A DNA stretch of 64,000 nucleotides from Candidatus Nitrosotalea sp. TS (GTDB lineage: Archaea > Thermoproteota > Nitrososphaeria > Nitrososphaerales > Nitrosopumilaceae), in the NCBI RefSeq assembly GCF_011319465.1, contig NZ_RCMB01000013.1, forward strand, positions 62,001 through 126,000, given 5' to 3'. The first letter of the stretch is position 1; the number at the start of each line of letters is the position of its first letter. Below, in pieces: positions 1 to 64,000 of this stretch. The notes beneath the pieces were generated by a model. The model was given only the letters and a program-made list of their open reading frames with translations, had not been told where the DNA came from and made no database searches. Made by a program: the position numbers and the translations under genes.

Positions 1-1
1 T

Positions 2-778
2 TCTCCACAGCGAGTTGGAAGTGATGCAAGAGAGATGTGTGTAAATTCGATTAATCCACAGAGTTGCAACCAAGATACGTATTCTATAATTTTTGAGCCA
101 TATGCAATTGGAGAAATGCTCGCGTTTGTTTTTGCCTCAAATTTCAATCTAAAGACATATTCTGAAAAAAGAAGTTGTTTTTCAGAAAAAATTGGCAAAA
201 ATATTGCAGTGGACAAGTTTAGCTTGATTGACGACCCTCATTTTCCAAATGGCATAGGAAGCAAAGCCTTTGATGACGAGGGCATTTCGACAAAAACAAG
301 ATACCTAATAGAGTCAGGAATTTTTTCAGATACGTATTCGGATTCTTACCATGCATTCAAAGAGAACATGCAGCCAACAGGCAATGCAGGCAGAATAGGA
401 TCTCCCATGGGAAGAGCTGCAAACCCCATCCCAAATCCAATCCCCCACAATCTGAGAATAAAAGAAGGTAAGACAAGCAGAGATGAGATGATAAAAGAGA
501 CTAGAAAGGGCCTGCTTGTAGGAAGGCTCTGGTATACATATGCAGTGAATCCAGAGCGTGGCGATTTTTCATGTACTGCAAGAAGCGGCATCAGGATAAT
601 AGAAGACGGCAAAATAGTAAGCCCTGGCAAGTCCGTAAGAATAGTACACAACTTGCCAGTGTTGCTCCAGAACATATCTGACGTGGGAGACGATCCTCAA
701 AATGTACTTCAGTGGAGTGCTCTTCCCTGCGTTACGCCTTCTGTCAAAGCGGATGGAATCAAAGTAGTTCCCATTTAA
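2..778 (+). CDS. TldD/PmbA family metallopeptidase-like protein, C-terminal part
   Basis: The reading frame is open from the first bases of the window, so the N-terminus lies upstream. The visible part matches the C-terminal half of the TldD/PmbA family: the stretch FPNGIGSKAFDDEG, then GNAGRIGSPMGRAANP and a late VGRLWYTYAVNPERGDFSCTAR-like region are typical. Family members form TldD/TldE-type peptidase pairs that process or degrade small peptides in the cytoplasm. The partner subunit would be expected upstream, outside the window. The stop overlaps the end of the convergent exchanger gene. I cannot say from this half whether it is the TldD or PmbA/TldE type. Confidence 0.8.
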   Translation, partial: SPQRVGSDAREMCVNSINPQSCNQDTYSIIFEPYAIGEMLAFVFASNFNLKTYSEKRSCFSEKIGKNIAVDKFSLIDDPHFPNGIGSKAFDDEGISTKTRYLIESGIFSDTYSDSYHAFKENMQPTGNAGRIGSPMGRAANPIPNPIPHNLRIKEGKTSRDEMIKETRKGLLVGRLWYTYAVNPERGDFSCTARSGIRIIEDGKIVSPGKSVRIVHNLPVLLQNISDVGDDPQNVLQWSALPCVTPSVKADGIKVVPI

Positions 779-1326
779 TGACTAGAAAGGACAAATTGAA
801 ATCCTATTCCAACTGCATAGAGTGCCAACAATAGCACACCTGAGCGCAGACCTAGCTTGTTTCTGAACATTGGTATCAGCGCAATGATTGTTATGACGGT
901 GACAAGTATCATCTGGTTTTCTAAAAGAGGTGTGTTTGGAATCTTTGCGCTCAATCCTTTGTAACTTATTGCTGCAAATATAGCTACAGAGAGCAACAAT
1001 GTATTATTGACTATCTTGGAACCAAGTACGTTTGCAACTGCAATTGACGCACCTTTGTTTCCCTTTCGTGCCAAAAGAATCATAGATATCTTCTCAGGCA
1101 TCTCTCCTGCTATTGGACTTATGATTACAGCAAGCACTACAACTGATATTCCCAAGTCAGATGATGATCCTTGCAAACTAGTAACAAAGGGTCCAGCTCC
1201 GACAAAGATTCCTGCGGTACCTGCAATGAAGAAAATCATAGAACGGCCAAAATGCTTTTTTGAGTTTTTCGAGTCAAGATTGTGAAATTCATTCTCAAGC
1301 CGTTCTTGTTCTTTCTCTTTTTTCAT
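775..1326 (-). CDS. CaCA-type Na+/Ca2+ exchanger, C-terminal half (frameshifted)
   Basis: This is the second half of a cation/Ca2+ exchanger. It carries the alpha-2 repeat with the acidic GEMPEKIS motif and the GSKIVNN motif in predicted membrane helices, followed by further hydrophobic helices up to the stop. Upstream of the ATG the same frame stays open to about position 1384 and encodes further membrane sequence (GLFGTYLYLAYRE), which joins the frame of the gene piece ending at 1382. The two pieces together give roughly 335 residues, the normal size of the family. A single-base shift near 1382-1386 splits the gene; both halves look intact, so a sequencing indel is likelier than decay. Confidence 0.8.
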   Translation of the reverse strand: MKKEKEQERLENEFHNLDSKNSKKHFGRSMIFFIAGTAGIFVGAGPFVTSLQGSSSDLGISVVVLAVIISPIAGEMPEKISMILLARKGNKGASIAVANVLGSKIVNNTLLLSVAIFAAISYKGLSAKIPNTPLLENQMILVTVITIIALIPMFRNKLGLRSGVLLLALYAVGIGFQFVLSSH

Positions 1327-1381
1327 TTCTCGGTAAGCAAGATAGAGATATGTTCCAAAGAGTCCAGAAAATAATATTCCA

Positions 1382-1780
1382 TCATGCTATATCATATCCA
1401 TTTACAAATGCTACAGCACCGATAACTGCGGTGATGACAAGAAGTATTTTGTCCATCTTAAACTCCCTGACGTCAATGAATTTCTGCGGTGATTTCGAGA
1501 GGCGAGTAGTTGCTATTATCAGCATAACCGACAAACCCAGCGTCATCATGAACAAATTGCTTCCAAGGGCTGACCCCAGTGCCACATCATAAGATCCATT
1601 CTTTGCGGCAGCCACTACAATGCCAATTTCAGGCAAGGTAGTTGCAACACTGAGTAGAGTTCTGCCAACAAATCTTCCTCCCCATCGTTCTGAGAGATGT
1701 TCAGCCCCTTCTGAGAGAAGCCAGCTTGACACGAGCAGTTCTCCCAACCATGCTAGAAGCATGATAAAGTTGTTAGTCAA
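1382..1780 (-). CDS. CaCA-type Na+/Ca2+ exchanger, N-terminal half (frameshifted)
   Basis: This is the first half of the exchanger completed by the piece ending at 775. It contains the alpha-1 repeat: SVATTLPEIG (the acidic residue that binds the cation) followed by GSALGSNLF. It would exchange Ca2+ (or another cation) against Na+ or H+ across the cytoplasmic membrane. The listed start is a TTG; an in-frame ATG lies six codons further in. The stop at 1382 arises only because the frame shifts there; downstream sequence continues the protein in another frame. Confidence 0.8.
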   Translation of the reverse strand: MTNNFIMLLAWLGELLVSSWLLSEGAEHLSERWGGRFVGRTLLSVATTLPEIGIVVAAAKNGSYDVALGSALGSNLFMMTLGLSVMLIIATTRLSKSPQKFIDVREFKMDKILLVITAVIGAVAFVNGYDIA

Positions 1781-1834
1781 TATACCATATCCTGTTGGAA
1801 TAACTTCTATTAAATGATAGAAAACAAGTACGCG

Positions 1835-2110
1835 TTATTGATCCTTAACAATTATCATAGTGAGAGTTGATTTTATGCCATCCAATTTTCTCACCTTAGA
1901 GGTTATAGTTTCACGCAAGAGTTCCATAGAGTCTGACTCTATTATCATCAAAACATCATAAACTCCATAAACTGGATAGACCTCCTTTACATTTGCAATT
2001 TTTTTAATTTCATCAACAATATGATTTTCTTTTCCAAGTTCAGCATTCATAAGAACAAACGCGCTATGCATGTTGGGTTTCAACACGCCTTGAATAAAAA
2101 CAAATTGCAT
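1835..2110 (-). CDS. stand-alone Lrp/AsnC ligand-binding (RAM) domain protein
   Basis: The protein is a single alpha/beta RAM (AsnC_trans_reg) domain without the usual winged-helix DNA-binding domain. The conserved pattern is an initial strand AFVLMNAELGKE, a helix, then VKEVYPVYGVYDVLMIIE and a final strand TLTMIIV. Family members bind amino acids or other small effectors and assemble into dimers or octamers. An in-frame ATG 13 codons downstream (about 2071) aligns better with the related protein at 3718-3942 and could be the true start. The role without a DNA-binding domain is unknown; association with full-length Lrp proteins is an inference. Confidence 0.8.
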   Translation of the reverse strand: MQFVFIQGVLKPNMHSAFVLMNAELGKENHIVDEIKKIANVKEVYPVYGVYDVLMIIESDSMELLRETITSKVRKLDGIKSTLTMIIVKDQ

Positions 2111-2254
2111 CTTACAAACAAACTGCAGGTATTTTACTCCATATTTTCTTCGTAAATTAAAAATTGTTGTATTTGACAGGACTTTTTATTTGACATAGGC
2201 ATAGTTCAAAAAAGATACGCATTAGCTCAAAAATTTCACCAGCTGATTTAATAA

Positions 2255-2270
2255 GGTACATTACCGTACC
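2255..2270. promoter_or_regulatory. inverted repeat in the promoter of the winged-helix gene
   Basis: GGTAC and GTACC half-sites flank a 6-nt spacer, directly after a TATA-like TTTAATAA (about 2247-2253) and just before the start at 2282. The position would suit an operator for autoregulation by the adjacent regulator. Short arms mean chance is possible. Confidence 0.35.
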
Positions 2271-2281
2271 CATACTGTAAT

Positions 2282-2641
2282 ATGCGAACTAGAATGACTT
2301 ACATACCAGTGGAGGTAGCCGATCAGTTTTCTGAATTCATAATAAAGAGGGATGAGCAGGTATTGGACGCAGTGAAGGCAAGGGCGCGAGACTTTAGTAC
2401 AATTTCCATTCTTAAACTGTTATACCAGCTAAGGTGCGAGCCAATAACATTTTCAGACCTTTATGTTAAATCAAACATTAGGATGAAGAGATCATTTCTG
2501 AATTATCTTCGTCTTTGTATGGCATACAATTTCATACAAAAAGAACCAATTGGATCAAACATGGTGTATTCCATAACAGACAAGGGAAGAACCATGTTAA
2601 GCCTATTTACGCAAAAAGTCACTAGTCTGGCAATCATATAG
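2282..2641 (+). CDS. winged-helix transcriptional regulator-like protein
   Basis: A 119-residue protein with a predicted winged helix-turn-helix: helices around residues 40-85 (STISILKLLYQL, then FSDLYVKSNIRMKRSFLNYL) and a wing ending in MVYSITDKGRTML, the usual beta-wing plus recognition pattern of archaeal one-component regulators. The N-terminal ~35 residues are lineage-specific. A TATA-like element about 30 nt upstream suggests a nearly leaderless mRNA. Target genes are unknown; an inverted repeat in its own promoter hints at autoregulation. Confidence 0.7.
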   Translation: MRTRMTYIPVEVADQFSEFIIKRDEQVLDAVKARARDFSTISILKLLYQLRCEPITFSDLYVKSNIRMKRSFLNYLRLCMAYNFIQKEPIGSNMVYSITDKGRTMLSLFTQKVTSLAII

Positions 2642-2690
2642 AAAACTACAATACAAAATTCTTTTATTCTGAGTAACTGGAGCAAATTCA

Positions 2691-3713
2691 TTGGGAGTCA
2701 CATACAGAGATGCCGGAATCGACATTAGGAAAATAAAACAAAGTCAAGATAGCATTGGCAGGCTAATTTCATCAACTCATAACCTGCGAAAAGGGATAAA
2801 GACAATGTCTGGGTTTGGGCACTATGCTGGAATCGTAGAGATCCCAGGCGGAAAGTTGTTGGCTACACATACAGACGGTGTTGGCACAAAGGTGATAATT
2901 GCACAGATGATGCGAAAATATGACACCATTGGAATAGACTGCATAGCAATGAATGTAAATGACATCATATGCACCGGGGCTGTTCCAATCTCCTTTGTGG
3001 ATTATATCGCAGCAAACAGAAATGACCAGAAGATCTTCAAAGAAATTGTTCGTGGCCTTGTAAGTGGGGCCAAGAAAGCCAAAGTACCAATTGTAGGCGG
3101 CGAGACTGCCATACTGCCAGACCTTATATCAGGAAAAAACTTTTCATTTGATTTGGCAGGAATGGTGGTAGGACTGCTGAATAAACAAGACATGATTCTT
3201 GGAGACATGATCAATCCAGGAGACATAATAATTGGAGTAAAAAGTAGCGGGTTGCACTCTAATGGGTATTCTCTTGCCAGAAAAGTATTACTTTCAAAGT
3301 ATTCTTTGCGCGACAAGATAAAGGGATTGGGCGTGCTAGGCGATGCACTTTTGAAACCAACGGAGGTGTATGTTCAACCGGTACTTGAAGCCATCAGAGA
3401 ATGTGATATTCACGGGCTTGCACACATAACAGGCGGCTCTTTTACCAAACTTTTGCGCCTCAAAAAAACTGGATATGTGATTGACAATCTTCCAGAACCT
3501 CCAGAAATATTCCAGGTGATAGAAAATCAAGATGTGGAAAAAGAGGAAATGTACAAGACGTTTAACATGGGAATCGGCTTTTGTGTGATTGCTCCAGAAG
3601 AAGAAGAAGAGAGAATAGACAAGATATTCAAAAAACACGGATTGCAAAGCAGACAGATTGGAGAAATCACAGATAAAAAGGGCGTATTTGTTGATTCGCT
3701 AAAGATTGCATGA
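2691..3713 (+). CDS. purM: phosphoribosylformylglycinamidine cyclo-ligase (AIR synthetase)
   Basis: PurM closes the imidazole ring of FGAM to give AIR, ATP-dependently, in purine biosynthesis. The 340-residue length is normal. Family signatures are in order: VTYRDAGIDI at the N-terminus, HTDGVGTKV near residue 60, NVNDIICTGA near 90, GGETAILPD near 140, SSGLHSNGYSLARK near 190 and HITGGSF near 245. The start is a TTG; the signature MGVTYRDAG begins right there, which fixes it. The gene stands between two minus-strand RAM-domain genes, with no other purine gene in the window. Confidence 0.95.
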   Translation: MGVTYRDAGIDIRKIKQSQDSIGRLISSTHNLRKGIKTMSGFGHYAGIVEIPGGKLLATHTDGVGTKVIIAQMMRKYDTIGIDCIAMNVNDIICTGAVPISFVDYIAANRNDQKIFKEIVRGLVSGAKKAKVPIVGGETAILPDLISGKNFSFDLAGMVVGLLNKQDMILGDMINPGDIIIGVKSSGLHSNGYSLARKVLLSKYSLRDKIKGLGVLGDALLKPTEVYVQPVLEAIRECDIHGLAHITGGSFTKLLRLKKTGYVIDNLPEPPEIFQVIENQDVEKEEMYKTFNMGIGFCVIAPEEEEERIDKIFKKHGLQSRQIGEITDKKGVFVDSLKIA

Positions 3714-3717
3714 ATTG

Positions 3718-3942
3718 TTAGAGTACAAGCAACGTCATGGTTGTCTGCACATGTGAAATCTTCCTTACCTTCATAACAGTACCCTCCAGTTCCTTTGTAG
3801 TACCTGCTTCTATTTTGCACATGATGTCATAGAGTCCCATCACAATGCTTGCTTCTTTTACATTAGATATGTCCGCAATACGTTCGTATACGTATACTTC
3901 TCTGCCTGTATCACAGTGTATTGCCACATACCCGATTGTCAT
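3718..3942 (-). CDS. stand-alone Lrp/AsnC ligand-binding (RAM) domain protein
   Basis: A 74-residue paralogue of the protein at 1835-2110: strand TIGYVAIHCDTG, a helix, then VKEASIVMGLYDIMCKIEAGT and a terminal strand TTMTLLVL. Like it, it lacks a DNA-binding domain. It converges with purM, with 4 nt between the stops. Small RAM-only proteins are probably effector-binding modules; the partner is not visible here. Confidence 0.8.
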   Translation of the reverse strand: MTIGYVAIHCDTGREVYVYERIADISNVKEASIVMGLYDIMCKIEAGTTKELEGTVMKVRKISHVQTTMTLLVL

Positions 3943-4044
3943 AGTACCATGCTCTCAATGTTAAGATCATCATGATTGCCAAAAAGGGTTGTGTTTTGAG
4001 ATATCCAGATTAGGATTTAATACCCAAACTCGTTCAGACAAGAC

Positions 4045-5031
4045 GTGCAGCAGATAGGGATAAGCTTTGAAGACGCGTGTAGAGAAATTTCTCACAGTTT
4101 ACTTGCCATAGCAGAGCCTACAAACAAGGATGTAAAGCGTGAGATCAAGCGTATCTGTGTCAAATATTCACTAGAACGGATACCAAGAAATTATGAAATT
4201 CTTGCATCAGTCAGCGGGCAAGACTTTGCAAAGCTCCAAAAGGCTTTGATTAGAAAACCAGTAAAGACAGCTTCTGGCGTAGCAGTGATTGCACTCATGC
4301 CAAAACCATATGCTTGTCCTCACGGAAGATGCACGTATTGTCCAGGCGGGATTGAATTTAACACTCCAAACAGCTATACAGGGCGAGAGCCATCCACACA
4401 AAATGCCATAGCAAACAGCTATGACCCAAAGAAGCAGGTTCTTGACAAACTCAATCATCTGACAGGATATGGACATGACAGTGCCAAGATTGAGCTAGTA
4501 ATTGTTGGAGGAACGTTTCTTTTCATGCCCCGTGATTACCAAATATCTTTTATCAAGTCGTGTTTTGACGCATTAAATGGATTTGATTCACCTGACTTGG
4601 AATCTGCCAAAAAAAATAATGAAAAGGCAAACATACGAAATGTAGGTTTTACAATAGAGACAAAGCCGGACTATTGCAAAACACAGCATATTGACTGGAT
4701 GCTCGATTACGGGATAACAAGAGTTGAGATTGGTGTTCAGAGTCTACACGAAAGGGTTTACCAGATAGTTAACAGAGGCCATACGTTTGAAGACGTTGTA
4801 GAATCATTTCAAATGTCAAAAGACGCAGGTTACAAGATTGTGGCACACATGATGCCAGGCCTGCCAACCATGACCCCAGAAGAAGATATCGAGGATTTCA
4901 AAAAATTATTTTCTGATCCTGCCCTCAGACCAGATATGCTAAAGATCTATCCAACACTGGTTCTTGAAAATACTGCGCTATACCAGTCATACAAAGAAGG
5001 AAATTTACGCCATATTCCCAAGAAGATATGA
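4045..5031 (+). CDS. elp3: Elp3 tRNA-U34 acetyltransferase/radical SAM, N-terminal part (frameshifted)
   Basis: Archaeal Elp3 makes the carboxymethyl modification at tRNA U34, using a radical SAM domain and a GNAT domain. This piece holds the N-terminal basic region and the radical SAM core with the cluster cysteines C91, C96 and C99 (CPHGRCTYCPGG) and later the VEIGVQS and HMMPGLP motifs. A GTG start sits about 27 nt after TTTAATAC, fitting a leaderless transcript. The frame fails at about 5005: adding one A to a GGAAA run restores EGKFTPYSQEDMMTV and joins the next piece. Total span to 5631 equals a full Elp3 of about 529 residues. Confidence 0.9.
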   Translation: MQQIGISFEDACREISHSLLAIAEPTNKDVKREIKRICVKYSLERIPRNYEILASVSGQDFAKLQKALIRKPVKTASGVAVIALMPKPYACPHGRCTYCPGGIEFNTPNSYTGREPSTQNAIANSYDPKKQVLDKLNHLTGYGHDSAKIELVIVGGTFLFMPRDYQISFIKSCFDALNGFDSPDLESAKKNNEKANIRNVGFTIETKPDYCKTQHIDWMLDYGITRVEIGVQSLHERVYQIVNRGHTFEDVVESFQMSKDAGYKIVAHMMPGLPTMTPEEDIEDFKKLFSDPALRPDMLKIYPTLVLENTALYQSYKEGNLRHIPKKI

Positions 5032-5261
5032 TGACGGTACTAACAGAGATGAAAAAGATCATACCAAGATGGGCACGAATAATGAGAATGCAGAGGGAGA
5101 TCTCGTCTGATCAAATTATTGCAGGCCCCAATCTTGGCAATTTACGCCAGATGGTACAGCAGAATCTCAAAAAGCAAAACCTTTCTTGCAAATGCATAAG
5201 GTGCAGAGAAGCTGGCTTGTCTGAGAATACAATCAACATTGGACGATATCAAATTGAATAG
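5028..5261 (+). CDS. elp3: Elp3, middle part (frameshifted)
   Basis: This continues Elp3 in a second frame: KKIIPRWARIMRMQREIS and the later CKCIRCREAGL cysteine motif are hallmarks of the linker between radical SAM and acetyltransferase domains. It is not an independent gene. The frame shifts back near 5230-5260 into that of the GNAT domain, so two opposite single-base indels bracket this piece. Confidence 0.85.
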   Translation: MMTVLTEMKKIIPRWARIMRMQREISSDQIIAGPNLGNLRQMVQQNLKKQNLSCKCIRCREAGLSENTINIGRYQIE

Positions 5262-5631
5262 AGATAGCTATGAATCCTCAAGCGGACAGGAAGTGTTTCT
5301 GTCGTATGATGATTCAAAAGACAGGATTTTTGGATTTTTGAGGCTGCGAAAACCAAGCAACATGGCACATAGAAGCGAAGTGACTAGCAATACATGCATA
5401 GTAAGAGAATTGCACGTGTATGGCAAATCACTCAAGCTTGGAGAGCGCGACAGAGACAGCGTTCAACACCTAGGGCTTGGAAAGAACTTGATGGGAGAAG
5501 CAGAAAGAATTTCAAAAGAAGAGTTTGATGCAAAGAAATTGTTAGTCATAAGTGCAGTTGGTACAAGGGAGTACTATAGAAAGATTGGTTACTTGACTGA
5601 CGGCCCATACATGTCAAAGGAATTGTCATAA
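5239..5631 (+). CDS. elp3: Elp3, C-terminal GNAT acetyltransferase domain (frameshifted)
   Basis: The piece carries the Elp3-type lysine-acetyltransferase domain: FLSYDDS, GFLRLRKPS, VRELHVYG, QHLGLGKNLMGEAERI (acetyl-CoA loop) and ISAVGTREYYRKIGY, ending DGPYMSKEL. It lies in the same frame as the N-terminal part. Its stop overlaps the first base of the lysS start (TAATG), suggesting elp3 and lysS are co-transcribed, a sensible pairing of translation functions. Confidence 0.88.
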   Translation: MDDIKLNRDSYESSSGQEVFLSYDDSKDRIFGFLRLRKPSNMAHRSEVTSNTCIVRELHVYGKSLKLGERDRDSVQHLGLGKNLMGEAERISKEEFDAKKLLVISAVGTREYYRKIGYLTDGPYMSKELS

Positions 5632-7217
5632 TGGAAGAACAAAAAATAATAGGAAAAGGGACTTGGATAGACAAGCTTGCAGATGAGCTTCTAGAGAGGG
5701 AAAAGTACCTTGGAAGGAGCACCGACATGATAAGAGTAGAGAGTGGTCTTGGTGCATCCGGGATTCCACACATTGGAAGTCTTGGAGATGCAGTGAGGGC
5801 ATATGGAGTAAAACTTGCACTTGAAAACTTTGGATTCAAGTCAGAACTTGTTGCATATTCAGATGATCTTGACGGATTGAGAAAGATTCCAGAGGGATTT
5901 CCAGAATGGCTAAAAGAACACATTGCAAAACCTGTTTCGTTTATTCCAGATCCGTTTGGATGCCACGATTCTTATGGGTTACACATGAGCAGTCTGCTCC
6001 TAGATGGGCTTGACAAACTTGGAATCAAGTACAAATTCCAGCGCGGAGTTGACACTTACAAAAATGGCTTGCTAAAAGATCAAATCCATACCATTTTAAC
6101 AAATAGCAAAAAGATTGGAGAAAAAATTGCAGAGCTTGTTGGCCAGGAAAAATATCAAGAGACCCTGCCGTATTTTCCTGTTTGCGCAAACTGTGGAAGG
6201 CTGTATACTGCCATTGCTTATGAATATCTCCCAGATGAAAAGAAGATCAAGTACAAGTGCAGCGGAACCACAATTGGGTCCAAAGTTCTTGACGGATGCG
6301 GGCATGACGGTATTGCAGACATTACAAAAGATTTGGGAAAACTTGCATGGAAAGTAGAGTTTGCGGCAAGATGGCAAGCATTTGATATTAGATTTGAGGC
6401 ATATGGAAAAGACATCATGGATTCTGTCAAGGTCAACGATTGGGTAGCAGACGAGATACTGAATTTCCAGCATCCCACACATGTAAAATATGAAATGTTT
6501 TTGGACAAGGGCGGCAAAAAGATATCAAAATCGCTTGGAAATGTTGTAACCTCGCAGGCCTGGCTAAAATATGGAGCACCCAAGTCAATCCTGTTGCTTT
6601 TGTACAAAAGAATCACCGGTACACGTGAAGTTGGATTTGATGATATTCCAGCATTAATGGACGAGTATCATGAGCTTGAGAACATTTACTTTGGAAAAAT
6701 AAAACTCGATAATGAGAACAAGACAACCAGAACAAAAGGCCTGTACGAATATGTGAATCTGTTGAGTCCCCCAAAAGATCCTACGCCATATGTAAATTAC
6801 AGATTGCTTGTTCAATTGTGTACCATATTCAGAGAGGACCGAGTTTCCAAAGTGACAAAGAAGCTCATGGAATACGGAACCATAAAAGAGCCATCCCCGC
6901 AAATTGAAGAATTGATAACACTGGCAGCAAACTATGCAGATGACTTTGACAAGCCGACAAAAGTTGAGATTCAGATAGACGAGACGGCAAAGAAAGCATT
7001 GACAGAGCTGACAAGTGTCTTGGCTACAGAAAGCAAGCCTGAAGACTTACAAAATGCCATATACAATATCGCAAAAAGCAATGGAGTTCAACCTAAAGAC
7101 TTTTTCAAAATTTTATATCAAATAATACTGGCGTCAGACAGAGGACCGAAGCTTGGTCCATTCATACTGGACATAGGAAGGGAAAAAGCCACCCTTGCAA
7201 TCTCTGAGCACCTATAG
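5631..7217 (+). CDS. lysK: lysyl-tRNA synthetase, archaeal class I
   Basis: Charges tRNA-Lys. The class I Rossmann signatures are present: GIPHIGS (HIGH equivalent, residues 44-50) and KISKS (about residue 297). Cysteines near residues 185-220 (CANCGR; CSGTT...CGHDG) form the expected zinc-binding insertion. The 528-residue length is normal for the archaeal LysRS-I family, which is unrelated to the class II enzyme of most bacteria. The start overlaps the elp3 stop. No sign of damage. Confidence 0.95.
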   Translation: MEEQKIIGKGTWIDKLADELLEREKYLGRSTDMIRVESGLGASGIPHIGSLGDAVRAYGVKLALENFGFKSELVAYSDDLDGLRKIPEGFPEWLKEHIAKPVSFIPDPFGCHDSYGLHMSSLLLDGLDKLGIKYKFQRGVDTYKNGLLKDQIHTILTNSKKIGEKIAELVGQEKYQETLPYFPVCANCGRLYTAIAYEYLPDEKKIKYKCSGTTIGSKVLDGCGHDGIADITKDLGKLAWKVEFAARWQAFDIRFEAYGKDIMDSVKVNDWVADEILNFQHPTHVKYEMFLDKGGKKISKSLGNVVTSQAWLKYGAPKSILLLLYKRITGTREVGFDDIPALMDEYHELENIYFGKIKLDNENKTTRTKGLYEYVNLLSPPKDPTPYVNYRLLVQLCTIFREDRVSKVTKKLMEYGTIKEPSPQIEELITLAANYADDFDKPTKVEIQIDETAKKALTELTSVLATESKPEDLQNAIYNIAKSNGVQPKDFFKILYQIILASDRGPKLGPFILDIGREKATLAISEHL

Positions 7218-7219
7218 AT

Positions 7220-7408
7220 ATGGCACACAGTGAACACAACAGACCCAAAGGAAGCGGCATGGTCCTAATTGTAATTGGAATATTCATCTTCATATTTGCT
7301 CCAAACTATTTCAAAAATGACATAATTGGCGGCATGGCCATAATCATACTCGGGTTTGCAGTTGGCGGATTTGGGTTTTACATAAGCTTTCTGAAGAAGA
7401 AAAAGTAA
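7220..7408 (+). CDS. small two-helix membrane protein
   Basis: 62 residues: a short polar N-terminus (AHSEHNRPKGSG), two hydrophobic helices (MVLIVIGIFIFIFA and MAIIILGFAVGGFGFY) and a basic tail LKKKK. It starts 3 nt after lysS, so it probably shares the transcript. No function can be assigned. Confidence 0.65.
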   Translation: MAHSEHNRPKGSGMVLIVIGIFIFIFAPNYFKNDIIGGMAIIILGFAVGGFGFYISFLKKKK

Positions 7409-7477
7409 CACGCATTCAAGTCATACCTTACTGCAAAAGAGGAATACTTTTCTTACCATACACAACAAGTCCTATTA

Positions 7478-8107
7478 ATGGGACTTTTTGGCCGCTCAAG
7501 GAAGGAAGATGAAGTAAAAGAAACTATTCAAGTAAAGACCACAGAGCAGATCAAAAAAGAACAATTACAAGAAGAGATAAGCCAGCTGGAAAAAGAGATT
7601 CAGGAAAGTGCTCTCACGCTAGAATCACGTACCAGAGAGATCGGAGGCGTAAAAACAGAACTAGATACCATTACAAAAGAAAGTAAGAGTGCAAAAGAAG
7701 AGCTTGATTCCTTGAGAACTGAAATTGCTTCAATTAGAGCAGAGCGAGAATTAGCCATGGAACAGATCAGAAATGCCAAATCTGACCTTGAGACAATAAA
7801 ATCTCAGTATAATCAAAGAGATGTAGACATTATCAAACAACAGATTCAGGAAATAAAGGATGAGTTGACCTCAATTGACTCCCAAAAGGAAAGCAGGACT
7901 TTGGAGCTTGAAAAAATCCAGTCAGAAATATCAGATTCCGAGAAAGGAAAAAAAGAAATAGACTCTGCCGTGCAAAAGGCAAAGGCAGAACTTGATTCTT
8001 TGAAATCTCAGCAAGAATTAAAGAAAAAAGAGATACTGAATAACAAAAAACGAATTAGAATTCATAGAAAAAGAACTTGCCACAGTTGGCAAAAAGGACG
8101 ATTCTAA
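7478..8107 (+). CDS. coiled-coil protein, N-terminal part (frameshifted)
   Basis: After a short start MGLFGRSRKEDE the protein is an almost continuous heptad-rich, Glu/Lys/Gln-rich coiled coil through residue ~195. The true frame continues beyond position 8043: removing one A from an A6 run gives NNKNELEFIEKELATVGKK, which continues to 8294 (next entry). The last residues of this piece (RIRIHRKRTCHSWQKGRF) are out-of-frame noise. The full protein would be about 270 residues. SMC-like or PspA-like annotation would rest on composition only, so I give no function. Confidence 0.65.
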   Translation: MGLFGRSRKEDEVKETIQVKTTEQIKKEQLQEEISQLEKEIQESALTLESRTREIGGVKTELDTITKESKSAKEELDSLRTEIASIRAERELAMEQIRNAKSDLETIKSQYNQRDVDIIKQQIQEIKDELTSIDSQKESRTLELEKIQSEISDSEKGKKEIDSAVQKAKAELDSLKSQQELKKKEILNNKKRIRIHRKRTCHSWQKGRF

Positions 8108-8294
8108 GAAAATTGTAGAAGCTGCAGGCGCTGTAGCAGCTGCGCTAAATTCAAAGTATGAGGCCGTGAAAAAAGAGTTGGAAATAGTAAAGGTTACTCT
8201 GGCTCGAACAAGAACAGAGTATGAGACGGCCAAGAATGAACTAGACTTGCTCAAAGCCAAGTCCGAGAGCCAAGACGTTACAAGCCAGTCCTAA
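8043..8294 (+). CDS. coiled-coil protein, C-terminal part (frameshifted)
   Basis: In-frame continuation of the preceding coiled coil after an A-run indel: acidic/basic helix, an Ala-rich segment (EAAGAVAAALNSKYEAVKK) and a further coiled coil ending in KSESQDVTSQS. It converges with the MFS gene, 6 nt apart. Confidence 0.6.
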   Translation, partial: TKNELEFIEKELATVGKKDDSKKIVEAAGAVAAALNSKYEAVKKELEIVKVTLARTRTEYETAKNELDLLKAKSESQDVTSQS

Positions 8295-8300
8295 AACTTT

Positions 8301-9785
8301 TCATTTTATATGAACTGCAGTTTTTGAGACAGACCTGCTCAAGAATATGGCAAGCCCAATTGATGCAATTGAAACAATTGTGGCAATAAGAAATATCATA
8401 TTGTAAGAATCTGGAGTTGGAAATGTGCCAACTATACCTGGCAGTGAAGTCTTGTGAGTTTGCATGAACATTCCAGCCATTGCAGGTCCCACTGACGCAC
8501 CTATTATTCTAATCAGGGTACTCATCCCCAATGACACACCCACGTTTTGTTTTGGCGTTGCAACCATGATTACATTCATTGCACCTACGTTGGTAAGTGA
8601 CAAGCCTGTGGATAGGATTGCAAGACTTGCCGAAATCATAAACTCTGTAGAGTGATACATGAAAAGACTGGCAAATCCTATGGCACTAATTATGCTGCCA
8701 ACTATAATCGGCTTTGTAGAGCCCAATTTTGATATGATAAAGCCAGAAGTCGGGCCAAAGATTAGCAGAACAAGAGCAAACGGGAGTTGTACGTTTGTAG
8801 TAGCCACCGGATCTGCCCCAAATCCCAGTGGCACCGGACTTCGAATCAATACAGGTATTGTCTGAAATACCATGAACATTGACATGCCTACAATCATTAT
8901 CAGTATGTTTGACGGAAGGATTGTCTTGTTGAGAAGTATCTTGAGATCTACTAGTGGGTACTTTGATCTTTTTTCAATTATTGCAAAGAGAATCAGGTAA
9001 ACAATTCCAATCACGACAAGACCTATCATTGTAGAAGAACTTACCGAATCTCCTGTCTCAACAAAGGTCAGTGCCATCAAAAATGCAGTTACAGACACTG
9101 CCAGAGTGACTGCTCCCTGAATGTCAATGCCAGATTTTGGCTTGATGTCAGGTCCCGTCTGACCTTCAGATTTCCATTGAGGATGAACCTCATCTACATG
9201 TATGAACCTCTTGATTATTACAATTAGTGCAATTGCAATTGGAATTATTGAGAAGAAAGTGGATTGCCAACCATAGTTTTGAATCAAATGGCCTCCTGCA
9301 ACTAGTCCTATTACTGCGCCTCCTGCAAACATTGAAGTTATGATTCCCTGTCCTATTGCAAGTTTTTTTATCGGAAACTGCTCTCGTATCATTCCAAAAG
9401 CTATTGGGAACATGGACATTCCAATTCCCTGTATTACTCTGACTGCTAGCATCTCGTATATGTTTGTGACAAAACCTCCAAGGGAAACACCTACTGTGTA
9501 AATTACCACGATGACAAGAAGTATCTTTTTCTTTCCATAGATATCAGACATCTTTCCTGCGATTGGAGTCATTATTGCCCCAGCCAGAAGGTACGTTGTC
9601 AGGATCCACGATGATACACTATAAGAAATATGAAAATCTTTTATCAGGTCAGGAATTGCCGGCACAAGCATTGTTTCTGCATACATTGCCATCGTTGCAA
9701 GCAAGCTTAGAATTATGAGCGTCTTCCATGCTCGTGCTGGTATAGTATCAGGAGATTCTTCTTTAGGATTCTTTGACATTACCAT
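8301..9785 (-). CDS. MFS drug/proton antiporter (DHA2-like, 14 TM)
   Basis: A 494-residue major facilitator with about 14 hydrophobic segments. The N-terminal half has the typical motif SWILTTYLLAGAIMTPIAGKMSDIYGKKK (motif A loop GKMSDIYGKK) and motif C-like ITSMFAGGAVIGLVAGG, pointing to the EmrB/QacA-type export branch. It lies 6 nt downstream of a MarR-family gene on the same strand, and a strong palindrome precedes both, the classic layout of an exporter repressed by its MarR regulator. The exported compound is unknown. Confidence 0.9.
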   Translation of the reverse strand: MVMSKNPKEESPDTIPARAWKTLIILSLLATMAMYAETMLVPAIPDLIKDFHISYSVSSWILTTYLLAGAIMTPIAGKMSDIYGKKKILLVIVVIYTVGVSLGGFVTNIYEMLAVRVIQGIGMSMFPIAFGMIREQFPIKKLAIGQGIITSMFAGGAVIGLVAGGHLIQNYGWQSTFFSIIPIAIALIVIIKRFIHVDEVHPQWKSEGQTGPDIKPKSGIDIQGAVTLAVSVTAFLMALTFVETGDSVSSSTMIGLVVIGIVYLILFAIIEKRSKYPLVDLKILLNKTILPSNILIMIVGMSMFMVFQTIPVLIRSPVPLGFGADPVATTNVQLPFALVLLIFGPTSGFIISKLGSTKPIIVGSIISAIGFASLFMYHSTEFMISASLAILSTGLSLTNVGAMNVIMVATPKQNVGVSLGMSTLIRIIGASVGPAMAGMFMQTHKTSLPGIVGTFPTPDSYNMIFLIATIVSIASIGLAIFLSRSVSKTAVHIK

Positions 9786-9791
9786 TTTATC

Positions 9792-10276
9792 TTATCCTCT
9801 GTTTTTTCTTGAAACTTCGGCAGGTACGTTAACTTCAAAATATGTTGACAGATTTTTTGATATCTTGTGAAGTGTATCAAGCGTGGTTTCAAGTTTGTCT
9901 TCTGATATGTCTTTGGTGGAAACTTTTCGTATGTAAATGGCACACTCAGTCATGGAATTCCATAAAGAGTCCGCCTTTTGTGTCAGGTATATTCTGTTTA
10001 CTCGTCTGTCCTTTGAATCTGGCTTTCTTTTGAGCAGTCCTTCCTTTTCCATCTTGTCAATCAGTGGTACCAGTGTAGCACCTTCAACTCCCACCTTGTC
10101 TGCAATTTCCTTCTGAGTCAGGCCTGGGCTGTTGTACCAGGGATGCGACTACACGCCATTGGCTAAGTGTTCACTCCCACATTTTTTCTAAGTTCCAAAT
10201 CGAATGTTTTTTGAAATGCCTTTGCTGTATGGTTTACTACAAATCCCACACTTGATTCAAAATCATATTTTGTCAT
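9792..10276 (-). CDS. MarR family transcriptional regulator (two frameshifts)
   Basis: The intact C-terminal part (9792-10094) has the MarR wing EGLLKRKPDSKDRRVNRIYLT and dimerisation helices. Reading upstream in other frames recovers SQWRVVASLVQQP and GLTQKEIADKVGVEGATLV, the first helices of the DNA-binding domain, and an N-terminus MTKYDFESSVGFVVNHTAKAFQ from an ATG at 10276. Two single-base shifts, near 10160 and 10125, break the frame; the whole would be about 160 residues. It forms a two-gene operon with the MFS exporter and probably represses it in response to a ligand. Confidence 0.8.
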
Positions 10277-10289
10277 ATAGATAGACACC

Positions 10290-10313
10290 TAATGATTAGG
10301 TTCCTAATCATTA
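10290..10313. promoter_or_regulatory. MarR-type operator palindrome
   Basis: A perfect 11-bp inverted repeat (half-site TAATGATTAGG, 2-nt spacer TT) sits 14 nt before the MarR start. On the minus strand it directly follows and overlaps a TTTATAAT box (about 10318-10311), so a bound dimer would cover the initiation region. It probably autoregulates the marR-MFS operon and might also affect the divergent ferritin-like gene. Confidence 0.8.
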
Positions 10314-10370
10314 TAAACTTAGATCCCAAAGCGATTTCTTTATATCTTCCAGCAAGCCTGAACCGTATCT

Positions 10371-10972
10371 GTGACTAAAAAAAGATCTAAATGTTGTCGG
10401 CGTCAAAGTTCTAGAACAAAATGGCATCAACATAAAGGAGCTTGATCAACGCACTAGTTTACAACGCATCAGTTGAATTTACTGCTTACTACTATTTTAC
10501 AAATCTCAGAGCTCACTGTACAGGAATGGAAGGCGAGGGACTAAAAGGTGTAATCGAGGATGCAAGACTTGAAGATCTAAGTCACTTTGAATCATGCCTT
10601 TCAAGAATTTATGAATTGGGCGGAACTTTACCAAACAATGCTCAAGAATTTATCAAGATGTCAGGATGTGAGTTTTTGCAACTGCCAACAAACCCAACTG
10701 ACACAAAAGCAATACTTGAAAAATGTCTAAAGGCAGAACAGGGAGCAATCGTAAACTGGAACAGGGTGTGCAAGATGACACATGGAAAAGACCCTGCAAC
10801 ATATGACGTGGCAAAGGACATACTAAGAGAAGAGATAGAGCATGAAGCATGGTTTCTAGAATTATTGTATGGAAGACCTTCTGGGCATCATGAGAAGAAA
10901 ATATCCTGGAGAGCGACCACATACTCAGAAACACTCAAGAGCTTTGGGTTAAATCAAACATCTTACAGATAA
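10371..10972 (+). CDS. Dps-like/ferritin-like protein (two frameshifts near start)
   Basis: The intact frame from 10442 encodes a four-helix-bundle protein with ferritin-like metal ligands: helix 1 NASVEFTAYYYFTN, helix 2 ARLEDLSHFESCLSRIYELGG (E and H ligands), and ILREEIEHEAWFLELLYG (E..E..H). Upstream, a GTG at 10371 about 28 nt after TTTATAT starts VTKK; removing one A from an A7 run and one G at about 10443 gives DLNVVGVKVLEQNGINIKELINALVYN, joining the intact frame. The protein, about 199 residues, resembles Dps-like proteins that store iron and protect against peroxide; two Cys (SCLS, GCEF) resemble the thioferritin/DPSL pattern. Confidence 0.78.
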
Positions 10973-11025
10973 TTCTGCAAAATACCTTAGCGATTGGACT
11001 AAATGTATAGTATCAAAAACTAGAT

Positions 11026-11517
11026 TCAGTTTAAACTTTCTAGTATTTCGTCAGTTTCAAGTCCAACCTCTTTTTTTAATGCAGAATATCTGTTTCGTAT
11101 AGTCACTGCAGTTATGCCTGATGCTTTTGCAATCTCAGATTGAGTTTTTTTCTCGCCGTTTAGAATGCATGCCAAGTAAAGGGTTGCAGCGGCAAGTGCC
11201 ATCGGATTCTTACCTGCAGAGGATCCTTTTTGTGTCAACTGCGCAATAATCTTCAGTGCATCTCTTCGTATCTTTTCGTTGATATTTACCTCATTTGCTA
11301 TTTTGGTAACAAATTCTGAGGCACTGCACGGATCCAAAGACATCTCAAAATTTTCAATTAGATTTCTACAAGCACGGCTGACCTCTTTTTTGCTCACATT
11401 TGCTGCCTGAGACACATCAGAAAGAGAGCGAGGAATTGCAGTCTGCCTGCAAGCAAGATAAAGAGAGGCACACATTAGGCCTTTTGCACTACGCCCTACC
11501 GTGATTTTCTTTTGCAT
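11026..11517 (-). CDS. tfb: transcription initiation factor TFB, C-terminal part (frameshifted)
   Basis: Contains the two cyclin-like repeats of TFB: first ending KKEVSRACRNLIENF, then LTQKGSSAGKNPMALAAATLYLACI, and the DNA-contacting helix-turn-helix QSEIAKASGITAVTIRNRY that reads the BRE. It joins the piece at 11558-11989 through a shift at about 11566, where one G too many in a GGG run hides GLPDSTAENAAYLYRKAMQKK. Together about 322 residues, normal for TFB. Confidence 0.9.
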   Translation of the reverse strand: MQKKITVGRSAKGLMCASLYLACRQTAIPRSLSDVSQAANVSKKEVSRACRNLIENFEMSLDPCSASEFVTKIANEVNINEKIRRDALKIIAQLTQKGSSAGKNPMALAAATLYLACILNGEKKTQSEIAKASGITAVTIRNRYSALKKEVGLETDEILESLN

Positions 11518-11557
11518 GGCTTTACGGTAAAGATATGCCGCATTTTCAGCAGTAGAG

Positions 11558-11989
11558 TCAGGAAGTCCCTAACTTTGTTTTAAGAGAATAAAGAAGCAGC
11601 AAGGCTGATCTCAGTGTCCTGTTAGATGATGCTGTTCTACTTCTGTTGTTAAGTATCTTCAATCTGCCAAAAGTATTTTTCATGTAACTAGACAGTGAAT
11701 TTCCCATTGCGTCTTTATTGGAAATAACTGTCATCATTCCCATATCATACATGGTAAGTGATTGCTCAGGTCCGGTCCTTGCCTTGGAAACAAACTCTGT
11801 TGCATCAGAAACGTGTTCCGGATTTGGATCTATTGATTTTTCAAGAAGAACACGTCCACAGGAACCACAGATTATCTCTCCAGACGAAGTATCTGTGATT
11901 ATTGGTTCTCCTATACATCCCGAGATAGGACATTTGGGTGATGTTACATCTAAAACTTCATCCATTCTTCCTAGATGTATTTTCATCAT
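11558..11989 (-). CDS. tfb: transcription initiation factor TFB, N-terminal part (frameshifted)
   Basis: The piece has the N-terminal zinc ribbon (C20, C25, C41, C44; CGSCGRVL) that recruits RNA polymerase, followed by the B-reader/linker region and the start of the first cyclin fold (RTLRSALLLLYSLKTKLG). TFB binds TBP-promoter complexes and BRE. Thaumarchaeota usually carry several TFB paralogues, so this may be one of a set. Confidence 0.9.
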   Translation of the reverse strand: MMKIHLGRMDEVLDVTSPKCPISGCIGEPIITDTSSGEIICGSCGRVLLEKSIDPNPEHVSDATEFVSKARTGPEQSLTMYDMGMMTVISNKDAMGNSLSSYMKNTFGRLKILNNRSRTASSNRTLRSALLLLYSLKTKLGTS

Positions 11990-12037
11990 AGGAATTATCT
12001 CGAAATACTTGTTTGGTTTTGTTTATTTTTGCCATGA

Positions 12038-12520
12038 TTACATCGCCCACGATTTTTTTATCTCCGCAGAAACGTTATTCTCATTCCATTCTGATTGTTT
12101 TTTTATCAGATCAACTGCAAGTTCGGCTTCATCTTGAAAAAGAGCTGCCAGTCTCTTAGAGGCAAGATTACTAATGTCTGAAAATCTATAATTCATCTGA
12201 ATTTCAAGAAGGGTTGCCTGTCCTAATGGGGTTAGCAGTATTGCTTTTGTTCCTGCTATTACTCCTTTAATCCATATTATGCTGATTTCTTCTTTTGGAT
12301 AAATGACTAGTCTCTGAACACACCTAATGTTTGTACCTAGCACTATTTCGCGAGTGGTTACATTTCCATCTCTTGAGAGATTTCGAATGGAGGTGATTCC
12401 CCTCCAAAAATTCGAGTCGTTATCAATATTGGATATGACGTCCCATACTCTTTCTTGTGACGTGTTAATCTGCAGCCTTACCTTGATTTCTACCACGATA
12501 TCTTTAGGTCGATTTGGCAT
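12038..12520 (-). CDS. SRPBCC-fold (START-like) protein
   Basis: A 160-residue protein with the polyketide cyclase/dehydrase-like SRPBCC pattern: strand VVEIKVRLQINTSQERVWDVISNID, WRGITSIRNLSRDGNVTTREIVL, alternating strands, and a long C-terminal helix ending in EAELAVDLIKKQSEW. Such helix-grip domains bind hydrophobic ligands. A related protein lies at 63107-63499. Ligand and role unknown. Confidence 0.7.
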   Translation of the reverse strand: MPNRPKDIVVEIKVRLQINTSQERVWDVISNIDNDSNFWRGITSIRNLSRDGNVTTREIVLGTNIRCVQRLVIYPKEEISIIWIKGVIAGTKAILLTPLGQATLLEIQMNYRFSDISNLASKRLAALFQDEAELAVDLIKKQSEWNENNVSAEIKKSWAM

Positions 12521-12678
12521 AAATCTTGGTAAGTATACACTGCACTACACTGAATTTTTAGAACATTTGCCAAGATCAAATACACGGTCTTCATTTTCTC
12601 AAAGGTGCAGATGATCAGCTGTTTGTTTCCAAAAATTGATTTTGTGTACATATAAGGCAGATTAATTCAATTTCCAAC

Positions 12679-13086
12679 ATGGTTTCCGATTCTAGGTCTG
12701 GTCTTGCAGATATCATATACAATTCCAAAGAGACTGGCAAATCAATTGCCCAGAGTACAAGTTATGTCAAAGACGAACTAGATGAGCCAAAACATAAGAT
12801 AGTGAATCCTCTCTTATTTGCAAAAACAAGAGAGGTCCTTGGAAACTTGATATCAAAACGGATGAAAACATCAGGCGGGACAGATGTTGATTGGCTGATT
12901 GAGCACCACGGTGGATTTATGATTTTTGAACTCAAACTATTTCATGATGACAGAATGATAATTTCAAAGGCTCAGATGATTGCTTATGAAAAGATACATG
13001 AGAATCTTCCCAAGTGCCATGTGTTATTCATAGGCCATGACGATATTGATTTTTCAAATCTTGGAGACCCTGGTGTGGTTGTTTGA
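12679..13086 (+). CDS. PD-(D/E)XK nuclease-like protein, N-terminal part (frameshifted)
   Basis: After ~55 residues rich in helix, the pattern GTDVDWLIEHHGGFMIFELK resembles a restriction-endonuclease-like core: an Asp in a beta strand, a turn, then a strand ending E-x-K (FELK), followed by a helix (SKAQMIAYEKIHENL) and strand KCHVLFIGHD. This is the D...ExK arrangement of Mg2+-dependent nucleases. The frame is broken near 13070-13080; the rest continues in the next entry. The fold call is by motif only. Confidence 0.55.
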   Translation: MVSDSRSGLADIIYNSKETGKSIAQSTSYVKDELDEPKHKIVNPLLFAKTREVLGNLISKRMKTSGGTDVDWLIEHHGGFMIFELKLFHDDRMIISKAQMIAYEKIHENLPKCHVLFIGHDDIDFSNLGDPGVVV

Positions 13087-13264
13087 GATGAAAGAGTGGA
13101 AATCAGGAGCCATACCGCATGTTGAGGGCGGTCTGATAGACCCAACATATAGCGAAAATGAAATAACTGGATACAGGGTTGAAAGAGACTTTATGGAAAA
13201 AATTGATGTCAAGATACTAAGAGATAGGATAGACTCTATTTGGAGTGAGTTTGAGAGGTCATGA
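13037..13264 (+). CDS. PD-(D/E)XK nuclease-like protein, C-terminal part (frameshifted)
   Basis: The true contribution starts at about 13075 with VWLFEMKEWKSGAIPHVEG and continues to DRIDSIWSEFERS. Joined to the upstream piece it gives about 195 residues with the last strand and helix of the putative nuclease fold. The first ~15 residues of the open frame are noise from the overlap. Confidence 0.5.
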   Translation: MTILIFQILETLVWLFEMKEWKSGAIPHVEGGLIDPTYSENEITGYRVERDFMEKIDVKILRDRIDSIWSEFERS

Positions 13265-13376
13265 TTCTGGCCAGTTGGTTCCACAATCAGGGCAAGAGCC
13301 TCTAAGTCCCTTGTATTTTGCATCATAGTTTATCGACGCTTTCTCAGATCCACAGGAATTGACACTCTACACTCAT
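13259..13376 (-). pseudogene. small zinc-ribbon protein (frameshifted)
   Basis: Read from an ATG at 13376, MSVEC is followed, after one frame shift, by NSCGSEKASINYDAKYKGLRGSCPDCGTNWPES and a stop. The two CxxC-like knuckles (EC..SCG and CPDCG) form a plausible zinc ribbon of about 37 residues. It runs convergent to, and overlaps the stop of, the nuclease-like gene. The shift may again be a sequencing error. Confidence 0.4.
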
Positions 13377-13482
13377 GAGGAATAATTCATTTTGTTCCAT
13401 ATGAGATGGTTTCAGCATCCTAGCTTAGAAATAATGAATCTAGCTGACAACACTCTATCTAATTGATTCCACAATGTAACAT

Positions 13483-13662
13483 ATGAAAAATACACTTGAA
13501 TCAAAAAAACCCAGCGTATGGAAAATGCAGGTTCATGCCTCATTTAAGAAAGTGATTGCCTTTGACCTGGCATTCTTGTGCCTTGGGGCAATGATTAGGA
13601 GCCGGAATCTTGGCTGCAATCCTACACCTGTAGGATTGTCCAATTTTTTGTTTGATGTTTAG
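13483..13662 (+). CDS. hypothetical 59-residue protein with one hydrophobic segment
   Basis: An open frame from ATG with a basic N-terminus (KNTLESKKPSVWK) and a hydrophobic stretch VIAFDLAFLCLGAMI. It occupies most of the otherwise empty 13377-13720 interval. It could also be a remnant of a larger membrane protein. No homology recognised. Confidence 0.35.
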   Translation: MKNTLESKKPSVWKMQVHASFKKVIAFDLAFLCLGAMIRSRNLGCNPTPVGLSNFLFDV

Positions 13663-13720
13663 CTGACAGACGCAAATCATCTTTATCTTAATATAATGTT
13701 CATTTTAGATCAGAGACCGA

Positions 13721-13998
13721 TTGGATTCTAAGCAGAAAAAAAGATAAACACGTTTGCCGTCTTGGTTGTGCTGATGATAGCAGTACCAGAACTTGTTGCT
13801 CATTTTTATTTTGACATGCAGAAACACTCGCCTACCTCTTCTGTTGATGCCGCTCTTTCACTAACTAATAAACAACATGACATGTACGTGAACGGCGATA
13901 TGCGATGCCATTTGGTTCTCAAAAACGATACAACTGCTGTAAATGTAAGTAGGGCAGCTGGAATCCAGGGACAGTATGCAGTGTATTCCTGCACATAG
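13721..13998 (+). CDS. small exported protein, paralogue of 18590-18907 (frameshifted)
   Basis: A TTG at 13721 begins LDSKQKK; adding one A to an A7 run gives KINTFAVLVVLMIAVPELVAH, a signal peptide, then the intact frame to 13998. The mature part shares with the protein at 18590 the features HFxFD/SFFD, HSPTSSVDAALSLT/HPTSSSVNAAVSLT, two cysteines (RCHL and YSC) and the motif SRAAGIQGQY. Mature size ~65 residues, probably with one disulfide. Function unknown. Confidence 0.6.
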
Positions 13999-14034
13999 GA
14001 ACTGTCAGGATCCAAATCTGTTCCCATACAGTCC

Positions 14035-14166
14035 TTATGGCAATTCTTCGGATTCAGGAGCACAGTGCTTGTGAACCCATTTTCCTGATGGGGTTTTTGC
14101 AATTTCATTGCCTGCACTGATTTCGGCGTTGCACTCTGAACATGTTGTCTTAAACTTTGCTTTCAT
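14035..14166 (-). CDS. small zinc-finger protein (43 aa)
   Basis: MKAKFKTTCSECNAEI is followed by an ISAGNEIAKTPSGKWVHKHC segment and an acidic end PESEELP. The cysteine/histidine set C-x2-C ... H-x3-H-C is a compact zinc knuckle, similar to the CxxC half of PARP- or LIM-like fingers. The open frame is short but the motif spacing is unlikely to arise by chance. Cytoplasmic; function unknown. Confidence 0.6.
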   Translation of the reverse strand: MKAKFKTTCSECNAEISAGNEIAKTPSGKWVHKHCAPESEELP

Positions 14167-14244
14167 GATCTTCTAAAACGGCACTGGTAGATAAAGTATG
14201 AAAAATAGGAATTTTGAATACATGGTACAATCAATATCAAAAGA

Positions 14245-15189
14245 ATGGGCGTCTTGCGCAAGTTTTCAAACTATTGTTTTTTAATTATTTTTTCGTCAAT
14301 TCTATTTGTTCCAACATATGCTGCTCAAAACAACATAACCGATTCAAATCTTCAGGTGAGCCTAAACTATCCAGATATTGTGATACCGGGAAAAGAGTTT
14401 GTACTATCTTCAGTAGCAAAGGCCACGGCTGATCAGGTATCAAATATCACGGTTACAATAACCTGCCCTGAGATTCAAATCCAGCAAAACAGCTTTCATC
14501 TTGACAAACTGGCAAAGGATTCCACCTTTGGAAATGACTTTAACGCCACTGTAAAAAATGGCACCCCTGATGGAAATTTTGTTGCAAACGTTGAAGTTGA
14601 TTATTTTGTCAAGGGTTTCTTCGATTCCCAGCCTGTAAAACACGTTGTCACCCAGACTGTCCAGTTCTTTACGGCATCAAAGCCTTTTCTAGCGCTTAAC
14701 CTCCAAGCTCCAAGCGATGTATTTGCCGGAGAGCCCTTTTCGATAAAAGGCATCATAACAAATCAGGGTTCTAATGCCCACAACATAGAACTTTCTGCAT
14801 TCTCCTCAGAGGTACAGCTTGGAGGAAAAAAATCGCTTGATATCACGGACTTGGATGCTGGAAAATCCATTGATTTTGAATTTGTCGTACAAACGCAAAA
14901 GGAACTTGGTGATCCCGTCCAGGTAACTGTACATGTAAATGGCACATACTCTGATGATGTGGGAAAGACATACCCAATAGATAATTCGTTTAGTGTCTTT
15001 GCAAGACAAAGAGGCATGCTTGAGATCGGAGACGCAAACGGTATCTGGGTAGGACAGTTCTTCATTGCACCCGTTGTGGGGGTGGGAAGCATTGTATCAG
15101 GTGTGATAGGCTTTATGATATTTTTATGGCATTACAAGAACAAGAAGAAACAAAAGCAGAAAAGAACAAGAAAAGCATCCAGGGGATAA
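14245..15189 (+). CDS. exported membrane-anchored protein with CARDB/NEW3-like beta domains
   Basis: A 314-residue protein with a signal peptide (residues ~8-27, CFLIIFSSILFVPTYA), two beta-rich domains of the CARDB/NEW3 adhesion-module type (VSLNYPDIVIPGKEF...; LNLQAPSDVFAGEPFSIKG), and a C-terminal transmembrane helix (APVVGVGSIVSGVIGFMIFLW) followed by a very basic cytoplasmic tail. Topology: outside domains, single C-terminal anchor. Such proteins are usually cell-envelope or S-layer-associated. The specific partner is unknown. Confidence 0.7.
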   Translation: MGVLRKFSNYCFLIIFSSILFVPTYAAQNNITDSNLQVSLNYPDIVIPGKEFVLSSVAKATADQVSNITVTITCPEIQIQQNSFHLDKLAKDSTFGNDFNATVKNGTPDGNFVANVEVDYFVKGFFDSQPVKHVVTQTVQFFTASKPFLALNLQAPSDVFAGEPFSIKGIITNQGSNAHNIELSAFSSEVQLGGKKSLDITDLDAGKSIDFEFVVQTQKELGDPVQVTVHVNGTYSDDVGKTYPIDNSFSVFARQRGMLEIGDANGIWVGQFFIAPVVGVGSIVSGVIGFMIFLWHYKNKKKQKQKRTRKASRG

Positions 15190-15339
15190 AGTAATGTTAT
15201 CACCTCCTGCTTCGGCAAAGTCTGTAACAGTGACCGACGATCAGGGAATAACAGTAACAAAAGATCTTGGATCAAGTTAAGATACTAAATTCTGTACCTG
15301 ACTCTATACTTTTTATTTTGGTTGTTTAAACGATATAAA

Positions 15340-15435
15340 ATGAAAAAATGCTCAAAATGTAGAGGAATTCTTTTTGACATAGGAAAGAAATTTGTATGTA
15401 CCAGATGCGGATTTGAAAAAGTGGCTAAAAGATAA
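15340..15435 (+). CDS. small zinc-ribbon protein (31 aa)
   Basis: MKKCSKCRGILF, a short spacer, then FVCTRCGFEKVAKR. Two CxxC knuckles 16 residues apart resemble the N-terminal zinc ribbon of TFS/RpoM. A TTTATTTTG/TTTAAACG A/T-rich region precedes the ATG. Too short to hold the catalytic TFS ribbon, so it is a stand-alone ribbon; its partner is unknown. Confidence 0.6.
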   Translation: MKKCSKCRGILFDIGKKFVCTRCGFEKVAKR

Positions 15436-15563
15436 GATATAAAACAATTGAAAAATATCCTAATGGGTTTGATTTTCTTCAAAAGCCCAAATTGTATTTA
15501 ATTTATTTTGATTTGACAGAAGTGAAAGAGTTTTTTGTAGATTTCACCATACAAGACTAGAAA

Positions 15564-16148
15564 TCATAGGCCTTCTGGGAATTGATAGAATGAAGGTATG
15601 TTCGGAGGCGCGGTTCCATATACAATTGCTAGCTCGTCATGTGCATGAAGTTCTGTAGATTCCAAGTTTGTAGACACCTCTTGTCCGTTTACAAAGATTA
15701 TTGGTTCTCCATCTGGAAGTGCTCCCGTGCTTGTCTTTTTCCAGACGTCAAGAAACTGGTTTAGGGTAAAGTTTGTTTCTTGTGGAGATTCTATGTGCAT
15801 TATTCCAGTAGTATCGTGAGTGTGAAGCCAGTACAGACAGACAAACTGCTGGTTATTTGGTCCTCCAGCCATTATTCCAACATATTGTGGAACTGTGATG
15901 TGCTGTCCATTAACAAAGACATCAAGGTGTGCATGTACATGATAAGTGGTATACTCTTGTGTTTCGCAGGGAATTCCGTCAATTGCTGCAAAAGCCTTGT
16001 CAACTGTATTGTCTGACTCGTGAAGATAGTATGCTACACCTGCAGCTATTGCTGCGATAATTCCTATTGCAATTAGTTTGTTTTTGCTCTTTGATCCCTT
16101 GTTGTTAGGTGTTTTTTTGTCTCCGTCCTTGTTTAGTTTTTTGTCCAT
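15564..16148 (-). CDS. membrane-anchored His-rich extracytoplasmic protein
   Basis: 194 residues: a Lys-rich cytoplasmic N-terminus, one signal-anchor helix (LIAIGIIAAIAAGVAYYL, about 25-42), then an outside domain with two His clusters, YHVHAHLDVFVNGQ and WLHTHDTTGIMHIESP, and later ELHAHDELAIVYG. A single Cys pair (IPCET, FVCLYW) may form a disulfide. The repeated HxHxH motifs look metal-binding (copper or zinc); this is an inference. Related proteins occur in other Thaumarchaeota as conserved hypotheticals. Confidence 0.65.
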   Translation of the reverse strand: MDKKLNKDGDKKTPNNKGSKSKNKLIAIGIIAAIAAGVAYYLHESDNTVDKAFAAIDGIPCETQEYTTYHVHAHLDVFVNGQHITVPQYVGIMAGGPNNQQFVCLYWLHTHDTTGIMHIESPQETNFTLNQFLDVWKKTSTGALPDGEPIIFVNGQEVSTNLESTELHAHDELAIVYGTAPPNIPSFYQFPEGL

Positions 16149-16319
16149 CTTACGGGTTCTCTAGTCGATATAGTGATAGTCCATATTTTAACCCATTTAC
16201 AACCAGTACGATCAAGTAATAGAACACGAAAATATTATTTTCCAAAAGTCACATTGTGATTTGCATAAATTAGCTTTGATGGCGTGTGGATTAAATAATT
16301 GTCAAGATATCACACACTA

Positions 16320-16808
16320 ATGCAAAAGCAGGCATTAGGATTAGTTTTCTCAAATGTTCCCTATACCATGCTTGCAATTGGCGTTTTTGTTGGATTGTTT
16401 CTTTTCTTGGCATACATGTCACAATTTCTTTTCTTTGAGCCAAAATTCTTTCTATATGTGGAAGAGAGCGAAATTTTAAATTTCATACTCATAGTTGCTG
16501 TTGCATCCCTCTCAGGCATTGTCACTAGTCTTAGCATATACCGAATTCGCTTGCTGGGTGAGAGCGTGAAAAAATCAGGAAGTGGGTTTTTGGGAACTGC
16601 GATAGGAGCCGGTGCAGGGGCGTGTAGCTGCGGCTCGATAGGATTTGCAATGGCTTCCGCGTTTGGGGCAGCAGGTGGTGTTGCCACTTCATTTCTTTCA
16701 CAATATGAGATACCGCTAAGACTGGTTTCAATTGCAATTTTGGTTTATGCATATTATCTTGCAATAAGAGACATATCAGGCAAGTGCAAAATAACTAAAA
16801 GTCCATAG
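16320..16808 (+). CDS. four-helix integral membrane protein
   Basis: About 162 residues with four hydrophobic helices: VPYTMLAIGVFVGLFLFLAY, ILNFILIVAVASLSGIVTSL, a Gly/Ala-rich segment with a CSCG motif (GAGACSCGSIGFAMASAFGAA), and LVSIAILVYAYYLAI. The ATG at 16320 is favoured over the upstream TTG at 16299 because ATTAAATAA lies 26 nt before it, giving a leaderless start. The CSC in a membrane loop is unusual and may bind metal or haem; no family recognised. Confidence 0.65.
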   Translation: MQKQALGLVFSNVPYTMLAIGVFVGLFLFLAYMSQFLFFEPKFFLYVEESEILNFILIVAVASLSGIVTSLSIYRIRLLGESVKKSGSGFLGTAIGAGAGACSCGSIGFAMASAFGAAGGVATSFLSQYEIPLRLVSIAILVYAYYLAIRDISGKCKITKSP

Positions 16809-16879
16809 TGGTGTAAAGTTTCGTGTTTGAGATCTTAGGTGATCTTAAATAAGGAAGTGTAAAGACAGAACTTGAAAAA

Positions 16880-17941
16880 ATGGAAACTAGAAAAGCGACA
16901 ATAATTGTATCTTCATGTGTTTTTGCCATAGTGTTATGGTATGCAGGCTATGCCGGTTTTCCTCTGGCGCTTGCGGATGAGACATACTCGTTTGTCGCAA
17001 AGTGGGGCACACTTGGAAATTATGATGGTATGCTAAACCTGCCTGCAAGCATAACTCTTGACACTGCAGGAAATGTGTACGTAACAGATACTAACAATAA
17101 TCGAATTGAAAAGTTTTCAAGCGATGGTAAATTTCTTTCAAAATGGGGAACATATGGAACTGGAAACGGTCAGTTCAACTTGCCCACAAGCATAGTTATC
17201 GATAGCAGGGGAAATGTCTACATATCTGACCAAGCAAACAACAGAGTCGAAGAGTTTGATGGATCGGGTAATTATATACAACAGTTCAATCTTGTACAGT
17301 ATTATCCAGCTAGAATAGCAATAGACTCTTCTGGTGACATTTATTTTTCTGACCCGACAAAAAATATCGTGGGAAAATTTTCAAATGAAGGTCAGGTCAT
17401 AGCAAAGTGGGGAACATATGGAAACGATAGCGGCCAATTTGACACCCCAACTGGCATAGCAATAGACAGTGTTGGAAATGTGTATGTAACAGACGCGGGC
17501 AATAACCGTATTGAAGAGTTTTCAAGTGATGGCCAGTTCATTGACAAGTGGGGCTCTGCAGGCACCGGCAATGGACAATTCAATTCACCACAAGGCATAG
17601 CTGTTGATTCTGTTGGCGATGTGTATGTAACAGATACTGGGAACTATAGGATAGAGAAATTTACTAGCACTGGACAGTTCATTACAAAGTTTGGCACTTC
17701 GGGCACAGGCAATGGACAGTTTGAGGTACCGTCTGGTATCGCAATTGACTCTTCTGGAAATGTGTATGTCTCAGATGCGTCATATGATCATCCAAACATA
17801 CAGAAATTTTCAATTTCAAACTCCACTGCAAATACGGTAAAGAGTACTGTGCCAGAGTTTGGCGCCACAACTTTGTTTGCCTTGACAGCAGCTATTGTAT
17901 CCCTAGTAATTTTTACAAGAAAGACATCAGGCAAGATCTAG
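16880..17941 (+). CDS. secreted NHL-repeat protein with PEFG-type C-terminal sorting signal
   Basis: A 353-residue protein: signal peptide to about residue 33 (cleavage near LALADE), then six NHL-type beta-propeller repeats (each with GNVYVTDxxNNRIEKF and KWGTxGTGNGQF-like blocks), and a C-terminus VPEFG followed by a hydrophobic helix and RKTSGK. The PEFG-helix-basic tail is the PEFG-CTERM arrangement described for thaumarchaeal archaeosortase targets. The propeller is probably displayed on the cell surface and binds protein or carbohydrate. Repeats are quite similar to one another. Confidence 0.85.
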   Translation: METRKATIIVSSCVFAIVLWYAGYAGFPLALADETYSFVAKWGTLGNYDGMLNLPASITLDTAGNVYVTDTNNNRIEKFSSDGKFLSKWGTYGTGNGQFNLPTSIVIDSRGNVYISDQANNRVEEFDGSGNYIQQFNLVQYYPARIAIDSSGDIYFSDPTKNIVGKFSNEGQVIAKWGTYGNDSGQFDTPTGIAIDSVGNVYVTDAGNNRIEEFSSDGQFIDKWGSAGTGNGQFNSPQGIAVDSVGDVYVTDTGNYRIEKFTSTGQFITKFGTSGTGNGQFEVPSGIAIDSSGNVYVSDASYDHPNIQKFSISNSTANTVKSTVPEFGATTLFALTAAIVSLVIFTRKTSGKI

Positions 17942-17983
17942 AAAAAGTATGAAAATATCCACGCTTGGATTTTTCCTTTGCAT

Positions 17984-18070
17984 CTATTGATTTGTCACGT
18001 TCACGTATTCTTCAGGGTCTTCTTCCTTTAGCCTTTGAAAGTAAATTTCTTCGTATGGCATTTCATACAT
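17984..18070 (-). CDS. possible 28-residue acidic protein
   Basis: MYEMPYEEIYFQRLKEEDPE followed by EYVNVTNQ and a stop. The composition is protein-like and amphipathic, but the length is too short for confidence. Confidence 0.3.
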   Translation of the reverse strand: MYEMPYEEIYFQRLKEEDPEEYVNVTNQ

Positions 18071-18210
18071 ACCTTGCAAATTTCCTATTTAAGCGACAAA
18101 ATTGATGAATCAATACCCATCAAGTCAAAAAAAGCAAATTTGCGGTACCCATTACCACATCGTCTGTCTGCATACATGAAATCAAAAAGATAAGAACGGG
18201 CTTTCGATAT

Positions 18211-18586
18211 TTGTTCAACATGCACTGCGAGGACGAATATAACTCACTTGTCAAATCTACCGAGAGACTTCATGAGCTATATTACCAACAAGAAACTGCA
18301 GATTTTGCATTCTCTAATGCTCTTGCAAGCGCACAAAACCACATGATTGCATCAGGGCTGGTAAGACTAGCTACTGCAAGCGCAAGCGAGATAGTAAATG
18401 TGCTCGAAGACAATGCTGAAAAGGGGTTTTTTGAGCTTCATGATGCAGCAGAAAGCAAGGTCCAGATAGACATATCAGTTATGGCTAGCAGAAGAATCAT
18501 ACCGCGATGCTTGTCATAGATACGACGAGTGCGTCAAAAGACAAACAGGCGAAGTGTCAGGAACTGAAAATCATAATTTTAGTTAA
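18211..18586 (+). CDS. helical protein of unknown function (frameshifted near C-terminus)
   Basis: The frame from 18211 gives an all-helical sequence (HCEDEYNSLVKSTERLHELY ... ARLATASASEIVNVLEDNAEKGF). Near 18480 it shifts by one base: the continuing frame reads WLAEESYRDACHRYDECVKRQTGEV and ends at 18586, restoring helical heptads and a Cys pair. Full length about 125 residues. No family recognised. Confidence 0.5.
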
Positions 18587-18589
18587 TAT

Positions 18590-18907
18590 ATGATAAATAG
18601 TTTGAAATTGATTGATTTGGATTCAAAGCGAAAAAAGTCAATTAACATGTTTGCAATAATTATCGTTCTTCTCATAGTGGTACCAGAAACAATCGGACAT
18701 TCTTTTTTTGACAAGCCTCATCCGACAAGTTCGTCTGTCAATGCAGCCGTTTCCCTCACTGACAAACTTAACAAGGGCTATCCTGATGCAGGCTTTGGTT
18801 GCCGCCTAACAATTCAAAATGATCCTTCATCGTCATCTGATATTTCCAGGGCAGCAGGGCTTGAAGGAAAATATGGAAAATACACTTGCGGAACAGATGA
18901 AAGATAA
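18590..18907 (+). CDS. small exported protein, paralogue of 13721-13998
   Basis: 105 residues: charged N-terminus (LDSKRKKSIN), signal peptide MFAIIIVLLIVVPETIGHS, then the mature domain with HPTSSSVNAAVSLT, Cys at GFGCRL and YTCG, and SRAAGLEGKYGKY. It shares the whole layout with the product at 13721. The intact copy helps to define the frame of the other. Probably membrane-associated or secreted, with a disulfide. Confidence 0.65.
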   Translation: MINSLKLIDLDSKRKKSINMFAIIIVLLIVVPETIGHSFFDKPHPTSSSVNAAVSLTDKLNKGYPDAGFGCRLTIQNDPSSSSDISRAAGLEGKYGKYTCGTDER

Positions 18908-18912
18908 AAATA

Positions 18913-19431
18913 TTATCCGTAAGGGGTTCTGGTGCCAGATGTTGATGACGGATGCGGTGTAGAAGACTGTATTGAATCAGGCGAGAACTTGTGTCCAATT
19001 GACCACAGCAAAAACAAGGAGGCAAATTTTACCCTCTTCAGACATTTCATGAATACAGTTCTTGTGATGTCCTCTTCATAGACAACATCTCTTACTATCA
19101 TACGTTCTGGCATGAGTTTGTTTGGGTGGAACTCGTGGTCAACCTTAAACTTTAGCAGTTCTCTTTGAATATGACTGAAGAAATCAGATCTTTCCCTCTC
19201 TGGCATTGTAGAGAGTAATTGCAGAAATTCCGGAGGATTTTGTAGCGCGCTTCCCAGTATGACAAAATCTTTGTTTTTTAGCTTGACAATGTCTGCAAAT
19301 GTCCCCTTGCCATGAAGATTGGAAATGACAAGATGAAAATCAGATGTTTCCTCAGCTCGCTCAGATACTGCAAAATCTTCGCCCTCTAGCCATTTTTTTA
19401 TCTTGTCTTTTAGTGCGCTCTGGCTCAACAA
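18913..19431 (-). CDS. DUF2299-like conserved archaeal protein
   Basis: 172 residues. Residues 1-125 (KDKIKKWLEGEDFAVSERAE, FHLVISNLHGKG, FVILGSALQNPPEFLQLLSTM, FFSHIQRELL) show the alpha/beta pattern of the DUF2299/YbjN-like archaeal family, thought to be small cytoplasmic proteins of unknown role. The last ~30 residues (SPDSIQSSTPHPSSTSG) are low-complexity. Family assignment from pattern memory only. Confidence 0.5.
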   Translation of the reverse strand: MLSQSALKDKIKKWLEGEDFAVSERAEETSDFHLVISNLHGKGTFADIVKLKNKDFVILGSALQNPPEFLQLLSTMPERERSDFFSHIQRELLKFKVDHEFHPNKLMPERMIVRDVVYEEDITRTVFMKCLKRVKFASLFLLWSIGHKFSPDSIQSSTPHPSSTSGTRTPYG

Positions 19432-19488
19432 TCAAGAGTCATAGACTCTGACATTTAATGGATTCCTTGTAGATTTTTTAGAGAATGT

Positions 19489-19659
19489 CTAGTTTACTGG
19501 TAGTTTTGCTGCAAAGATGAGAACCAAGCTCAGTCCTACAAATATGCCTGATGCGATCTCAAACCAATGAGGAATTAGTATTCTTCTGGCGGTGTCACCA
19601 AAATTGGATCTTAATTTGCTCATGTCTTTATCCTTAAATTCAGACTCATAGATATTCAT
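19489..19659 (-). CDS. small single-pass membrane protein (56 aa)
   Basis: From ATG 19659: a charged N-terminus MNIYESEFKDKDMSKLRSN, then GDTARRILIPHWFEIASGIF and a hydrophobic helix VGLSLVLIFAAKLPVN. It lies 61 nt downstream of the EMC3/YidC-like insertase on the same strand, so it may share the transcript. An in-frame ATG 12 codons later is an alternative start. Confidence 0.5.
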   Translation of the reverse strand: MNIYESEFKDKDMSKLRSNFGDTARRILIPHWFEIASGIFVGLSLVLIFAAKLPVN

Positions 19660-19720
19660 CAGCTTTTGTTATTAGTATTCAACAAATTAGCTTATTTTAG
19701 AGTATGCGAAAAATCTCCGA

Positions 19721-20137
19721 TCAATCTAGGTTTGTGGATGTCTTTGTTACCCGCATTATTATTCCACTCATAGAAATAGACGATAAGAAATACCAGCCCC
19801 AAAAGTACATGTCGTCTGTATGTGCGCAGTGGCTCTTGGCCTCATTTTTTACATCATCGGCAGAACATGTGAGATGGAAAAAGTTGCCTGGAAATACGTT
19901 AAGAGGAATAGGGGACTCGACAACGGTATATGAGAACATGTGAGGCAACAGGAAATAAAAGATGAGTAAGAATGGAATAAACGTAAAAGCCATAGGTCGC
20001 ATGTTTAGCTGCATTATTTCCATGTTTAGCTTGTTCATGTATGCAGATTTTTTGTTGATCTGGTCAATCTTTTCTTGATCTTTTGCCCTAAACGCTGCCA
20101 TTCTTTCTTTCTGCCACGACCTAGTCTCCCTCATCAA
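19721..20137 (-). CDS. EMC3/YidC-like membrane insertase (DUF106), C-terminal part (frameshifted)
   Basis: DUF106 proteins are the archaeal members of the Oxa1/YidC/EMC3 insertase superfamily. This piece has the cytosolic coiled coil (SWQKERMAAFRAKDQEKIDQ), then the transmembrane helices LNMRPMAFTFIPFLLIFYF and the terminal helix MYFWGWYFLSSISMSGIIMR. It joins the N-terminal piece (20121-20339) by a shift at about 20143, where one A too many in AAAA hides TKRLMRETRSW. Combined length about 206 residues fits the family. Confidence 0.78.
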   Translation of the reverse strand: MMRETRSWQKERMAAFRAKDQEKIDQINKKSAYMNKLNMEIMQLNMRPMAFTFIPFLLIFYFLLPHMFSYTVVESPIPLNVFPGNFFHLTCSADDVKNEAKSHCAHTDDMYFWGWYFLSSISMSGIIMRVTKTSTNLD

Positions 20138-20339
20138 TCGTTTTAGTTTGTCCTGGATCTACCATTTTTTTCCTTATTGCTGCATTGAACAGGTTTAGCA
20201 TGATTGCGATACCAATAATTCCAAATGCTGACGGAATAAGTCCTTTCACCCATGGATTGGCGCTGCCAAGTTGGCTTTGCCCTACACCCGGTATCTGAAG
20301 ATATATCGAATTTAGAAATCCAAGAATTATTGCTTCCAT
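20121..20339 (-). CDS. EMC3/YidC-like membrane insertase (DUF106), N-terminal part (frameshifted)
   Basis: First ~65 residues of the insertase: a short outside segment, the first transmembrane helix LIPSAFGIIGIAIMLNLFNA and the basic AAIRKKMVDPGQTK that leads into the coiled coil. The tail TIDEGD is out of frame. The protein inserts small membrane proteins or single helices, based on what is known for the superfamily. Confidence 0.75.
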   Translation of the reverse strand: MEAIILGFLNSIYLQIPGVGQSQLGSANPWVKGLIPSAFGIIGIAIMLNLFNAAIRKKMVDPGQTKTIDEGD

Positions 20340-20460
20340 TTTGATTGTTTTTATTTTGTATATGGTCTTTTAAAAGTTCATGCATGCCACAGCAATTGGT
20401 TGCAACCAGCCCCATACATAATTTGCACCTGATGTTATTGCTTTTATTGAGCTTGTCTAG

Positions 20461-20775
20461 TTGACAAATGTGGCACTCAAAGAAAAAGATAGAACCGTGC
20501 TTAAAACAATGATAGACGAAGAAATAGCCAAGATCCCAGGCATTCTGGCCAACCTTCGCCTGCCAGAGTTTAGCGGAATTTTTCAGATAAAAGATGAATC
20601 AGAATACGTCTATGGATATACGCATGGTTCCATAGTAGGCAAGTTTGAAACATATTATTTTGTGGTTCACTCTGGCAAAAAGCCAAGTGGAGGAGAGGTG
20701 GATGAGATAGCGCAGACACTTTTTAAGAGATCGACTGAAATAAGAGACGCAATCTTCAAAGCTGTCGGACAATAA
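20461..20775 (+). CDS. conserved hypothetical protein (104 aa)
   Basis: Starts with TTG. The sequence has an N-terminal helix (KEKDRTVLKTMIDEEIAKIPG), a beta-rich core (EFSGIFQIKDESEYVYGYTHG, KFETYYFVVHSG) and a C-terminal helix (SGGEVDEIAQTLFKRSTEIR). No signal peptide or known motif. Looks like an intact small alpha/beta cytoplasmic protein. Confidence 0.6.
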   Translation: MTNVALKEKDRTVLKTMIDEEIAKIPGILANLRLPEFSGIFQIKDESEYVYGYTHGSIVGKFETYYFVVHSGKKPSGGEVDEIAQTLFKRSTEIRDAIFKAVGQ

Positions 20776-20785
20776 AAATATCAGG

Positions 20786-21175
20786 CTATTTTTTTTCGCC
20801 TGAGAGAATATCTCCCTGGACATAGCATTTTTCTGCTGACTCAAATATGGCAAGAGACTGGTTGATTATTTTTGCGGCAGTCACACGATCTTCATTGGCT
20901 TTGTCAAGATATGACTGTCCAAGACCCCTTAGTGCCTTTGCCTTGTTGTACCATGCATTGGCATGGTTAGGATTGATCTCAATTGTTTTGTCATAGCAGG
21001 CGATTGCGTCTTCATATCTTTTCAGTCTAAACATTGCTATCCCTTTGTTGTTCCATGCACTTGTGTAAGTTGGATCTAGTTCGATTGCCTTGTCATATGC
21101 AACTATGGCATCTTCGTTTTTTTCCTGCATCATCATGTCATTGCCTTGCTTGTACCATGAATTTGCATCGTCCAT
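20786..21175 (-). CDS. TPR repeat protein
   Basis: About 129 residues with three tetratricopeptide repeats: SWYKQGNDMMMQEKNEDAIV, then AYDKAIELDPTYTSAWNNKG, and CYDKTIEINPNHANAWYNKA, plus a final helix pair. TPRs mediate protein binding. I place the start at ATG 21175 (MDDANSWYK) because TTAAAATA lies about 27 nt upstream, although the frame is open to 21280. Confidence 0.8.
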   Translation of the reverse strand: MDDANSWYKQGNDMMMQEKNEDAIVAYDKAIELDPTYTSAWNNKGIAMFRLKRYEDAIACYDKTIEINPNHANAWYNKAKALRGLGQSYLDKANEDRVTAAKIINQSLAIFESAEKCYVQGDILSGEKK

Positions 21176-21345
21176 GGTGGAGTAGACGTAGTAGGGATAT
21201 TTTAACGCCAAGAAGGTTTCAAGATGAGACGGTACCATGAAAAGAGAAGAGGCATTTTTGCTCTCATGAGAGAACATCACTAACCTTGTTAACGAACAAG
21301 GTGGCGCAATCCATTATAAATCAAATCCACTATTGTATCAGTGCA

Positions 21346-21864
21346 ATGAACATACAAGAACTGAAGACACATCAGAAACTGCTTGCAGTGATTCTGGGCG
21401 TTGCAGTGATTGCCTCAGTAGGCGGCTCACTTGCATATGCACAGACAGCAGGCTCGAGTTCAGGTCAGACACAGACACCGATACAGGGTTCAGTAAACCT
21501 TACACAGATGATTCTATCTAGTGTAAAGATCCAATTTGTAACCGCTGCAGGAACAGCTGCAGGACAGGTAACAGGAGGACAGGTGCTATCAGGAGGTCTT
21601 GTGGTAATGCACGGCTCTCCAGTCTATGCCTTCAAGGTAACAGACGGAAAAAGCGTCTATTCTGTAATAGTAGATGCAGGAAACGGAAGCGTACTCAAGA
21701 CATCACAGGGTCATCCATTGACTTTATCTTCCTTGATTGGAGGCATGGGCGGCCATGGAATGATGATGCACGGACACATGGGAATGATAAAGCCAAGCGG
21801 CAGTACGGCGCCAAGTGGCAGCACAGCACCCAGTGGAACTACCCCAAGTGACTTTCAAGAGTAA
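21346..21864 (+). CDS. exported PepSY-like protein with Met/His-rich segment
   Basis: About 172 residues from ATG 21346, which lies 28 nt after ATTATAAATC (leaderless). Signal peptide HQKLLAVILGVAVIASVGGS ending LAYA; then a PepSY-like region (GGQVLSGGLVVMHGSPVYAF, YSVIVDAGNGSVLKTSQG), a Met/His cluster GGHGMMMHGHMGM and a repeated PSGSTA tail. PepSY domains sit outside the membrane and often inhibit proteases; the Met/His cluster suggests copper binding. The latter is an inference. Confidence 0.7.
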   Translation: MNIQELKTHQKLLAVILGVAVIASVGGSLAYAQTAGSSSGQTQTPIQGSVNLTQMILSSVKIQFVTAAGTAAGQVTGGQVLSGGLVVMHGSPVYAFKVTDGKSVYSVIVDAGNGSVLKTSQGHPLTLSSLIGGMGGHGMMMHGHMGMIKPSGSTAPSGSTAPSGTTPSDFQE

Positions 21865-21877
21865 ACTCTAGAAAGCC

Positions 21878-21899
21878 TTTTTCTTATTTTATTTTTTTA
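21878..21899 (+). terminator. T-rich transcription terminator
   Basis: Immediately after the PepSY-like gene there is a T-tract (TTTTTCTTATTTTATTTTTTT). Archaeal RNA polymerase terminates at such oligo-U runs without needing a hairpin. Confidence 0.5.
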
Positions 21900-22171
21900 T
21901 GTTTTGATTCTGGGTTTTGTCCAGATTTCATGGACTGTCAGATCTGGATAGAAAACATTGTTCACGAACAAAAGTACACAAGTATTATTTAATTTTGAAC
22001 TTACTTTTGCCTGGAAGCTGTAGGTGCCACGATTTATTGGGAAATGTGCCCTTCCCCAAACTCTCCTAGCCCTACAGTTTCCATTCACTGATCAACTCAA
22101 GATATAGCTCCTTTTACATGGATGTATAATAGCATGCACAGAGCAGATGAGAAGGAGTTTAGAAGGATCTG
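21900..22171. other. intergenic stretch with one doubtful minus-strand frame
   Basis: The only open frame (21897-22088, minus) would give a 63-residue product RVWGRAHFPINRGTYSF... with beta-like composition but overlapping the terminator. I see no motif, signal or promoter that would make it convincing. Confidence 0.3.
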
Positions 22172-22513
22172 CTATTCTGAAAGAAAATTACTCTTTGGAA
22201 TATTGAATACCAGAGTATTTTCAGATATCTCAAATATCGCTGGGCATTCAAGAGATTCAAAGGCTTGTTCATAAAATGCCTTACAGTGTATAGAGTATTT
22301 TCTTCCCAGATCATGACGCATTACAAACGTCATCATTTTTCCTGCATCAATCTCGGTAAGATCAAAACCTGCCACGGCAGATCTCGTCTTTATTATATCA
22401 ATCCAGTCATTTACGATATAACTTCCCCGCATTGAGAGGCACAGATCACGAGGAATGTGCTTTCCTTCCTCCTGTGCCACTTGTATAATCATTTTATCGT
22501 CTAGTTTATCCAA
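22172..22513 (-). CDS. orphan sensor domain, paralogous to the RHH regulator upstream
   Basis: 113 residues related to the C-terminal domain of the protein at 22564-23121: both have a loop with LxMRG, a central helix region and the motif HDLGRKYSIH/HDLGRKWSLY followed by a helix and strand. It lacks the RHH DNA-binding segment. The upstream 60 nt encode KAKWVPTER in the same frame before a TAA, which aligns with the region just after the RHH domain of the paralogue. Either a decayed copy or a gene whose start is hidden by an indel. Confidence 0.5.
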   Translation of the reverse strand: MDKLDDKMIIQVAQEEGKHIPRDLCLSMRGSYIVNDWIDIIKTRSAVAGFDLTEIDAGKMMTFVMRHDLGRKYSIHCKAFYEQAFESLECPAIFEISENTLVFNIPKSNFLSE

Positions 22514-22563
22514 AATTGATTTGACAAGTTACCTTTCGGTTGGAACCCACTTTGCTTTTGCTG

Positions 22564-23121
22564 CTACAATGTTGCGATTCCATCATCTGCAAACATTATC
22601 CTCACGGTGTTTTTGTCGCACTGGAGTTCTATTTTCTGGTGGAATAATTCTTTGAAAATAAGCTCAAGAATAGTCTTTTGATATAATGACCATTTTCTTC
22701 CCAAGTCGTGTTTTAAGACCATGTTATGAAATCCGTTGTCAACAAGATGGCTTATCTGTACTGAAGAATTTATCATCAGTATTTCGTACCATGAGATAAA
22801 CGAGGTTAGATCTACCTTTCCACGCATAAACAAGGCAATATCTTCAATCCCTTCCTTTCCAATTGTAGAGGCAATCTCAACTACAGACTTTTCATCCATT
22901 CCATCGAAGAATTTCTTCAATACTGGCTTGCTTAGAATTACAAAACCTGATCTTGGTAAATAAACATCCCAGTCAATGAATTTCTTCAATGCCTGGTTTA
23001 CCAGAGTGTTTGTGCTTACTTCTTGCACCTTTGATAGATCACGTAGCCTGTGTATAGTATCATCATCGAGTCGAAATGTAATGGTCGATGTCTTTTTTGA
23101 ACCATTGACCGCTTTCATCAT
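22564..23121 (-). CDS. ribbon-helix-helix regulator with C-terminal sensor-like domain
   Basis: 185 residues. The N-terminus (KKTSTITFRLDDDTIHRLRDL, then EVSTNTLVNQALKKFIDWD) is a ribbon-helix-helix DNA-binding domain: strand TITFRLD, helix, turn, helix. The remainder is a lineage-specific domain with the HDLGRKWSLYQ motif shared with the next gene, plausibly a ligand or oligomerisation module. Probably a transcription factor; target unknown. Confidence 0.7.
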   Translation of the reverse strand: MMKAVNGSKKTSTITFRLDDDTIHRLRDLSKVQEVSTNTLVNQALKKFIDWDVYLPRSGFVILSKPVLKKFFDGMDEKSVVEIASTIGKEGIEDIALFMRGKVDLTSFISWYEILMINSSVQISHLVDNGFHNMVLKHDLGRKWSLYQKTILELIFKELFHQKIELQCDKNTVRIMFADDGIATL

Positions 23122-23239
23122 GTAACTAGTTGCAGTTTAGAGTATTTAGGAAATGACGAACCTTGTTCACTAATATTATTAAGTTAAAACAAATTTGTTT
23201 TTGATTTGTACCACAAGTTTTAAAAAATGTCACAAAATA

Positions 23240-23467
23240 TTAGACTCGATTATGTTCCATATAGTTCCAAAATGCGTCTGACTTGCGCGTGCTTGTCCAC
23301 ACATATGCACCCACTATAATCAGAAATATTCCAAGCACAAAATAGGCACCCTGAAAGTATGGCTGGTGTCTTGGTACAAGCACCTGCATGAGGCCAAGTG
23401 CGCTGGCTACACTAATGATTGAACCTGCAATGACAAAAATCTTGCCCAGACCCTTCAATTGATTCAA
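23240..23467 (-). CDS. small two-helix membrane protein
   Basis: 75 residues with two hydrophobic helices (GKIFVIAGSIISVASALGLM and GAYFVLGIFLIIVGAYVWT), ending in a polar tail SDAFWNYMEHNRV. No family recognised. Confidence 0.55.
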   Translation of the reverse strand: MNQLKGLGKIFVIAGSIISVASALGLMQVLVPRHQPYFQGAYFVLGIFLIIVGAYVWTSTRKSDAFWNYMEHNRV

Positions 23468-23637
23468 TGTGATACGGCAAGCAATAAAGACTTTGCAGTG
23501 ATTCCCACACTAAATAATTAAACATATCATAAATCTAGTTTCTGGGTACAGTAGAAAACATCATTTAAAATTTTAACATTAGACTGTAATCCTTCTTACC
23601 ACATAAGTAAAAAGAAGAATTGCTTGGATGATATACG

Positions 23638-23829
23638 ATGAGAACGATTGGCAAGATAGTGATAATATGCGCAGCCATAATTTTTCTAGTTGCGTACTTT
23701 CACTTTACACAAGTCGGTACCGTCTTTGACAAACTAGTGCAGGTGCGAGACAGTGTTCAAAATGCAACAGACCCGATCATAAAAAATGTATTGCAGAGTG
23801 CCGCCAACTCTAATCTTACAAAACACTGA
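23638..23829 (+). CDS. small single-pass membrane protein
   Basis: 63 residues, one N-terminal hydrophobic helix (IGKIVIICAAIIFLVAYFHF) and an amphipathic tail (VFDKLVQVRDSVQNATDPII). It lies 56 nt before the stomatin-like gene on the same strand and might act with it. N-in or N-out topology unclear. Confidence 0.55.
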   Translation: MRTIGKIVIICAAIIFLVAYFHFTQVGTVFDKLVQVRDSVQNATDPIIKNVLQSAANSNLTKH

Positions 23830-23885
23830 AGATAGATGGGCTTTAAATCAGACGAAATGCCTACAGGTATCAGGTAAAAGAAGAA

Positions 23886-24839
23886 TTGTCTAGTGGATAT
23901 ACGCCGTATGATTTTGCATACAAGCTGGTACATCAGAAAGGATCTGGCGCTCATGTTGTAATGGGGGTATTCATCCTAATCATAGGCATCGGGATTGGTC
24001 TTTTCTACCATAGTGACGCAATAACATATCTTGCGTTGGCAATTGGAATTACAGTCATTGTTTCGGCATTTTTAATGATAATCAAGCAATACGAAAGAGC
24101 GGTAATACTTCGCCTTGGAAAATACAACAGGCAAGTGGGACCTGGAGTGCAGACAAGACTGCCTTTTGCAGACAATATTTTGGTAGTGGACGTCAGGGAA
24201 AAGGTAAGCGAGTTCAAGGCAGAAAGGATGCTTACAAAAGACAATGTTCCTGTAACCATTGACGCAATTCTTCGTTACAGAATAATTGAACAGCGAGCCA
24301 AGGATGCAATACTAAATGTAGAAAATTTCAACCAAATGATACAGCAAGTTTCTCAGACCACACTTCGTAACAACATAGGCTCGTCAATATTTCAGGATGT
24401 GCTCTCAAAAAGAGAAGATATCAATTCCCACATTAGAACAATAATAGAAAGCGAGGCAAGCAACTGGGGCGTTGAGGTAACAGGTGTTGAGATTCGCCAA
24501 GTCATAATCCCACAAGAACTGGAATCTGCCATGTCAATGCAAGCTCAGGCAGAGCGTGAGAAAAATGCACGTGTCACATATGGCGAGTCAGAGGTGCTGG
24601 TTGCAAAAAAATTCGAGGAAGCCGCACAAGTGTATTCAGAAAATCCTGTTGCCTATGCATTAAGACAGTCCAACATGTTGTACGAGTCAATCAAAGTTCA
24701 AGGAAATACCATAGTCATGGTTCCTTCAGAATCGCTCAATGCCATGGGGTTTGGAAACCTGGGAACTACCATAGCATATCTTGAAGCTACCAAAAAGGCA
24801 ATACAGAAAGAAAAAGACAATAACACAAAGCAAGAATAA
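23886..24839 (+). CDS. SPFH/Band 7 (stomatin-like) membrane protein
   Basis: 317 residues. Two adjacent N-terminal hydrophobic helices (HVVMGVFILIIGIGIGLFY, LALAIGITVIVSAFLMII) are followed by the Band 7 domain: IKQYERAVILRLGKYNRQVGPG, VREKVSEFKAERMLTKDNVPV, QVSQTTLRNNIGS and WGVEVTGVEIRQVIIP, then a coiled coil. Stomatins form membrane scaffolds and interact with proteases or ion channels. No NfeD partner is next to it. The TTG start is the best candidate. Confidence 0.88.
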   Translation: MSSGYTPYDFAYKLVHQKGSGAHVVMGVFILIIGIGIGLFYHSDAITYLALAIGITVIVSAFLMIIKQYERAVILRLGKYNRQVGPGVQTRLPFADNILVVDVREKVSEFKAERMLTKDNVPVTIDAILRYRIIEQRAKDAILNVENFNQMIQQVSQTTLRNNIGSSIFQDVLSKREDINSHIRTIIESEASNWGVEVTGVEIRQVIIPQELESAMSMQAQAEREKNARVTYGESEVLVAKKFEEAAQVYSENPVAYALRQSNMLYESIKVQGNTIVMVPSESLNAMGFGNLGTTIAYLEATKKAIQKEKDNNTKQE

Positions 24840-24870
24840 TTATTCTCAAGATATAATTTTGACAAATAAT

Positions 24871-25428
24871 CTATTTCTTGGAATTTTCATTTAGAGAAAT
24901 ATCCACTTTGCCAATTAGAAATCTTAGAAATTCTGATAATTGGGCGGTGGGCTGATGCGTGGCATTCCATTCCAAGATAAGATCATGGTAGAACTTCCAT
25001 TCGTTTTCATCTTTTTTGAGATGATTTACCATCATGGCCTCAAATTCTTTTTCCACATCCCAGTCTACAGGACACAGCTTGTCATCCATCTGGAGCAATT
25101 TTCCATCTTGGAGTTGAAAGGGGTAAGACTTGCATACGCCTGGGTTGAAATCATGTATTCCACAACGAAAATTGTCTCCAAATTTTATCAGAAAGGTGCA
25201 CATCTCATCTTTTTGCTTCAAGGCAAGATCCACCAGACCCTCTTCGATCCGTATTCCCCATTCATCTTCCTTTGCGCCATAAATCTCTAGAAAATTTGCA
25301 GGGTCAAGTCCAAGCCCAGAGGAGATTCGGTAAACATCGTGGGCGTTAACAAATATGGTATATTCTTTACAGCAATTTGTGTGACATGACGTACAGGGGT
25401 GAGCCTGGGCACTTTTTGTAACAGTCAA
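24871..25428 (-). CDS. YkgJ-family Fe-S/zinc cluster protein
   Basis: 185 residues with the family's cysteine pattern: CTSCHTNCCKEYTIFV near the N-terminus and CGIHDFNPGVCKSYPF in the middle, together forming the CxxC...CC...C...C set of the YkgJ (UPF0153) family. A further CPVDWD follows. These proteins are thought to bind an Fe-S cluster or zinc; function is not established. Confidence 0.75.
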   Translation of the reverse strand: MTVTKSAQAHPCTSCHTNCCKEYTIFVNAHDVYRISSGLGLDPANFLEIYGAKEDEWGIRIEEGLVDLALKQKDEMCTFLIKFGDNFRCGIHDFNPGVCKSYPFQLQDGKLLQMDDKLCPVDWDVEKEFEAMMVNHLKKDENEWKFYHDLILEWNATHQPTAQLSEFLRFLIGKVDISLNENSKK

Positions 25429-25477
25429 GGTCTTCTTTCCTTTCCCCTTTGTTTTTAGGTATTCCGGTTATGCCATC

Positions 25478-25957
25478 TTGAAAAATGAGCGGGAACTTTT
25501 TTTAATATGTAACCGGTGTAGATTCGTGGGATTATTTAGCAGCAGCAAGAAAAAGGAATTTTGTACTGTATGTAAAAAGGGCATTGCTCGCAAAAGCAAT
25601 CCAAAGAAGGACTGGAATGTCAAAGGTCCGCTGTGCGCAAATTGCTATGTGGACCTAATGAAAGTGAATTTTGACAAGAAAAAGGACAGTGATAACAAAT
25701 GTGTCTTGTGCGGAAAAGAGCCTGGGACATTTAATCTGTGGAAGCCAAAAAAAGAATGGGATCTGAAGGGATGGCTCTGCGAGTCTTGTTTTAATGAGAG
25801 GGAAAAAGCAGACAATGAGTTGAAGAAAAATTGCAGCGTATGTAACGCCAAACTTGGTTTTTTTGTCCGTCATGCAAAAAAAGAATGGGATGTCACAGGA
25901 TACCTCTGTAAAAACTGCTGGAATATTCAAGAATCAAAAACAATACCGAAGGAATAG
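25478..25957 (+). CDS. triple zinc-knuckle protein
   Basis: 159 residues made of three similar modules, each with CxxC, a linker containing KKEWDxKGxLC, and a second CxxC: CTVCKKGIARKS...LCANCY; CVLCGKEPGTFN...LCESCF; CSVCNAKLGFFV...LCKNCW. A further CNRC precedes them. The periodicity of about 42 residues shows an internal triplication. Each module probably binds one zinc. Nucleic-acid or protein binding is plausible; no known family matched. Confidence 0.7.
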   Translation: MKNERELFLICNRCRFVGLFSSSKKKEFCTVCKKGIARKSNPKKDWNVKGPLCANCYVDLMKVNFDKKKDSDNKCVLCGKEPGTFNLWKPKKEWDLKGWLCESCFNEREKADNELKKNCSVCNAKLGFFVRHAKKEWDVTGYLCKNCWNIQESKTIPKE

Positions 25958-25966
25958 TATCTTCGG

Positions 25967-26191
25967 TTAGTGACCAACTGCAGACAATTTCTTATCTGGA
26001 TTGTTGTAGACGTCATCGTCTTTTGATTTTATCAGTTTGCTTATGACGTATAGCGCCTTGTCATCTCCTTCAGGAATAGGATTTGCGCAATATCCACATT
26101 TTGGAAGCGTTACCACGGCGTCATATTCTATTTCGCCGATAGACTTGCCACATTTTGAACACTTTACTACTTTTGTGTCGTATATGTTCAT
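25967..26191 (-). CDS. small zinc-ribbon protein (74 aa)
   Basis: CSKCGKSIGE and CGYCANPIP form a zinc ribbon in the first 45 residues; a charged helix follows (ALYVISKLIKSKDDD). It converges with the triple zinc-knuckle gene, 9 nt between stops. Function unknown. Confidence 0.6.
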   Translation of the reverse strand: MNIYDTKVVKCSKCGKSIGEIEYDAVVTLPKCGYCANPIPEGDDKALYVISKLIKSKDDDVYNNPDKKLSAVGH

Positions 26192-26236
26192 GCAATCTAT
26201 ACGTCACAATCTCTAATAAAGCACTCCAAGACTTTA

Positions 26237-26350
26237 TCAACTTGTGTTTTGTTTAGATTGTTTTTTGCAAGCAGGACATCGTGGTCCATAATCACGGTCT
26301 TTGCTTACTATGATTTTCTTGCATCCCAAACAATAGTAATAGTTGGTCAT
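26237..26350 (-). CDS. small zinc-ribbon protein (37 aa)
   Basis: MTNYYYCLGCKKIIVSKDRD, then YGPRCPACKKQ and a short polar tail. Two CxxC knuckles 15 residues apart. The ATG overlaps the stop of the upstream zinc-finger gene (ATGA), so the two are likely translationally coupled, or are one protein split by a shift. Confidence 0.6.
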   Translation of the reverse strand: MTNYYYCLGCKKIIVSKDRDYGPRCPACKKQSKQNTS

Positions 26351-26622
26351 TGTGCAAAACCTGAATCTTTTTCATGGTCTTTTGTGCCAGGTTTGTTTCT
26401 TGGTTTTGATCTTACCATGCAGTTGCAACAGTTGCAGTACAGTCCTACAGTCTCGTTGGTTGCAGGCTTGTCTTCAATGTCATGGCATCCCTCCCGCGTC
26501 ATGAAGATTCCACAAATCTGGCATCGCACCTGATCTGATAGATAGCGGCTTGTTCCATCCCTTGGTTTTCTAACCTTGTACGGTTTACAAAGACCCTTGC
26601 AGACGCCCCTATCTTTGTTCAT
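26347..26622 (-). CDS. zinc-finger protein (91 aa)
   Basis: Cysteines in order: VCKGLCKPY, VRCQICGIFMTREGC, YCNCCNCM. The first 45 residues (CKPYKVRKPRDGTSRYLSDQ) look basic and nucleic-acid-binding, followed by a CxxC ribbon closed by the YCNCCNC cluster. Part of a run of four zinc-ribbon genes between 25478 and 26622. Confidence 0.6.
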   Translation of the reverse strand: MNKDRGVCKGLCKPYKVRKPRDGTSRYLSDQVRCQICGIFMTREGCHDIEDKPATNETVGLYCNCCNCMVRSKPRNKPGTKDHEKDSGFAQ

Positions 26623-26731
26623 GGAGAGTTTTGTATGCAGGAGAATAAATTTCCATTGATGCGGTTTACACCAGTTTTGACAAATCGCAGTACAGTTGCA
26701 TCAGTCTTGGCATCTTGAAAACACGTGACAA

Positions 26732-27796
26732 TTAGAGATTCTTTACCACATCGGTTCTTAGCTGGCCGCATGCGGCTGATATCTCAGATCCCTTCTCTAC
26801 TCGCACCGTGCAATTTACATCAGATTCTCGCAGTACATGTTCAAATTCTGTTATGCGTTTCCATCTTGGACGTTTGAAACCACCGGCGGTTGGATTGACC
26901 GGTATGAGGTTAACGTGAGCCCCGTTTCCTTTCAACAACGTGGCAAGCTCTGCTGCAATTTCTGGCGAGTCGTTGACTCCCTCTATTAGGGCATATTCCA
27001 GCGTAACACGCCTGCCTGTCTTTTTGAAATAGATTCTAGTAGCAGAAATCAAATCTTTTACTGAATGAGGTCCTGCAGTTGGCACTAACTTTCGGCGCAG
27101 CTCGTCATTTGGTGCGTGAAGCGAGATCGCAAGCCCTATCTGCAAGTCTTCTTCTGCAAGACGGTCTATTCCTTTCATGACACCAACTGTTGAGATGGTG
27201 ATGTGTCTCTGCCCAAGGCCAAATGCGCGTGCATGTGTCAATAGCCTTACTGCTCGAATTGTTTCTGCGTAATTTGCCAGCGGCTCTCCCATACCCATGA
27301 AGACAATGTTTGTGACGTGTTCTTTTCTCTCTTGGAGTACAGAGGCAAAGTGCAATACCTGTGCAACAATCTCTTCTGCCTTGAGATTCCTTTCAAAGCC
27401 CATCTGTCCTGTAGCACAGAACGTGCAACCCATCTGGCATCCAACCTGTGTCGATACGCAGATGGTTGATCTTGGATGACTGTTTCCCTTTCTGTACTGC
27501 ATCAATACGGTCTCGATTAGAGTTCCGTCACAAAGTTTTAGGAGAAGTTTTGTTGTCTGTCCATCCTCGCTTACTACACGATGGACTTCATTTGCGGAAC
27601 CAATTGTGTACCCTGCAGAAGCTAGCGCTTTTTTCATCTCAGATGGAATCTGGCGCATATCAGACATGTCTTTTGGGAATTCGCGGTAAAGCATGTGTAG
27701 CAGTTGGTCTGCACGATAGCGCGGCTGTCCTATGCTTGTTACAAGCTTGTCCACATCATCTGGTAGAACACTGTAAAGGTCTGTCATACGATACAC
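26732..27796 (-). CDS. rlmN: RlmN-type 23S rRNA/tRNA m2A methyltransferase (radical SAM)
   Basis: 354 residues. The radical SAM cysteines are C120, C124 and C127 (CQMGCTFCATGQMG), with the SAM-binding GMGEPLANY following and the resolving Cys near the C-terminus (EISAACGQL, about C343). RlmN makes 2-methyladenosine at A2503 of 23S rRNA and A37 of tRNA in bacteria. Its archaeal presence is patchy, and transfer from bacteria is possible; the GC content around it appears a little higher than its neighbours. The GTG start has an ATG alternative three codons on. Confidence 0.92.
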   Translation of the reverse strand: MYRMTDLYSVLPDDVDKLVTSIGQPRYRADQLLHMLYREFPKDMSDMRQIPSEMKKALASAGYTIGSANEVHRVVSEDGQTTKLLLKLCDGTLIETVLMQYRKGNSHPRSTICVSTQVGCQMGCTFCATGQMGFERNLKAEEIVAQVLHFASVLQERKEHVTNIVFMGMGEPLANYAETIRAVRLLTHARAFGLGQRHITISTVGVMKGIDRLAEEDLQIGLAISLHAPNDELRRKLVPTAGPHSVKDLISATRIYFKKTGRRVTLEYALIEGVNDSPEIAAELATLLKGNGAHVNLIPVNPTAGGFKRPRWKRITEFEHVLRESDVNCTVRVEKGSEISAACGQLRTDVVKNL

Positions 27797-27869
27797 CTGA
27801 CCATATTCATTTGAAATAGAGGCATCGCTACTGTCTTTGTGATTTCAGGCCAATTAGTGTTTTGTTGGT

Positions 27870-28073
27870 TCAGTGGTATAGTTTTTTCCAGTCTACTGGC
27901 GGTATTTTGTGCCAGTCATCAAAAGCGGTTTTAGTGTGTTTCTGGATTTGATAGAGTTCATTTTCTTTTCTTTGTATTTTAGGCATGAAAAACTCAACAA
28001 TAGTCTTATCTACGGCATCATTACATGTTAATTCAACATGAGGTTTTTTGGGAAAAAATTCAAGTGCGAACAA
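27870..28073 (-). CDS. possible small protein, start uncertain
   Basis: The C-terminal ~50 residues (AVDKTIVEFFMPKIQRKENE, YQIQKHTKTAFDDWHKIPPV, DWKKLYH) look like genuine protein. The first residues, however, overlap the oppositely oriented zinc-finger gene starting at 28038, so the true start is unclear; no ATG/GTG/TTG is evident between the overlap and residue 17. Confidence 0.35.
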   Translation of the reverse strand: MFALEFFPKKPHVELTCNDAVDKTIVEFFMPKIQRKENELYQIQKHTKTAFDDWHKIPPVDWKKLYH

Positions 28074-28325
28074 TGCAAATCAGAGTTTTCAAAGCAGGAA
28101 GATCTGATAAGTCACGCTCGTCATGACCATCACCACGACATTGTAAAGTGTACAGAATGTGGAATGGAGTTTATTCACGAAGCAGACAGGCTTCATCATG
28201 CCAGAAAGGAGCACGAAGAAAAAATGGCGCGACGCAGCCACAAGACAGAACACAAGCACGAAGACGAGACATCCCCTCAGGACGAAGTTGATAAACACAC
28301 AAGAAACTTTAGCGATAACTTTTGA
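28038..28325 (+). CDS. protein with two C2H2-type zinc fingers
   Basis: 95 residues: CEQCKSEFSKQEDLISHARH and CTECGMEFIHEADRLHHARK are two C-x2-C...H-x3-4-H fingers, the first followed by a HDHHHD cluster, then a charged tail. Archaeal C2H2 proteins of this size bind DNA or RNA. Function unknown. Confidence 0.75.
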   Translation: MRFFGKKFKCEQCKSEFSKQEDLISHARHDHHHDIVKCTECGMEFIHEADRLHHARKEHEEKMARRSHKTEHKHEDETSPQDEVDKHTRNFSDNF

Positions 28326-28377
28326 TTTTACAATCAACAAGGTGTACATCAAGGCAAATGTTTCTGCGGTCATTGTA

Positions 28378-28689
28378 ATGATTAAATTAAAATTTCTGGT
28401 TGCAAGTTTGGTAGAAAAGATTGGCAAGTTTGACCGAAAATCCATCTTGGGCCTTGTTTTTCTTCTATCCCCATACGTTGTCGGTGTCATAACTCGCCAA
28501 TCCGCCTCACTTGATGGCACACTTCCAAAGAAATTCCCTGCTTGTGATACTTTCATCCATGGTTTGTGCATCCCGACATTGTATGTTCCCATACCTCTAG
28601 GAGTGGCCTTTCTTGTAATCAATCTAACATCATTTCTTATCAGCGCCTCTTTGTTTCTTACAGGATTTTTTCTAGTAAAGCGAAGATAA
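28378..28689 (+). CDS. membrane protein with two or three hydrophobic helices
   Basis: From ATG 28378: MIKLKFLVASLVEKIGKF, a helix SILGLVFLLSPYVVGVI, an outside loop with two cysteines (FPACDTFIHGLCIP), and a long C-terminal hydrophobic region (GVAFLVINLTSFLISASLFL). The frame is open from 28159 but that part is antisense-like to the zinc-finger gene. Function unknown. Confidence 0.55.
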   Translation: MIKLKFLVASLVEKIGKFDRKSILGLVFLLSPYVVGVITRQSASLDGTLPKKFPACDTFIHGLCIPTLYVPIPLGVAFLVINLTSFLISASLFLTGFFLVKRR

Positions 28690-28803
28690 TCTTCTTTCTG
28701 TCCCAGTTGTTAAAATTAATCCCATAACTGGAGAATGGTTCCAGAATCTTTTAGTCTGCAGGATTAGCAAGTAGGAGTAATTAACATGGAATGACAAATC
28801 AAG

Positions 28804-28938
28804 ATGGGTTGTGATAGTATTGGTCCAAGTGAATACAATGTACATAAAGCTCTCGTAGCTCTTGCCATGGAGACTGTACTCTTCAACATTGTAAAACCTG
28901 TCCATGATGAAGTAATAGGAAGACTGGTAAGTGTTTAA
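28804..28938 (+). pseudogene. truncated member of the 56929/62570 paralogous family
   Basis: 44 residues: MGCDSIGPSEYNVHKALVAL, then AMETVLFNIVKPVHDEVIGR and LVSV stop. The first part aligns with the N-terminus of the domain in 62570-63037 (GLAIESTLVTMGHSIFDKVT) and 56929-57216. Everything after the second helix (the FDC/SDCYENPKYL part) is missing. It may be a real truncation or a frame break. Confidence 0.4.
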
Positions 28939-28946
28939 AACTAGGT

Positions 28947-29306
28947 ATGCAAAACATACCACAGTTGGATTCAAAGAGCAGAAAAATGGTCCAGTGTGAT
29001 GTCTCTGACATTTGGCACGTTCTTGGCAGGACATGGTCGCTAGTAATTCTAAGAAACCTGAGCACAAACGAGACCATACGCTTCAATGAACTAAAGCGAC
29101 TTGTGTCTGGGATAAGCAGTACTGTCCTATCAGACAGGCTGTCAGAGCTTGAGTCCCATGGCCTTGTGATTAAAAAAATCTACCAAGAGATACCGGTAAG
29201 AGTAGAATACAGCCTGACAAGGCAGGCAAGGGAACTCGAAGAGATACTTGGGGACCTGGGCCAGTGGGCAAACAAGTGGAAGCCAAAACAAAAAAAAGAG
29301 AGCTAG
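28947..29306 (+). CDS. HxlR family winged-helix regulator
   Basis: 119 residues with the HxlR core: WHVLGRTWSLVILRNLSTNE, IRFNELKRLVSGISSTVLSD, RLSELESHGLV and VEYSLTRQARELEEIL. HxlR proteins bind palindromes and respond to quinones, aldehydes or oxidants. A Cys near the N-terminus (VQCDV) matches the redox-sensing Cys of YodB-like members. It converges with the pirin gene, and a palindrome upstream of pirin is the likely operator. An in-frame ATG 14 codons in (MVQCDV) may be the true start. Confidence 0.85.
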   Translation: MQNIPQLDSKSRKMVQCDVSDIWHVLGRTWSLVILRNLSTNETIRFNELKRLVSGISSTVLSDRLSELESHGLVIKKIYQEIPVRVEYSLTRQARELEEILGDLGQWANKWKPKQKKES

Positions 29307-30028
29307 TTTTTTACTGCATATTTTTCTGGCAACTCTATCAATATCAGCTCAGTCTGTTTTTCTGATTTTATTGCAAGTTTATGCTCATCTTCTATTTTTG
29401 CAGCATCTCTTTCTTGCAGTTTGATACCATTGATCTGGACTTTACCATCTATGACAAACACGTATGCCTTTCTTCCAGGCTGCATTTTGTGCGAGATTTC
29501 AGCACCCGGTGTCAGACTTGAGACATAAAACGATGCGTTTTGATGCATGGTCAGTGCTCCATTTGAGATTGAGCCAACTGGCGATACAACTTGCAATAAC
29601 TTGTCCAGTCTCTGTTCCTTGGAATATGCCTTTTGTTGCCATGATGGTGCTAGATCTTTTTTGTCAGGAATTACCCACATTTGTAAAAGATGCAGTGGTT
29701 TCTCATTTGAATGGTTGCGTTCTGCATGCATTATGCCAGAGCCTGCAGTCATTACCTGAATCTCGCCTGGCCTGATTACCCCTTTGTTGCCGCGATTGTC
29801 TTCGTGCTCTAGTTCCCCATCAATTACGTATGTTACAATCTCCATGTCCCTGTGTGGGTGAAGGTCAAACCCTTGCCCTGGCTGGATGGTATCATCGTTG
29901 AAGACACGCAATGGTCCATAGTTCATTTTCTTTGGGTCAAAGTAATCTGCAAATGAGAAATGGTAGTATGTTGATAGCCAGTCCATCTCGCTTTTGTGAT
30001 GCTCGTTTGCCTTGATTGTTTGTATCAT
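29303..30028 (-). CDS. pirin family protein (quercetinase-like bicupin)
   Basis: About 241 residues from ATG 30028. The N-terminal cupin has the metal ligands of pirin: HPHRDMEIVTYVIDGELEHED (H..H) and the later GSGIMHAERNHS (H and E). The C-terminal cupin (KAYVFVIDGKVQINGIKL) is metal-free, as in the family. Pirins bind Fe and act as redox sensors or oxidise flavonoids; the substrate here is unknown. TTTAAAAG lies about 25 nt before the ATG, so the TTG at 30037 is less likely. Confidence 0.9.
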   Translation of the reverse strand: MIQTIKANEHHKSEMDWLSTYYHFSFADYFDPKKMNYGPLRVFNDDTIQPGQGFDLHPHRDMEIVTYVIDGELEHEDNRGNKGVIRPGEIQVMTAGSGIMHAERNHSNEKPLHLLQMWVIPDKKDLAPSWQQKAYSKEQRLDKLLQVVSPVGSISNGALTMHQNASFYVSSLTPGAEISHKMQPGRKAYVFVIDGKVQINGIKLQERDAAKIEDEHKLAIKSEKQTELILIELPEKYAVKN

Positions 30029-30049
30029 GGTATACAATAGGCAGCCGCC

Positions 30050-30077
30050 CTTTTAAACTTGGTAGTAATTTACTACC
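30050..30077 (-). promoter_or_regulatory. pirin promoter with HxlR-type operator palindrome
   Basis: TATA box TTTAAAAG (minus, about 30057-30050) precedes the pirin ATG by ~25 nt. Directly upstream is the perfect palindrome GGTAGTAA-T-TTACTACC (30061-30077). The TTACTA/TAGTAA type half-site resembles published operators of YodB/HxlR regulators. A partial third half-site (CTAGGTAAT) follows near 30098. Confidence 0.7.
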
Positions 30078-30176
30078 TAGTAGCACAGAAATACCATACT
30101 AGGTAATATCATAGATACCACATTACTACACAGATAGCTGGTGAAACAAAAGACATCTTGAGGTGTTAAACTATAA

Positions 30177-30338
30177 TTGATCTGCGGCTATAATAATTTG
30201 AATCCAATCTTTAAAGCCAGTCATTTCACTAACAGAAAACGAGTGTCAGAGCTTACCTCCGAGCGATTACAGATCCTAGCCCAACTTTATAGACTAAACG
30301 ATATCATCGCTCACTCTATGTTTATCACTTGCAAATAA
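30177..30338 (+). CDS. possible 53-residue protein in a 300-nt gap
   Basis: The gap between pirin and alcohol dehydrogenase is otherwise empty. A TTG-started frame gives a helical C-terminus (SELTSERLQILAQLYRLNDI). No promoter at the expected distance and no recognisable family; weak. Confidence 0.25.
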   Translation: MICGYNNLNPIFKASHFTNRKRVSELTSERLQILAQLYRLNDIIAHSMFITCK

Positions 30339-30394
30339 CCATAGAGACATTATTTTTTAATTTAATTTGACTAGAATTATATTTTATGGAATTG

Positions 30395-31447
30395 TCAGTT
30401 TTGCTCAAGTGATTTTATGTCTATAACAAACCTGTATCTTACATCACTGGCAAGTATCCTCTTGTAGGCCTCATTGACTTTTTGGATTGGAATAACCTCA
30501 ATTTCACTTGCGATATTGTGTTTGCTGCAAAAATTGAGCATCTCTTGTGTCTCTTTTATTCCCCCGATAAGAGAGCCTGCAAGGCTACGTCTGCCAGCAA
30601 CTAGAGGATAGGAACCAATTGGGATCTCCTTTTCTGGAATTCCAACTACAACCATTGCACCGTCAAGGGCAAGAAGATCAAGGTATTTGTTCCAGTCAAG
30701 CTCGGCTGAAACGGTATTTATCATTAGGTCAAAGTATCCTTTGAGTTTCTCAAATGTTGCTGGATCTGATGTGGCATAGAAATGATCTGCGCCGAGTTTT
30801 TTTCCATCTTCTTGTTTTTTGAGTGAATGGCTAAGAACAGTAACTTCTGCGCCAAGCGCATGTGCAAGTTTTACGCCCATGTGACCTATGCCGCCAAGAC
30901 CTATTATGGCAACTTTTTTTCCGGGTCCTGCCTTCCAATGCACCAGAGGAGAGTAAAGCGTGATGCCTGCACACAGAAGCGGTGCTGCCTTGTCTAGAGG
31001 AAGATTGTCTGGAATGGAGAGTACATAGTTTTCATCTACCACTATTTTGTTTGAATATCCTCCCTGGGTAGGGGTGCCATCCTTTTCTGTTCCATTATAA
31101 GTTGTAACCATTCCCTCGGTACAATACTGTTCAAGGTTTTTACTGCAGGGGCCGCACTTGCGGCAAGAATTTACAAAGCATCCTACTCCTACTCGGTCTC
31201 CTGCCTTGTATCGAGTCACTTTGGGTCCAACTTGCAAGACTGTACCTGTTATCTCGTGTCCTGGGACCATTGGGAATTTTGATCCTCCCCACTCGTCGCC
31301 TACTTGGTGTATGTCAGTGTGACAGATTCCACAGTATCCAATATCAATTACTATATCATGATCAGAAGGCTCGCGTCTTTCAAAAGAATACGGGCCAAGT
31401 GTTGCTTTTGCTTGCTGCGCTGCATATCCGCGAACTTTGATTGTCAT
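30395..31447 (-). CDS. zinc-dependent alcohol/aldehyde dehydrogenase (YahK/CAD-like)
   Basis: 350 residues, NADP(H)-dependent medium-chain dehydrogenase. Catalytic zinc ligands: C39/C42-H43 (GYCGICHTD) and GHE at 64-66; structural zinc cysteines in [15 protein letters not shown] near 95-109; Rossmann motif GLGGIGHMG near 173. The GHEITGTV and [16 protein letters not shown] segments point to the cinnamyl-alcohol/YahK branch that reduces aldehydes. Near the HxlR-pirin pair, a role in aldehyde detoxification is plausible. Confidence 0.9.
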
Positions 31448-31586
31448 TTCTGATATTTTGAATGTGACAATTCTATTTAATTATTGGCAGGCAAATGCAA
31501 TACAACTGCCCAAACCTAAAAATCAATTCAAGTCAGTAGCAGAACAGATTACTGTGGAATAGAAAGAGGAAACGAGGGTTTTTGTC

Positions 31587-31830
31587 ATGACATTGAAGAC
31601 AATGCTGTTTGAAATTATTCTGACTGCTGTATCAATAGTTGGACTGTATGAATCATGGAGCTATCTAAATGGAGCAAATATAGAAGATTACTCCAAGTCG
31701 ATTTTACTGATTTTGCGTATTACTGATGATCTCAGGTACGATGTTTGCGATAGGATTCATTTACCTTTTAGCTGACGTGGGACAGTTATTCAGGGGAAAA
31801 AAGAAGATTAAACGGGTTCGTAGAGACTAA
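31587..31830 (+). CDS. small two-helix membrane protein (frameshifted)
   Basis: Start MTLKTMLFEIILTAVSIVGL, then KSILLILRIT. At about 31725 one base shifts: the continuing frame reads ISGTMFAIGFIYLLADVGQL and a basic tail KKKIKRVRRD, giving a second helix. Total about 80 residues. Function unknown. Confidence 0.5.
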
Positions 31831-31867
31831 TTCTACTAGTACGGCATGTCTCGATACAAAAGAAGAA

Positions 31868-31942
31868 CGGACCCGAGGGGACTCGAACCCCCGACCTCAA
31901 GCTCCGCAAGCTCGCGCACTATCCAAGCTGTGCAACGGGTCC
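31868..31942 (-). tRNA. tRNA-Arg (anticodon GCG)
   Basis: On the minus strand: acceptor stem GGACCCG/CGGGTCC with discriminator G; D-stem GCAC/GTGC; anticodon stem CGAGC/GCTTG with loop TTGCGGA, giving anticodon GCG; T-stem GGGGG/CCCCT with loop TTCGAGT. 75 nt, no intron, CCA not encoded. Confidence 0.95.
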
Positions 31943-31987
31943 AACAAAACTTTCAGTTAGCCCGTTATAATACATTTCAAAGAGTAA

Positions 31988-32560
31988 CTATGCAGCTGCT
32001 TCTTGTTCTGACTTTTTAACGAAGATATAGTTCATAATAAGTCCTGCAATCACTCCGCCAACTATAGGTCCTGCCCAGTACATCCAGTGATAGTCCCAGT
32101 ATCCCGATATCAGTGCAGGACCAAACGTTCTTGCCGGGTTCATGCTTGCACCAGTCAGCGGTACGCCCACAATGTGATCCAAAAATATCATTCCACCTAT
32201 TGTAAATCCATACAGTCCGGCTGCCGCCTTTTTGTGCAGCACCGTCATGAATACGGTAGTAACCAAGAAGAACGTCAATATCGCTTCAACAGTAAATCCC
32301 GCAGTAACACTGTTTCCAATCAGGGCACTAGGGCCTGTCTGGACTCCATACTTTACCTTCTCGCTTGCAGGAAGTATCGCCTTGTTTACAGCAGCTGCAA
32401 TCACAGCACCTATCAGCTGGAATCCGATGTATCCTATGGCGTTTTTTACATTGATTCTCTTTGTAGCAAGAAAAGACAGCGTGATTGCCGGGTTAAAGTG
32501 TCCGCCTGAGACATGTCCCAAATGTGTACACCATGAGCCCAATTGCGGCACCGTGAGCAA
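31988..32560 (-). CDS. aquaporin/MIP channel, C-terminal part (frameshifted)
   Basis: The six-helix MIP fold with both NPA boxes: HFNPAIT (first) and MNPARTFGP (second). Filter residues resemble water-selective or AqpM-like channels, with GWYLIK-type substitutions not assignable. This part covers helix 3 on. A shift near 32545 joins it to a short frame reading VIAFAHGAAIGLMVYTFG, and another to the N-terminal piece at 32446-32700. Confidence 0.85.
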   Translation of the reverse strand: MLTVPQLGSWCTHLGHVSGGHFNPAITLSFLATKRINVKNAIGYIGFQLIGAVIAAAVNKAILPASEKVKYGVQTGPSALIGNSVTAGFTVEAILTFFLVTTVFMTVLHKKAAAGLYGFTIGGMIFLDHIVGVPLTGASMNPARTFGPALISGYWDYHWMYWAGPIVGGVIAGLIMNYIFVKKSEQEAAA

Positions 32561-32700
32561 ATGCTATAACAAGCTAGTGATTCTGGTGTCAGATTTCCAT
32601 TTCCAAATACTACAACTGATAAAGTGATGGCAACCGGACCAAAGAATACGAGGCAGAAGGTTCCTATCGATTCTGCAAACCATGCGCGCGGATTTATCAT
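32446..32700 (-). CDS. aquaporin/MIP channel, N-terminal part (frameshifted)
   Basis: First transmembrane segment RAWFAESIGTFCLVFFGPVA with the conserved AE..GTF motif and the start of helix 2 (NLTPESL). After about residue 42 the frame is noise; the true helix 2 lies in another frame. The two breaks within ~60 nt make this one of the most damaged genes, yet all parts of a normal MIP protein are recoverable. Confidence 0.8.
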   Translation of the reverse strand: MINPRAWFAESIGTFCLVFFGPVAITLSVVVFGNGNLTPESLACYSICSRCRNWAHGVHIWDMSQADTLTRQSRCLFLLQRESM

Positions 32701-32764
32701 TACAAGGGTCTAGCCTTTGGAAATACCATATAAAAGATTCGAAAATAGTGGACAAAAAATAAGT

Positions 32765-33246
32765 ATGGACAAGATCACATTTTCTCTCATGCTGTCCAAA
32801 GGTGATACGGTTCCTGATTTTGCGCTCAGAGATAAGGAAGGAAAACTAGTCAAAAAATCAGATCTCAAGGGAAAAAAATATGTCGTCTACTTTTACCCAA
32901 AAGATTTCACGCCAGGGTGTACACAGAAGCAGCCGAGTTTGCACGCGATTACAAGAAATTCAAGAGTGCAGGAATTGAGATAATTGGAATCAGTCCTGAC
33001 GACGAAGAGTCTCACAAAAAGTTTGGTGAGAAAATGAGCGTTCCGTTCATCTTGCTTGCAGACACTGAAAAGGATGTTGCAAAGAAATTTGGCGTCTGGG
33101 GGAAAAAACAGTTCATGGGACGAGAGTACATGGGAGTAAACAGGACAACTTTTCTAGTAGATGAAAAAGGAAAAATTTTCAAGGTTTTTGAAAAAGTAAA
33201 ACCTGCAGGACATGCACAAGAAGTGCTAGAAGCCTTTAAGGCTTGA
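32765..33246 (+). CDS. Bcp/PrxQ-type peroxiredoxin (frameshifted)
   Basis: A thiol peroxidase. From ATG 32765: MLSKGDTVPDFALRDKEGK, YVVYFYPKDFTPGC with the peroxidatic Cys, then a one-base loss at about 32922 and TEAAEFARDYKKF in a new frame, continuing to 33246 (GISPDDEESHKKFGEK, FLVDEKGKI). The resolving Cys five residues after the peroxidatic one is replaced by Ala, so it would be a 1-Cys type needing an external thiol. It converges on, and overlaps by 11 nt, the Pro-rich gene. Confidence 0.88.
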
Positions 33247-34301
33247 AGCCTGCTGGCAATGTACCACGAATAGTTTTTGGTTTTGCCGGTTCCGGTGCAG
33301 TAGTTGTATAGGTATGTGTAGTAGTTGCTTGACCCTTGAACTGTTTGTTTGCAGGATGATATGACAGTCTAGGTCTTGTTGCAAAATACTTGTTTCCGCT
33401 GTAACCTGTAGAGCTTAGTTTAGCATATGTTGGTGACACTTCGCCAGAGTATGTTGATTCAGAAGACGATGTTGTTCTTGGTTCCTCTTTTGGTGTTGGC
33501 GGAGGCGGTGCCTTGAATCCAGCTGGCAGAGTTCCATGTGTTGGACCAGAAGCTGCAGGTCGTGGTTTTGCGGGTTCTGGTTTTGGAGTCTCCTTTGGAG
33601 CTGGCGGCGGTGGAGGTGCGTTAAATCCAGCAGGCAATGTACCACGTGAAGACGATGGTTTTGGTGCTGGTGGAGGTGCTTTGTGAGTCTCCTCCTCTGA
33701 AACATAATTTTCATATTCTGCGCCCTTTGCCTTCCACATTGATTTCTTTTCTGCATCTGTTGTTCCAGCAGGCAAAGTACCACGTGAAGATGAGTGCTTT
33801 GGCTCCGGAGCTGGCGGTGGTGGAGGAGGTGCAGTAGTTGTATAGGTATGTGTAGTAGTTGCTTGACCCTTGAACTGTTTGTTTGCAGGATGATATGACA
33901 GTCTAGGTCTTGTTGCAAAATACTTGTTTCCGCTGTAACCTGTAGAGCTTAGTTTAGCATATGTTGGTGACACTTCGCCAGAGTATGTTGATTCAGAAGA
34001 CGATGTTGTTCTTGGTTCCTCTTTTGGTGTTGGCGGAGGCGGTGCCTTGAATCCAGCTGGCAGAGTTCCATGTGTTGGACCAGAAGCTGCAGGTCGTGGT
34101 TTTGCAGGTTCTGGTTTTGGTGCTGGCGGAGGTGCAGTATGAGTATGCTTTGCTTCTGCGGGTTTTACCTGCGAAGATAGATTAGTGAAGCTTGGCTTCA
34201 AGCTCTGCTATTTTTGCCTCAAGTTCGGCAGTGTGGGAAGAGTCTTCCGCGGAAATTTTTTTAGTAGAACGAGTTCTTTTTGGTTTTGATTCTTTTGACA
34301 T
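33236..34301 (-). CDS. Pro/Thr-rich repeat protein with coiled-coil N-terminus (frameshifted)
   Basis: From ATG 34301: basic MSKESKPKRTRSTKK, a coiled coil HTAELEAKIAELEAKL, then a shift at about 34190 into the long frame. The rest is low-complexity, with five copies of (H/R)GTLPAGF(K/N)APPPP-like blocks, Pro/Lys/Glu linkers, and two copies of a ~97-residue block containing SGEVSPTYAKLSSTGYSGNK. No signal peptide or membrane helix, so probably cytoplasmic. The GTLPAG motif might be a short binding peptide. Confidence 0.65.
33294..33586. repeat. near-identical direct repeat, copy 1
   Basis: About 293 bp; pairs with 33828-34120, offset 534 bp. By eye I find a single mismatch near the end (GCGGG versus GCAGG). 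The offset equals 178 codons, so the duplication is in frame. Confidence 0.85.
33828..34120. repeat. near-identical direct repeat, copy 2
   Basis: Second copy of the 293-bp repeat inside the Pro-rich gene. Silent sites are also identical, so duplication or gene conversion is recent. Confidence 0.85.
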
Positions 34302-34399
34302 GTACTTGATTTCTGATAAAGTAGTTTATTTAGATTTTGATCACGACTAATTCTAGTATTTATAGAAGTTTTATATGACTAAAGGCCGATTTTAAGCCA

Positions 34400-34777
34400 T
34401 TGGACGACTTTGAGAAGGAATATCCCGAATTTGACTGGAAAAACACGCCAGCATACAAGCATCCGGGAGGAAAAGACTGCCCCTGCCCCAAGCACGAGTA
34501 CATAAGGGAGCAGATCAACGTAGCCAAGACTGTGAGCGAGACATCCAAGGAGTCAAGCAGTATCACGCTAAAGTTCTGCCCTGACCATTACCGCGTTTAT
34601 CTAAAAGAGGTAATTCCTGCAATGCCGCTCAAGTACAGAATCCTTACAAAGATCGCATTAAAAATTGGAGCAATAAAGATCGAACAGCTAAAGTACATGC
34701 AATCAGACCAGTGCTTTTACTGCAGGTTTGGCTCTGGCGGTCACGACAAGAAAAACGAGTTGCCGCCAATAATCTAG
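34400..34777 (+). CDS. conserved Cys-rich protein (125 aa)
   Basis: TTG start. Cysteine/histidine pairs CPCPKHEY, FCPDHY and CFYCRFG suggest a zinc or Fe-S site. The middle has a helix-rich segment. Apparently intact, with 4-nt stop overlap with the convergent DnaJ-like zinc-finger gene. No family name can be given. Confidence 0.55.
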   Translation: MDDFEKEYPEFDWKNTPAYKHPGGKDCPCPKHEYIREQINVAKTVSETSKESSSITLKFCPDHYRVYLKEVIPAMPLKYRILTKIALKIGAIKIEQLKYMQSDQCFYCRFGSGGHDKKNELPPII

Positions 34778-35004
34778 ACTGGGCCTATCAAAAGTTTCGG
34801 TTTGTTTGGAGTATCATGATGACATTTCTTTCCACAGAGCGGACATGTTATCCTGTCCAAAAAAATGCATTGGCAAATGTGCGACTTCATGTAACTGTCT
34901 GCAGTTTTGCTGTATTCTCCTGTTCCGTTGCAAAAAGAACATTGAGTATCTAAAAGAACAATCTTTCCACCGCCTCCACAGACGGAGCATTTTTGGCCGG
35001 ACAA
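34774..35004 (-). CDS. DnaJ-type zinc-finger protein
   Basis: 76 residues: CSVCGGGGK and CSFCNGTGE are the CxxCxGxG repeats of the DnaJ central zinc domain; CQCIF and CPLCGKKC add a second metal site. No J-domain is present. Stand-alone versions bind zinc and possibly unfolded protein. Confidence 0.65.
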   Translation of the reverse strand: MSGQKCSVCGGGGKIVLLDTQCSFCNGTGEYSKTADSYMKSHICQCIFLDRITCPLCGKKCHHDTPNKPKLLIGPV

Positions 35005-35111
35005 CTTATGCCATTCCCTTAGAGGATATTAAAGGTCTTTTGTTAAAACCCTTTCCTGTTTCCCAGCATTAATCCAGTTAAGCTTATACTGGATACACTT
35101 CAAGTGACGTT

Positions 35112-36555
35112 GTGCCAGTTGAGGAGCTTTCAGAGTTTGTAGACAAGCTCGAAAAAGCAGGTGAGCTAAAAAGAGTAAAGACGCAGGTTGACACCAACCT
35201 TGAGATTTCAGAAATTCTAAGTCGTGTAATGTATTCAAACGGTCCTGCAGTTCTTTTTGAAAATGTAAAAAATTATGACATGCCGGTTTTAGGAAATGCT
35301 TTTGGTTCCATCAAACGATTAGAGATTGGACTAGAAAATTCTGATTTTACAGAAATTGGTCAGAGAATTGTTGACATGACTCGCATGGAAGTGCCAAGTG
35401 GAATTTTGGACAAGCTGCGAAAACTTCCAGAGCTTTCAAAGATAACTGACATTGCACCAAAATTGCAAAAAAGCGGTCCTGTGACAGAAGTGTTTGAAGA
35501 ATCTCCATCATTTGAAAAAATTCCAATCCTAAAAACATGGCCAAAGGATGCAGGAAAATTCATCACGCTTGGTCTTGCTGCCACAAAACATCCCGAGACT
35601 GGAGTTAGGAATCTTGGCGTATACAGGATGCAAATTTTAGACCGAACTCATGCTCTCATGCACTGGCAAAAGCACAAACGTGGAGCACATCATTATGATA
35701 TCAAAAAAGATTCTGGCAGCAAGATAGAGGTTGCAGTGATAATTGGTGCAGACCCTGCCACAGTTTTTTCTGCAGTAGCTCCAGTTCCAGAAGGGCTTGA
35801 CAAGTATGTCTTTGCAGGAATCACAAGAAAAACTGGAATCAAGACTGTAAAATGCAGAACAGTCGATCTTGAAGTGCCTGCAAACGCAGAGATGGTGCTT
35901 GAGGGATATGTGGATCCTTCAGACATTAGAATGGAAGGACCGTTCGGTGATCATACCGGATACTATACCCCCCCTGAGCCTTACCCAGTCTTTACGCTAA
36001 CTGGAATTATGCGAAGGCAAAAACCAATCTACCTGACTACAATAGTCGGAAAACCAATCTTGGAAGACGCATTCATTGGCAAAGTAATAGAGCGCTCATT
36101 TCTTCCACTCATCAGAATGTTTCATCCAGAGGTGGTTGATTTTGCAATGCCTGCCGCCGGATGGTTCCAGGGGATGGCAATAATATCAATCAAGAAAAGA
36201 TATCCAGGACAGGCAAAAAAAGTCATGATGGGTCTGTGGGGAATGGGCCAGCTTTCACTGACAAAAATTTTCATCGTAGTGGACGAGGACGTCAACGTGC
36301 ATGATATGAATGATATCATATGGGCAGTCACGACTCGCTCAGATGCCGCAAGAGATGTTACCATAATCAACAATACCCCTACTGACACCCTAGACCCCGC
36401 ATCACCGACTGGTCAATCTTGGCTCAAAACTTGGAATCGATGCCACCCAGAAGACAAAGGAAGAAGGATATCAAAGAGAGATTCAGGAACTTGTAAAATC
36501 AGATGATGAGACCAAGAAACTTGTAGATTCCAAGTGGTCCAGTTACGGAATCTAG
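35112..36555 (+). CDS. UbiD family prenylated-FMN decarboxylase (frameshifted near C-terminus)
   Basis: The UbiD family decarboxylates aromatic or unsaturated acids with prenyl-FMN. The frame from GTG 35112 contains LFENVKNYDMPVLGNAFGS, HALMHWQKHKRGAHHYD, FGDHTGYYTPPEPYPVF and the catalytic E-R-E-type region. Near 36415 a one-base shift hides LGSKLGIDATQKTKEEG, and the true end is SKWSSYGI at 36555, total about 480 residues. GCTTATAC lies ~26 nt before the start. Convergent with the mqnC-like gene, so it may act in menaquinone synthesis (decarboxylation of the naphthoate intermediate). Confidence 0.88.
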
Positions 36556-37193
36556 TATGTCTTTACAGTATTGTAAAAGTTGTCGCGCTCTTCCACTTGA
36601 TATCCGATTTGTTTTACAGCATCAATGATTTTAGGTGCGGTAAGTTCTGTTGACCTTGCACCTGTACACGATACCACTTCCTCTCCAAGCAATGTACCTC
36701 CAAAGTCGTCTGCGCCATATTGTAGTGCCATCTGGGCCATGGCAACACCATTTGTGAGCCATGAGGACTGGATGTGAGGTATGAGTCCATCATACATCAT
36801 TCTCGATATTGCAATCATCTTGAGCAGCTCGGTTCCTCCCGCAGCATACTTGACTGTCTCTTCTTTTTGCATTAGGGTGTTGTTTGGCTCAAAGCTCCAC
36901 GGAATAAACGCCATAAATCCCCCAGTCTTTTCCTGGAGTTTTCCAATCTTTACAAAATGTTCTGCAATCTCTTTTTTTGTCTCCACATGTCCATACATCA
37001 TTGTGGCAGATGCCGGAATGTCCATGCTGTGAGCTTCTTCCATTATTCTAAGCCAAGTCTCACTTGAGATCTTTTTTGGGCTTATTACTTGTTTTACGCT
37101 GTCAACTAGAATTTCTGCTCCGGCACCAGGTACTGACTGAAGACCTGCTTCCTTTAGTCTTGCAAGCACTTCCTTTGTGCTTGTGTGTTCCAC
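36552..37193 (-). CDS. MqnC/CofH-like radical SAM enzyme, C-terminal part (frameshifted)
   Basis: Contains the C-terminal half of a futalosine- or F420-type radical SAM enzyme: HTSTKEVLARLKEAGLQSVP, GAGAEILVDSVK, SATMMYGHVETKKEI and GGFMAFIPWSFEPNNT. The arrangement fits MqnC (dehypoxanthine futalosine cyclase) better than CofH. It joins the middle piece by one extra T at about 37195. Confidence 0.85.
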   Translation of the reverse strand: MEHTSTKEVLARLKEAGLQSVPGAGAEILVDSVKQVISPKKISSETWLRIMEEAHSMDIPASATMMYGHVETKKEIAEHFVKIGKLQEKTGGFMAFIPWSFEPNNTLMQKEETVKYAAGGTELLKMIAISRMMYDGLIPHIQSSWLTNGVAMAQMALQYGADDFGGTLLGEEVVSCTGARSTELTAPKIIDAVKQIGYQVEERDNFYNTVKTY

Positions 37194-37194
37194 T

Positions 37195-37461
37195 TTAGGA
37201 TATCATGTCAATTTCAGATGCAGATAATGCATGAACTCCCACTTTGGGGAATTTTTTTCGAATTAGTCGAAACGCATCTTCATAGTATTCTATTCTAAGC
37301 TTTGGATTGTGTCCGCCCTGGAACATTACTTGCGTAATGCCAAACATTTCCCATGCTGCCTTTAGTCTTGATTCAACTTGTTCTAATGATACGGTATAAG
37401 ATTCGTCATGTCCCGGTGGCCTAGTAAAACGCACAAAACTTGCAATCTGTGATACATACAT
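37195..37461 (-). CDS. MqnC/CofH-like radical SAM enzyme, middle part (frameshifted)
   Basis: After the shift at about 37430 the frame reads RPPGHDESYTVSLEQVESRL, GITQVMFQGGHNPKLRIEYY and GVHALSASEIDMIS. The GGHNP motif and the SASE loop are characteristic of MqnC-type enzymes. An inserted T separates it from the third piece. Confidence 0.82.
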   Translation of the reverse strand: MYVSQIASFVRFTRPPGHDESYTVSLEQVESRLKAAWEMFGITQVMFQGGHNPKLRIEYYEDAFRLIRKKFPKVGVHALSASEIDMIS

Positions 37462-37672
37462 TGGTGTAATTGAGAATCATATTGTTTACAAACGAAGCCT
37501 TGTTTCCAAATTTTTTTCTTGTAAGATATCCACCTACAAGACCCATCAGATGAACATCATCAGAGTCCAAAAGTCTCAGGCATTCATCATAACCAGGCCT
37601 TTTTCCAGCAACAGAATTTTCTAAAATATCTCCTATCTCAGAATGGTGAAGTTGTTGAGTTAGTTGGCTCAA
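37421..37672 (-). CDS. MqnC/CofH-like radical SAM enzyme, N-terminal part (frameshifted)
   Basis: The N-terminus ends with ILNYTNVCITDCKFCAFY: C-x3-C-x2-C binds the radical SAM 4Fe-4S cluster. Removing one T after FCAFY restores FYRPPGHDES and joins the second piece. The full gene, 36552-37672, would encode about 370 residues, normal for MqnC. Confidence 0.85.
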   Translation of the reverse strand: MSQLTQQLHHSEIGDILENSVAGKRPGYDECLRLLDSDDVHLMGLVGGYLTRKKFGNKASFVNNMILNYTNVCITDCKFCAFY

Positions 37673-37925
37673 TTGGTTTTTGATCTTTACCTATTGTATT
37701 TAATCGTTTGAGAGATAAAATCACAAGATTTGATATGAATTGGAATTTGGACTTGAGATTTTATCTTTTCTCCAAAAAATCCAAATTTTTTCATTAATTT
37801 TTACTTGATGAGATTGTCCCGCCCCTCAAGCCAATTGTTCTCATTACAACATTCAGCATACCCAAATGGAAGCATGCATCTTTGCCCCACTATTTTTAAG
37901 TAGGGCACACTTAGGATTAATTCCA

Positions 37926-38714
37926 ATGGTTAGCGGTTTTCAGATTCGAATGAATCGCATATTACGAAACGGCAAGATGCTATGCATCCCAATGGACCAT
38001 GGAATATCCAATGGTCCCCTAAAGGGAATTGAGGATCCATATCCATTGATCTACACATGTCAAAATTTCGGCCTTACCTCTGTTATAATCAACAAGGGAA
38101 TTTTCAAGAATTTACCCAAGCCAACTAAGATTGGATTGATAGTTCATTACTCTGCAAGTACTTCTCTTTCCATGTCTCCAAACAGAAAGATGCTCACCGG
38201 ATCAGTTCAAGAAGCATTGCGTCTTGGAGCAGATGGCGTATCTTTGCATATCAATATCGGTGGAAAGGAAGAGCCTGAAATGCTTGAACAGCTTGGCACA
38301 ATTGCAGACGACTGTCACAAGTGGAGCATGCCATTGCTTGCAATGATGTATCCAAGAGGAGAGAATGTAAAGAACCCGCATGACCCAGCCATCGTTGGGC
38401 ATGTGGCAAGAATTGGTGCAGAGTGTGGCGCCGACATTGTCAAAACATTGTACACTGGAGATGTAGATTCATTTTCTAAGATAGTAAAGAGTACACCAGT
38501 TCCAGTAGTAATTGCCGGAGGACCAAAAGCAAAAACCGACAAGGATATTTTGCAAATGACAGAAGAAGCAATGCAGGCCGGTGCCAAAGGAGTAACATAT
38601 GGCAGGAACATATTTGAGCATGCCAACCCAGCCAAGATGACTCATGCTCTTGCTGCAATAATATTTAGAAAGGAATCGGCAAAGGAAGCTGCAAAATACC
38701 TTGACAAAAAATAG
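37926..38714 (+). CDS. 2-amino-3,7-dideoxy-D-threo-hept-6-ulosonate synthase (archaeal aroA')
   Basis: First enzyme of the archaeal aromatic route: condenses a DKFP-type sugar with aspartate semialdehyde. About 262 residues of the DhnA/class I FBA-like family; [42 protein letters not shown], the Schiff-base lysine in [10 protein letters not shown], and VVIAGGPK. Start ATG 37926 is preceded by TTTTTAAG at about 27 nt; the frame extends further upstream but without support. It overlaps the DHQ synthase II start by 14 nt. Confidence 0.93.
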
Positions 38715-39756
38715 AGAATTCATCATAGCCCCAAAGGTACCAAGGGGCCAGCTTGCCAAATTTTTAACAGAGATAGAAAAAGAAGGCATTAAGATTGTCA
38801 ACGTGGACCCATCAGCCCTCAAGGGATTGAAGACAAGGCTTGCAACAATTTACACATCACAGAATGCAGATTACGTCATAGTTGATAAAGTGACCAAGAT
38901 GAAAGGGAAAAAAATAGGAATGAAGTTCAAGGTTTTATCAAATGCAGACATTGAAAATATATTACATGTTGCAAAGACAGGGCTTGACTTTGTGGTAGTA
39001 GAGGTAAAGGATTGGAAGATAATTCCGCTTGAGAACATTATTGCAAAACTTCACAAGATTCACACAAAGATATTTGCCATTGCAAATTCGCCCGAAGAGG
39101 TACGAAAGATGTTCTCCATACTTGAGATAGGAGTAGACGGGGTCATATTCTCTACAAGTTCTCTAAACGAGGTAAAGGAGTCTCTAGTCTATCTAGGTAC
39201 GAAAAACTTTGACCTCAAGCCAGCAAAGATTCTCGAAATAAAAGAGGTTGGAAATGGCGAGCGAGTTTGTGTAGATACAGCTTCGATGCTTGGTCGCGGA
39301 GAGGGAATGTTGATAGGAAGCAGGTCAAACTTTTTGTTTTTGGTTCATAATGAATCGGTAGGATCTTCATTTACATCTCCAAGACCATTTAGGGTCAATG
39401 CAGGAGCTGTCCATTGTTATACATTATCACCAGATGGAACCACCAAATATCTCTCAGAGCTTGAAACAGGATCTGAAGTACTAGTAACTGATTCACATGG
39501 CAGGGCCAGAAGAGCTACTGTTGGCCGCTCAAAAATAGAGAGCAGGCCAATGTTAATGATAAAAGCCCAGATCGAAAATGAGATAGGCGGCATAATTGCC
39601 CAAAATGCAGAGACAATTAGATTTGTCCGTCCAAATGGTCATCTAGTATCTGTTACACATCTCAAAAGGGGAGACGTGGTGCTTGCATATTCCAAGCCAG
39701 CTACTGGAAGGCACTTTGGCATGGAAGTAGATGATGAATACATTATCGAAAAATAA
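38701..39756 (+). CDS. 3-dehydroquinate synthase II (archaeal aroB')
   Basis: Makes 3-dehydroquinate from the ADH synthase product by NAD-dependent oxidative deamination and cyclisation. 351 residues; family blocks VSSLNEVKE-like region, GERVCVDTASMLGRGEGMLIGS, VHNESVGSSFTSPRPFRVNAGAVH and LKRGDVVLAY. Starts with TTG within the upstream gene (14-nt overlap), indicating translational coupling. Confidence 0.95.
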   Translation: MTKNREFIIAPKVPRGQLAKFLTEIEKEGIKIVNVDPSALKGLKTRLATIYTSQNADYVIVDKVTKMKGKKIGMKFKVLSNADIENILHVAKTGLDFVVVEVKDWKIIPLENIIAKLHKIHTKIFAIANSPEEVRKMFSILEIGVDGVIFSTSSLNEVKESLVYLGTKNFDLKPAKILEIKEVGNGERVCVDTASMLGRGEGMLIGSRSNFLFLVHNESVGSSFTSPRPFRVNAGAVHCYTLSPDGTTKYLSELETGSEVLVTDSHGRARRATVGRSKIESRPMLMIKAQIENEIGGIIAQNAETIRFVRPNGHLVSVTHLKRGDVVLAYSKPATGRHFGMEVDDEYIIEK

Positions 39757-39838
39757 AGCGCAGTTCTGAATCTAATATTTTTCATATACCCTCCAACGTT
39801 CATCACATTATTATAGTGAAATTTCTTGTTATGATACG

Positions 39839-40006
39839 TTGAGTCTTCGCTGTAACATATGTTCACAGGAAATAGACGAAAAGGAAATTGAAAATCACGT
39901 GAACACACAACAGCACAAGGATAACAAATTAAAAATTTCTAAACCAAATGAAAGCGGGTCTGATATCAGCGTCGTAAAGATGTGGTATAGTTCTAGCAAC
40001 AAGTAA
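39839..40006 (+). CDS. small C2H2 zinc-finger protein (55 aa)
   Basis: TTG start 39839: SLRCNICSQEIDEKEIENHV, then NTQQHKDNKLK and an acidic/aromatic tail ending VVKMWYSSSNK. The C-x2-C...H-x5-H pattern with the following HKDNK resembles matrin/U1-type fingers. ATTATTATAG lies ~28 nt upstream, supporting leaderless transcription of a real gene. Confidence 0.6.
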   Translation: MSLRCNICSQEIDEKEIENHVNTQQHKDNKLKISKPNESGSDISVVKMWYSSSNK

Positions 40007-40039
40007 TGAATTTGACCTATATTAAAGAAAAAGAAGAAG

Positions 40040-40243
40040 TTATTTGAATTTCTTTTTTATCTGAACTATTTCAGCCATCTCTTCTCTGAGATGTTTTTTC
40101 AGGAGGGCTTCATGTTGACGCTTGTGTCTCCAATAAAGATTCATTACGGATTGTCTTGATCCGGCCCTCTTTAGTGCAGCAGTGTAGTTTCTATGGCTTT
40201 TTTCTACCTCGCGAAAATACGACTTGCTGTTTGTAGTTACCAT
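40040..40243 (-). CDS. small basic helical protein
   Basis: 67 residues, rich in Lys/Arg/His: REVEKSHRNYTAALKRAGSR, MNLYWRHKRQHEALLKKHLR and IVQIKKKFK. It is encoded downstream of the DNA methyltransferase on the same strand, 39 nt away. Could bind nucleic acid; no family. Confidence 0.55.
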   Translation of the reverse strand: MVTTNSKSYFREVEKSHRNYTAALKRAGSRQSVMNLYWRHKRQHEALLKKHLREEMAEIVQIKKKFK

Positions 40244-40282
40244 GGCATGATTGGCGATCCTTGATAGATAACCTTTACGATC

Positions 40283-41146
40283 TTAGGTCAGAACTAGTCT
40301 AGAGTCAAGATGTTCTGGGAATTTCCAGTTAGGTACTAACTGGAATTCACGAAGTAGAGGGGGTTCCATGACTCTCTTTGTTGCAATCTTGACATATTTT
40401 TCTGACTTGTCAACTCCTATGTACTTGCGCTTGAGGAACCTGGCCATCTTTGGGGTTTGGCCACTCCCCGTAAACGGGTCCAAGACCAGATCACCCACAT
40501 TACTGTAAAGTTGAATCAACCTATACGGAATCTCTTCTGGAAAAGCAGCTGGATGGAACTTTCGGTAGCTTGGTGGCACAGGGGCAATATGCCATACAGA
40601 ATTTGCCATCTCCTTTTTCATGATATTATCGATTCGAAGTCTGCTTTTCTCGTCCTTGACATTGTTAAACGGCTCCTTTCGCAGTATGATAATCTGCTCA
40701 TGCATGATATTGGGATAGTAGTAGGTTGGATACGGATGCTGTACTGTTACACGAAATCTCTTTTTGCCACCAGTTACCTTGTTCCAGATTATCTCTTCAA
40801 AGAACTTCCAGCTGTTTTCATCTCTTGTCAGCTCAACTGACAGCATGGCAGGCAAAGGCAGTTTGACTTTTCCTTCTATAATTTCATTTCCTATAACAAT
40901 ACAGCAATAGCCTCCGGGTTTGGTTACTTGATAAACCTGCGAGAAGACTTGTTTCATTTCTTCAAGCCAGCTCTCAATTGACACTCCAACAGTTCCCCTA
41001 TACCACTTTTTACTTGTTTGATGTTCATCATAGTTTATCGCGTTATGGTACGGTGGAGATGTTACAGTAAGTGATACAGAGTTCTTGCCAATTTGGGAAA
41101 GATCTCTTGAATCAGAAACTACGATAAAATTCGGTTTCCACACCAC
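40283..41146 (-). CDS. DNA (cytosine-N4/adenine-N6) methyltransferase, beta class
   Basis: 287 residues. Catalytic motif IV TSPPY (29-33) precedes the target-recognition region, and SAM-binding motif I DPFTGSGQ (223-230) lies near the C-terminus; this order is the beta class. TSPPY is usual for N4-cytosine enzymes, though adenine cannot be excluded. No restriction endonuclease is adjacent, so it looks solitary and may mark DNA for a regulatory purpose. It lies between a basic protein and Alba on the same strand. Confidence 0.88.
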   Translation of the reverse strand: MVWKPNFIVVSDSRDLSQIGKNSVSLTVTSPPYHNAINYDEHQTSKKWYRGTVGVSIESWLEEMKQVFSQVYQVTKPGGYCCIVIGNEIIEGKVKLPLPAMLSVELTRDENSWKFFEEIIWNKVTGGKKRFRVTVQHPYPTYYYPNIMHEQIIILRKEPFNNVKDEKSRLRIDNIMKKEMANSVWHIAPVPPSYRKFHPAAFPEEIPYRLIQLYSNVGDLVLDPFTGSGQTPKMARFLKRKYIGVDKSEKYVKIATKRVMEPPLLREFQLVPNWKFPEHLDSRLVLT

Positions 41147-41226
41147 CTTCCTAAAGCAGTTTGATATTTAATATTTGTAAAAAGATCTGAGTGTCAACGG
41201 GTTTGGTAGAAATCAAAGAAAATCAG

Positions 41227-41259
41227 CTAAAACATGTTTTCGTGATTTACATGTTTTAG
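41227..41259. repeat. perfect 11-bp inverted repeat between Alba and the methyltransferase
   Basis: Arms CTAAAACATGT and ACATGTTTTAG with an 11-nt loop, just after the Alba stop. Either an RNA hairpin at the transcript end or a protein-binding site. Confidence 0.6.
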
Positions 41260-41265
41260 TCAGTC

Positions 41266-41562
41266 TTATGCATTTTTCTTTACTTCAATTTCTATAGTGG
41301 ATACATTTCTTGGTCTTCCGTCATTTGACTCTAGTTGTTCAGACCCTATCTTGATCTCTCCTATAGTATATCCGGAACCGTCTGTCCTTCTTGCGACTAT
41401 TTGTGCCACGTCAACAGCTCTGCCTATACTAAGCCCTCTTGCTTTTATCGATACTTTTGGGCGGTTAGCAAGCTGTATGAGCGCTGATGTCACATATGCC
41501 ATCAAAGGCTTTTTTCCGATGAAGACTGTGTCTTTTGCTTCCGATCTATTCTCTGTGCTCAT
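41266..41562 (-). CDS. albA: Alba chromatin/RNA-binding protein
   Basis: 98 residues. VFIGKKPLMAYVTSALIQLA, then KVSIKARGLSIGRAVDVAQI and strand VSTIEIEVKKN are the Alba fold with the basic KKP loop. Dimers coat DNA or RNA. Confidence 0.93.
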   Translation of the reverse strand: MSTENRSEAKDTVFIGKKPLMAYVTSALIQLANRPKVSIKARGLSIGRAVDVAQIVARRTDGSGYTIGEIKIGSEQLESNDGRPRNVSTIEIEVKKNA

Positions 41563-41727
41563 GCAGTTTTCATATCAGGGTCGTTTCATAAAAGTTTCTT
41601 TAGTATTTGTTCGAGAACCGCCTATTTGATGAGAGAAAACGATCCTATACGATGATTACTTTGATAGTATGATCAAGGATGATTGTATGCTAATGTAAAT
41701 ATACCAGTAGAATATACAAGCTCTCAG

Positions 41728-42030
41728 ATGCTAAATCAAAAAATAAGATTTGGACTGGCGGTAGCAGCATTGATGTCTGTGATGATCTATGCAGTAGCAG
41801 TACCATCTGCAAGTGCATTGACACCAAGAGACTTTTCATACCTGCACGATACTCACAAAACTGACAGATTCATGGGTGGACAAAACATCTGTGGAGATCA
41901 TCTCTGCACACCACAAGAATGGTCAGCAATGAATCAAGCAATAGGCGCTGCACAACGCAATCCAGGCGAGTGTTCTTCATTGAAGCAATGGGAAGCTTGC
42001 ACACCAGCAAACCAAACCAAGACAGGCTAG
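41728..42030 (+). CDS. small exported Cys-containing protein
   Basis: About 100 residues from ATG 41728 (GTAAATATAC ~27 nt before it). Signal peptide RFGLAVAALMSVMIYAVA ending ASA; mature part with HDTHKTDRFMGGQNICGDHL, CTPQEWSAMN and CSSLKQWEAC. Four Cys probably form two disulfides. The CGDHLCTPQEW motif is recurrent in thaumarchaeal secreted proteins. Function unknown. Confidence 0.7.
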   Translation: MLNQKIRFGLAVAALMSVMIYAVAVPSASALTPRDFSYLHDTHKTDRFMGGQNICGDHLCTPQEWSAMNQAIGAAQRNPGECSSLKQWEACTPANQTKTG

Positions 42031-42054
42031 AACAAGTAGAACATCAAACTAATA

Positions 42055-42729
42055 ATGGCCAATAAAACTTGCGTATCAATTGGCGTGCGTAGCGTAGCAA
42101 AGCTCGTAACCAGCCTGAGAAAAGCACTAAACAAAGCAGATTATGCCGAACTAAGATTGGATTTTTTGAACCCAACTCAAATTCCTTATTGTCTAAATAT
42201 AGTAAAACCACATCTAAAAAGATGCATCTGCACTCTCAGACCCAAGTCAGAAGGAGGCAAGTTTTCTGGCACCGAAACAGAGAGAATATCCATACTGAAA
42301 TTAATTGCAGAATTCAACCCGTATCTTCTTGATGTAGAATACAATACGTTGAGAAAAAACAAGAGCCTGCATCAATACCTCAAAAGAACAAGAGCAAACA
42401 TACTGATATCATGGCATGATTTCTCAAAAACTCCAAGCGAAAAAACGCTAAGATCCATGGCAAGAAAAATGTCAGGATTTTCAAAAAATATCAAGATTGT
42501 GACTACAGCAAAGGCGATTAATGACACATTGAGGATTCTCAAGTTGTACAAAGGGATGTCGCATAGATCAAATCTGATTGCCTTTGCAATGGGTGACTAT
42601 GGCAGGATGTCCAGAATTCTATGTACAAGGCTTGGGAGCCCGTTTACATACGTGTCCCTTGGAAAACCAGTTGCCCCAGGACAGTTCAGTCTTGATGAGA
42701 TGGCATCAATATTTAAATTGCAAAAATAA
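42055..42729 (+). CDS. aroD: 3-dehydroquinate dehydratase, type I
   Basis: Removes water from 3-dehydroquinate to give 3-dehydroshikimate through a Schiff base. 224 residues, ADYAELRLDFLNPT, LDVEYNTL, ISWHDFSKTPS (catalytic H), and NIKIVTTAKAIND carrying the Schiff-base Lys, then GDYGRMSRI. The usual eight-stranded barrel length is met. It is separated by 700 nt from aroE, with two unrelated small genes between. Confidence 0.93.
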   Translation: MANKTCVSIGVRSVAKLVTSLRKALNKADYAELRLDFLNPTQIPYCLNIVKPHLKRCICTLRPKSEGGKFSGTETERISILKLIAEFNPYLLDVEYNTLRKNKSLHQYLKRTRANILISWHDFSKTPSEKTLRSMARKMSGFSKNIKIVTTAKAINDTLRILKLYKGMSHRSNLIAFAMGDYGRMSRILCTRLGSPFTYVSLGKPVAPGQFSLDEMASIFKLQK

Positions 42730-42759
42730 AGACACATTAGAAGAAAATCTCTAGTCCAT

Positions 42760-42993
42760 CTAGAGGCTGTTTTCAAAATGTCTTCTAACAAACGAAGACT
42801 CGGCTTTTTTTATCCTGACAGATTCTGCCACATCATGAGCCATATCAACAAGTTCATTTTTTGTCATCATTGGCTTGACAACATCTTCTTTCTCAGAATT
42901 GATTTCAAACTCGATATCAGAGAGCATGTTTACGTTCTCGTCAAGCATCTTGCCGCATGCCTCGATGAGGTCTCTAAAATCGTCCGATTCCAT
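42760..42993 (-). CDS. small conserved helical acidic protein
   Basis: 77 residues, Asp/Glu-rich and helical (DDFRDLIEACGKMLDENVNM, KNELVDMAHDVAESVRIKKA). No motif. It interrupts the aro cluster on the opposite strand. Confidence 0.5.
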   Translation of the reverse strand: MESDDFRDLIEACGKMLDENVNMLSDIEFEINSEKEDVVKPMMTKNELVDMAHDVAESVRIKKAESSFVRRHFENSL

Positions 42994-43093
42994 ACATTGT
43001 AAAACTTCTTTTGCATTAATTAACTAATCTCTGCATTGTCTCATGGAAAAACCGTCCTACCCAGCCTTATTATAAAAGATAAACTAATAGAAT

Positions 43094-43378
43094 ATGAAGA
43101 AAATGGTCCAGTTTTTTAACAATGTCCCAAGAAATGTCATCATACTATCTGTTGTAGTAACAGCAATTCTTGGAATCTTTCATCTAATTCCATTACTGAT
43201 ACTTGTATGGATAGTTGCACTAGCATACATCATCATATACCAATACAGGACGCCAAAAAATAATGGCGGTAATTTCGTATGCCTTGACTGTGCCACAATT
43301 CATCAGCAGGACAACTGCCCAAAATGCGGTTCCAAGCTAAAGAAATTCTATTCTAGAACGAATAGCTATGGCGTTTGA
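43094..43378 (+). CDS. membrane protein with C-terminal zinc ribbon
   Basis: 94 residues: one or two N-terminal hydrophobic helices (NVIILSVVVTAILGIFHLIP, LLILVWIVALAYIIIYQY) and a cytoplasmic zinc ribbon CLDCATIHQQDNCPKCGSK. Small membrane-anchored ribbons are common in this lineage; role unknown. Confidence 0.6.
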   Translation: MKKMVQFFNNVPRNVIILSVVVTAILGIFHLIPLLILVWIVALAYIIIYQYRTPKNNGGNFVCLDCATIHQQDNCPKCGSKLKKFYSRTNSYGV

Positions 43379-43442
43379 GTACCAATAGTTTGCCAAACCA
43401 TTCCTAATACCTTAAATCATGATGCAAGGAAATTAGTTTTCA

Positions 43443-43925
43443 ATGACAAAAACTTATGCAGTCATAGGCGATCCCATTGATCATTCGTTATCGCCTGCGC
43501 TTCACAATCCAGCATTTGCATTTCTAGGGTTGGATTGCACATACATAGCATATAGGATTCCAAAAGGAGATCTTGATGACGGCATTCAAGATTTGAAAAA
43601 GATAGGCATTGCAGGATTCAATGTCACCATTCCTCACAAAATAGACATGATGCGGCTACTTGACGAAACCGATGAGGAATGCAAGATGGTGGGGGCAACA
43701 AATACAGTAGTCAACACTGGCGGCCACCTAAAGGGATACAACACTGATGTAGACGGGTTTCTAGATCCAATAAGAAAAAGAAAGATCGACTGTAAAGGCT
43801 GTGATGTATTGTTAATTGGTGCAGGCGGAGCTGCAAGAGCTGTAATAGTAGGATTTGCAAAAGAAAAGATTCGCAAGATAACCATTACAAACAGGACACG
43901 CATGAAAAGGCAGAAGAGATGGTAA
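43443..43925 (+). CDS. aroE: shikimate dehydrogenase, N-terminal part (frameshifted)
   Basis: Reduces 3-dehydroshikimate to shikimate with NADPH. Here: YAVIGDPIDHSLSPALHN (substrate site), GFNVTIPHKIDMM (catalytic K), GATNTVVN, YNTDVDGF and the Rossmann motif LLIGAGGAARAVIV. The frame shifts at about 43900 just after NRT; the rest is in the next entry. Total span 43443-44266 gives the normal 274 residues. Confidence 0.92.
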   Translation: MTKTYAVIGDPIDHSLSPALHNPAFAFLGLDCTYIAYRIPKGDLDDGIQDLKKIGIAGFNVTIPHKIDMMRLLDETDEECKMVGATNTVVNTGGHLKGYNTDVDGFLDPIRKRKIDCKGCDVLLIGAGGAARAVIVGFAKEKIRKITITNRTRMKRQKRW

Positions 43926-44266
43926 AGTTTGCAAAGCAGCTTGGCTTGGAATCTGAATATTTAGATCTGGCAAGCGCCGAAGACAGGGCTGCAGAGTTTA
44001 GATTCATTGTAAATGCGACCTCGGTTGGCCTCAAGGGAGTAGGTTGTCCCATATCAACAAAAAACATTACCAAAGATTCCATAGTTTACGATATTGTGTA
44101 CATGCCAGTAGAAACTCCATTAATTCAGCAGTCAAAAGAAAAAAGGGCGACTATCATATATGGTTGGGAAATGCTTCTTGCTCAGGCAATGAAATCTTTT
44201 GAGATTTGGACCGGCAAACCTGCCCCATACGAAGCAATGAAATTGACACTGCTTGGGAGATTTTAG
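43919..44266 (+). CDS. aroE: shikimate dehydrogenase, C-terminal part (frameshifted)
   Basis: Continues after the shift as HEKAEEMVKFAKQLGL, then FIVNATSVGLKG, DIVYMPVETPLI and GWEMLLAQAMKSFEIWTG, the usual AroE C-terminal helix. It ends 1 nt before the shikimate kinase ATG. Confidence 0.9.
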   Translation: MVKFAKQLGLESEYLDLASAEDRAAEFRFIVNATSVGLKGVGCPISTKNITKDSIVYDIVYMPVETPLIQQSKEKRATIIYGWEMLLAQAMKSFEIWTGKPAPYEAMKLTLLGRF

Positions 44267-44267
44267 A

Positions 44268-45122
44268 ATGGCCCAAGTAAAAGCAAGCATGCATGGTGCA
44301 GTCTCAATAGTAAACGCCATTGCAACTGGCAAGGGTGCAACACTTGGCATATCGCTTGGAATTGAAGCTACAGTTGAGACAGAGTCAGGAAGGGGAATGG
44401 TCTTTGAGAACAGAGAGTCAAGCCTTAGCTCGCGTCTGATAAGAGCAGTTGTTGAAACATCAGTGCCAAAAGCAGAGCTTGAGAAAAACAGACTGAAGAT
44501 ATCTGTCAAAACAGAGATACCGGCAGGATATGGACTGAAAAGCTCTAGTGCGATATCTTCTGTGATTTCACTTGCATGTGCAAAACTTTTCAAACCAAAA
44601 GCAACAGACATGGAAATCTTAAGGGACGGAGTACAAGCTTCAATCCAATCTAAAGTAAGCATTACAGGAGCATTTGATGATGCATGCGGATGCTATTTTG
44701 GCGGATTTGTTGTAACTGACAATACAAATATCAAAATAATAAAAGCAGAAAAGGCACCAGAAGATCTATCTGCAGTAATATTCATTCCAAAATCTCGCAA
44801 AAGAGGAAATGTAAAAAAATTAAAAATTTTACAAAATGTGTTCTCTCAGGCATGGGATTTGGCAAATAAAGCAGACTATTGGAATGCAATGACGCTCAAC
44901 GGGTTAGCTACTTCTACCATACTTGGCTCTGATCCAAAGGTCTTGACTGAGCTAATGGAAAATGGTGCACTGGGTGCATCTGTTTCAGGAAATGGTCCTG
45001 CCATTGCAGCAGTTGCAAAAAATGACAAGATTTTACAGGTAAAGAAAATACTTGCCTCACTTGATGGAACTACAATAGTTTCTCCTGTCACCAACCAAAA
45101 GGCTGAAGTACATGAAATGTAA
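44268..45122 (+). CDS. aroK: shikimate kinase, archaeal GHMP type
   Basis: Phosphorylates shikimate at O3. About 284 residues of the GHMP kinase superfamily, unrelated to bacterial AroK. ATP loop PAGYGLKSSSAISS near residue 90; ITGAFDDACGCYFGG and a C-terminal GASVSGNGPAIAAV. Start at ATG 44268 (MAQVKASMHGAVS), 2 nt after aroE. Overlaps the aroA start by 11 nt. Confidence 0.93.
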   Translation: MAQVKASMHGAVSIVNAIATGKGATLGISLGIEATVETESGRGMVFENRESSLSSRLIRAVVETSVPKAELEKNRLKISVKTEIPAGYGLKSSSAISSVISLACAKLFKPKATDMEILRDGVQASIQSKVSITGAFDDACGCYFGGFVVTDNTNIKIIKAEKAPEDLSAVIFIPKSRKRGNVKKLKILQNVFSQAWDLANKADYWNAMTLNGLATSTILGSDPKVLTELMENGALGASVSGNGPAIAAVAKNDKILQVKKILASLDGTTIVSPVTNQKAEVHEM

Positions 45123-46371
45123 GGTTGAGAAATCAAGATTATCTGGTACGATATCATGCCCCCCTAACAAGAGCTATACACATCGTGCCATCTTCCTGGC
45201 ATCACTTGCAAAAGGGAATAGTACAATTAGAAATGTTCTGCTTTCTCGCGATACCATTGCAACCATGAATGCATGCAAAGTGTTCGGTTCCAAGATATCA
45301 ACCAGTGGCTCTACTGTTAACGTTGAAAGTACTGGCAGCGTATCTGTTACAGGATCAGAGATAGATGCATCAAACTCTGGTACAACAATTAGAATATCTG
45401 CAGCCATAGCTTCTCTTGTTGATGCCAAGATTACGCTTACAGGAGATGTCAGTCTCAAGAAGAGGCCAATGCAGCCACTCCTTGACGCTCTTGAGAAACT
45501 TGATGCAAAGTGTACGTCAACTAATGGCACCCCGCCAATTACCGTAAAGGGCAAGATTCTTGGAGGCAACACTTCCATATCAGGTTCGGTTTCAAGTCAG
45601 TTCATTTCCGCACTTTTGATTGCAGCACCTAAAACCGAGAAAGGCATCACCTTAGAGATTGAAGGAGATCTTGTTTCAAAGCCATATCTTGATGCAACTA
45701 TTGCAATCATGCAAAAATTTGGCGTCAATGTAAACACCATATCACCTTACAAAAAATACAACATACCAAAGCAGGACTACAAGTCAACAGACTTTACAGT
45801 CCCTGCAGACTTTTCCAGCATGGCGCTTCTTCTTTCTGCTGCAGTGCTGGTAGGAGATGACATGGTAATTTCTGCACCTATTGGAGACTTGCCCCAGGGA
45901 GACAAGGAGATGATATCGCACCTAAAAAAGATGGGCGTGGATGTATCAATAGGGGATACAGTAAGGGTAAAGGCTCCACCCAAGCTTGCAGGTGGAAGGT
46001 TTGACTTGTCAAACACGCCAGACTTGCTTCCGCCAATGGCCATCTTGGCGCTTCGAACATCAAATCCAATTGAGATTTACAATGTAAAACATGCAAGATT
46101 CAAAGAGACTGACAGGATTTCCATCTTGGCAAAAGAGTTGTCAAAGATTGGCATTGGTGTCACAGAAAAAGAGGACGGGTTGATCCTAGAGTCCCCCAAG
46201 TCCCTCAAGGGTGCAGAGCTTGACTCTTCAGATGATCACAGACTGTTCATGGCATTTTGCATTGCAGGAATGGTTGTAGGCAACTGTACTGTAACAGACC
46301 CAGAATCAGTAGATGTCTCCTATCCTGATTTTATCAAGGAAATGAACAAGATAGGGGCCAATATTTCCTAG
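45112..46371 (+). CDS. aroA: 3-phosphoshikimate 1-carboxyvinyltransferase (EPSP synthase)
   Basis: Transfers enolpyruvyl from PEP to shikimate 3-phosphate. 419 residues with PPNKSYTHRAIFLASLAKG, SGTTIRISAA (LGNAGT-like), DYKSTDFTVPADFSSMALLL, and ARFKETDRISILAKEL. The LGNAGT equivalent is SNSGTT here, as in other archaea. The gene starts in the 3' end of the kinase gene and converges with the EVE-domain gene. Confidence 0.94.
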   Translation: MKCKVEKSRLSGTISCPPNKSYTHRAIFLASLAKGNSTIRNVLLSRDTIATMNACKVFGSKISTSGSTVNVESTGSVSVTGSEIDASNSGTTIRISAAIASLVDAKITLTGDVSLKKRPMQPLLDALEKLDAKCTSTNGTPPITVKGKILGGNTSISGSVSSQFISALLIAAPKTEKGITLEIEGDLVSKPYLDATIAIMQKFGVNVNTISPYKKYNIPKQDYKSTDFTVPADFSSMALLLSAAVLVGDDMVISAPIGDLPQGDKEMISHLKKMGVDVSIGDTVRVKAPPKLAGGRFDLSNTPDLLPPMAILALRTSNPIEIYNVKHARFKETDRISILAKELSKIGIGVTEKEDGLILESPKSLKGAELDSSDDHRLFMAFCIAGMVVGNCTVTDPESVDVSYPDFIKEMNKIGANIS

Positions 46372-46779
46372 TTATTTGTTTGACTTTTTTATAATCTCGT
46401 CCCAGAGTTGTTTTGGGACTGGCATTACAGACAGTCTTGAAATTCGTATCAGTTCCCAGTTTTTGAACTTGGAGTCTTTTTTTATCTCTTCAAGAGTTAC
46501 CGGCCTTTTCAATCTCGATACCGGTTTTACATCCATTACGACAAACCTCTCATCATCTTCTTTTGGATTGGGATACGGATTACTTGTAATCTCTAGTATT
46601 CCCACTGCCTGTCTCTCGTCTCCTGTGTGATAAAAAAACGCCCGATCTCCTTTTTTCATTGCACGAATGTGCTTTAATGCCAAGTTATTGTGAACTTCAT
46701 CCCAAACAGTCTTTTTTTCTTTTTCCAGCAGGTCGTAATTATATGTCGTCGGTTCTTGTTTTACAAGCCAATAATTCAT
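46372..46779 (-). CDS. EVE domain protein
   Basis: 135 residues: MNYWLVKQEPTTYNYDLLE, KTVWDEVHNNLALKHIRAMK, GDRAFFYHTGDERQAVGILE and PVTLEEIKKDSKFKNWELIR are the defining blocks of the EVE (thymocyte nuclear protein 1-like) PUA-related domain. It binds modified bases in nucleic acids. Apparently intact. Confidence 0.9.
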   Translation of the reverse strand: MNYWLVKQEPTTYNYDLLEKEKKTVWDEVHNNLALKHIRAMKKGDRAFFYHTGDERQAVGILEITSNPYPNPKEDDERFVVMDVKPVSRLKRPVTLEEIKKDSKFKNWELIRISRLSVMPVPKQLWDEIIKKSNK

Positions 46780-46813
46780 GAGTTTATTCTTGATTCAAGC
46801 ATTATAGATTTTT

Positions 46814-47602
46814 CTAATGCAATTCTTTTTTCATTAAATAAAATAATGATTTCTTGTCCAAAAAATTTACCTCTGGTGAAATTTTTTCTTGTATAAAGAC
46901 TTGGATCCTCTCTGAGTTTAGATCATGTGCCTTGTTCTGAACATATTTTAGAATATCCGACATGCCTTCATTTGTTCTGCTTACAAATACAAATTGAAAT
47001 ACATGAGGAAACTCATTTGACTGGTTCCATATTCCGGCAGCTAGTGTTTTTCCGTCTTTGATAGATATTATGACCCTATTTTGCTCTATGAGATTTTTGA
47101 TTTCTTCTGCGTCTAGCGGCAACCATTTCCACGAATTGGCATATGTTGATGATTCAATGATGCCATCCAGTTGGAATGATGGTGTTGCCATTATTGCGCT
47201 TGATTCCTGTTTTGCTGGAACCATTGAATATAGCATCCATTTTTCTTCTATCTTGTATCCCACTGATTCGGCAAGTCTTATTGATGGATGATTTTCACTT
47301 TCAATTATCAATCTAATCACCTTGTTTGGTATCACAGATTCTGCATGAGCAAGCATGTCAGTGCCAAATCCTTTTTTCCTATATTGCGGATGCACCCTCA
47401 TTCCCTCAATCCACGCTTCTTTCTCAAAAGAAACTATGTGGTACACCCCAACAACTAGACCATTTTCCTCCAACACATACAAGCCTCCTTTTGACTTCCA
47501 CTTGTCCCAGACATCTGCAATATAGTCACCCCACTGGAATGTGTCTTTGCAGAATTCCAAAACGGTATACTTGTCGCTTTCCTGCGCACTGCGTATTTTC
47601 AT
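46814..47602 (-). CDS. GNAT acetyltransferase, two-domain
   Basis: 262 residues. The first domain has VGVYHIVSFEKEAWIEGMRV, motif A HPQYRKKGFGTDMLAHAES and SIRLAESVGYKIEEKW. The second half is a GNAT-like domain without a clear acetyl-CoA loop, as in tandem GNAT proteins. The substrate is unknown. Confidence 0.8.
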   Translation of the reverse strand: MKIRSAQESDKYTVLEFCKDTFQWGDYIADVWDKWKSKGGLYVLEENGLVVGVYHIVSFEKEAWIEGMRVHPQYRKKGFGTDMLAHAESVIPNKVIRLIIESENHPSIRLAESVGYKIEEKWMLYSMVPAKQESSAIMATPSFQLDGIIESSTYANSWKWLPLDAEEIKNLIEQNRVIISIKDGKTLAAGIWNQSNEFPHVFQFVFVSRTNEGMSDILKYVQNKAHDLNSERIQVFIQEKISPEVNFLDKKSLFYLMKKELH

Positions 47603-47709
47603 GGTAACATGTTAACCAATTATCTAATTTTTGATTGTATGGGTCAGGATTTTGTCAAAAATTGCCCAATTCCTATAAGGATTATAAGCATCCAAATGAA
47701 AAATTCATC

Positions 47710-48807
47710 ATGTCTTCAAGCTCGATTGGGCAGCGCTATGTCTTTACCAGTTTTGGCGAGAGTCATGGCAGATGCATAGGAGCTGTAGTGGACGGCTGTC
47801 CAGCAGGTTTGGAACTTGAGGAAAAAGATATTCAAAAAATGCTTGACTTGCGCAAGCCAGGCCAATCAGTGATAACAACTCAAAGAAAAGAAGAAGACAA
47901 GGTAGAGATTCTTTCAGGAGTATTTCGAGGATATACAACAGGAGCTCCAATTACAATGGTAATTTGGAATCAGGATCAGCGTTCTCGCGATTATGAAAAT
48001 TTAACATTGAGGCCAAGACCTGGTCACTCTGACTATCCAGCATATGTCAAGTACAATGGATTCAATGATCATAGGGGAGGAGGCAGATTTTCCGGCAGAC
48101 TTACTGCCACATTTGTAATGGCAGGAGCCATTGCAAAGAAATTGCTTTCCCAGACCATTCAAGTCGATACTTATTCTTACACTTGCCAGGTAGGCAAGAT
48201 AAAGATGAGCGGCCAAGCTGCATCAAAGATGAAGAGCTCCATTTACAGCAATGAAGTAAGATGTCCAGATCCAAAAATAGCAGAAAAGATGCGAGCTACA
48301 ATACTTGCAGCAAAGCGAAGCGGAGACTCTGTTGGAGGAATTATCGAATCAATCACTACAAATCTTCCAGTAGGTCTTGGCGAGCCAATCTTTGGCTCTC
48401 TAGAATCAGATCTTAGCAAGGCATTATTTTCAATTCCTGCTGTCAAGGGAGTTGAATTTGGCTCTGGCTTTTACGGTTCAACTCTTCATGGTTCTGAGAA
48501 CAATGACGAATTCATAACAAAGAATGGAAAGATTGTAACTAGAACAAATAATGCAGGAGGCATACTTGGAGGAATATCCACCGGAATGCCGCTAGTGCTT
48601 CGAGTTGCCTTCAAGCCTGCCTCATCCATTGCAAAAAAACAGCATACCGTAGATGTCAAGACAAAAAAACCAGTCTCTCTCATAGTTCAAGGCAGACATG
48701 ACCCATGTGTAGTCCCAAGGGCACCGCCAGTAGTTGACTCTCTAGTCTCAGTAGTACTTGTTGATCATGCATTAAGAGCAGGCTTTATTCGACCAGTGAT
48801 TCGATAA
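47710..48807 (+). CDS. aroC: chorismate synthase
   Basis: Converts EPSP to chorismate with reduced FMN. 365 residues from ATG 47710 (MSSSSIGQRYVFTSFGESHG), the canonical N-terminus, so the longer frame from 47635 is not used. Motifs: GESHGRCIGAVVDGCPAG, RPRPGHSDYPAYVKY, DHRGGGRFSGRLTA and GRHDPCVVPRAPPV. Ends 3 nt before the mutase-aminotransferase gene. Confidence 0.95.
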   Translation: MSSSSIGQRYVFTSFGESHGRCIGAVVDGCPAGLELEEKDIQKMLDLRKPGQSVITTQRKEEDKVEILSGVFRGYTTGAPITMVIWNQDQRSRDYENLTLRPRPGHSDYPAYVKYNGFNDHRGGGRFSGRLTATFVMAGAIAKKLLSQTIQVDTYSYTCQVGKIKMSGQAASKMKSSIYSNEVRCPDPKIAEKMRATILAAKRSGDSVGGIIESITTNLPVGLGEPIFGSLESDLSKALFSIPAVKGVEFGSGFYGSTLHGSENNDEFITKNGKIVTRTNNAGGILGGISTGMPLVLRVAFKPASSIAKKQHTVDVKTKKPVSLIVQGRHDPCVVPRAPPVVDSLVSVVLVDHALRAGFIRPVIR

Positions 48808-48810
48808 GAA

Positions 48811-50181
48811 ATGTCAGATATCGACAAGCTGCGCGACAAGATGGACAGAATAACATTTGACATGCTAAAATTGCTAAGGGAGAGAAATGACACCGCAAAA
48901 GAGATTGGCAACATAAAAAGCAATCTTGGACTGGGCATAACCAATGAAGAAAGAGAAAGCCAGCTTCGAACCAAGGTCCAGTCATTATGCAAAGAGATTG
49001 GCCTCGATGAGAAAATGGGTTTGACAATGCTAAATTTTCTACTAAATGAATCTGTCAAGATACAATCAACAAACAAGCAGACACATCTTTCAGTATTTTT
49101 GAAGGCAAAGACATTAGAAAGACAAGGAAAAAAAATAATTCACATGGAAGTGGGCGAGCCAGACTTTTTTCCTCCAAAGACAGTCAACAGTGCACTCTCT
49201 CAGGTCTACGACATGGGATACACAAAGTATGGCGATTCAAAGGGAATGATACAGTTCAGAGAAGCTCTTGCAAGTCATGTCACCAAGACATTTGGAGCCA
49301 AGGCAAATTCACAAAATATTCTTGTCTCACCTGGTGCAAGATTTTCAGTCTTTCTTGCAATATCTACGCTGCTAAATCCTGGAAATGAGATAATAATAAT
49401 CGAGCCTGCGTGGCCGGCATACAAAGACAATGCACTAAACTCTGGAGTCAAGGTCAGAACCATCCACACAAGTCTTGAAAACAGATGGGAACCCAAGATA
49501 GAAGAGATTGAAAAAGCAATAAACCAAAATACAAAGATGATAGTGCTAAACTATCCAAACAATCCTACCGGAAAAATATTGCCAGAAAAATTGCTAGACC
49601 AGATAATGAGCATTGCAATGAAAAACAACCTCTATGTGTTAAGTGATGAAATTTATTCTTCATACGCATTCAAAAATTGGAAGAGTGTTCTTTCCTACGG
49701 ATACGGAAGATCAATTGTGACCCAGTCGTTCTCCAAATCCCATGCAATGACTGGATTTAGGATAGGATATGCAGTATCAAGTCCTGAGATAATAGACCAG
49801 ATGGCAAAACTGCAGGCACTGGCTATGACAAACGTTTCAGAGCCAATTCAATATGTAGCCATGAAAGCACTCGAAGCTGACACTACGGACAATACTAAAA
49901 CCATCAAAACCAGACTCGAAGCTGTGATAAAAAAGGCAAAGAGCATGGAAATTGAGTTTATGGAGCCAGATGGTGCAATGTACCTCTTTGCCAAGGTGAA
50001 AAAACCGCATTTTGACTCGGTCGAGTTTACAAACAAGCTTTTAGATTATGGTGTTGCGATAGCCCCGGGTGAGGGATTTGGGAATTATCAAGAATTTGTC
50101 AGGATATCTGCTTGTCAGCCAGAAGAAACACTTAACCACGGAATGCAGATAATAGAAGAAGTGATGAGGACAGAAAAATGA
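48811..50181 (+). CDS. chorismate mutase-aminotransferase fusion
   Basis: 456 residues. Residues 1-90 are an AroQ-type chorismate mutase (DIDKLRDKMDRITFDMLKLL, ERNDTAKEIGNIKSNLGL, and the second and third helices). Residues ~95-456 are a fold-type I PLP aminotransferase with KYGDSKGMIQFREALA, VSPGARFSVFLAIS, NYPNNPTGKI, SDEIYSSYAF and the PLP lysine in TQSFSKSHAMTGFRIGY. It would convert chorismate to prephenate and transaminate prephenate or arylpyruvates. It overlaps tyrA by 4 nt. Confidence 0.92.
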   Translation: MSDIDKLRDKMDRITFDMLKLLRERNDTAKEIGNIKSNLGLGITNEERESQLRTKVQSLCKEIGLDEKMGLTMLNFLLNESVKIQSTNKQTHLSVFLKAKTLERQGKKIIHMEVGEPDFFPPKTVNSALSQVYDMGYTKYGDSKGMIQFREALASHVTKTFGAKANSQNILVSPGARFSVFLAISTLLNPGNEIIIIEPAWPAYKDNALNSGVKVRTIHTSLENRWEPKIEEIEKAINQNTKMIVLNYPNNPTGKILPEKLLDQIMSIAMKNNLYVLSDEIYSSYAFKNWKSVLSYGYGRSIVTQSFSKSHAMTGFRIGYAVSSPEIIDQMAKLQALAMTNVSEPIQYVAMKALEADTTDNTKTIKTRLEAVIKKAKSMEIEFMEPDGAMYLFAKVKKPHFDSVEFTNKLLDYGVAIAPGEGFGNYQEFVRISACQPEETLNHGMQIIEEVMRTEK

Positions 50182-51033
50182 AGAAAAAGATAGCTATTAT
50201 TCGGTTCAGAAGGTCAGATCGGCAAATGGTTCACAAAGTACTTTCTCGAAAAGGGTTTTGAAGTAATTGGTTATGATTCAGAAAAAGAAATCCTAAACAA
50301 AGCAGTTACAAAGGCACAGTCCCTTGTTGGCGCGATCTTACCTGCAGATTATGTTATTTTGTGCATTCCAGTCAAGCGTACTCCAGAAACTATACGACTG
50401 ATTGCAAAAGAGATGAAAAGAGAATCCTACCTCATAGATGTTTCTTCACTGAAACTCAAAACTGCAGCTGCTCTATCAAAAATTCCAGACAAGGTAAGTC
50501 CAGTTTGCATTCACCCCATGTTCGGACCTGGAACTAAGAAGTTAAAGGGACAAAACATAATCTCCATTCCAATCCGTGATGCAAAAAAAGAGCTTTTAGT
50601 TGCAAAATCATTATTCCCTGAAGCAAATTTTGTCCAGATAGATGCTACAGAACATGACAAGAAAATTGCAATAATCTTAGGTATGACTCATCTGGTCAAC
50701 TTGACACTTGCTAACATACTTGCAAAGGAAGAAAACTTTACACTAGTTGAAAAGATGGCAGGTACCACGTTCAAGGCACAAAAGCTTCTCACTGCTGGAA
50801 TAATGACAGAGTCTCCAGAACTCATTGAAACAATAATCTCAAATCCAGAAATTAGAAGATATGCAGAAGAGTTTTGGAAGGACATAGGCAGGATGCTCAT
50901 TTTAATCCAAGAAAACAGGACTGAAGAAATTCTCAAGTATGTCGGAAGTGCAAAGGAGAGACTTGCAAAGAATGTCGACATGGATGACGCGTATAAAAAA
51001 TTAGTATCCATGGTAAATTCTGTTGAAAAATAG
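50178..51033 (+). CDS. tyrA: prephenate/arogenate dehydrogenase (frameshifted near start)
   Basis: Oxidative decarboxylation of prephenate or arogenate towards tyrosine. ATG 50178 overlaps the previous stop. MKKKIAII is followed by a one-base loss near 50200 and GSEGQIGKWFTKYFLEKGFE (Rossmann), then ADYVILCIPVKRTPE, the catalytic HPMFGPG, and DATEHDKKIAIILGMTHLVN. Typical length about 285 residues. Confidence 0.9.
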
Positions 51034-51437
51034 TTGAAATCCACAAGAATCGTTACTTCCTTTTTAGTTCACAACGACAAGTACCTCATCTTAAAGCGAA
51101 GCGAAAAAGTAAAGTCGATGAAGGGACTCTGGGCAGGAGTATCTGGAATCATAGAAGGAAACGAAGAGCCGCTCTACAGAGCCAAAAGAGAAATACTGGA
51201 AGAAATAGGCATTGAAGAAAACAAGATTACTCTTCTCAAATCGCACAACAAATTCGTACAGATTCCCCCCAATACGAAAACCACGAATGGTTGATCTTTC
51301 CATTCTTGTTTTCCGTACAAGACCCAACAATTACTCTGAATTGGGAGAATCAAGAATATACATGGATAAGCCCGGGAGAGCTAACGCAATATCAAACAGT
51401 GCCAAGCCTTGACAAGGTTCTAGCTAGCTTGCTGTAG
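51034..51437 (+). CDS. NUDIX hydrolase (frameshifted)
   Basis: TTG start directly after the tyrA stop. Nudix box: GxxE in IIEGNEE, then [11 protein letters not shown], residues ~35-60. Near 51265 one C is missing from a C6 run; restoring it gives the continuing sequence [16 protein letters not shown] ... [20 protein letters not shown] to 51437. About 134 residues. Substrate (nucleotide or sugar nucleotide) unknown. It converges with thiC (18-nt overlap). Confidence 0.82.
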
Positions 51438-51965
51438 TTTTTCTTCTGTTACTTCGTCGGATTTTGTGTATCTCTGTTGTGGAAGCATGATGTAGACACA
51501 TGCTCCTCCGCACATTGTACATGGTACAGTATTTCCCTTGAGCTGGCCTGTTCTTGCATGGATTCGTGCTGCCTCTTCTGGATCAATTGATAGTGCAATC
51601 TGTTTTTCCCAGTTGAGAGTTCGTCTTGCCTCTGTCATTTCCATATCCCACTTGATTGCCTTGTCTCGCAATTTGACAAGGTCGGCAGCATGCGCGGCAA
51701 TTCTATATGCAATCAATCCTGCCTTTACTTCGTCAGCATTAGGCAGAGCCAAGTGTTCGGCAGGAGTAAGATAGCACAGCAAATCAACCCCTTCGCTTGC
51801 AGATATTGCAGCACCTATTGCACTGGCAATGTGATCATGACCTGAGGCTACATCAGTTACAAGCGGTCCCAATACATAGTACGGGACATCTCCAATGAGT
51901 GATTTTGCCAGCCTAACATTTGCAGCAACTTCATTTAGCGGCACATGTCCTGGGCCTTCAACCAT
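51420..51965 (-). CDS. thiC: phosphomethylpyrimidine synthase ThiC, C-terminal part (frameshifted)
   Basis: The C-terminal half: [75 protein letters not shown], then the Fe-S cluster motif CTMCGGAC. Note the spacing C-x2-C-x3-C here rather than the C-x2-C-x4-C of bacterial ThiC. Joined to the N-terminal piece by a shift at 51965. Confidence 0.92.
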
Positions 51966-52756
51966 TACCTGACATCTTTTTCATGGGCCCTTTTTGTAAG
52001 CCGAGATATGTTGATCATCTCCTGAACTTGCAATTCATCATGCGAGTCCAGTATAGAGCCAGGCCTTAGAGCATCACCCAAGCTAAAAGTAACATCATAC
52101 TGTCTTGCCAGTTCTATCAAATAATCAAAGTGCTCATAGTACGGATTTTCCTTGTCATACTTTAGCATCCATGCGGCCGTTATGGTTCCTCCCTTGCTTA
52201 CTATTCCGCCATGTCTTTTTACTGCCAAAATTCTTTTTGCTATATCTTTTGTAATACCAGAATGTATTGTGGTGTAATCTACACCATCTTTTATGTTACG
52301 CTCAAATGCATTAAGAAAATCATCTTCTGTAATATCAAGAGGGTTCTTGTGTTTTTCAACGCCATAGTTGTATGCCTCATATACTGGAACTGTGCCAAAT
52401 GTTATAGGAGCTGCCTCAAGCAGAGTTCTTCTGAAAAGACCCACGTCTCCACCATCACTCAGATCCATTATGGTATCTGAATGATATTTTACAGCAACCT
52501 TGGCCTTGTTTACCTCTTCATCAAGATTCTGATTCAGAGTAGAATTTCCAATGTTGACGTTGACCTTTGTTTTCATTCCCTTGCCAATTCCTACCACGTG
52601 AATCTTTTGTGGTCTGACATTGTTGTGTGGAATTATAATCGAGCCCGTTGCTATTTTTGGAATGAGCCAGTCTAAAGTTACATCTTCATCTTTTGCCACT
52701 GTTTTCATTTCTTCGGTGGCAATGCCCCTGCGGGCTGCGCTCATTTGTGTTCCCAA
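51965..52756 (-). CDS. thiC: phosphomethylpyrimidine synthase ThiC, N-terminal part (frameshifted)
   Basis: ThiC converts AIR into HMP-P by radical SAM chemistry for thiamine. The piece has [94 protein letters not shown] and [11 protein letters not shown]. It ends EKDVR, where one base shift hides [13 protein letters not shown]. The full protein is about 445 residues. AIR is also the PurM product made earlier in this window. Confidence 0.93.
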
Positions 52757-52811
52757 TTTACCTTTTTTACCAATCGATTGAATTTAAACGTGAGTTTCCC
52801 ATGGTAATGTC
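52757..52811. promoter_or_regulatory. divergent thiC/thiD promoter
   Basis: A 55-bp region between two diverging thiamine genes. GAATTTAAAC at about 52781-52790 is a palindromic-core TATA element (TTTAAA) lying ~25 nt before the thiD ATG and ~28-31 nt before the thiC TTG. One TTTAAA may serve both, or flanking BREs may set direction. Confidence 0.5.
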
Positions 52812-53645
52812 ATGAATGTGTTATCCATAGCAGGTTCTGATCCATCGTCTGGCGCAGGCATTCAGGGAGATATAAAGACATTCACAGCTCTTGGAGCATA
52901 CGGACTTGTTGCAGTTACTGCACTAACAAGCCAAAACTCTTCAAAGTTTTTCAAGTCAGAACCTGCTTCACCTGAAATCATCAAGAGTCAGATAAGATCT
53001 GTTCTTTCAGATTTTAAGATTGATGCAATAAAGATAGGAATGGTCTATGACAAAAAAACCATAAGAACAATTCACTCTGAGCTGAAAAACCTAAAGATTC
53101 CCATTGTGCTTGACCCAATTTTTGAATCAACAACTGGAGGAATACTTCTTCGTATTGACGCTTTTTCTGATTTCAAGAAATTACTCATGCCCCTCTCATA
53201 TGTCATAACTCCAAATGTGCCAGAAGCAGAAAAAATCACTGGTATGAAAATCAAGTCTTTGGATGATGCAAAAAAAGCAGCTCTGAAGATAAATTCCATG
53301 GGTGCAAAAAATGTCATAATAAAAGGCGGCCATATGAAAGATGGCAAGGTGATTGACCTCTTGCTTGAAAACAAGAAATTTCATACGTTTTCTCAGAAGA
53401 GACTTGCACGAGAAAGTCATGGCGGAGGATGCATATTTTCTGCCGCACTTTGCGTGAATATAGCCAAGGGAAAGAGCTTGATAGAATCTACAAGTCTTGC
53501 ACAAAAGACTTCATTTGAGTCCATCAAAAATTCAACTAGAGTTGGAAAAGGCCTATCCATTGCAAGACAAAAAAATGCAGATACAATAGAAGACGAACTT
53601 GCCACAGCAATCAATCCAATTTGTCAACATGGAACAAATTTATGA
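52812..53645 (+). CDS. thiD: HMP(-P) kinase ThiD, N-terminal part of ThiDN (frameshifted)
   Basis: Phosphorylates HMP and HMP-P. Motifs: VLSIAGSDPSSGAGIQGDIK, TALGAYGLVAVTALTSQNSS, PIVLDPIFESTTGG, NVPEAEKITG, GAKNVIIKGGHM and SHGGGCIFSAAL. Near 53615-53622 a shift ends the frame; downstream sequence in another frame encodes FVNMEQIYENIPEVQTNFVY, the standard start of a ThiN domain, so a ThiD-ThiN fusion is the likely native form. Confidence 0.92.
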   Translation: MNVLSIAGSDPSSGAGIQGDIKTFTALGAYGLVAVTALTSQNSSKFFKSEPASPEIIKSQIRSVLSDFKIDAIKIGMVYDKKTIRTIHSELKNLKIPIVLDPIFESTTGGILLRIDAFSDFKKLLMPLSYVITPNVPEAEKITGMKIKSLDDAKKAALKINSMGAKNVIIKGGHMKDGKVIDLLLENKKFHTFSQKRLARESHGGGCIFSAALCVNIAKGKSLIESTSLAQKTSFESIKNSTRVGKGLSIARQKNADTIEDELATAINPICQHGTNL

Positions 53646-54115
53646 AAACATACCAGAAGTGCAGACAAATTTTGTGTATTCCAAACCCCGTCCAGGAATC
53701 CATTTCCCACATACTAGGACTTGAAGGGCGCATAGTCAAAGCAGGAAAATTAGCCATAGTGACAGGTACGCTCAAGTACGGAGGCTCAAGACATGTGGCC
53801 AATGCAGTTCTTGAGGTGGCAAAAAAGTTTCCCACAGTAAGATCTGCAGTCAATATCAAATACGACACCAAGACAATCAAAAGAGCTACTGAGAAGAGAC
53901 TTTGCATTGCATATTACGACAGGGTTCTAGAACCACGCGATACCAAAGTCACTGAAGGAAAAACAATATCATGGGGGATAAAGAGTGCAATTGAGAAACT
54001 CAAGAGCCCTCCAGATATCATATACCACAAAGGAGACATCGGAAAAGAACCGATGATCTTGTTATTTGGCAAAACTCCAAAAGATGTCTTGACAAAGCTT
54101 GTCAAGATTAGGTAG
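53621..54115 (+). CDS. thiN: ThiN thiamine-phosphate synthase domain (C-terminal part of ThiDN)
   Basis: ThiN joins HMP-PP and THZ-P to thiamine phosphate in archaea that lack ThiE. Sequence from about 53690: NPVQESISHILGLEGRIVKA, GKLAIVTGTLKYGGSRHVAN, AVLEVAKKFPTVRSAVNIKY, EGKTISWGI, PDIIYHKGDIGKEPMILLFG. The first ~22 residues of this frame are noise; the true beginning lies in a third frame (see thiD). The divergent thiC supplies HMP-P. Confidence 0.9.
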   Translation: MSTWNKFMKTYQKCRQILCIPNPVQESISHILGLEGRIVKAGKLAIVTGTLKYGGSRHVANAVLEVAKKFPTVRSAVNIKYDTKTIKRATEKRLCIAYYDRVLEPRDTKVTEGKTISWGIKSAIEKLKSPPDIIYHKGDIGKEPMILLFGKTPKDVLTKLVKIR

Positions 54116-54163
54116 AAACTTTTCATCCTTCAAAATAAATACTACATTCTTAGACTACATCTC

Positions 54164-54865
54164 ATGAAGGCTGTAATCTTGGCCGGTGGACTTGGAACAA
54201 GACTTCAGCCTTATACTACATTTCTGCCTAAAGCAATGCTCCCGCTAGGAGAGAAACCACTCTTAGAACATTTGATTGAATGGATAAAGAATGGAGGCGT
54301 AGACTCGTTTGTCTTGTGTGTGAGTTATTTGAGAAGAACAATAGAAGATTATTTCGAAGACGGGAGCAGGTTCGGAGTAAAAATAGAATATGCAGTTGCA
54401 AATAGACCGCTGGCAACAGCAGGGCAATTAAAAACTGCACAAGAGTTTATCGATGATACTTTTGTTTGCGTGTACGGAGACTCTATTTTTGAATTTAGTT
54501 TAAGAAACATGATCAATTATCACAAAATGAAAAAATCTTTTGTAACTATGGGGTTGGCCGAGTACAAGACCAAGCTTCCATATGGATTCATAGAAATGGA
54601 CAAGACCAATAGGGTCAAGACATGGCAAGAAAAGCCTGATGTGAAAGGCAACATCAACATAGGATGCTATGTCATGGAGCCTGGAATTTTCGATTTAATC
54701 CCAGAAGGCAAGCCATACGGGATGGATCTTGTCATTCGCAGTGCATTGGCTAAGAAGAACAAGGTAAGCGGATATGTAATCAAGAAGGGATTTATCGACA
54801 TAGGAGACAAAGCTTCCTATCGACGCGCATACCAGCATTATTTGGAAAGGCTTGGCCAAATCTAG
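54164..54865 (+). CDS. sugar-phosphate nucleotidyltransferase
   Basis: 233 residues. Nucleotide loop KAVILAGGLGTRLQPYT, KAMLPLGEKPLLEHLIEW, metal Asp in FVCVYGDSIFEF, and IEMDKTNRVKTWQEKPD; no left-handed beta helix at the C-terminus, so it is the short form (like glucose-1-P thymidylyl- or mannose-1-P guanylyltransferases). It probably makes NDP-sugars for the envelope. The next gene is a GNA1-like acetyltransferase in the same direction, 9 nt away. Confidence 0.88.
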   Translation: MKAVILAGGLGTRLQPYTTFLPKAMLPLGEKPLLEHLIEWIKNGGVDSFVLCVSYLRRTIEDYFEDGSRFGVKIEYAVANRPLATAGQLKTAQEFIDDTFVCVYGDSIFEFSLRNMINYHKMKKSFVTMGLAEYKTKLPYGFIEMDKTNRVKTWQEKPDVKGNINIGCYVMEPGIFDLIPEGKPYGMDLVIRSALAKKNKVSGYVIKKGFIDIGDKASYRRAYQHYLERLGQI

Positions 54866-54874
54866 TCTCAAACC

Positions 54875-55321
54875 ATGACTGAAATTAAGATACGCAAGAT
54901 ACAGAAAAAAGATCTCTTCAATGGATTCCTGCATTCACTTGATTCCCTTAGGAATACAAGCCGCGTGAACCCAAGAAAAGCTCAGGCCATATTTGAGAAG
55001 ATCTCCGAGAATCCAAATGAGGTAATCTATGTTGCAGCAATGGGTCCAAAAATCATAGGTGCTGCAACCATCATAATTGAACAAAAATTCATACACAATG
55101 GAGGAAAGGTTGGCCACATAGAAGATGTCGTGGTCGCAAAAGAATTTCAAGGAAATGGAATTGGCCAAAAAATAGTGCGTGCATTATTGAGATATGCACG
55201 AAAACAAGGTTGCTACAAGACCATTCTTGATTGTACAGATGATCTTATTCCGTTTTACAAAAAATTAGGATTCAAAATACATTCTAACTCAATGAGATTT
55301 GATCATCGGTCAAAAATGTAA
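54875..55321 (+). CDS. GNAT acetyltransferase, GNA1-like (glucosamine-6-P type)
   Basis: 148 residues with a GNA1-like pattern: LRNTSRVNPRKAQAIFEKIS, VIYVAAMGPKIIGAATIIIE, KFIHNGGKVGHIEDVVVAKE, FQGNGIGQKIVRALLRYAR (acetyl-CoA loop), KTILDCTDDLIPFYKKLGF. These are the eukaryotic-type glucosamine-6-phosphate N-acetyltransferase hallmarks. With the preceding nucleotidyltransferase, a GlcNAc-type route is plausible. Confidence 0.8.
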   Translation: MTEIKIRKIQKKDLFNGFLHSLDSLRNTSRVNPRKAQAIFEKISENPNEVIYVAAMGPKIIGAATIIIEQKFIHNGGKVGHIEDVVVAKEFQGNGIGQKIVRALLRYARKQGCYKTILDCTDDLIPFYKKLGFKIHSNSMRFDHRSKM

Positions 55322-55731
55322 TCTCTTTTTGGCTGGGGCTTTAAGCGAAACAAGAGACCGCCTGTTATCATGACAGGTATTGATACCCCCATGAATATGG
55401 TTGGAGTAAGTGCAAGCTCTGGAACTACATACGCTGAAGCTATCTGTGGGATCAGTGTATTGACATAGTTCATTCCGATTAACGTTACAACTCCACCAGC
55501 AACAATTAGAGAACCACAAAATATTGAACCATATCTGCGCGCCAACAAAAATGAAGAGCCTGCAAGTATCAGTGCAGGTACTCCGCTAATTGTAATAAAT
55601 TCCAGAACCGAGCCCGAAGGATCAATGTCATATGTCGGACTTTTTAGAAAATGCGATATCGAAATTAATTCAGCTACAAATAGTGCGAACATTGCAAAGC
55701 TTGCCGCGGCTACCCATTTTTCAACTGCCAC
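55303..55731 (-). CDS. integral membrane protein, four helices
   Basis: 142 residues: WVAAASFAMFALFVAELISI, SVLEFITISGVPALILAGSS, GSLIVAGGVVTLIGMNYV, IFMGVSIPVMITGGLLF. Basic C-terminal tail. Its 3' end overlaps the GNA1-like gene's by 19 nt. No known family. Confidence 0.65.
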   Translation of the reverse strand: MAVEKWVAAASFAMFALFVAELISISHFLKSPTYDIDPSGSVLEFITISGVPALILAGSSFLLARRYGSIFCGSLIVAGGVVTLIGMNYVNTLIPQIASAYVVPELALTPTIFMGVSIPVMITGGLLFRLKPQPKRDYIFDR

Positions 55732-55773
55732 AGATGTTCTTGAGTTACTTCAATAAATAAACCAAATGATTGG

Positions 55774-56790
55774 TTATACTATCCCAACTAGACCTGCAAG
55801 TTCTTTTCTGCAAGATGAGCCAAGCTCTTCTGCTGCCTTTTCAGGAGTTACCTTGTTCAAGAAAACGCCATATCCCCTTTCAAGACCAGACCAGGAATCA
55901 GACTGTGGATACACTTCAATATGCCAGTGAATCTGTCTGTTGTTTTTCTTTTCCGGAGAGAGATGAAACACCATGTTGTATGCCGTATTCTTCATGGTAT
56001 TTGCAAGTCCGCCAAGCGTAGCCCTTAAGATCAAAGATAGGTCGTTTATCTCCTTTTGAGTTATTTTTGAAAAACTTGTAGTGTGTTTTTTTGGATATAT
56101 CCAAAACTCATACGGATGTGAGGGAGCCCATGGACAAAATGCCAAAAATCCTTCAGTTTGCAGGATTTGTCTTGGCCCGCCTGTCTCAGTACTTACAGCC
56201 TGACACATTGGGCATATGCCTTTTTCATTTAGAATCTTGTGCGCGGCCTCTGCTTCCTGTTCGATTACAGGTGGAATTGTAGAAAATGTCACTATATTGA
56301 TATGCGGATGAATAACAGGGCCGCCGGCTTCCTTGCCGTGATTTACATAGATTGAGACATAGGTTACTCCCCTTTGTGTGTATAACCACCTAAGTCTATC
56401 CTGAATTACAACTAGAACGTTGGACCATTGTTCAATTGATATGCTAGCAAGCGAGTCTTTGTGTTTTTCAGATGCAACTACGATGTAGTGATAACCATAG
56501 GCGGGTTCACTATAAAGCGGCCTATCGCTGTAAGAGTTCTCAGAGGTCGTAGCAACTACCGGATTCTTGCTTTCAAAGACTCTAACAGACCAATTTTCTA
56601 CATAGTAATCTTCTGTATCCTGCAGTCTTTGCAACATACCATCCTTTGCAACAAGCGATAGTGACGATGGATTTGTCATGGATTCATTTCCAGGACAATA
56701 GGGACATTTCTTGGAATCATTGAAGTTGTGATTATCTTGGGAAACAATTACGAATTTGTCAACAACATAATCCTTACGAAGATCTCCCAT
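55774..56790 (-). CDS. GalT/HIT-superfamily nucleotidyltransferase
   Basis: 338 residues resembling galactose-1-phosphate uridylyltransferase: CPYCPGNE and CPMC (zinc), HPHINIVTFSTIPP in place of the HPHxQ nucleotidylation site, FLAFCPWAPSHPYEFWIYPK, and IHWHIEVYP in the second half. The Gln of HPHxQ is replaced (HPHIN), so substrate or reaction may differ (ADP-sugar or ATP adenylyl type). Confidence 0.82.
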   Translation of the reverse strand: MGDLRKDYVVDKFVIVSQDNHNFNDSKKCPYCPGNESMTNPSSLSLVAKDGMLQRLQDTEDYYVENWSVRVFESKNPVVATTSENSYSDRPLYSEPAYGYHYIVVASEKHKDSLASISIEQWSNVLVVIQDRLRWLYTQRGVTYVSIYVNHGKEAGGPVIHPHINIVTFSTIPPVIEQEAEAAHKILNEKGICPMCQAVSTETGGPRQILQTEGFLAFCPWAPSHPYEFWIYPKKHTTSFSKITQKEINDLSLILRATLGGLANTMKNTAYNMVFHLSPEKKNNRQIHWHIEVYPQSDSWSGLERGYGVFLNKVTPEKAAEELGSSCRKELAGLVGIV

Positions 56791-56928
56791 ATCTGCTAAA
56801 TTCCCGATCTGCCAAGTTAAAACCTTTTCAATGATCGGAATATGGGATTCAATAGCAGGAGATCTAACCCAAAGACACCAGTAGATCTTTTTATCTGAAA
56901 AAGTGGTAAATTAGAACACAAATACGGA

Positions 56929-57216
56929 TCATTTTGACAACACATCTAAGAAATTTGCAATTGCCAGATGATCAGGAAAATCTACAAGTTTTTCTTTAAT
57001 AGAATCCACTAAAAACCTGTAGGAATTTCCATAAAGATCTTCTAGCACTTCACGCAGATATTTTGGATTTTCATAACAATCAGAAAGAGCAATACCATAT
57101 TTTTTGTCAAGAAGTTTTGAAACTTCGGTATATCGTCTAGAGTCAATATCTATGAGTGTTTTTCCAATTGCTAAAATAACGAGATTCTTCTTCATAGCAA
57201 TATCGTTGTAGGTCAT
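56929..57216 (-). CDS. lineage-specific signalling-type domain protein
   Basis: 95 residues: VILAIGKTLIDIDSRRYTEV, LLDKKYGIALSDCYENPKYL, EVLEDLYGNSYRFLVDSIKE, DHLAIANFLDVLSK. It shares with 62570-63037 the blocks LAI..TL, DCxxNPxYLxxxLE, and the terminal FLDxLS. The family looks thaumarchaeal (like the NitrOD output domains described for the group; exact assignment not made). A third, truncated copy is at 28804. Confidence 0.6.
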   Translation of the reverse strand: MTYNDIAMKKNLVILAIGKTLIDIDSRRYTEVSKLLDKKYGIALSDCYENPKYLREVLEDLYGNSYRFLVDSIKEKLVDFPDHLAIANFLDVLSK

Positions 57217-57438
57217 TAGGATATACCACGCCGGTTTATGAAAAACCTAGGTACAGGTGGTCCTGTATCTGATATCTTTCCAAATGGACTAATTTGATAC
57301 ATTGGTATACTATAGCACCTGATCGCAGATATCATTCCATTCGTACGGTACGAACAAACACACTGTGAATGCCCGAGTTTTAGAGATTTACCAAAAATTA
57401 CGCTTAAATTGGAATAAAATATGTGCACAATTATCAAA

Positions 57439-57996
57439 ATGTCTACAGAATCGCTAAGACAAGACCACGCACTAATTGAAAAAGTGTTAAAGGCCATGTG
57501 GGCAACAATTCCACTTTTGCAGAATGGAACCACCATACCTGAACCCATAATTTCTCAAGTTATTGATTTTACAAAAAACTTTACTGATTTGTGCCATCAT
57601 GGAAAAGAAGAAGGTTCACTCTTTCCAGAACTTGAAAAAAAAGGCATGCCAAAAGACAGCGGTCCAATTGCAATCATGCTTATGGAACATGCATTGACTC
57701 GAAAGTTGGCTGCAAGGATGGAAGAATCTGCCAAGACATATGTAACTACGGGCAATGCAACTCAGTTGATTACAGATATGCAAGAATACATCAATCATTT
57801 GATTCAACATATTTGGAAGGAAAACAACCGCTTGTTTGAGATGGCAGAGATGGCCCTTCGAAATGACGTGGAAAGAATAAACACTGAGCTTTCAAATGTA
57901 GAATCAGAAAAACTCAAAGAACTTGGCAAGACAAGAGAAGCTTATGAAAAACTTGCCGAGGATCTTGCAAAGCAGTTCCCATTAAAAGAAGGATAA
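57439..57996 (+). CDS. hemerythrin-like HHE domain protein
   Basis: About 185 residues, one four-helix HHE domain: SLRQDHALIEKVLKAMW (H), DLCHHGKEEGSLFPELEKKG (H-H...E), IAIMLMEHALTRKL (EH), INHLIQHIWKENNRLFEMAE (H, H, E), then a coiled-coil tail. Binds a di-iron centre; probable O2/NO or peroxide sensing or storage. The frame is open from ATG 57421; a TTAAAT element suits neither ATG perfectly. Confidence 0.88.
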   Translation: MSTESLRQDHALIEKVLKAMWATIPLLQNGTTIPEPIISQVIDFTKNFTDLCHHGKEEGSLFPELEKKGMPKDSGPIAIMLMEHALTRKLAARMEESAKTYVTTGNATQLITDMQEYINHLIQHIWKENNRLFEMAEMALRNDVERINTELSNVESEKLKELGKTREAYEKLAEDLAKQFPLKEG

Positions 57997-58008
57997 GATT
58001 TCATTAAC

Positions 58009-58116
58009 ATGTGGCAACCAAAGGATTTTTCTACCATACCATTACTAGAGAGAGATATGAAATCCATATCTACATATGGTCGAAGATTTTTTGCAGATAA
58101 TATAGGATGGATTTAG
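58009..58116 (+). CDS. possible small protein (35 aa)
   Basis: ATG-started frame MWQPKDFSTIPLLERDMKSI, STYGRRFFADNIGWI just ahead of the FKBP start. Balanced composition, no motif; low confidence. Confidence 0.3.
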   Translation: MWQPKDFSTIPLLERDMKSISTYGRRFFADNIGWI

Positions 58117-58117
58117 A

Positions 58118-58549
58118 TTGACAGTAAAGACTGGAAATAAAGTAAAAGTAGAGTATGTTGGAAAACTCGACGATGGATCAGTTTTTGATAGTTCAGAGGA
58201 TCATGGAAAGCCATTAGAGTTTGAGGTTGGCTCAGGCCACGTGATAAAAGGATTTGATGACGCAGTTTTAGGAATGAGTGAAGGAGATGAGAAAGAGTTT
58301 ACCATACAGCCTGCTGAAGCATATGGACAACATGATCCAACTCTGGTACAAAAGGTTCCAAGAGAGGTATTTCCACAAGAAGCAGAGCTTACGGCAGGAT
58401 TACTCTTTGAGGCAGGCCTGCCAACAGGTGAGAAAGTACCTGCAATGATTACTGCGGTAGATGAAGGAATAGTCACAGTAGACCTGAATCATCCATTGGC
58501 AGGAAAGACGCTGAGCTTTAAGATAAAACTCAAAGAAGTATCTGTTTGA
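58118..58549 (+). CDS. FKBP-type peptidyl-prolyl isomerase, SlyD-like
   Basis: 143 residues. FKBP part: VKVEYVGKLDDGSVFDSSED, PLEFEVGSGHVIKGFDDAVL, GMSEGDEKEF; insert-in-flap chaperone domain: AEAYGQHDPTLVQKVPREVF; closing strands VDLNHPLAGKTLSFKIKL. Catalyses prolyl isomerisation and assists folding. TTG start. Confidence 0.93.
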   Translation: MTVKTGNKVKVEYVGKLDDGSVFDSSEDHGKPLEFEVGSGHVIKGFDDAVLGMSEGDEKEFTIQPAEAYGQHDPTLVQKVPREVFPQEAELTAGLLFEAGLPTGEKVPAMITAVDEGIVTVDLNHPLAGKTLSFKIKLKEVSV

Positions 58550-58708
58550 ATTTCTTATTGCAGATCAGCTAGAATGTGTTGGCATTTTTTTAACATATTC
58601 GAGTCGGCAAAAAATTGTGATCGACTTGAAAAAATCAAGGTTTATGTAATATATGAAAAACTTGGAAGATGGGGCTGAATAGGCATTACAAGCAATTCCG
58701 ATGTTCAT

Positions 58709-59965
58709 ATGATCTATGTCTTACTTGATGGAATCGGAGACTTGCCGCATCCTGACTTGAAAGGAATGACCCCGCTGGGATATGCCAAGACTCCAAACAT
58801 GGATAAACTTGCAAGCAACGGAGCAATAGGCGAAGTCATTTCAGTAGGAAAAGGAATAGCTCCTCAATCAGATATCGCTGTCTTTAACATGCTAGGTTAT
58901 CGTTTTGAGAATTCGGTGTATGTTGGAAGAGGAGTCATAGAATCAATAGGAATTGGAATTGATTTCAAAAGTGGAGACCTTGCACTACGCGGAAACTTTT
59001 CTACTGTAAATGATGAGCGCGTCATAACTGATAGAAGGGCGGGCAGAAAAATCGAAAGAGAAGACGCGGTTGCCATTTCTCGCGAATTAGAGCAAAAGAT
59101 CAAATTTTCAAATCCAAAGGCATCTGTAGTGGTATCACCTACCATAGGACATAGAGTCATAGTAAGAATAAGATGCGAGGGAGAGATCTTATCACCTGAT
59201 ATCAGTAACACAGACCCAGCATATGCAAGAATTGACGGCATGGGTGTTGCAAAAGCTGTTGGCGACTACTTGAAGATTGAAAGATCACTTCCCCTAAATG
59301 AATCAGCAGGAGCAAAACTCTCCGCCTTACTTGTAAATGAATTCACAGATCAGTCACTTGCCATCATGAAAAATAGTGAGATAAACAAGAGGCGCAGCGC
59401 ACAGGGCAAGAAACTTCTAAATTCTATACTGTTACGCGATGCTGGAAACAAGTTTCCAGATGTTATTCCAATAAACCAGTTGCATGAGATGAAATTTTCA
59501 TGTATAGTCGACATGCCAGTTGAAATCGGCATAGCAAATGTGCTAAAAATGCAGACATTCAATGCCGGAGGGCTAAACGACTATGAGGAAAAGGCGCGAG
59601 TTGCAGCAAAGGCAATGGAAACACAGAATGCCATTTACGTACACATCAAGGGCCCAGATGAATTTGGCCACGATGGAGATGCCATTGGAAAGATGAAAAA
59701 CATAGAGGAGATCGATACTAGGTTTTTTGGCACTCTATTGAATATCATAGACACGTCAAAGGTTTCAGTTGTAATATCAGGGGACCACTCTACCCCATGC
59801 ATAAACAAGGGACATAGCGACGATCCTGTTCCAATTTTGGTCTCTGGAGATTCAGTCAAAAAAGACGGAACTACAAGATTTACTGAGGAACAGGCAAAAA
59901 AAGGAAAGATAGGTTTGCTTGCAGGTGCAGATGTAATCAAGACTGCAATTAGTCTTATCAGATAG
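58709..59965 (+). CDS. apgM: cofactor-independent phosphoglycerate mutase (archaeal)
   Basis: Interconverts 3- and 2-phosphoglycerate; alkaline-phosphatase superfamily with two Mn. 418 residues: YVLLDGIGDLPHPDLKGMTP (metal Asp), PQSDIAVFNMLGY (Ser nucleophile), HIKGPDEFGHDGD, SGDHSTPCINKGHSDDPVP. Start ATG; intact. Confidence 0.94.
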   Translation: MIYVLLDGIGDLPHPDLKGMTPLGYAKTPNMDKLASNGAIGEVISVGKGIAPQSDIAVFNMLGYRFENSVYVGRGVIESIGIGIDFKSGDLALRGNFSTVNDERVITDRRAGRKIEREDAVAISRELEQKIKFSNPKASVVVSPTIGHRVIVRIRCEGEILSPDISNTDPAYARIDGMGVAKAVGDYLKIERSLPLNESAGAKLSALLVNEFTDQSLAIMKNSEINKRRSAQGKKLLNSILLRDAGNKFPDVIPINQLHEMKFSCIVDMPVEIGIANVLKMQTFNAGGLNDYEEKARVAAKAMETQNAIYVHIKGPDEFGHDGDAIGKMKNIEEIDTRFFGTLLNIIDTSKVSVVISGDHSTPCINKGHSDDPVPILVSGDSVKKDGTTRFTEEQAKKGKIGLLAGADVIKTAISLIR

Positions 59966-60311
59966 CAAAAGTGTCAATCTTTCCAGTCTTTATCATGTCA
60001 GAGAGTTTTTTCTTGAATTCGTCGATATCTACATCATGATACTTGCCTGTAGCATTGACAAGTTTTTGCATTGCGCGACTCATTATGGATAGGCAAATCT
60101 CATTTTCATATTTTTGATAATGGACAAAAGCTGCAGCAACAAGAATTATTCCTTGCACAAGATCTTTTCGCCTTCATATGTTTTTTTCCAGACACCCTCA
60201 AGAACTTCGTGGCATTCCCAGAATCTTTCGCTGTTGAAATAAAATTTCCCATTTTTAGCGCCTCATCTTTTCTATTTCTTCTTCAACAAGATGTCTAGCA
60301 TGATCAAGCAC
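59958..60311 (-). CDS. DUF309 family protein (several frameshifts)
   Basis: The open frame (59958-60158) carries QGIILVAAAFVHYQKYEN, and upstream frames add LDHARHLVEEEIEKM, then NFYFNSERFWECHEVLEGVW and KTYEGEKIL, matching the DUF309 signature (FN...FWECHEVLEGVW...QGIIL.A..HH). Two or three single-base shifts break it between 60158 and 60240. GTG 60311 is the probable start; full product about 118 residues. DUF309 function unknown. Confidence 0.65.
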
Positions 60312-60322
60312 CCCAAGTGATC

Positions 60323-60514
60323 CTAACTTTCAACTAGCAAATCAAGATACTCTTTTGCAATCGATACATCAAATTCCAAGTATCTCTTTGAGACTCGTGT
60401 ATCTCTAATGATGGCATGCATTTCAGAAGTCAGTTGGTCTGCTTTTTTCAGTAACACCGGTGCATCGTGTGGTAGATAACCAGTATTCTTTAGATGAATC
60501 ATGAAACGATCCAT
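60323..60514 (-). CDS. small helical protein
   Basis: 63 residues, MDRFMIHLKNTGYLPHDAPV, LLKKADQLTSEMHAIIRDTR, YLEFDVSIAKEYLDLLVES. All-helical; it ends 12 nt before the DUF309 start on the same strand. No family. Confidence 0.5.
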   Translation of the reverse strand: MDRFMIHLKNTGYLPHDAPVLLKKADQLTSEMHAIIRDTRVSKRYLEFDVSIAKEYLDLLVES

Positions 60515-60598
60515 GTCGTATCAACATTGTAATTTCTTAAAATTGTTAGCTATTCCCTCGTTAAGATTTATATGAACTATTAAAAGGACTCACAATAC

Positions 60599-60961
60599 AT
60601 GTCCATGATTGAAGTTACACGAGATGTAAAGAATCCTCTACTTTCAAGAAGAGAGATTACGTGTACGTTCAAAGGACTTGCAGGCAGGCTCAAGAGATTA
60701 GAAGCTGCAGATATGATATCAAAGCAATTCAATCTTGAAGGCAAGATTGTCATTCCAATAAATCTCAAAAATGAGACCGGTAGGCCAACACTTTCAGGTA
60801 CGTTCTATGTCTATGAAGACGAAAAGTTGGCAAAGGAACACCTCAAAGCAGCAGTATTCAAAAGACTAGAGAAGGCCAAGGCAGCACCTGCAAAAGAAGC
60901 CGAGCCAGCACAAGCAGCAGAAGCCAAGCCTGCTGAAGAGAAGAAGGAAGAGACAAAGTAA
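60599..60961 (+). CDS. rps24e: 30S ribosomal protein S24e
   Basis: 120 residues. IEVTRDVKNPLLSRREITCT, RLEAADMISKQFNLEGKIVI, GTFYVYEDEKLAKEH are S24e signatures; an Ala/Glu/Lys-rich C-terminal tail follows. TTTATATG lies about 30 nt before the start. Translationally coupled to rps27ae. Confidence 0.95.
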   Translation: MSMIEVTRDVKNPLLSRREITCTFKGLAGRLKRLEAADMISKQFNLEGKIVIPINLKNETGRPTLSGTFYVYEDEKLAKEHLKAAVFKRLEKAKAAPAKEAEPAQAAEAKPAEEKKEETK

Positions 60962-61134
60962 TGGCAGGCAAGAAAGGCTCAAGCCCTTCAGTTTACAAGT
61001 ACTACAAGGTAAAAGATGACAAGGCGGAGAAAACAAAAAAAGAATGCTCAAGATGCGGCAAGGGAGTTTTCATGTCAGATCACAAGGACAGACGAACTTG
61101 CGGCAAGTGCGGCTATACCGAGTTCACGAAATAA
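60961..61134 (+). CDS. rps27ae: 30S ribosomal protein S27ae
   Basis: 57 residues; MAGKKGSSPSVYKYYKVKDD, then the C4 zinc ribbon ECSRCGKGVF ... RRTCGKCGYTEF. Its ATG overlaps the S24e stop by one base (TAATG), a common archaeal arrangement. Confidence 0.95.
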   Translation: MAGKKGSSPSVYKYYKVKDDKAEKTKKECSRCGKGVFMSDHKDRRTCGKCGYTEFTK

Positions 61135-61840
61135 TCAATAGAGTTTCTTCTTTCTCAGTTTTGAGGATTTTTGTTCTATTTGCTCTAGTTTTTGAACCAG
61201 AGATGGATCAATTTTGGTCTTTGCAAGCACATCGGCAGGAATCTTTACTATGTTTTGGTCAAGTGCAACATTTATTGTAGGTAATTTCTTTTGAATCCAA
61301 TTTTTTAATACCTTATCTTCAAGTTTGTAATCACGGAAACCCCTCTGGAAATTTCTTTGTTATATGTAACAAGAGTGTCTTGTCATCAAACACTGAACGA
61401 GGCTCAAACAATCTAGTGGTATCAGCATACATACTCTCAAAGAGATTTCCCGTAATCTCATCTGAGACCATCTCCATCTTGGACATTCTTTTAACCAATT
61501 CAAGATAATGCAGAAACTCATGGGCAAGTATAGCGTGTATTGTGCCTTTTAACCCATAGGCGACAAGCGGGGCAGTGATTTGAATAATGATCTCTACCCT
61601 CTCGTTTGCAATTACAGGAAGTGTTCTTGCAAAAAGGATTCCATAGTCAAAGGAGCCACTAGGTTGTGAGATTACAATTGATGGCTCCACATATGCCAAT
61701 GGAAAATTTATTCCAGATGCCTTCTCTATCCTACTTACACCCTCAAGTATGATATCAAACCTCTTAACGATTAGTGAGTGAATTTTGTCTGATAGAACAC
61801 CGTTTTTGTGAGCTTCGTTTACTTTTAACAGCGGATCCAA
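61135..61840 (-). CDS. HExxH metallopeptidase-like protein (frameshifted)
   Basis: Residues 1-168 (61331-61840) include AILAHEFLHYLELVKRMSKM, a zinc HExxH motif, and an acidic helix about 20 residues later (EMVSDEITGNLFES) that could supply the third ligand. Near 61340 a G4 run with one G too many hides EGFRDYKLEDKVLKNWIQKK and the C-terminal tail to 61135. Full length about 235 residues. Possibly an archaeal minigluzincin-type protease; substrate unknown. Confidence 0.65.
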
Positions 61841-61952
61841 TTAAAAAAAACTGGAATCCGACTATAATAAAACCTTGATATCAATCCCATTCAGATCTTT
61901 GCATACTTGAGCCTAGAGAACCCCTTACCAAAGGTGTAGAAGTGTTCTTAGA

Positions 61953-62105
61953 TCATCCTTTCTTTTTGTACGAGTCCAAGAGCTTGTCAACGAAGATGCT
62001 ATTGTCAAGGTCAGGATTTGCTTTCTTTGCATCATGAACTGCCTTAAGAAACCTTACAAATGTTGCTTCTTTGACGGTAATTGTCTTGTATTCTTTACGG
62101 GGCAA
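61953..62105 (-). CDS. small conserved basic protein (50 aa)
   Basis: TTG start: MPRKEYKTITVKEATFVRFL, KAVHDAKKANPDLDNSIFVD, KLLDSYKKKG. A strand YKTITV followed by helices resembles a ribbon-helix-helix fold (ITVKEATFVRF, SIFVDKLLDSY). TTTATCAA ~28 nt upstream supports a leaderless gene. Could be a small transcription regulator. Confidence 0.5.
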   Translation of the reverse strand: MPRKEYKTITVKEATFVRFLKAVHDAKKANPDLDNSIFVDKLLDSYKKKG

Positions 62106-62217
62106 TAATATAGAAATACAGAGGCCTTTGATAAATTCTTGGTAGAAATTTTATAGAAATTCGATATAAAGTTGACTATAGAGTGGAAACAAGAGCAAAA
62201 ATCAGTGCAGTTGCAGA

Positions 62218-62505
62218 TCAATGACCTTTTCTTCTCAAGTATTCAATATCAACAGCCATTTTCATCATTGCAGACTCTATTTTGGAGAATTCTTCAAGCA
62301 GTTTATCATCTGTACTTGTTTTGGCAAGACTGCATTGTATTTTCATCACTATTTTTGCCATATCATAGAGAGTTGGTATCAGATCAACAACAGAGCCATC
62401 AGTTCTCGATTTAAGAACAAGTCTACTGTTACGTACTAGTGAAGAGTTTGCATGACCAATAAATTCATCCCCAATCATTGCTTTGTTTGAATCAGAAATA
62501 ATCAT
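62218..62505 (-). CDS. hypothetical helical protein (95 aa)
   Basis: IISDSNKAMIGDEFIGHANS, VLKSRTDGSVVDLIPTLYDM, LLEEFSKIESAMMKMAVDIE. Short beta N-terminus and helical C-terminus. No family recognised. Confidence 0.5.
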   Translation of the reverse strand: MIISDSNKAMIGDEFIGHANSSLVRNSRLVLKSRTDGSVVDLIPTLYDMAKIVMKIQCSLAKTSTDDKLLEEFSKIESAMMKMAVDIEYLRRKGH

Positions 62506-62569
62506 ATAAAATAATTTGTCTCATATCATACAAGCGATAATATTGGATCGCGTTTTCCAATTTCGGATA

Positions 62570-63037
62570 CTAATCCTTGTCACTTAATTTATCCAAAAAT
62601 TCTCTAATGGATTCATAATACGCAAACTCTCCCAAGATAGTTTTAACAGACTTTATCATCACCGCACGAATATTACTATCGAAATTTTTCTCTAGGATTT
62701 TTTTCAAGTATTGTGGATTATCAAGACAATCAAATACGTTGGCATTGTATTCTTCTTTCAACTTGGCAGTTACCTTATCAAATATAGAATGACCCATAGT
62801 AACCAACGTACTCTCTATTGCCAGTCCGACAAGAATTCGTTTTGGTTTTTTATCCAAGTTACTGATTGAAGATTTTGTTTCTATTTCCTCATATTTTGTA
62901 CTTTTTCTGTGTTTTTTTCCTGTCATTAATTCCATGTATTGAAAATTACAGACAGGATTAGAACAGTGATAATTTCCTGAGCCTGGATCAAATTCGATCA
63001 ACGGTTGTTCACAGTCTGGACAATGCACTATCACCAA
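62570..63037 (-). CDS. zinc-ribbon protein with paralogous signalling-type domain
   Basis: 155 residues. N-terminal ribbon: VHCPDCEQPLIEFDPGSGNY, HCSNPVCNFQY (C-x2-C...C-x4-C). After a charged linker comes the same domain as in 56929-57216: ILVGLAIESTLVTMGHSIFD, KLKEEYNANVFDCLDNPQYL, KKILEKNF, REFLDKLSDKD. The ribbon could bind nucleic acid, with the domain as sensor or oligomeriser. Confidence 0.6.
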   Translation of the reverse strand: MVIVHCPDCEQPLIEFDPGSGNYHCSNPVCNFQYMELMTGKKHRKSTKYEEIETKSSISNLDKKPKRILVGLAIESTLVTMGHSIFDKVTAKLKEEYNANVFDCLDNPQYLKKILEKNFDSNIRAVMIKSVKTILGEFAYYESIREFLDKLSDKD

Positions 63038-63106
63038 ATATTACCTCGTACCGGACTTGTGTCAGACATTTATTTATGTATGATCAATGCTCCAAGTCTG
63101 AATCAT

Positions 63107-63499
63107 CTAGGAAAAATGTTTTTTTATATTCCCGACCTCAATTTTTATCCATTCACAAAAGATTTGCCAAGTCATATTGTCAGTATCGGCCCACTGGAAA
63201 AACGTGAACATTATCCCAGTAGAACTCTCCGAAAAAGGAACAATTCTCAGATATGCTGGCGTCATATGTTGTTCAGTTGGTCCCGCATAGATGTCAATTA
63301 GACCTGCCTTGGAATCTATTTCAAATCGTATGAAGACTTCTCCTATTGGCGTTACTGCCTTGTACTTGCCGTCAACAGAAGATATCTCTTTTACAAACTG
63401 CGTGCTCCACTTTGGCAGATTTTCAACATTAGATAAGAATTTGAAAACCTTGTCTTTAGGTACTGATACAACACAAGTTTCTGTAATAGAATTCAACAT
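63107..63499 (-). CDS. SRPBCC-fold (CoxG/START-like) protein
   Basis: 130 residues: SITETCVVSVPKDKVFKFLS, NVENLPKWSTQFVKEISSVD, YKAVTPIGEVFIRFEID, IVPFSESSTGIMFTFFQWAD, then a C-terminal helix. Same fold type as 12038-12520. Hydrophobic ligand binding is probable. Confidence 0.75.
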   Translation of the reverse strand: MLNSITETCVVSVPKDKVFKFLSNVENLPKWSTQFVKEISSVDGKYKAVTPIGEVFIRFEIDSKAGLIDIYAGPTEQHMTPAYLRIVPFSESSTGIMFTFFQWADTDNMTWQIFCEWIKIEVGNIKKHFS

Positions 63500-63587
63500 T
63501 GTTAGTTTTTGTGAGATTTACTTTAATGTTGTTTTTTGATTTATGGTATATCAGAGGTGTTCATGTGATATAATATGTAAAACATCA

Positions 63588-63968
63588 CTATTTCATAATA
63601 ATTATTTTGTTAAAATCAAATAATTTACATTTGCAGTTTGTTTCAAGTATGCTAGATATGCTTGGTTCTACATCTTGCCCTGCAACGAATCTTTTCAGCG
63701 GGATTCCACCATCAGATTTCATCATAATCTTAAATGATGTTTCAGATTCTCTTTTGAGTTTAATATCATAGATGGTTTTCTTATGCTTACGGCCTGAGTT
63801 TTCATACAAAACTACAGGTTGCCCCTCCAGTCTTCCCAGTTTTTCTAGTGCATTAGGTGTAATCTCATTTTCTGTGTCTATTTCCATAACAACTTCTGTA
63901 CTGAACTTCACCGGATCTGAAGGAATTTTTGAGATGACATGCATTTTGTGAATTAAAACTCCATCCAA
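63588..63968 (-). CDS. hypothetical beta-rich protein, start possibly outside window
   Basis: At least 126 residues: HKMHVISKIPSDPVKFSTEV, VMEIDTENEITPNALEKLGR, LEGQPVVLYENSGRKHKKTI, SILETNCKCKLFDF. The frame remains open to the right edge (reading KKID before the listed TTG), so the true start may lie outside the window. Fold resembles an archaeal translation- or tRNA-related OB/PUA domain at most; not assigned. Confidence 0.5.
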   Translation of the reverse strand: MDGVLIHKMHVISKIPSDPVKFSTEVVMEIDTENEITPNALEKLGRLEGQPVVLYENSGRKHKKTIYDIKLKRESETSFKIMMKSDGGIPLKRFVAGQDVEPSISSILETNCKCKLFDFNKIIIMK

Positions 63969-63984
63969 GTCAATCTTTTTTTGA

Positions 63985-64000
63985 AGAGAAACGTTTCTCT
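63985..64000. promoter_or_regulatory. perfect 16-bp palindrome at window edge
   Basis: AGAGAAACGTTTCTCT is self-complementary over 16 bp. It lies 17 nt upstream of the listed start of the leftward gene and may be an operator, or internal to that gene if its frame extends. Confidence 0.4.

Follow-up and report, generated by a model that had tools for sequence, protein, structure and literature searches.

The question raised by this locus is whether a short inverted repeat upstream of a MarR-family regulator gene (marR) serves as the operator of a marR-exporter operon, and whether the same site also governs the divergent Dps-like gene. The window, meaning the whole 64-kb stretch of DNA that was analysed, comes from a Nitrosotalea-type ammonia-oxidising archaeon, with Nitrosotalea devanaterra and N. 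bavarica among the named records of the same group. The earlier note had described a perfect palindrome at 10290-10313, and this was confirmed: the site reads TAATGATTAGG TT CCTAATCATTA, with two perfect 11-nt arms and a 2-nt spacer (11+2+11). The distances given there are also correct, with the marR ATG at 10276, 6 nt between marR and the MFS gene, and the GTG of the Dps-like gene at 10371, 58 nt beyond the palindrome. With up to three mismatches allowed, the palindrome has a single match in the 64-kb window and likewise genome-wide (1.54-Mb genome, 71% complete). Symmetry alone is only mildly unusual and proves little, because first-order Markov sequences matched in composition would contain about 0.3 perfect repeats with 11-nt arms and a spacer of at most 8 nt per 64 kb. 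The evidence for the site is its conservation.

The perfect 11-nt arms are a peculiarity of the window genome, and relatives share a double box instead. Across 151 family genomes, the exact half-site plus start-codon pattern was too strict and matched only in the window's own genome, after which a double-box pattern was read off aligned relatives. One-mismatch matches elsewhere in G000 (C1:17771 and C17:8829) lack the double box and were set aside as chance. The alignment of 29 same-genus loci (L003-L031) with the window revealed an ungapped 27-bp double operator, TTAGGAACCTAATCATTAGGTGTCTAT, at 10281-10307 on the minus strand. On this strand, box 1, TTAG-GAAC-CTAA (TTAGGAACCTAA, 10296-10307), shares its centre with the palindrome, and box 2, TTAG-GTGT-CTAT (TTAGGTGTCTAT, 10281-10292), has its centre 15 bp from that of box 1 and carries one mismatch to TTAG-N4-CTAA. 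Before marR, the 29 loci and the window all keep the order of TATA box, TTAG-N4-CTAA-TNA-TTAG-N4-CTAA, 2-5 nt and ATG, without gaps and with 0-2 mismatches per locus. Column counts were taken over 29 rows, that is, 28 relatives and the window, omitting L027, whose box 2 is the most degenerate. The TTAG of box 1 is found in 29/29 rows at each base, as is the C of its CTAA; in box 2, TTAG is kept in 28-29 of 29 rows and CTA in all 29, and the N4 positions vary freely. Within two mismatches, the double-box motif occurs in 37/37 genus genomes, and a reversed control pattern is far rarer. Some two-mismatch double boxes, for example at G003:C37 and, inside an ORF, at G016:C67, look like chance, and the sites at five bacterial matches (L180-L183 and L185) were no better than shuffles.

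Seen against this alignment, the palindrome is one half of a conserved tandem pair of putative SlyA-type boxes. The earlier note, which took the palindrome as the site, had thus found box 1 and missed the second box of the conserved unit. The palindrome (10290-10313, assigned to neither strand) is box 1 extended by its TNA flanks and by the edge of the marR TATA box, and it is the flank and the TATA end that extend the arm symmetry beyond box 1. Its placement between the TATA box and marR holds on the marR side, but the palindrome does not lie wholly outside the TATA box, since it overlaps the probable marR TATA box TTTATAAT (10310-10317, minus strand). An A/T-rich element occupies this position in all aligned relatives, consistent with a promoter role.

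The gene behind this operator, marR (9792-10276, minus strand, with its ATG at 10276 and its stop ending at 9792), is frame-broken in the assembly and intact in relatives. Over its intact 100 aa, the window ORF scores 28.3 bits against PF01047 (cut-off 24.6), which identifies a winged-helix domain of the MarR family, and the intact same-genus orthologue from L003 shows 89% identity over 98 matched residues, with PA3341 and SlyA as its nearest PDB chains. For the intact G017 orthologue, the best NCBIfam match is SlyA (NF002926), at 55.5 bits versus an equivalog cut-off of 120, and we regard the window MarR as SlyA-like, not SlyA itself. The attached exporter gene (8301-9785, minus strand), whose ORF starts at 9785, encodes a DHA2/EmrB-like MFS protein (PF07690, E 1.8e-54, 185.5 bits); its orthologue is closest to TIGR00711 (EmrB/DHA2), with 141.8 bits versus a cut-off of 230.2, and its MFS membership is clear. 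As a side observation, marR, the Dps-like gene (10371-10952) and a TFB gene (11026-11989) are each split across frames in the window, although relatives have intact copies; this looks like an indel-prone assembly.

Compared with known systems, the operator is closest to that of SlyA. The SlyA consensus is TTAGCAAGCTAA, or TTAN6TAA, and E. coli slyA has such a box 22 bp upstream (PMC5797941). Box 1 fits both forms outside N4, and the protein match also points to SlyA of Salmonella and E. coli. Unlike SlyA, the window operator sits at an archaeal TATA promoter and consists of two boxes at a fixed distance of 15 bp, and the orthologue stays below the SlyA score cut-off. Among archaeal MarR-family regulators, ST1710 of Sulfolobus tokodaii was matched by sequence (3gfm and others), in a weak match (E about 5e-7) between the proteins. 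For Rv2887, a complex of two MarR-type dimers with a single 30-bp DNA has been described and likened to ST1710 (PMC5526998). MepR of Staphylococcus aureus represses itself, shares an operon with an efflux pump, binds pseudo-palindromes with GTTAG motifs, and has been proposed to occupy one site as two dimers (PMC3617543). The window resembles it in the joining of a MarR-family regulator gene to an exporter gene and in its TTAG-type half-sites, but MepR has a bacterial promoter, a MATE pump and separate sites for the regulator and pump genes. The inverted repeat of CouR, a MarR-family regulator of Rhodococcus jostii, is also placed between divergent genes (PMC4737184); that single box overlaps both promoters, whereas the window operator overlaps the marR promoter only.

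We consider it highly probable that the 27-bp unit is a double operator for autorepression of the marR-MFS operon. The encoded MarR would bind it, probably with one dimer on each box, a stoichiometry that we infer solely from the box spacing; the conserved inverted repeats suggest dimer binding as such. Bound MarR would cover the stretch from the TATA box to the expected start site and block TBP/TFB or RNA polymerase, and both marR and the attached exporter gene would be repressed until a small molecule, perhaps akin to the exporter's cargo, releases the protein. We favor this operator reading because the motif is conserved without gaps and its half-sites agree with the SlyA consensus, as the SlyA-like character of the protein would lead one to expect, and the MarR operator proposed in the earlier note appears well supported by this comparison. 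Further support comes from the recurrence of the layout in another family (G057) and before two marR paralogues, with operator classes that cluster on the protein tree. Far from being missing upstream of marR in relatives, the double box precedes the regulator's own gene in all 29 aligned same-genus loci, as expected of an autorepressor operon, and it is also kept where the divergent gene differs. Against this, G024 has the operator with no marR found nearby, and in the window itself marR is frame-broken in the assembly. The 27-bp operator is an exact, testable target, and the predicted inducible exporter of Nitrosotalea would make its promoter a candidate inducible promoter. A literature search, with most subscription papers outside its reach, yielded no experimental work on a MarR operator of ammonia-oxidising archaea.

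It is extremely improbable that the repeat is instead a transcript hairpin, a terminator or a chance repeat. The expectation of about 0.3 such repeats per 64 kb would by itself allow for chance, but chance is excluded by the conservation of the site. A hairpin or terminator is ruled out by position, since the palindrome overlaps the TATA box and would be at most partly transcribed, and by the N4 spacers, which are variable and mostly not self-complementary in relatives. The half-sites and their spacing are fixed, as for protein binding.

A separate matter is whether MarR at this operator acts on the divergent gene as well, as repressor or activator, and so couples export to iron or oxidative stress. 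The gene (10371-10952, plus strand; PF00210) is frame-broken with matches in three frames, and its intact G017 orthologue is an archaeal DPS, a Dps-like ferritin, scoring 265.6 bits against NF040955 (cut-off 250) and 283.6 bits against NF009990 (cut-off 158); the nearest solved chain to the orthologue is 2clb (E 2.5e-65). Its probable TATA box, TTTATATC (10339-10346, plus strand), is kept in relatives, even in the absence of the operator, and would act as its promoter; the position about 26 nt before the GTG suggests a leaderless transcript. Shared control is favored by the proximity of DPS, which lies at close range in 26 of 32 marR1 loci, about 210 bp further off in two and absent in four, and the CouR box common to divergent genes provides a precedent. 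In G024 (L075), moreover, the loss of marR-MFS has left the operator and DPS in place, next to a short remnant of the marR start. This exception to the association of operator and marR may reflect a recent deletion. The opposite loss is seen in G027 (L097), where the DPS gene and its TATA box are kept, an inner marR remnant lacks a start and the operator is gone; both relic genomes are incomplete (61% and 80%), so that marR could lie elsewhere in them. Four genomes (G010, G019, G020 and G030) keep the operator without a linked DPS gene, and each has only a DPS relative that is 51-53% identical to the linked DPS. In L132 and L138, the DPS promoter is more than 200 bp from the operator, and in the other loci the distance from the operator to the DPS TATA box ranges from 37 to 43 bp and is not fixed. 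The operator overlaps the marR TATA box and not that of DPS. Because of these patterns of loss, linkage and spacing across loci, the operator tracks marR rather than DPS. The suggestion that one site also controls the Dps-like gene therefore did not hold up, and we judge such shared control quite unlikely; DPS is probably outside the operon's control. This weakens a tempting link between export and Dps or iron stress.

The autorepression reading also has to be weighed against the possibility that the site is bound mainly by the paralogues MarR2 or MarR3, or by several regulators, and belongs to a shared network instead of a private autorepressor loop. Both paralogue genes carry the double-box layout before their own starts; those of marR2 are TTAG boxes with a CAAA end, those of marR3 TTKG/CMAA boxes. 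The marR2 operator is nearly identical to that of marR1, and where a genome has MarR2, this protein could bind here. In addition, G001, G002 and G014 have mixed double boxes ahead of other genes. On the other side, operator class requires only 10 changes on a maximum-likelihood tree of 74 MarR proteins versus a shuffled mean of 32.9, a contrast that is inflated by relatedness and drawn on a tree in which some long branches make joins unsure. Because box class follows protein clade, each regulator appears to prefer its own site. The sites found in the window's genome, which is incomplete, were that of marR1 and two near-identical copies of that of marR3, with none of the MarR2 class. We therefore consider binding mainly by paralogues or by several regulators unlikely, and continue to favor autorepression by the encoded MarR.

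The layout also extends beyond the genus. In G057 (L101), from another family of the order, this arrangement stands ahead of a marR-MFS operon whose divergent neighbour is a gene other than DPS, and the marR-MFS operon of G043 (L102) is preceded by a looser 15-bp periodic array. We tentatively propose, as a possibility that we would not call probable, that the MarR paralogues of ammonia-oxidising archaea use one operator grammar, with two N4 boxes placed 15 bp apart via TNA beside a TATA box, that the half-sites drift between TTAG and TTKG from paralogue to paralogue, and that mixed sites ahead of other genes, some of them for secreted proteins, would mark a small cross-talking network linking efflux to the cell envelope. 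Paralogues with shifted operator half-sites can serve as a natural series.

Several further loci were observed. The mixed boxes of G014, G001 and G002 (L069, L070, L071, L072 and L073) combine TTAG and TTTG half-sites and precede other genes, several of them with signal-peptide-like starts; these genes are candidate members of a MarR regulon. The two marR3 regions of the window's genome (L078, G000:C2:2500-6500, and L079, G000:C1:129000-132500) are near-identical, and the downstream gene of one is split into several frames; the duplication possibly represents redundant contigs or a strain mixture. At L076 (G014) and L081 (G035), marR2 and a small gene encoding a winged-helix-like protein are divergently oriented, and the double box of marR2 adjoins its start codon or extends into it. 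In Nitrosopumilus and Nitrosarchaeum (L161, L164, L165, L170, L176 and L179), a distant marR is accompanied by one TTAG-N4-CTAA box only, which lies near the start of the divergent gene. This position suggests that the divergent gene, which encodes a repetitive, probably exported protein, may be under the control of the distant marR.
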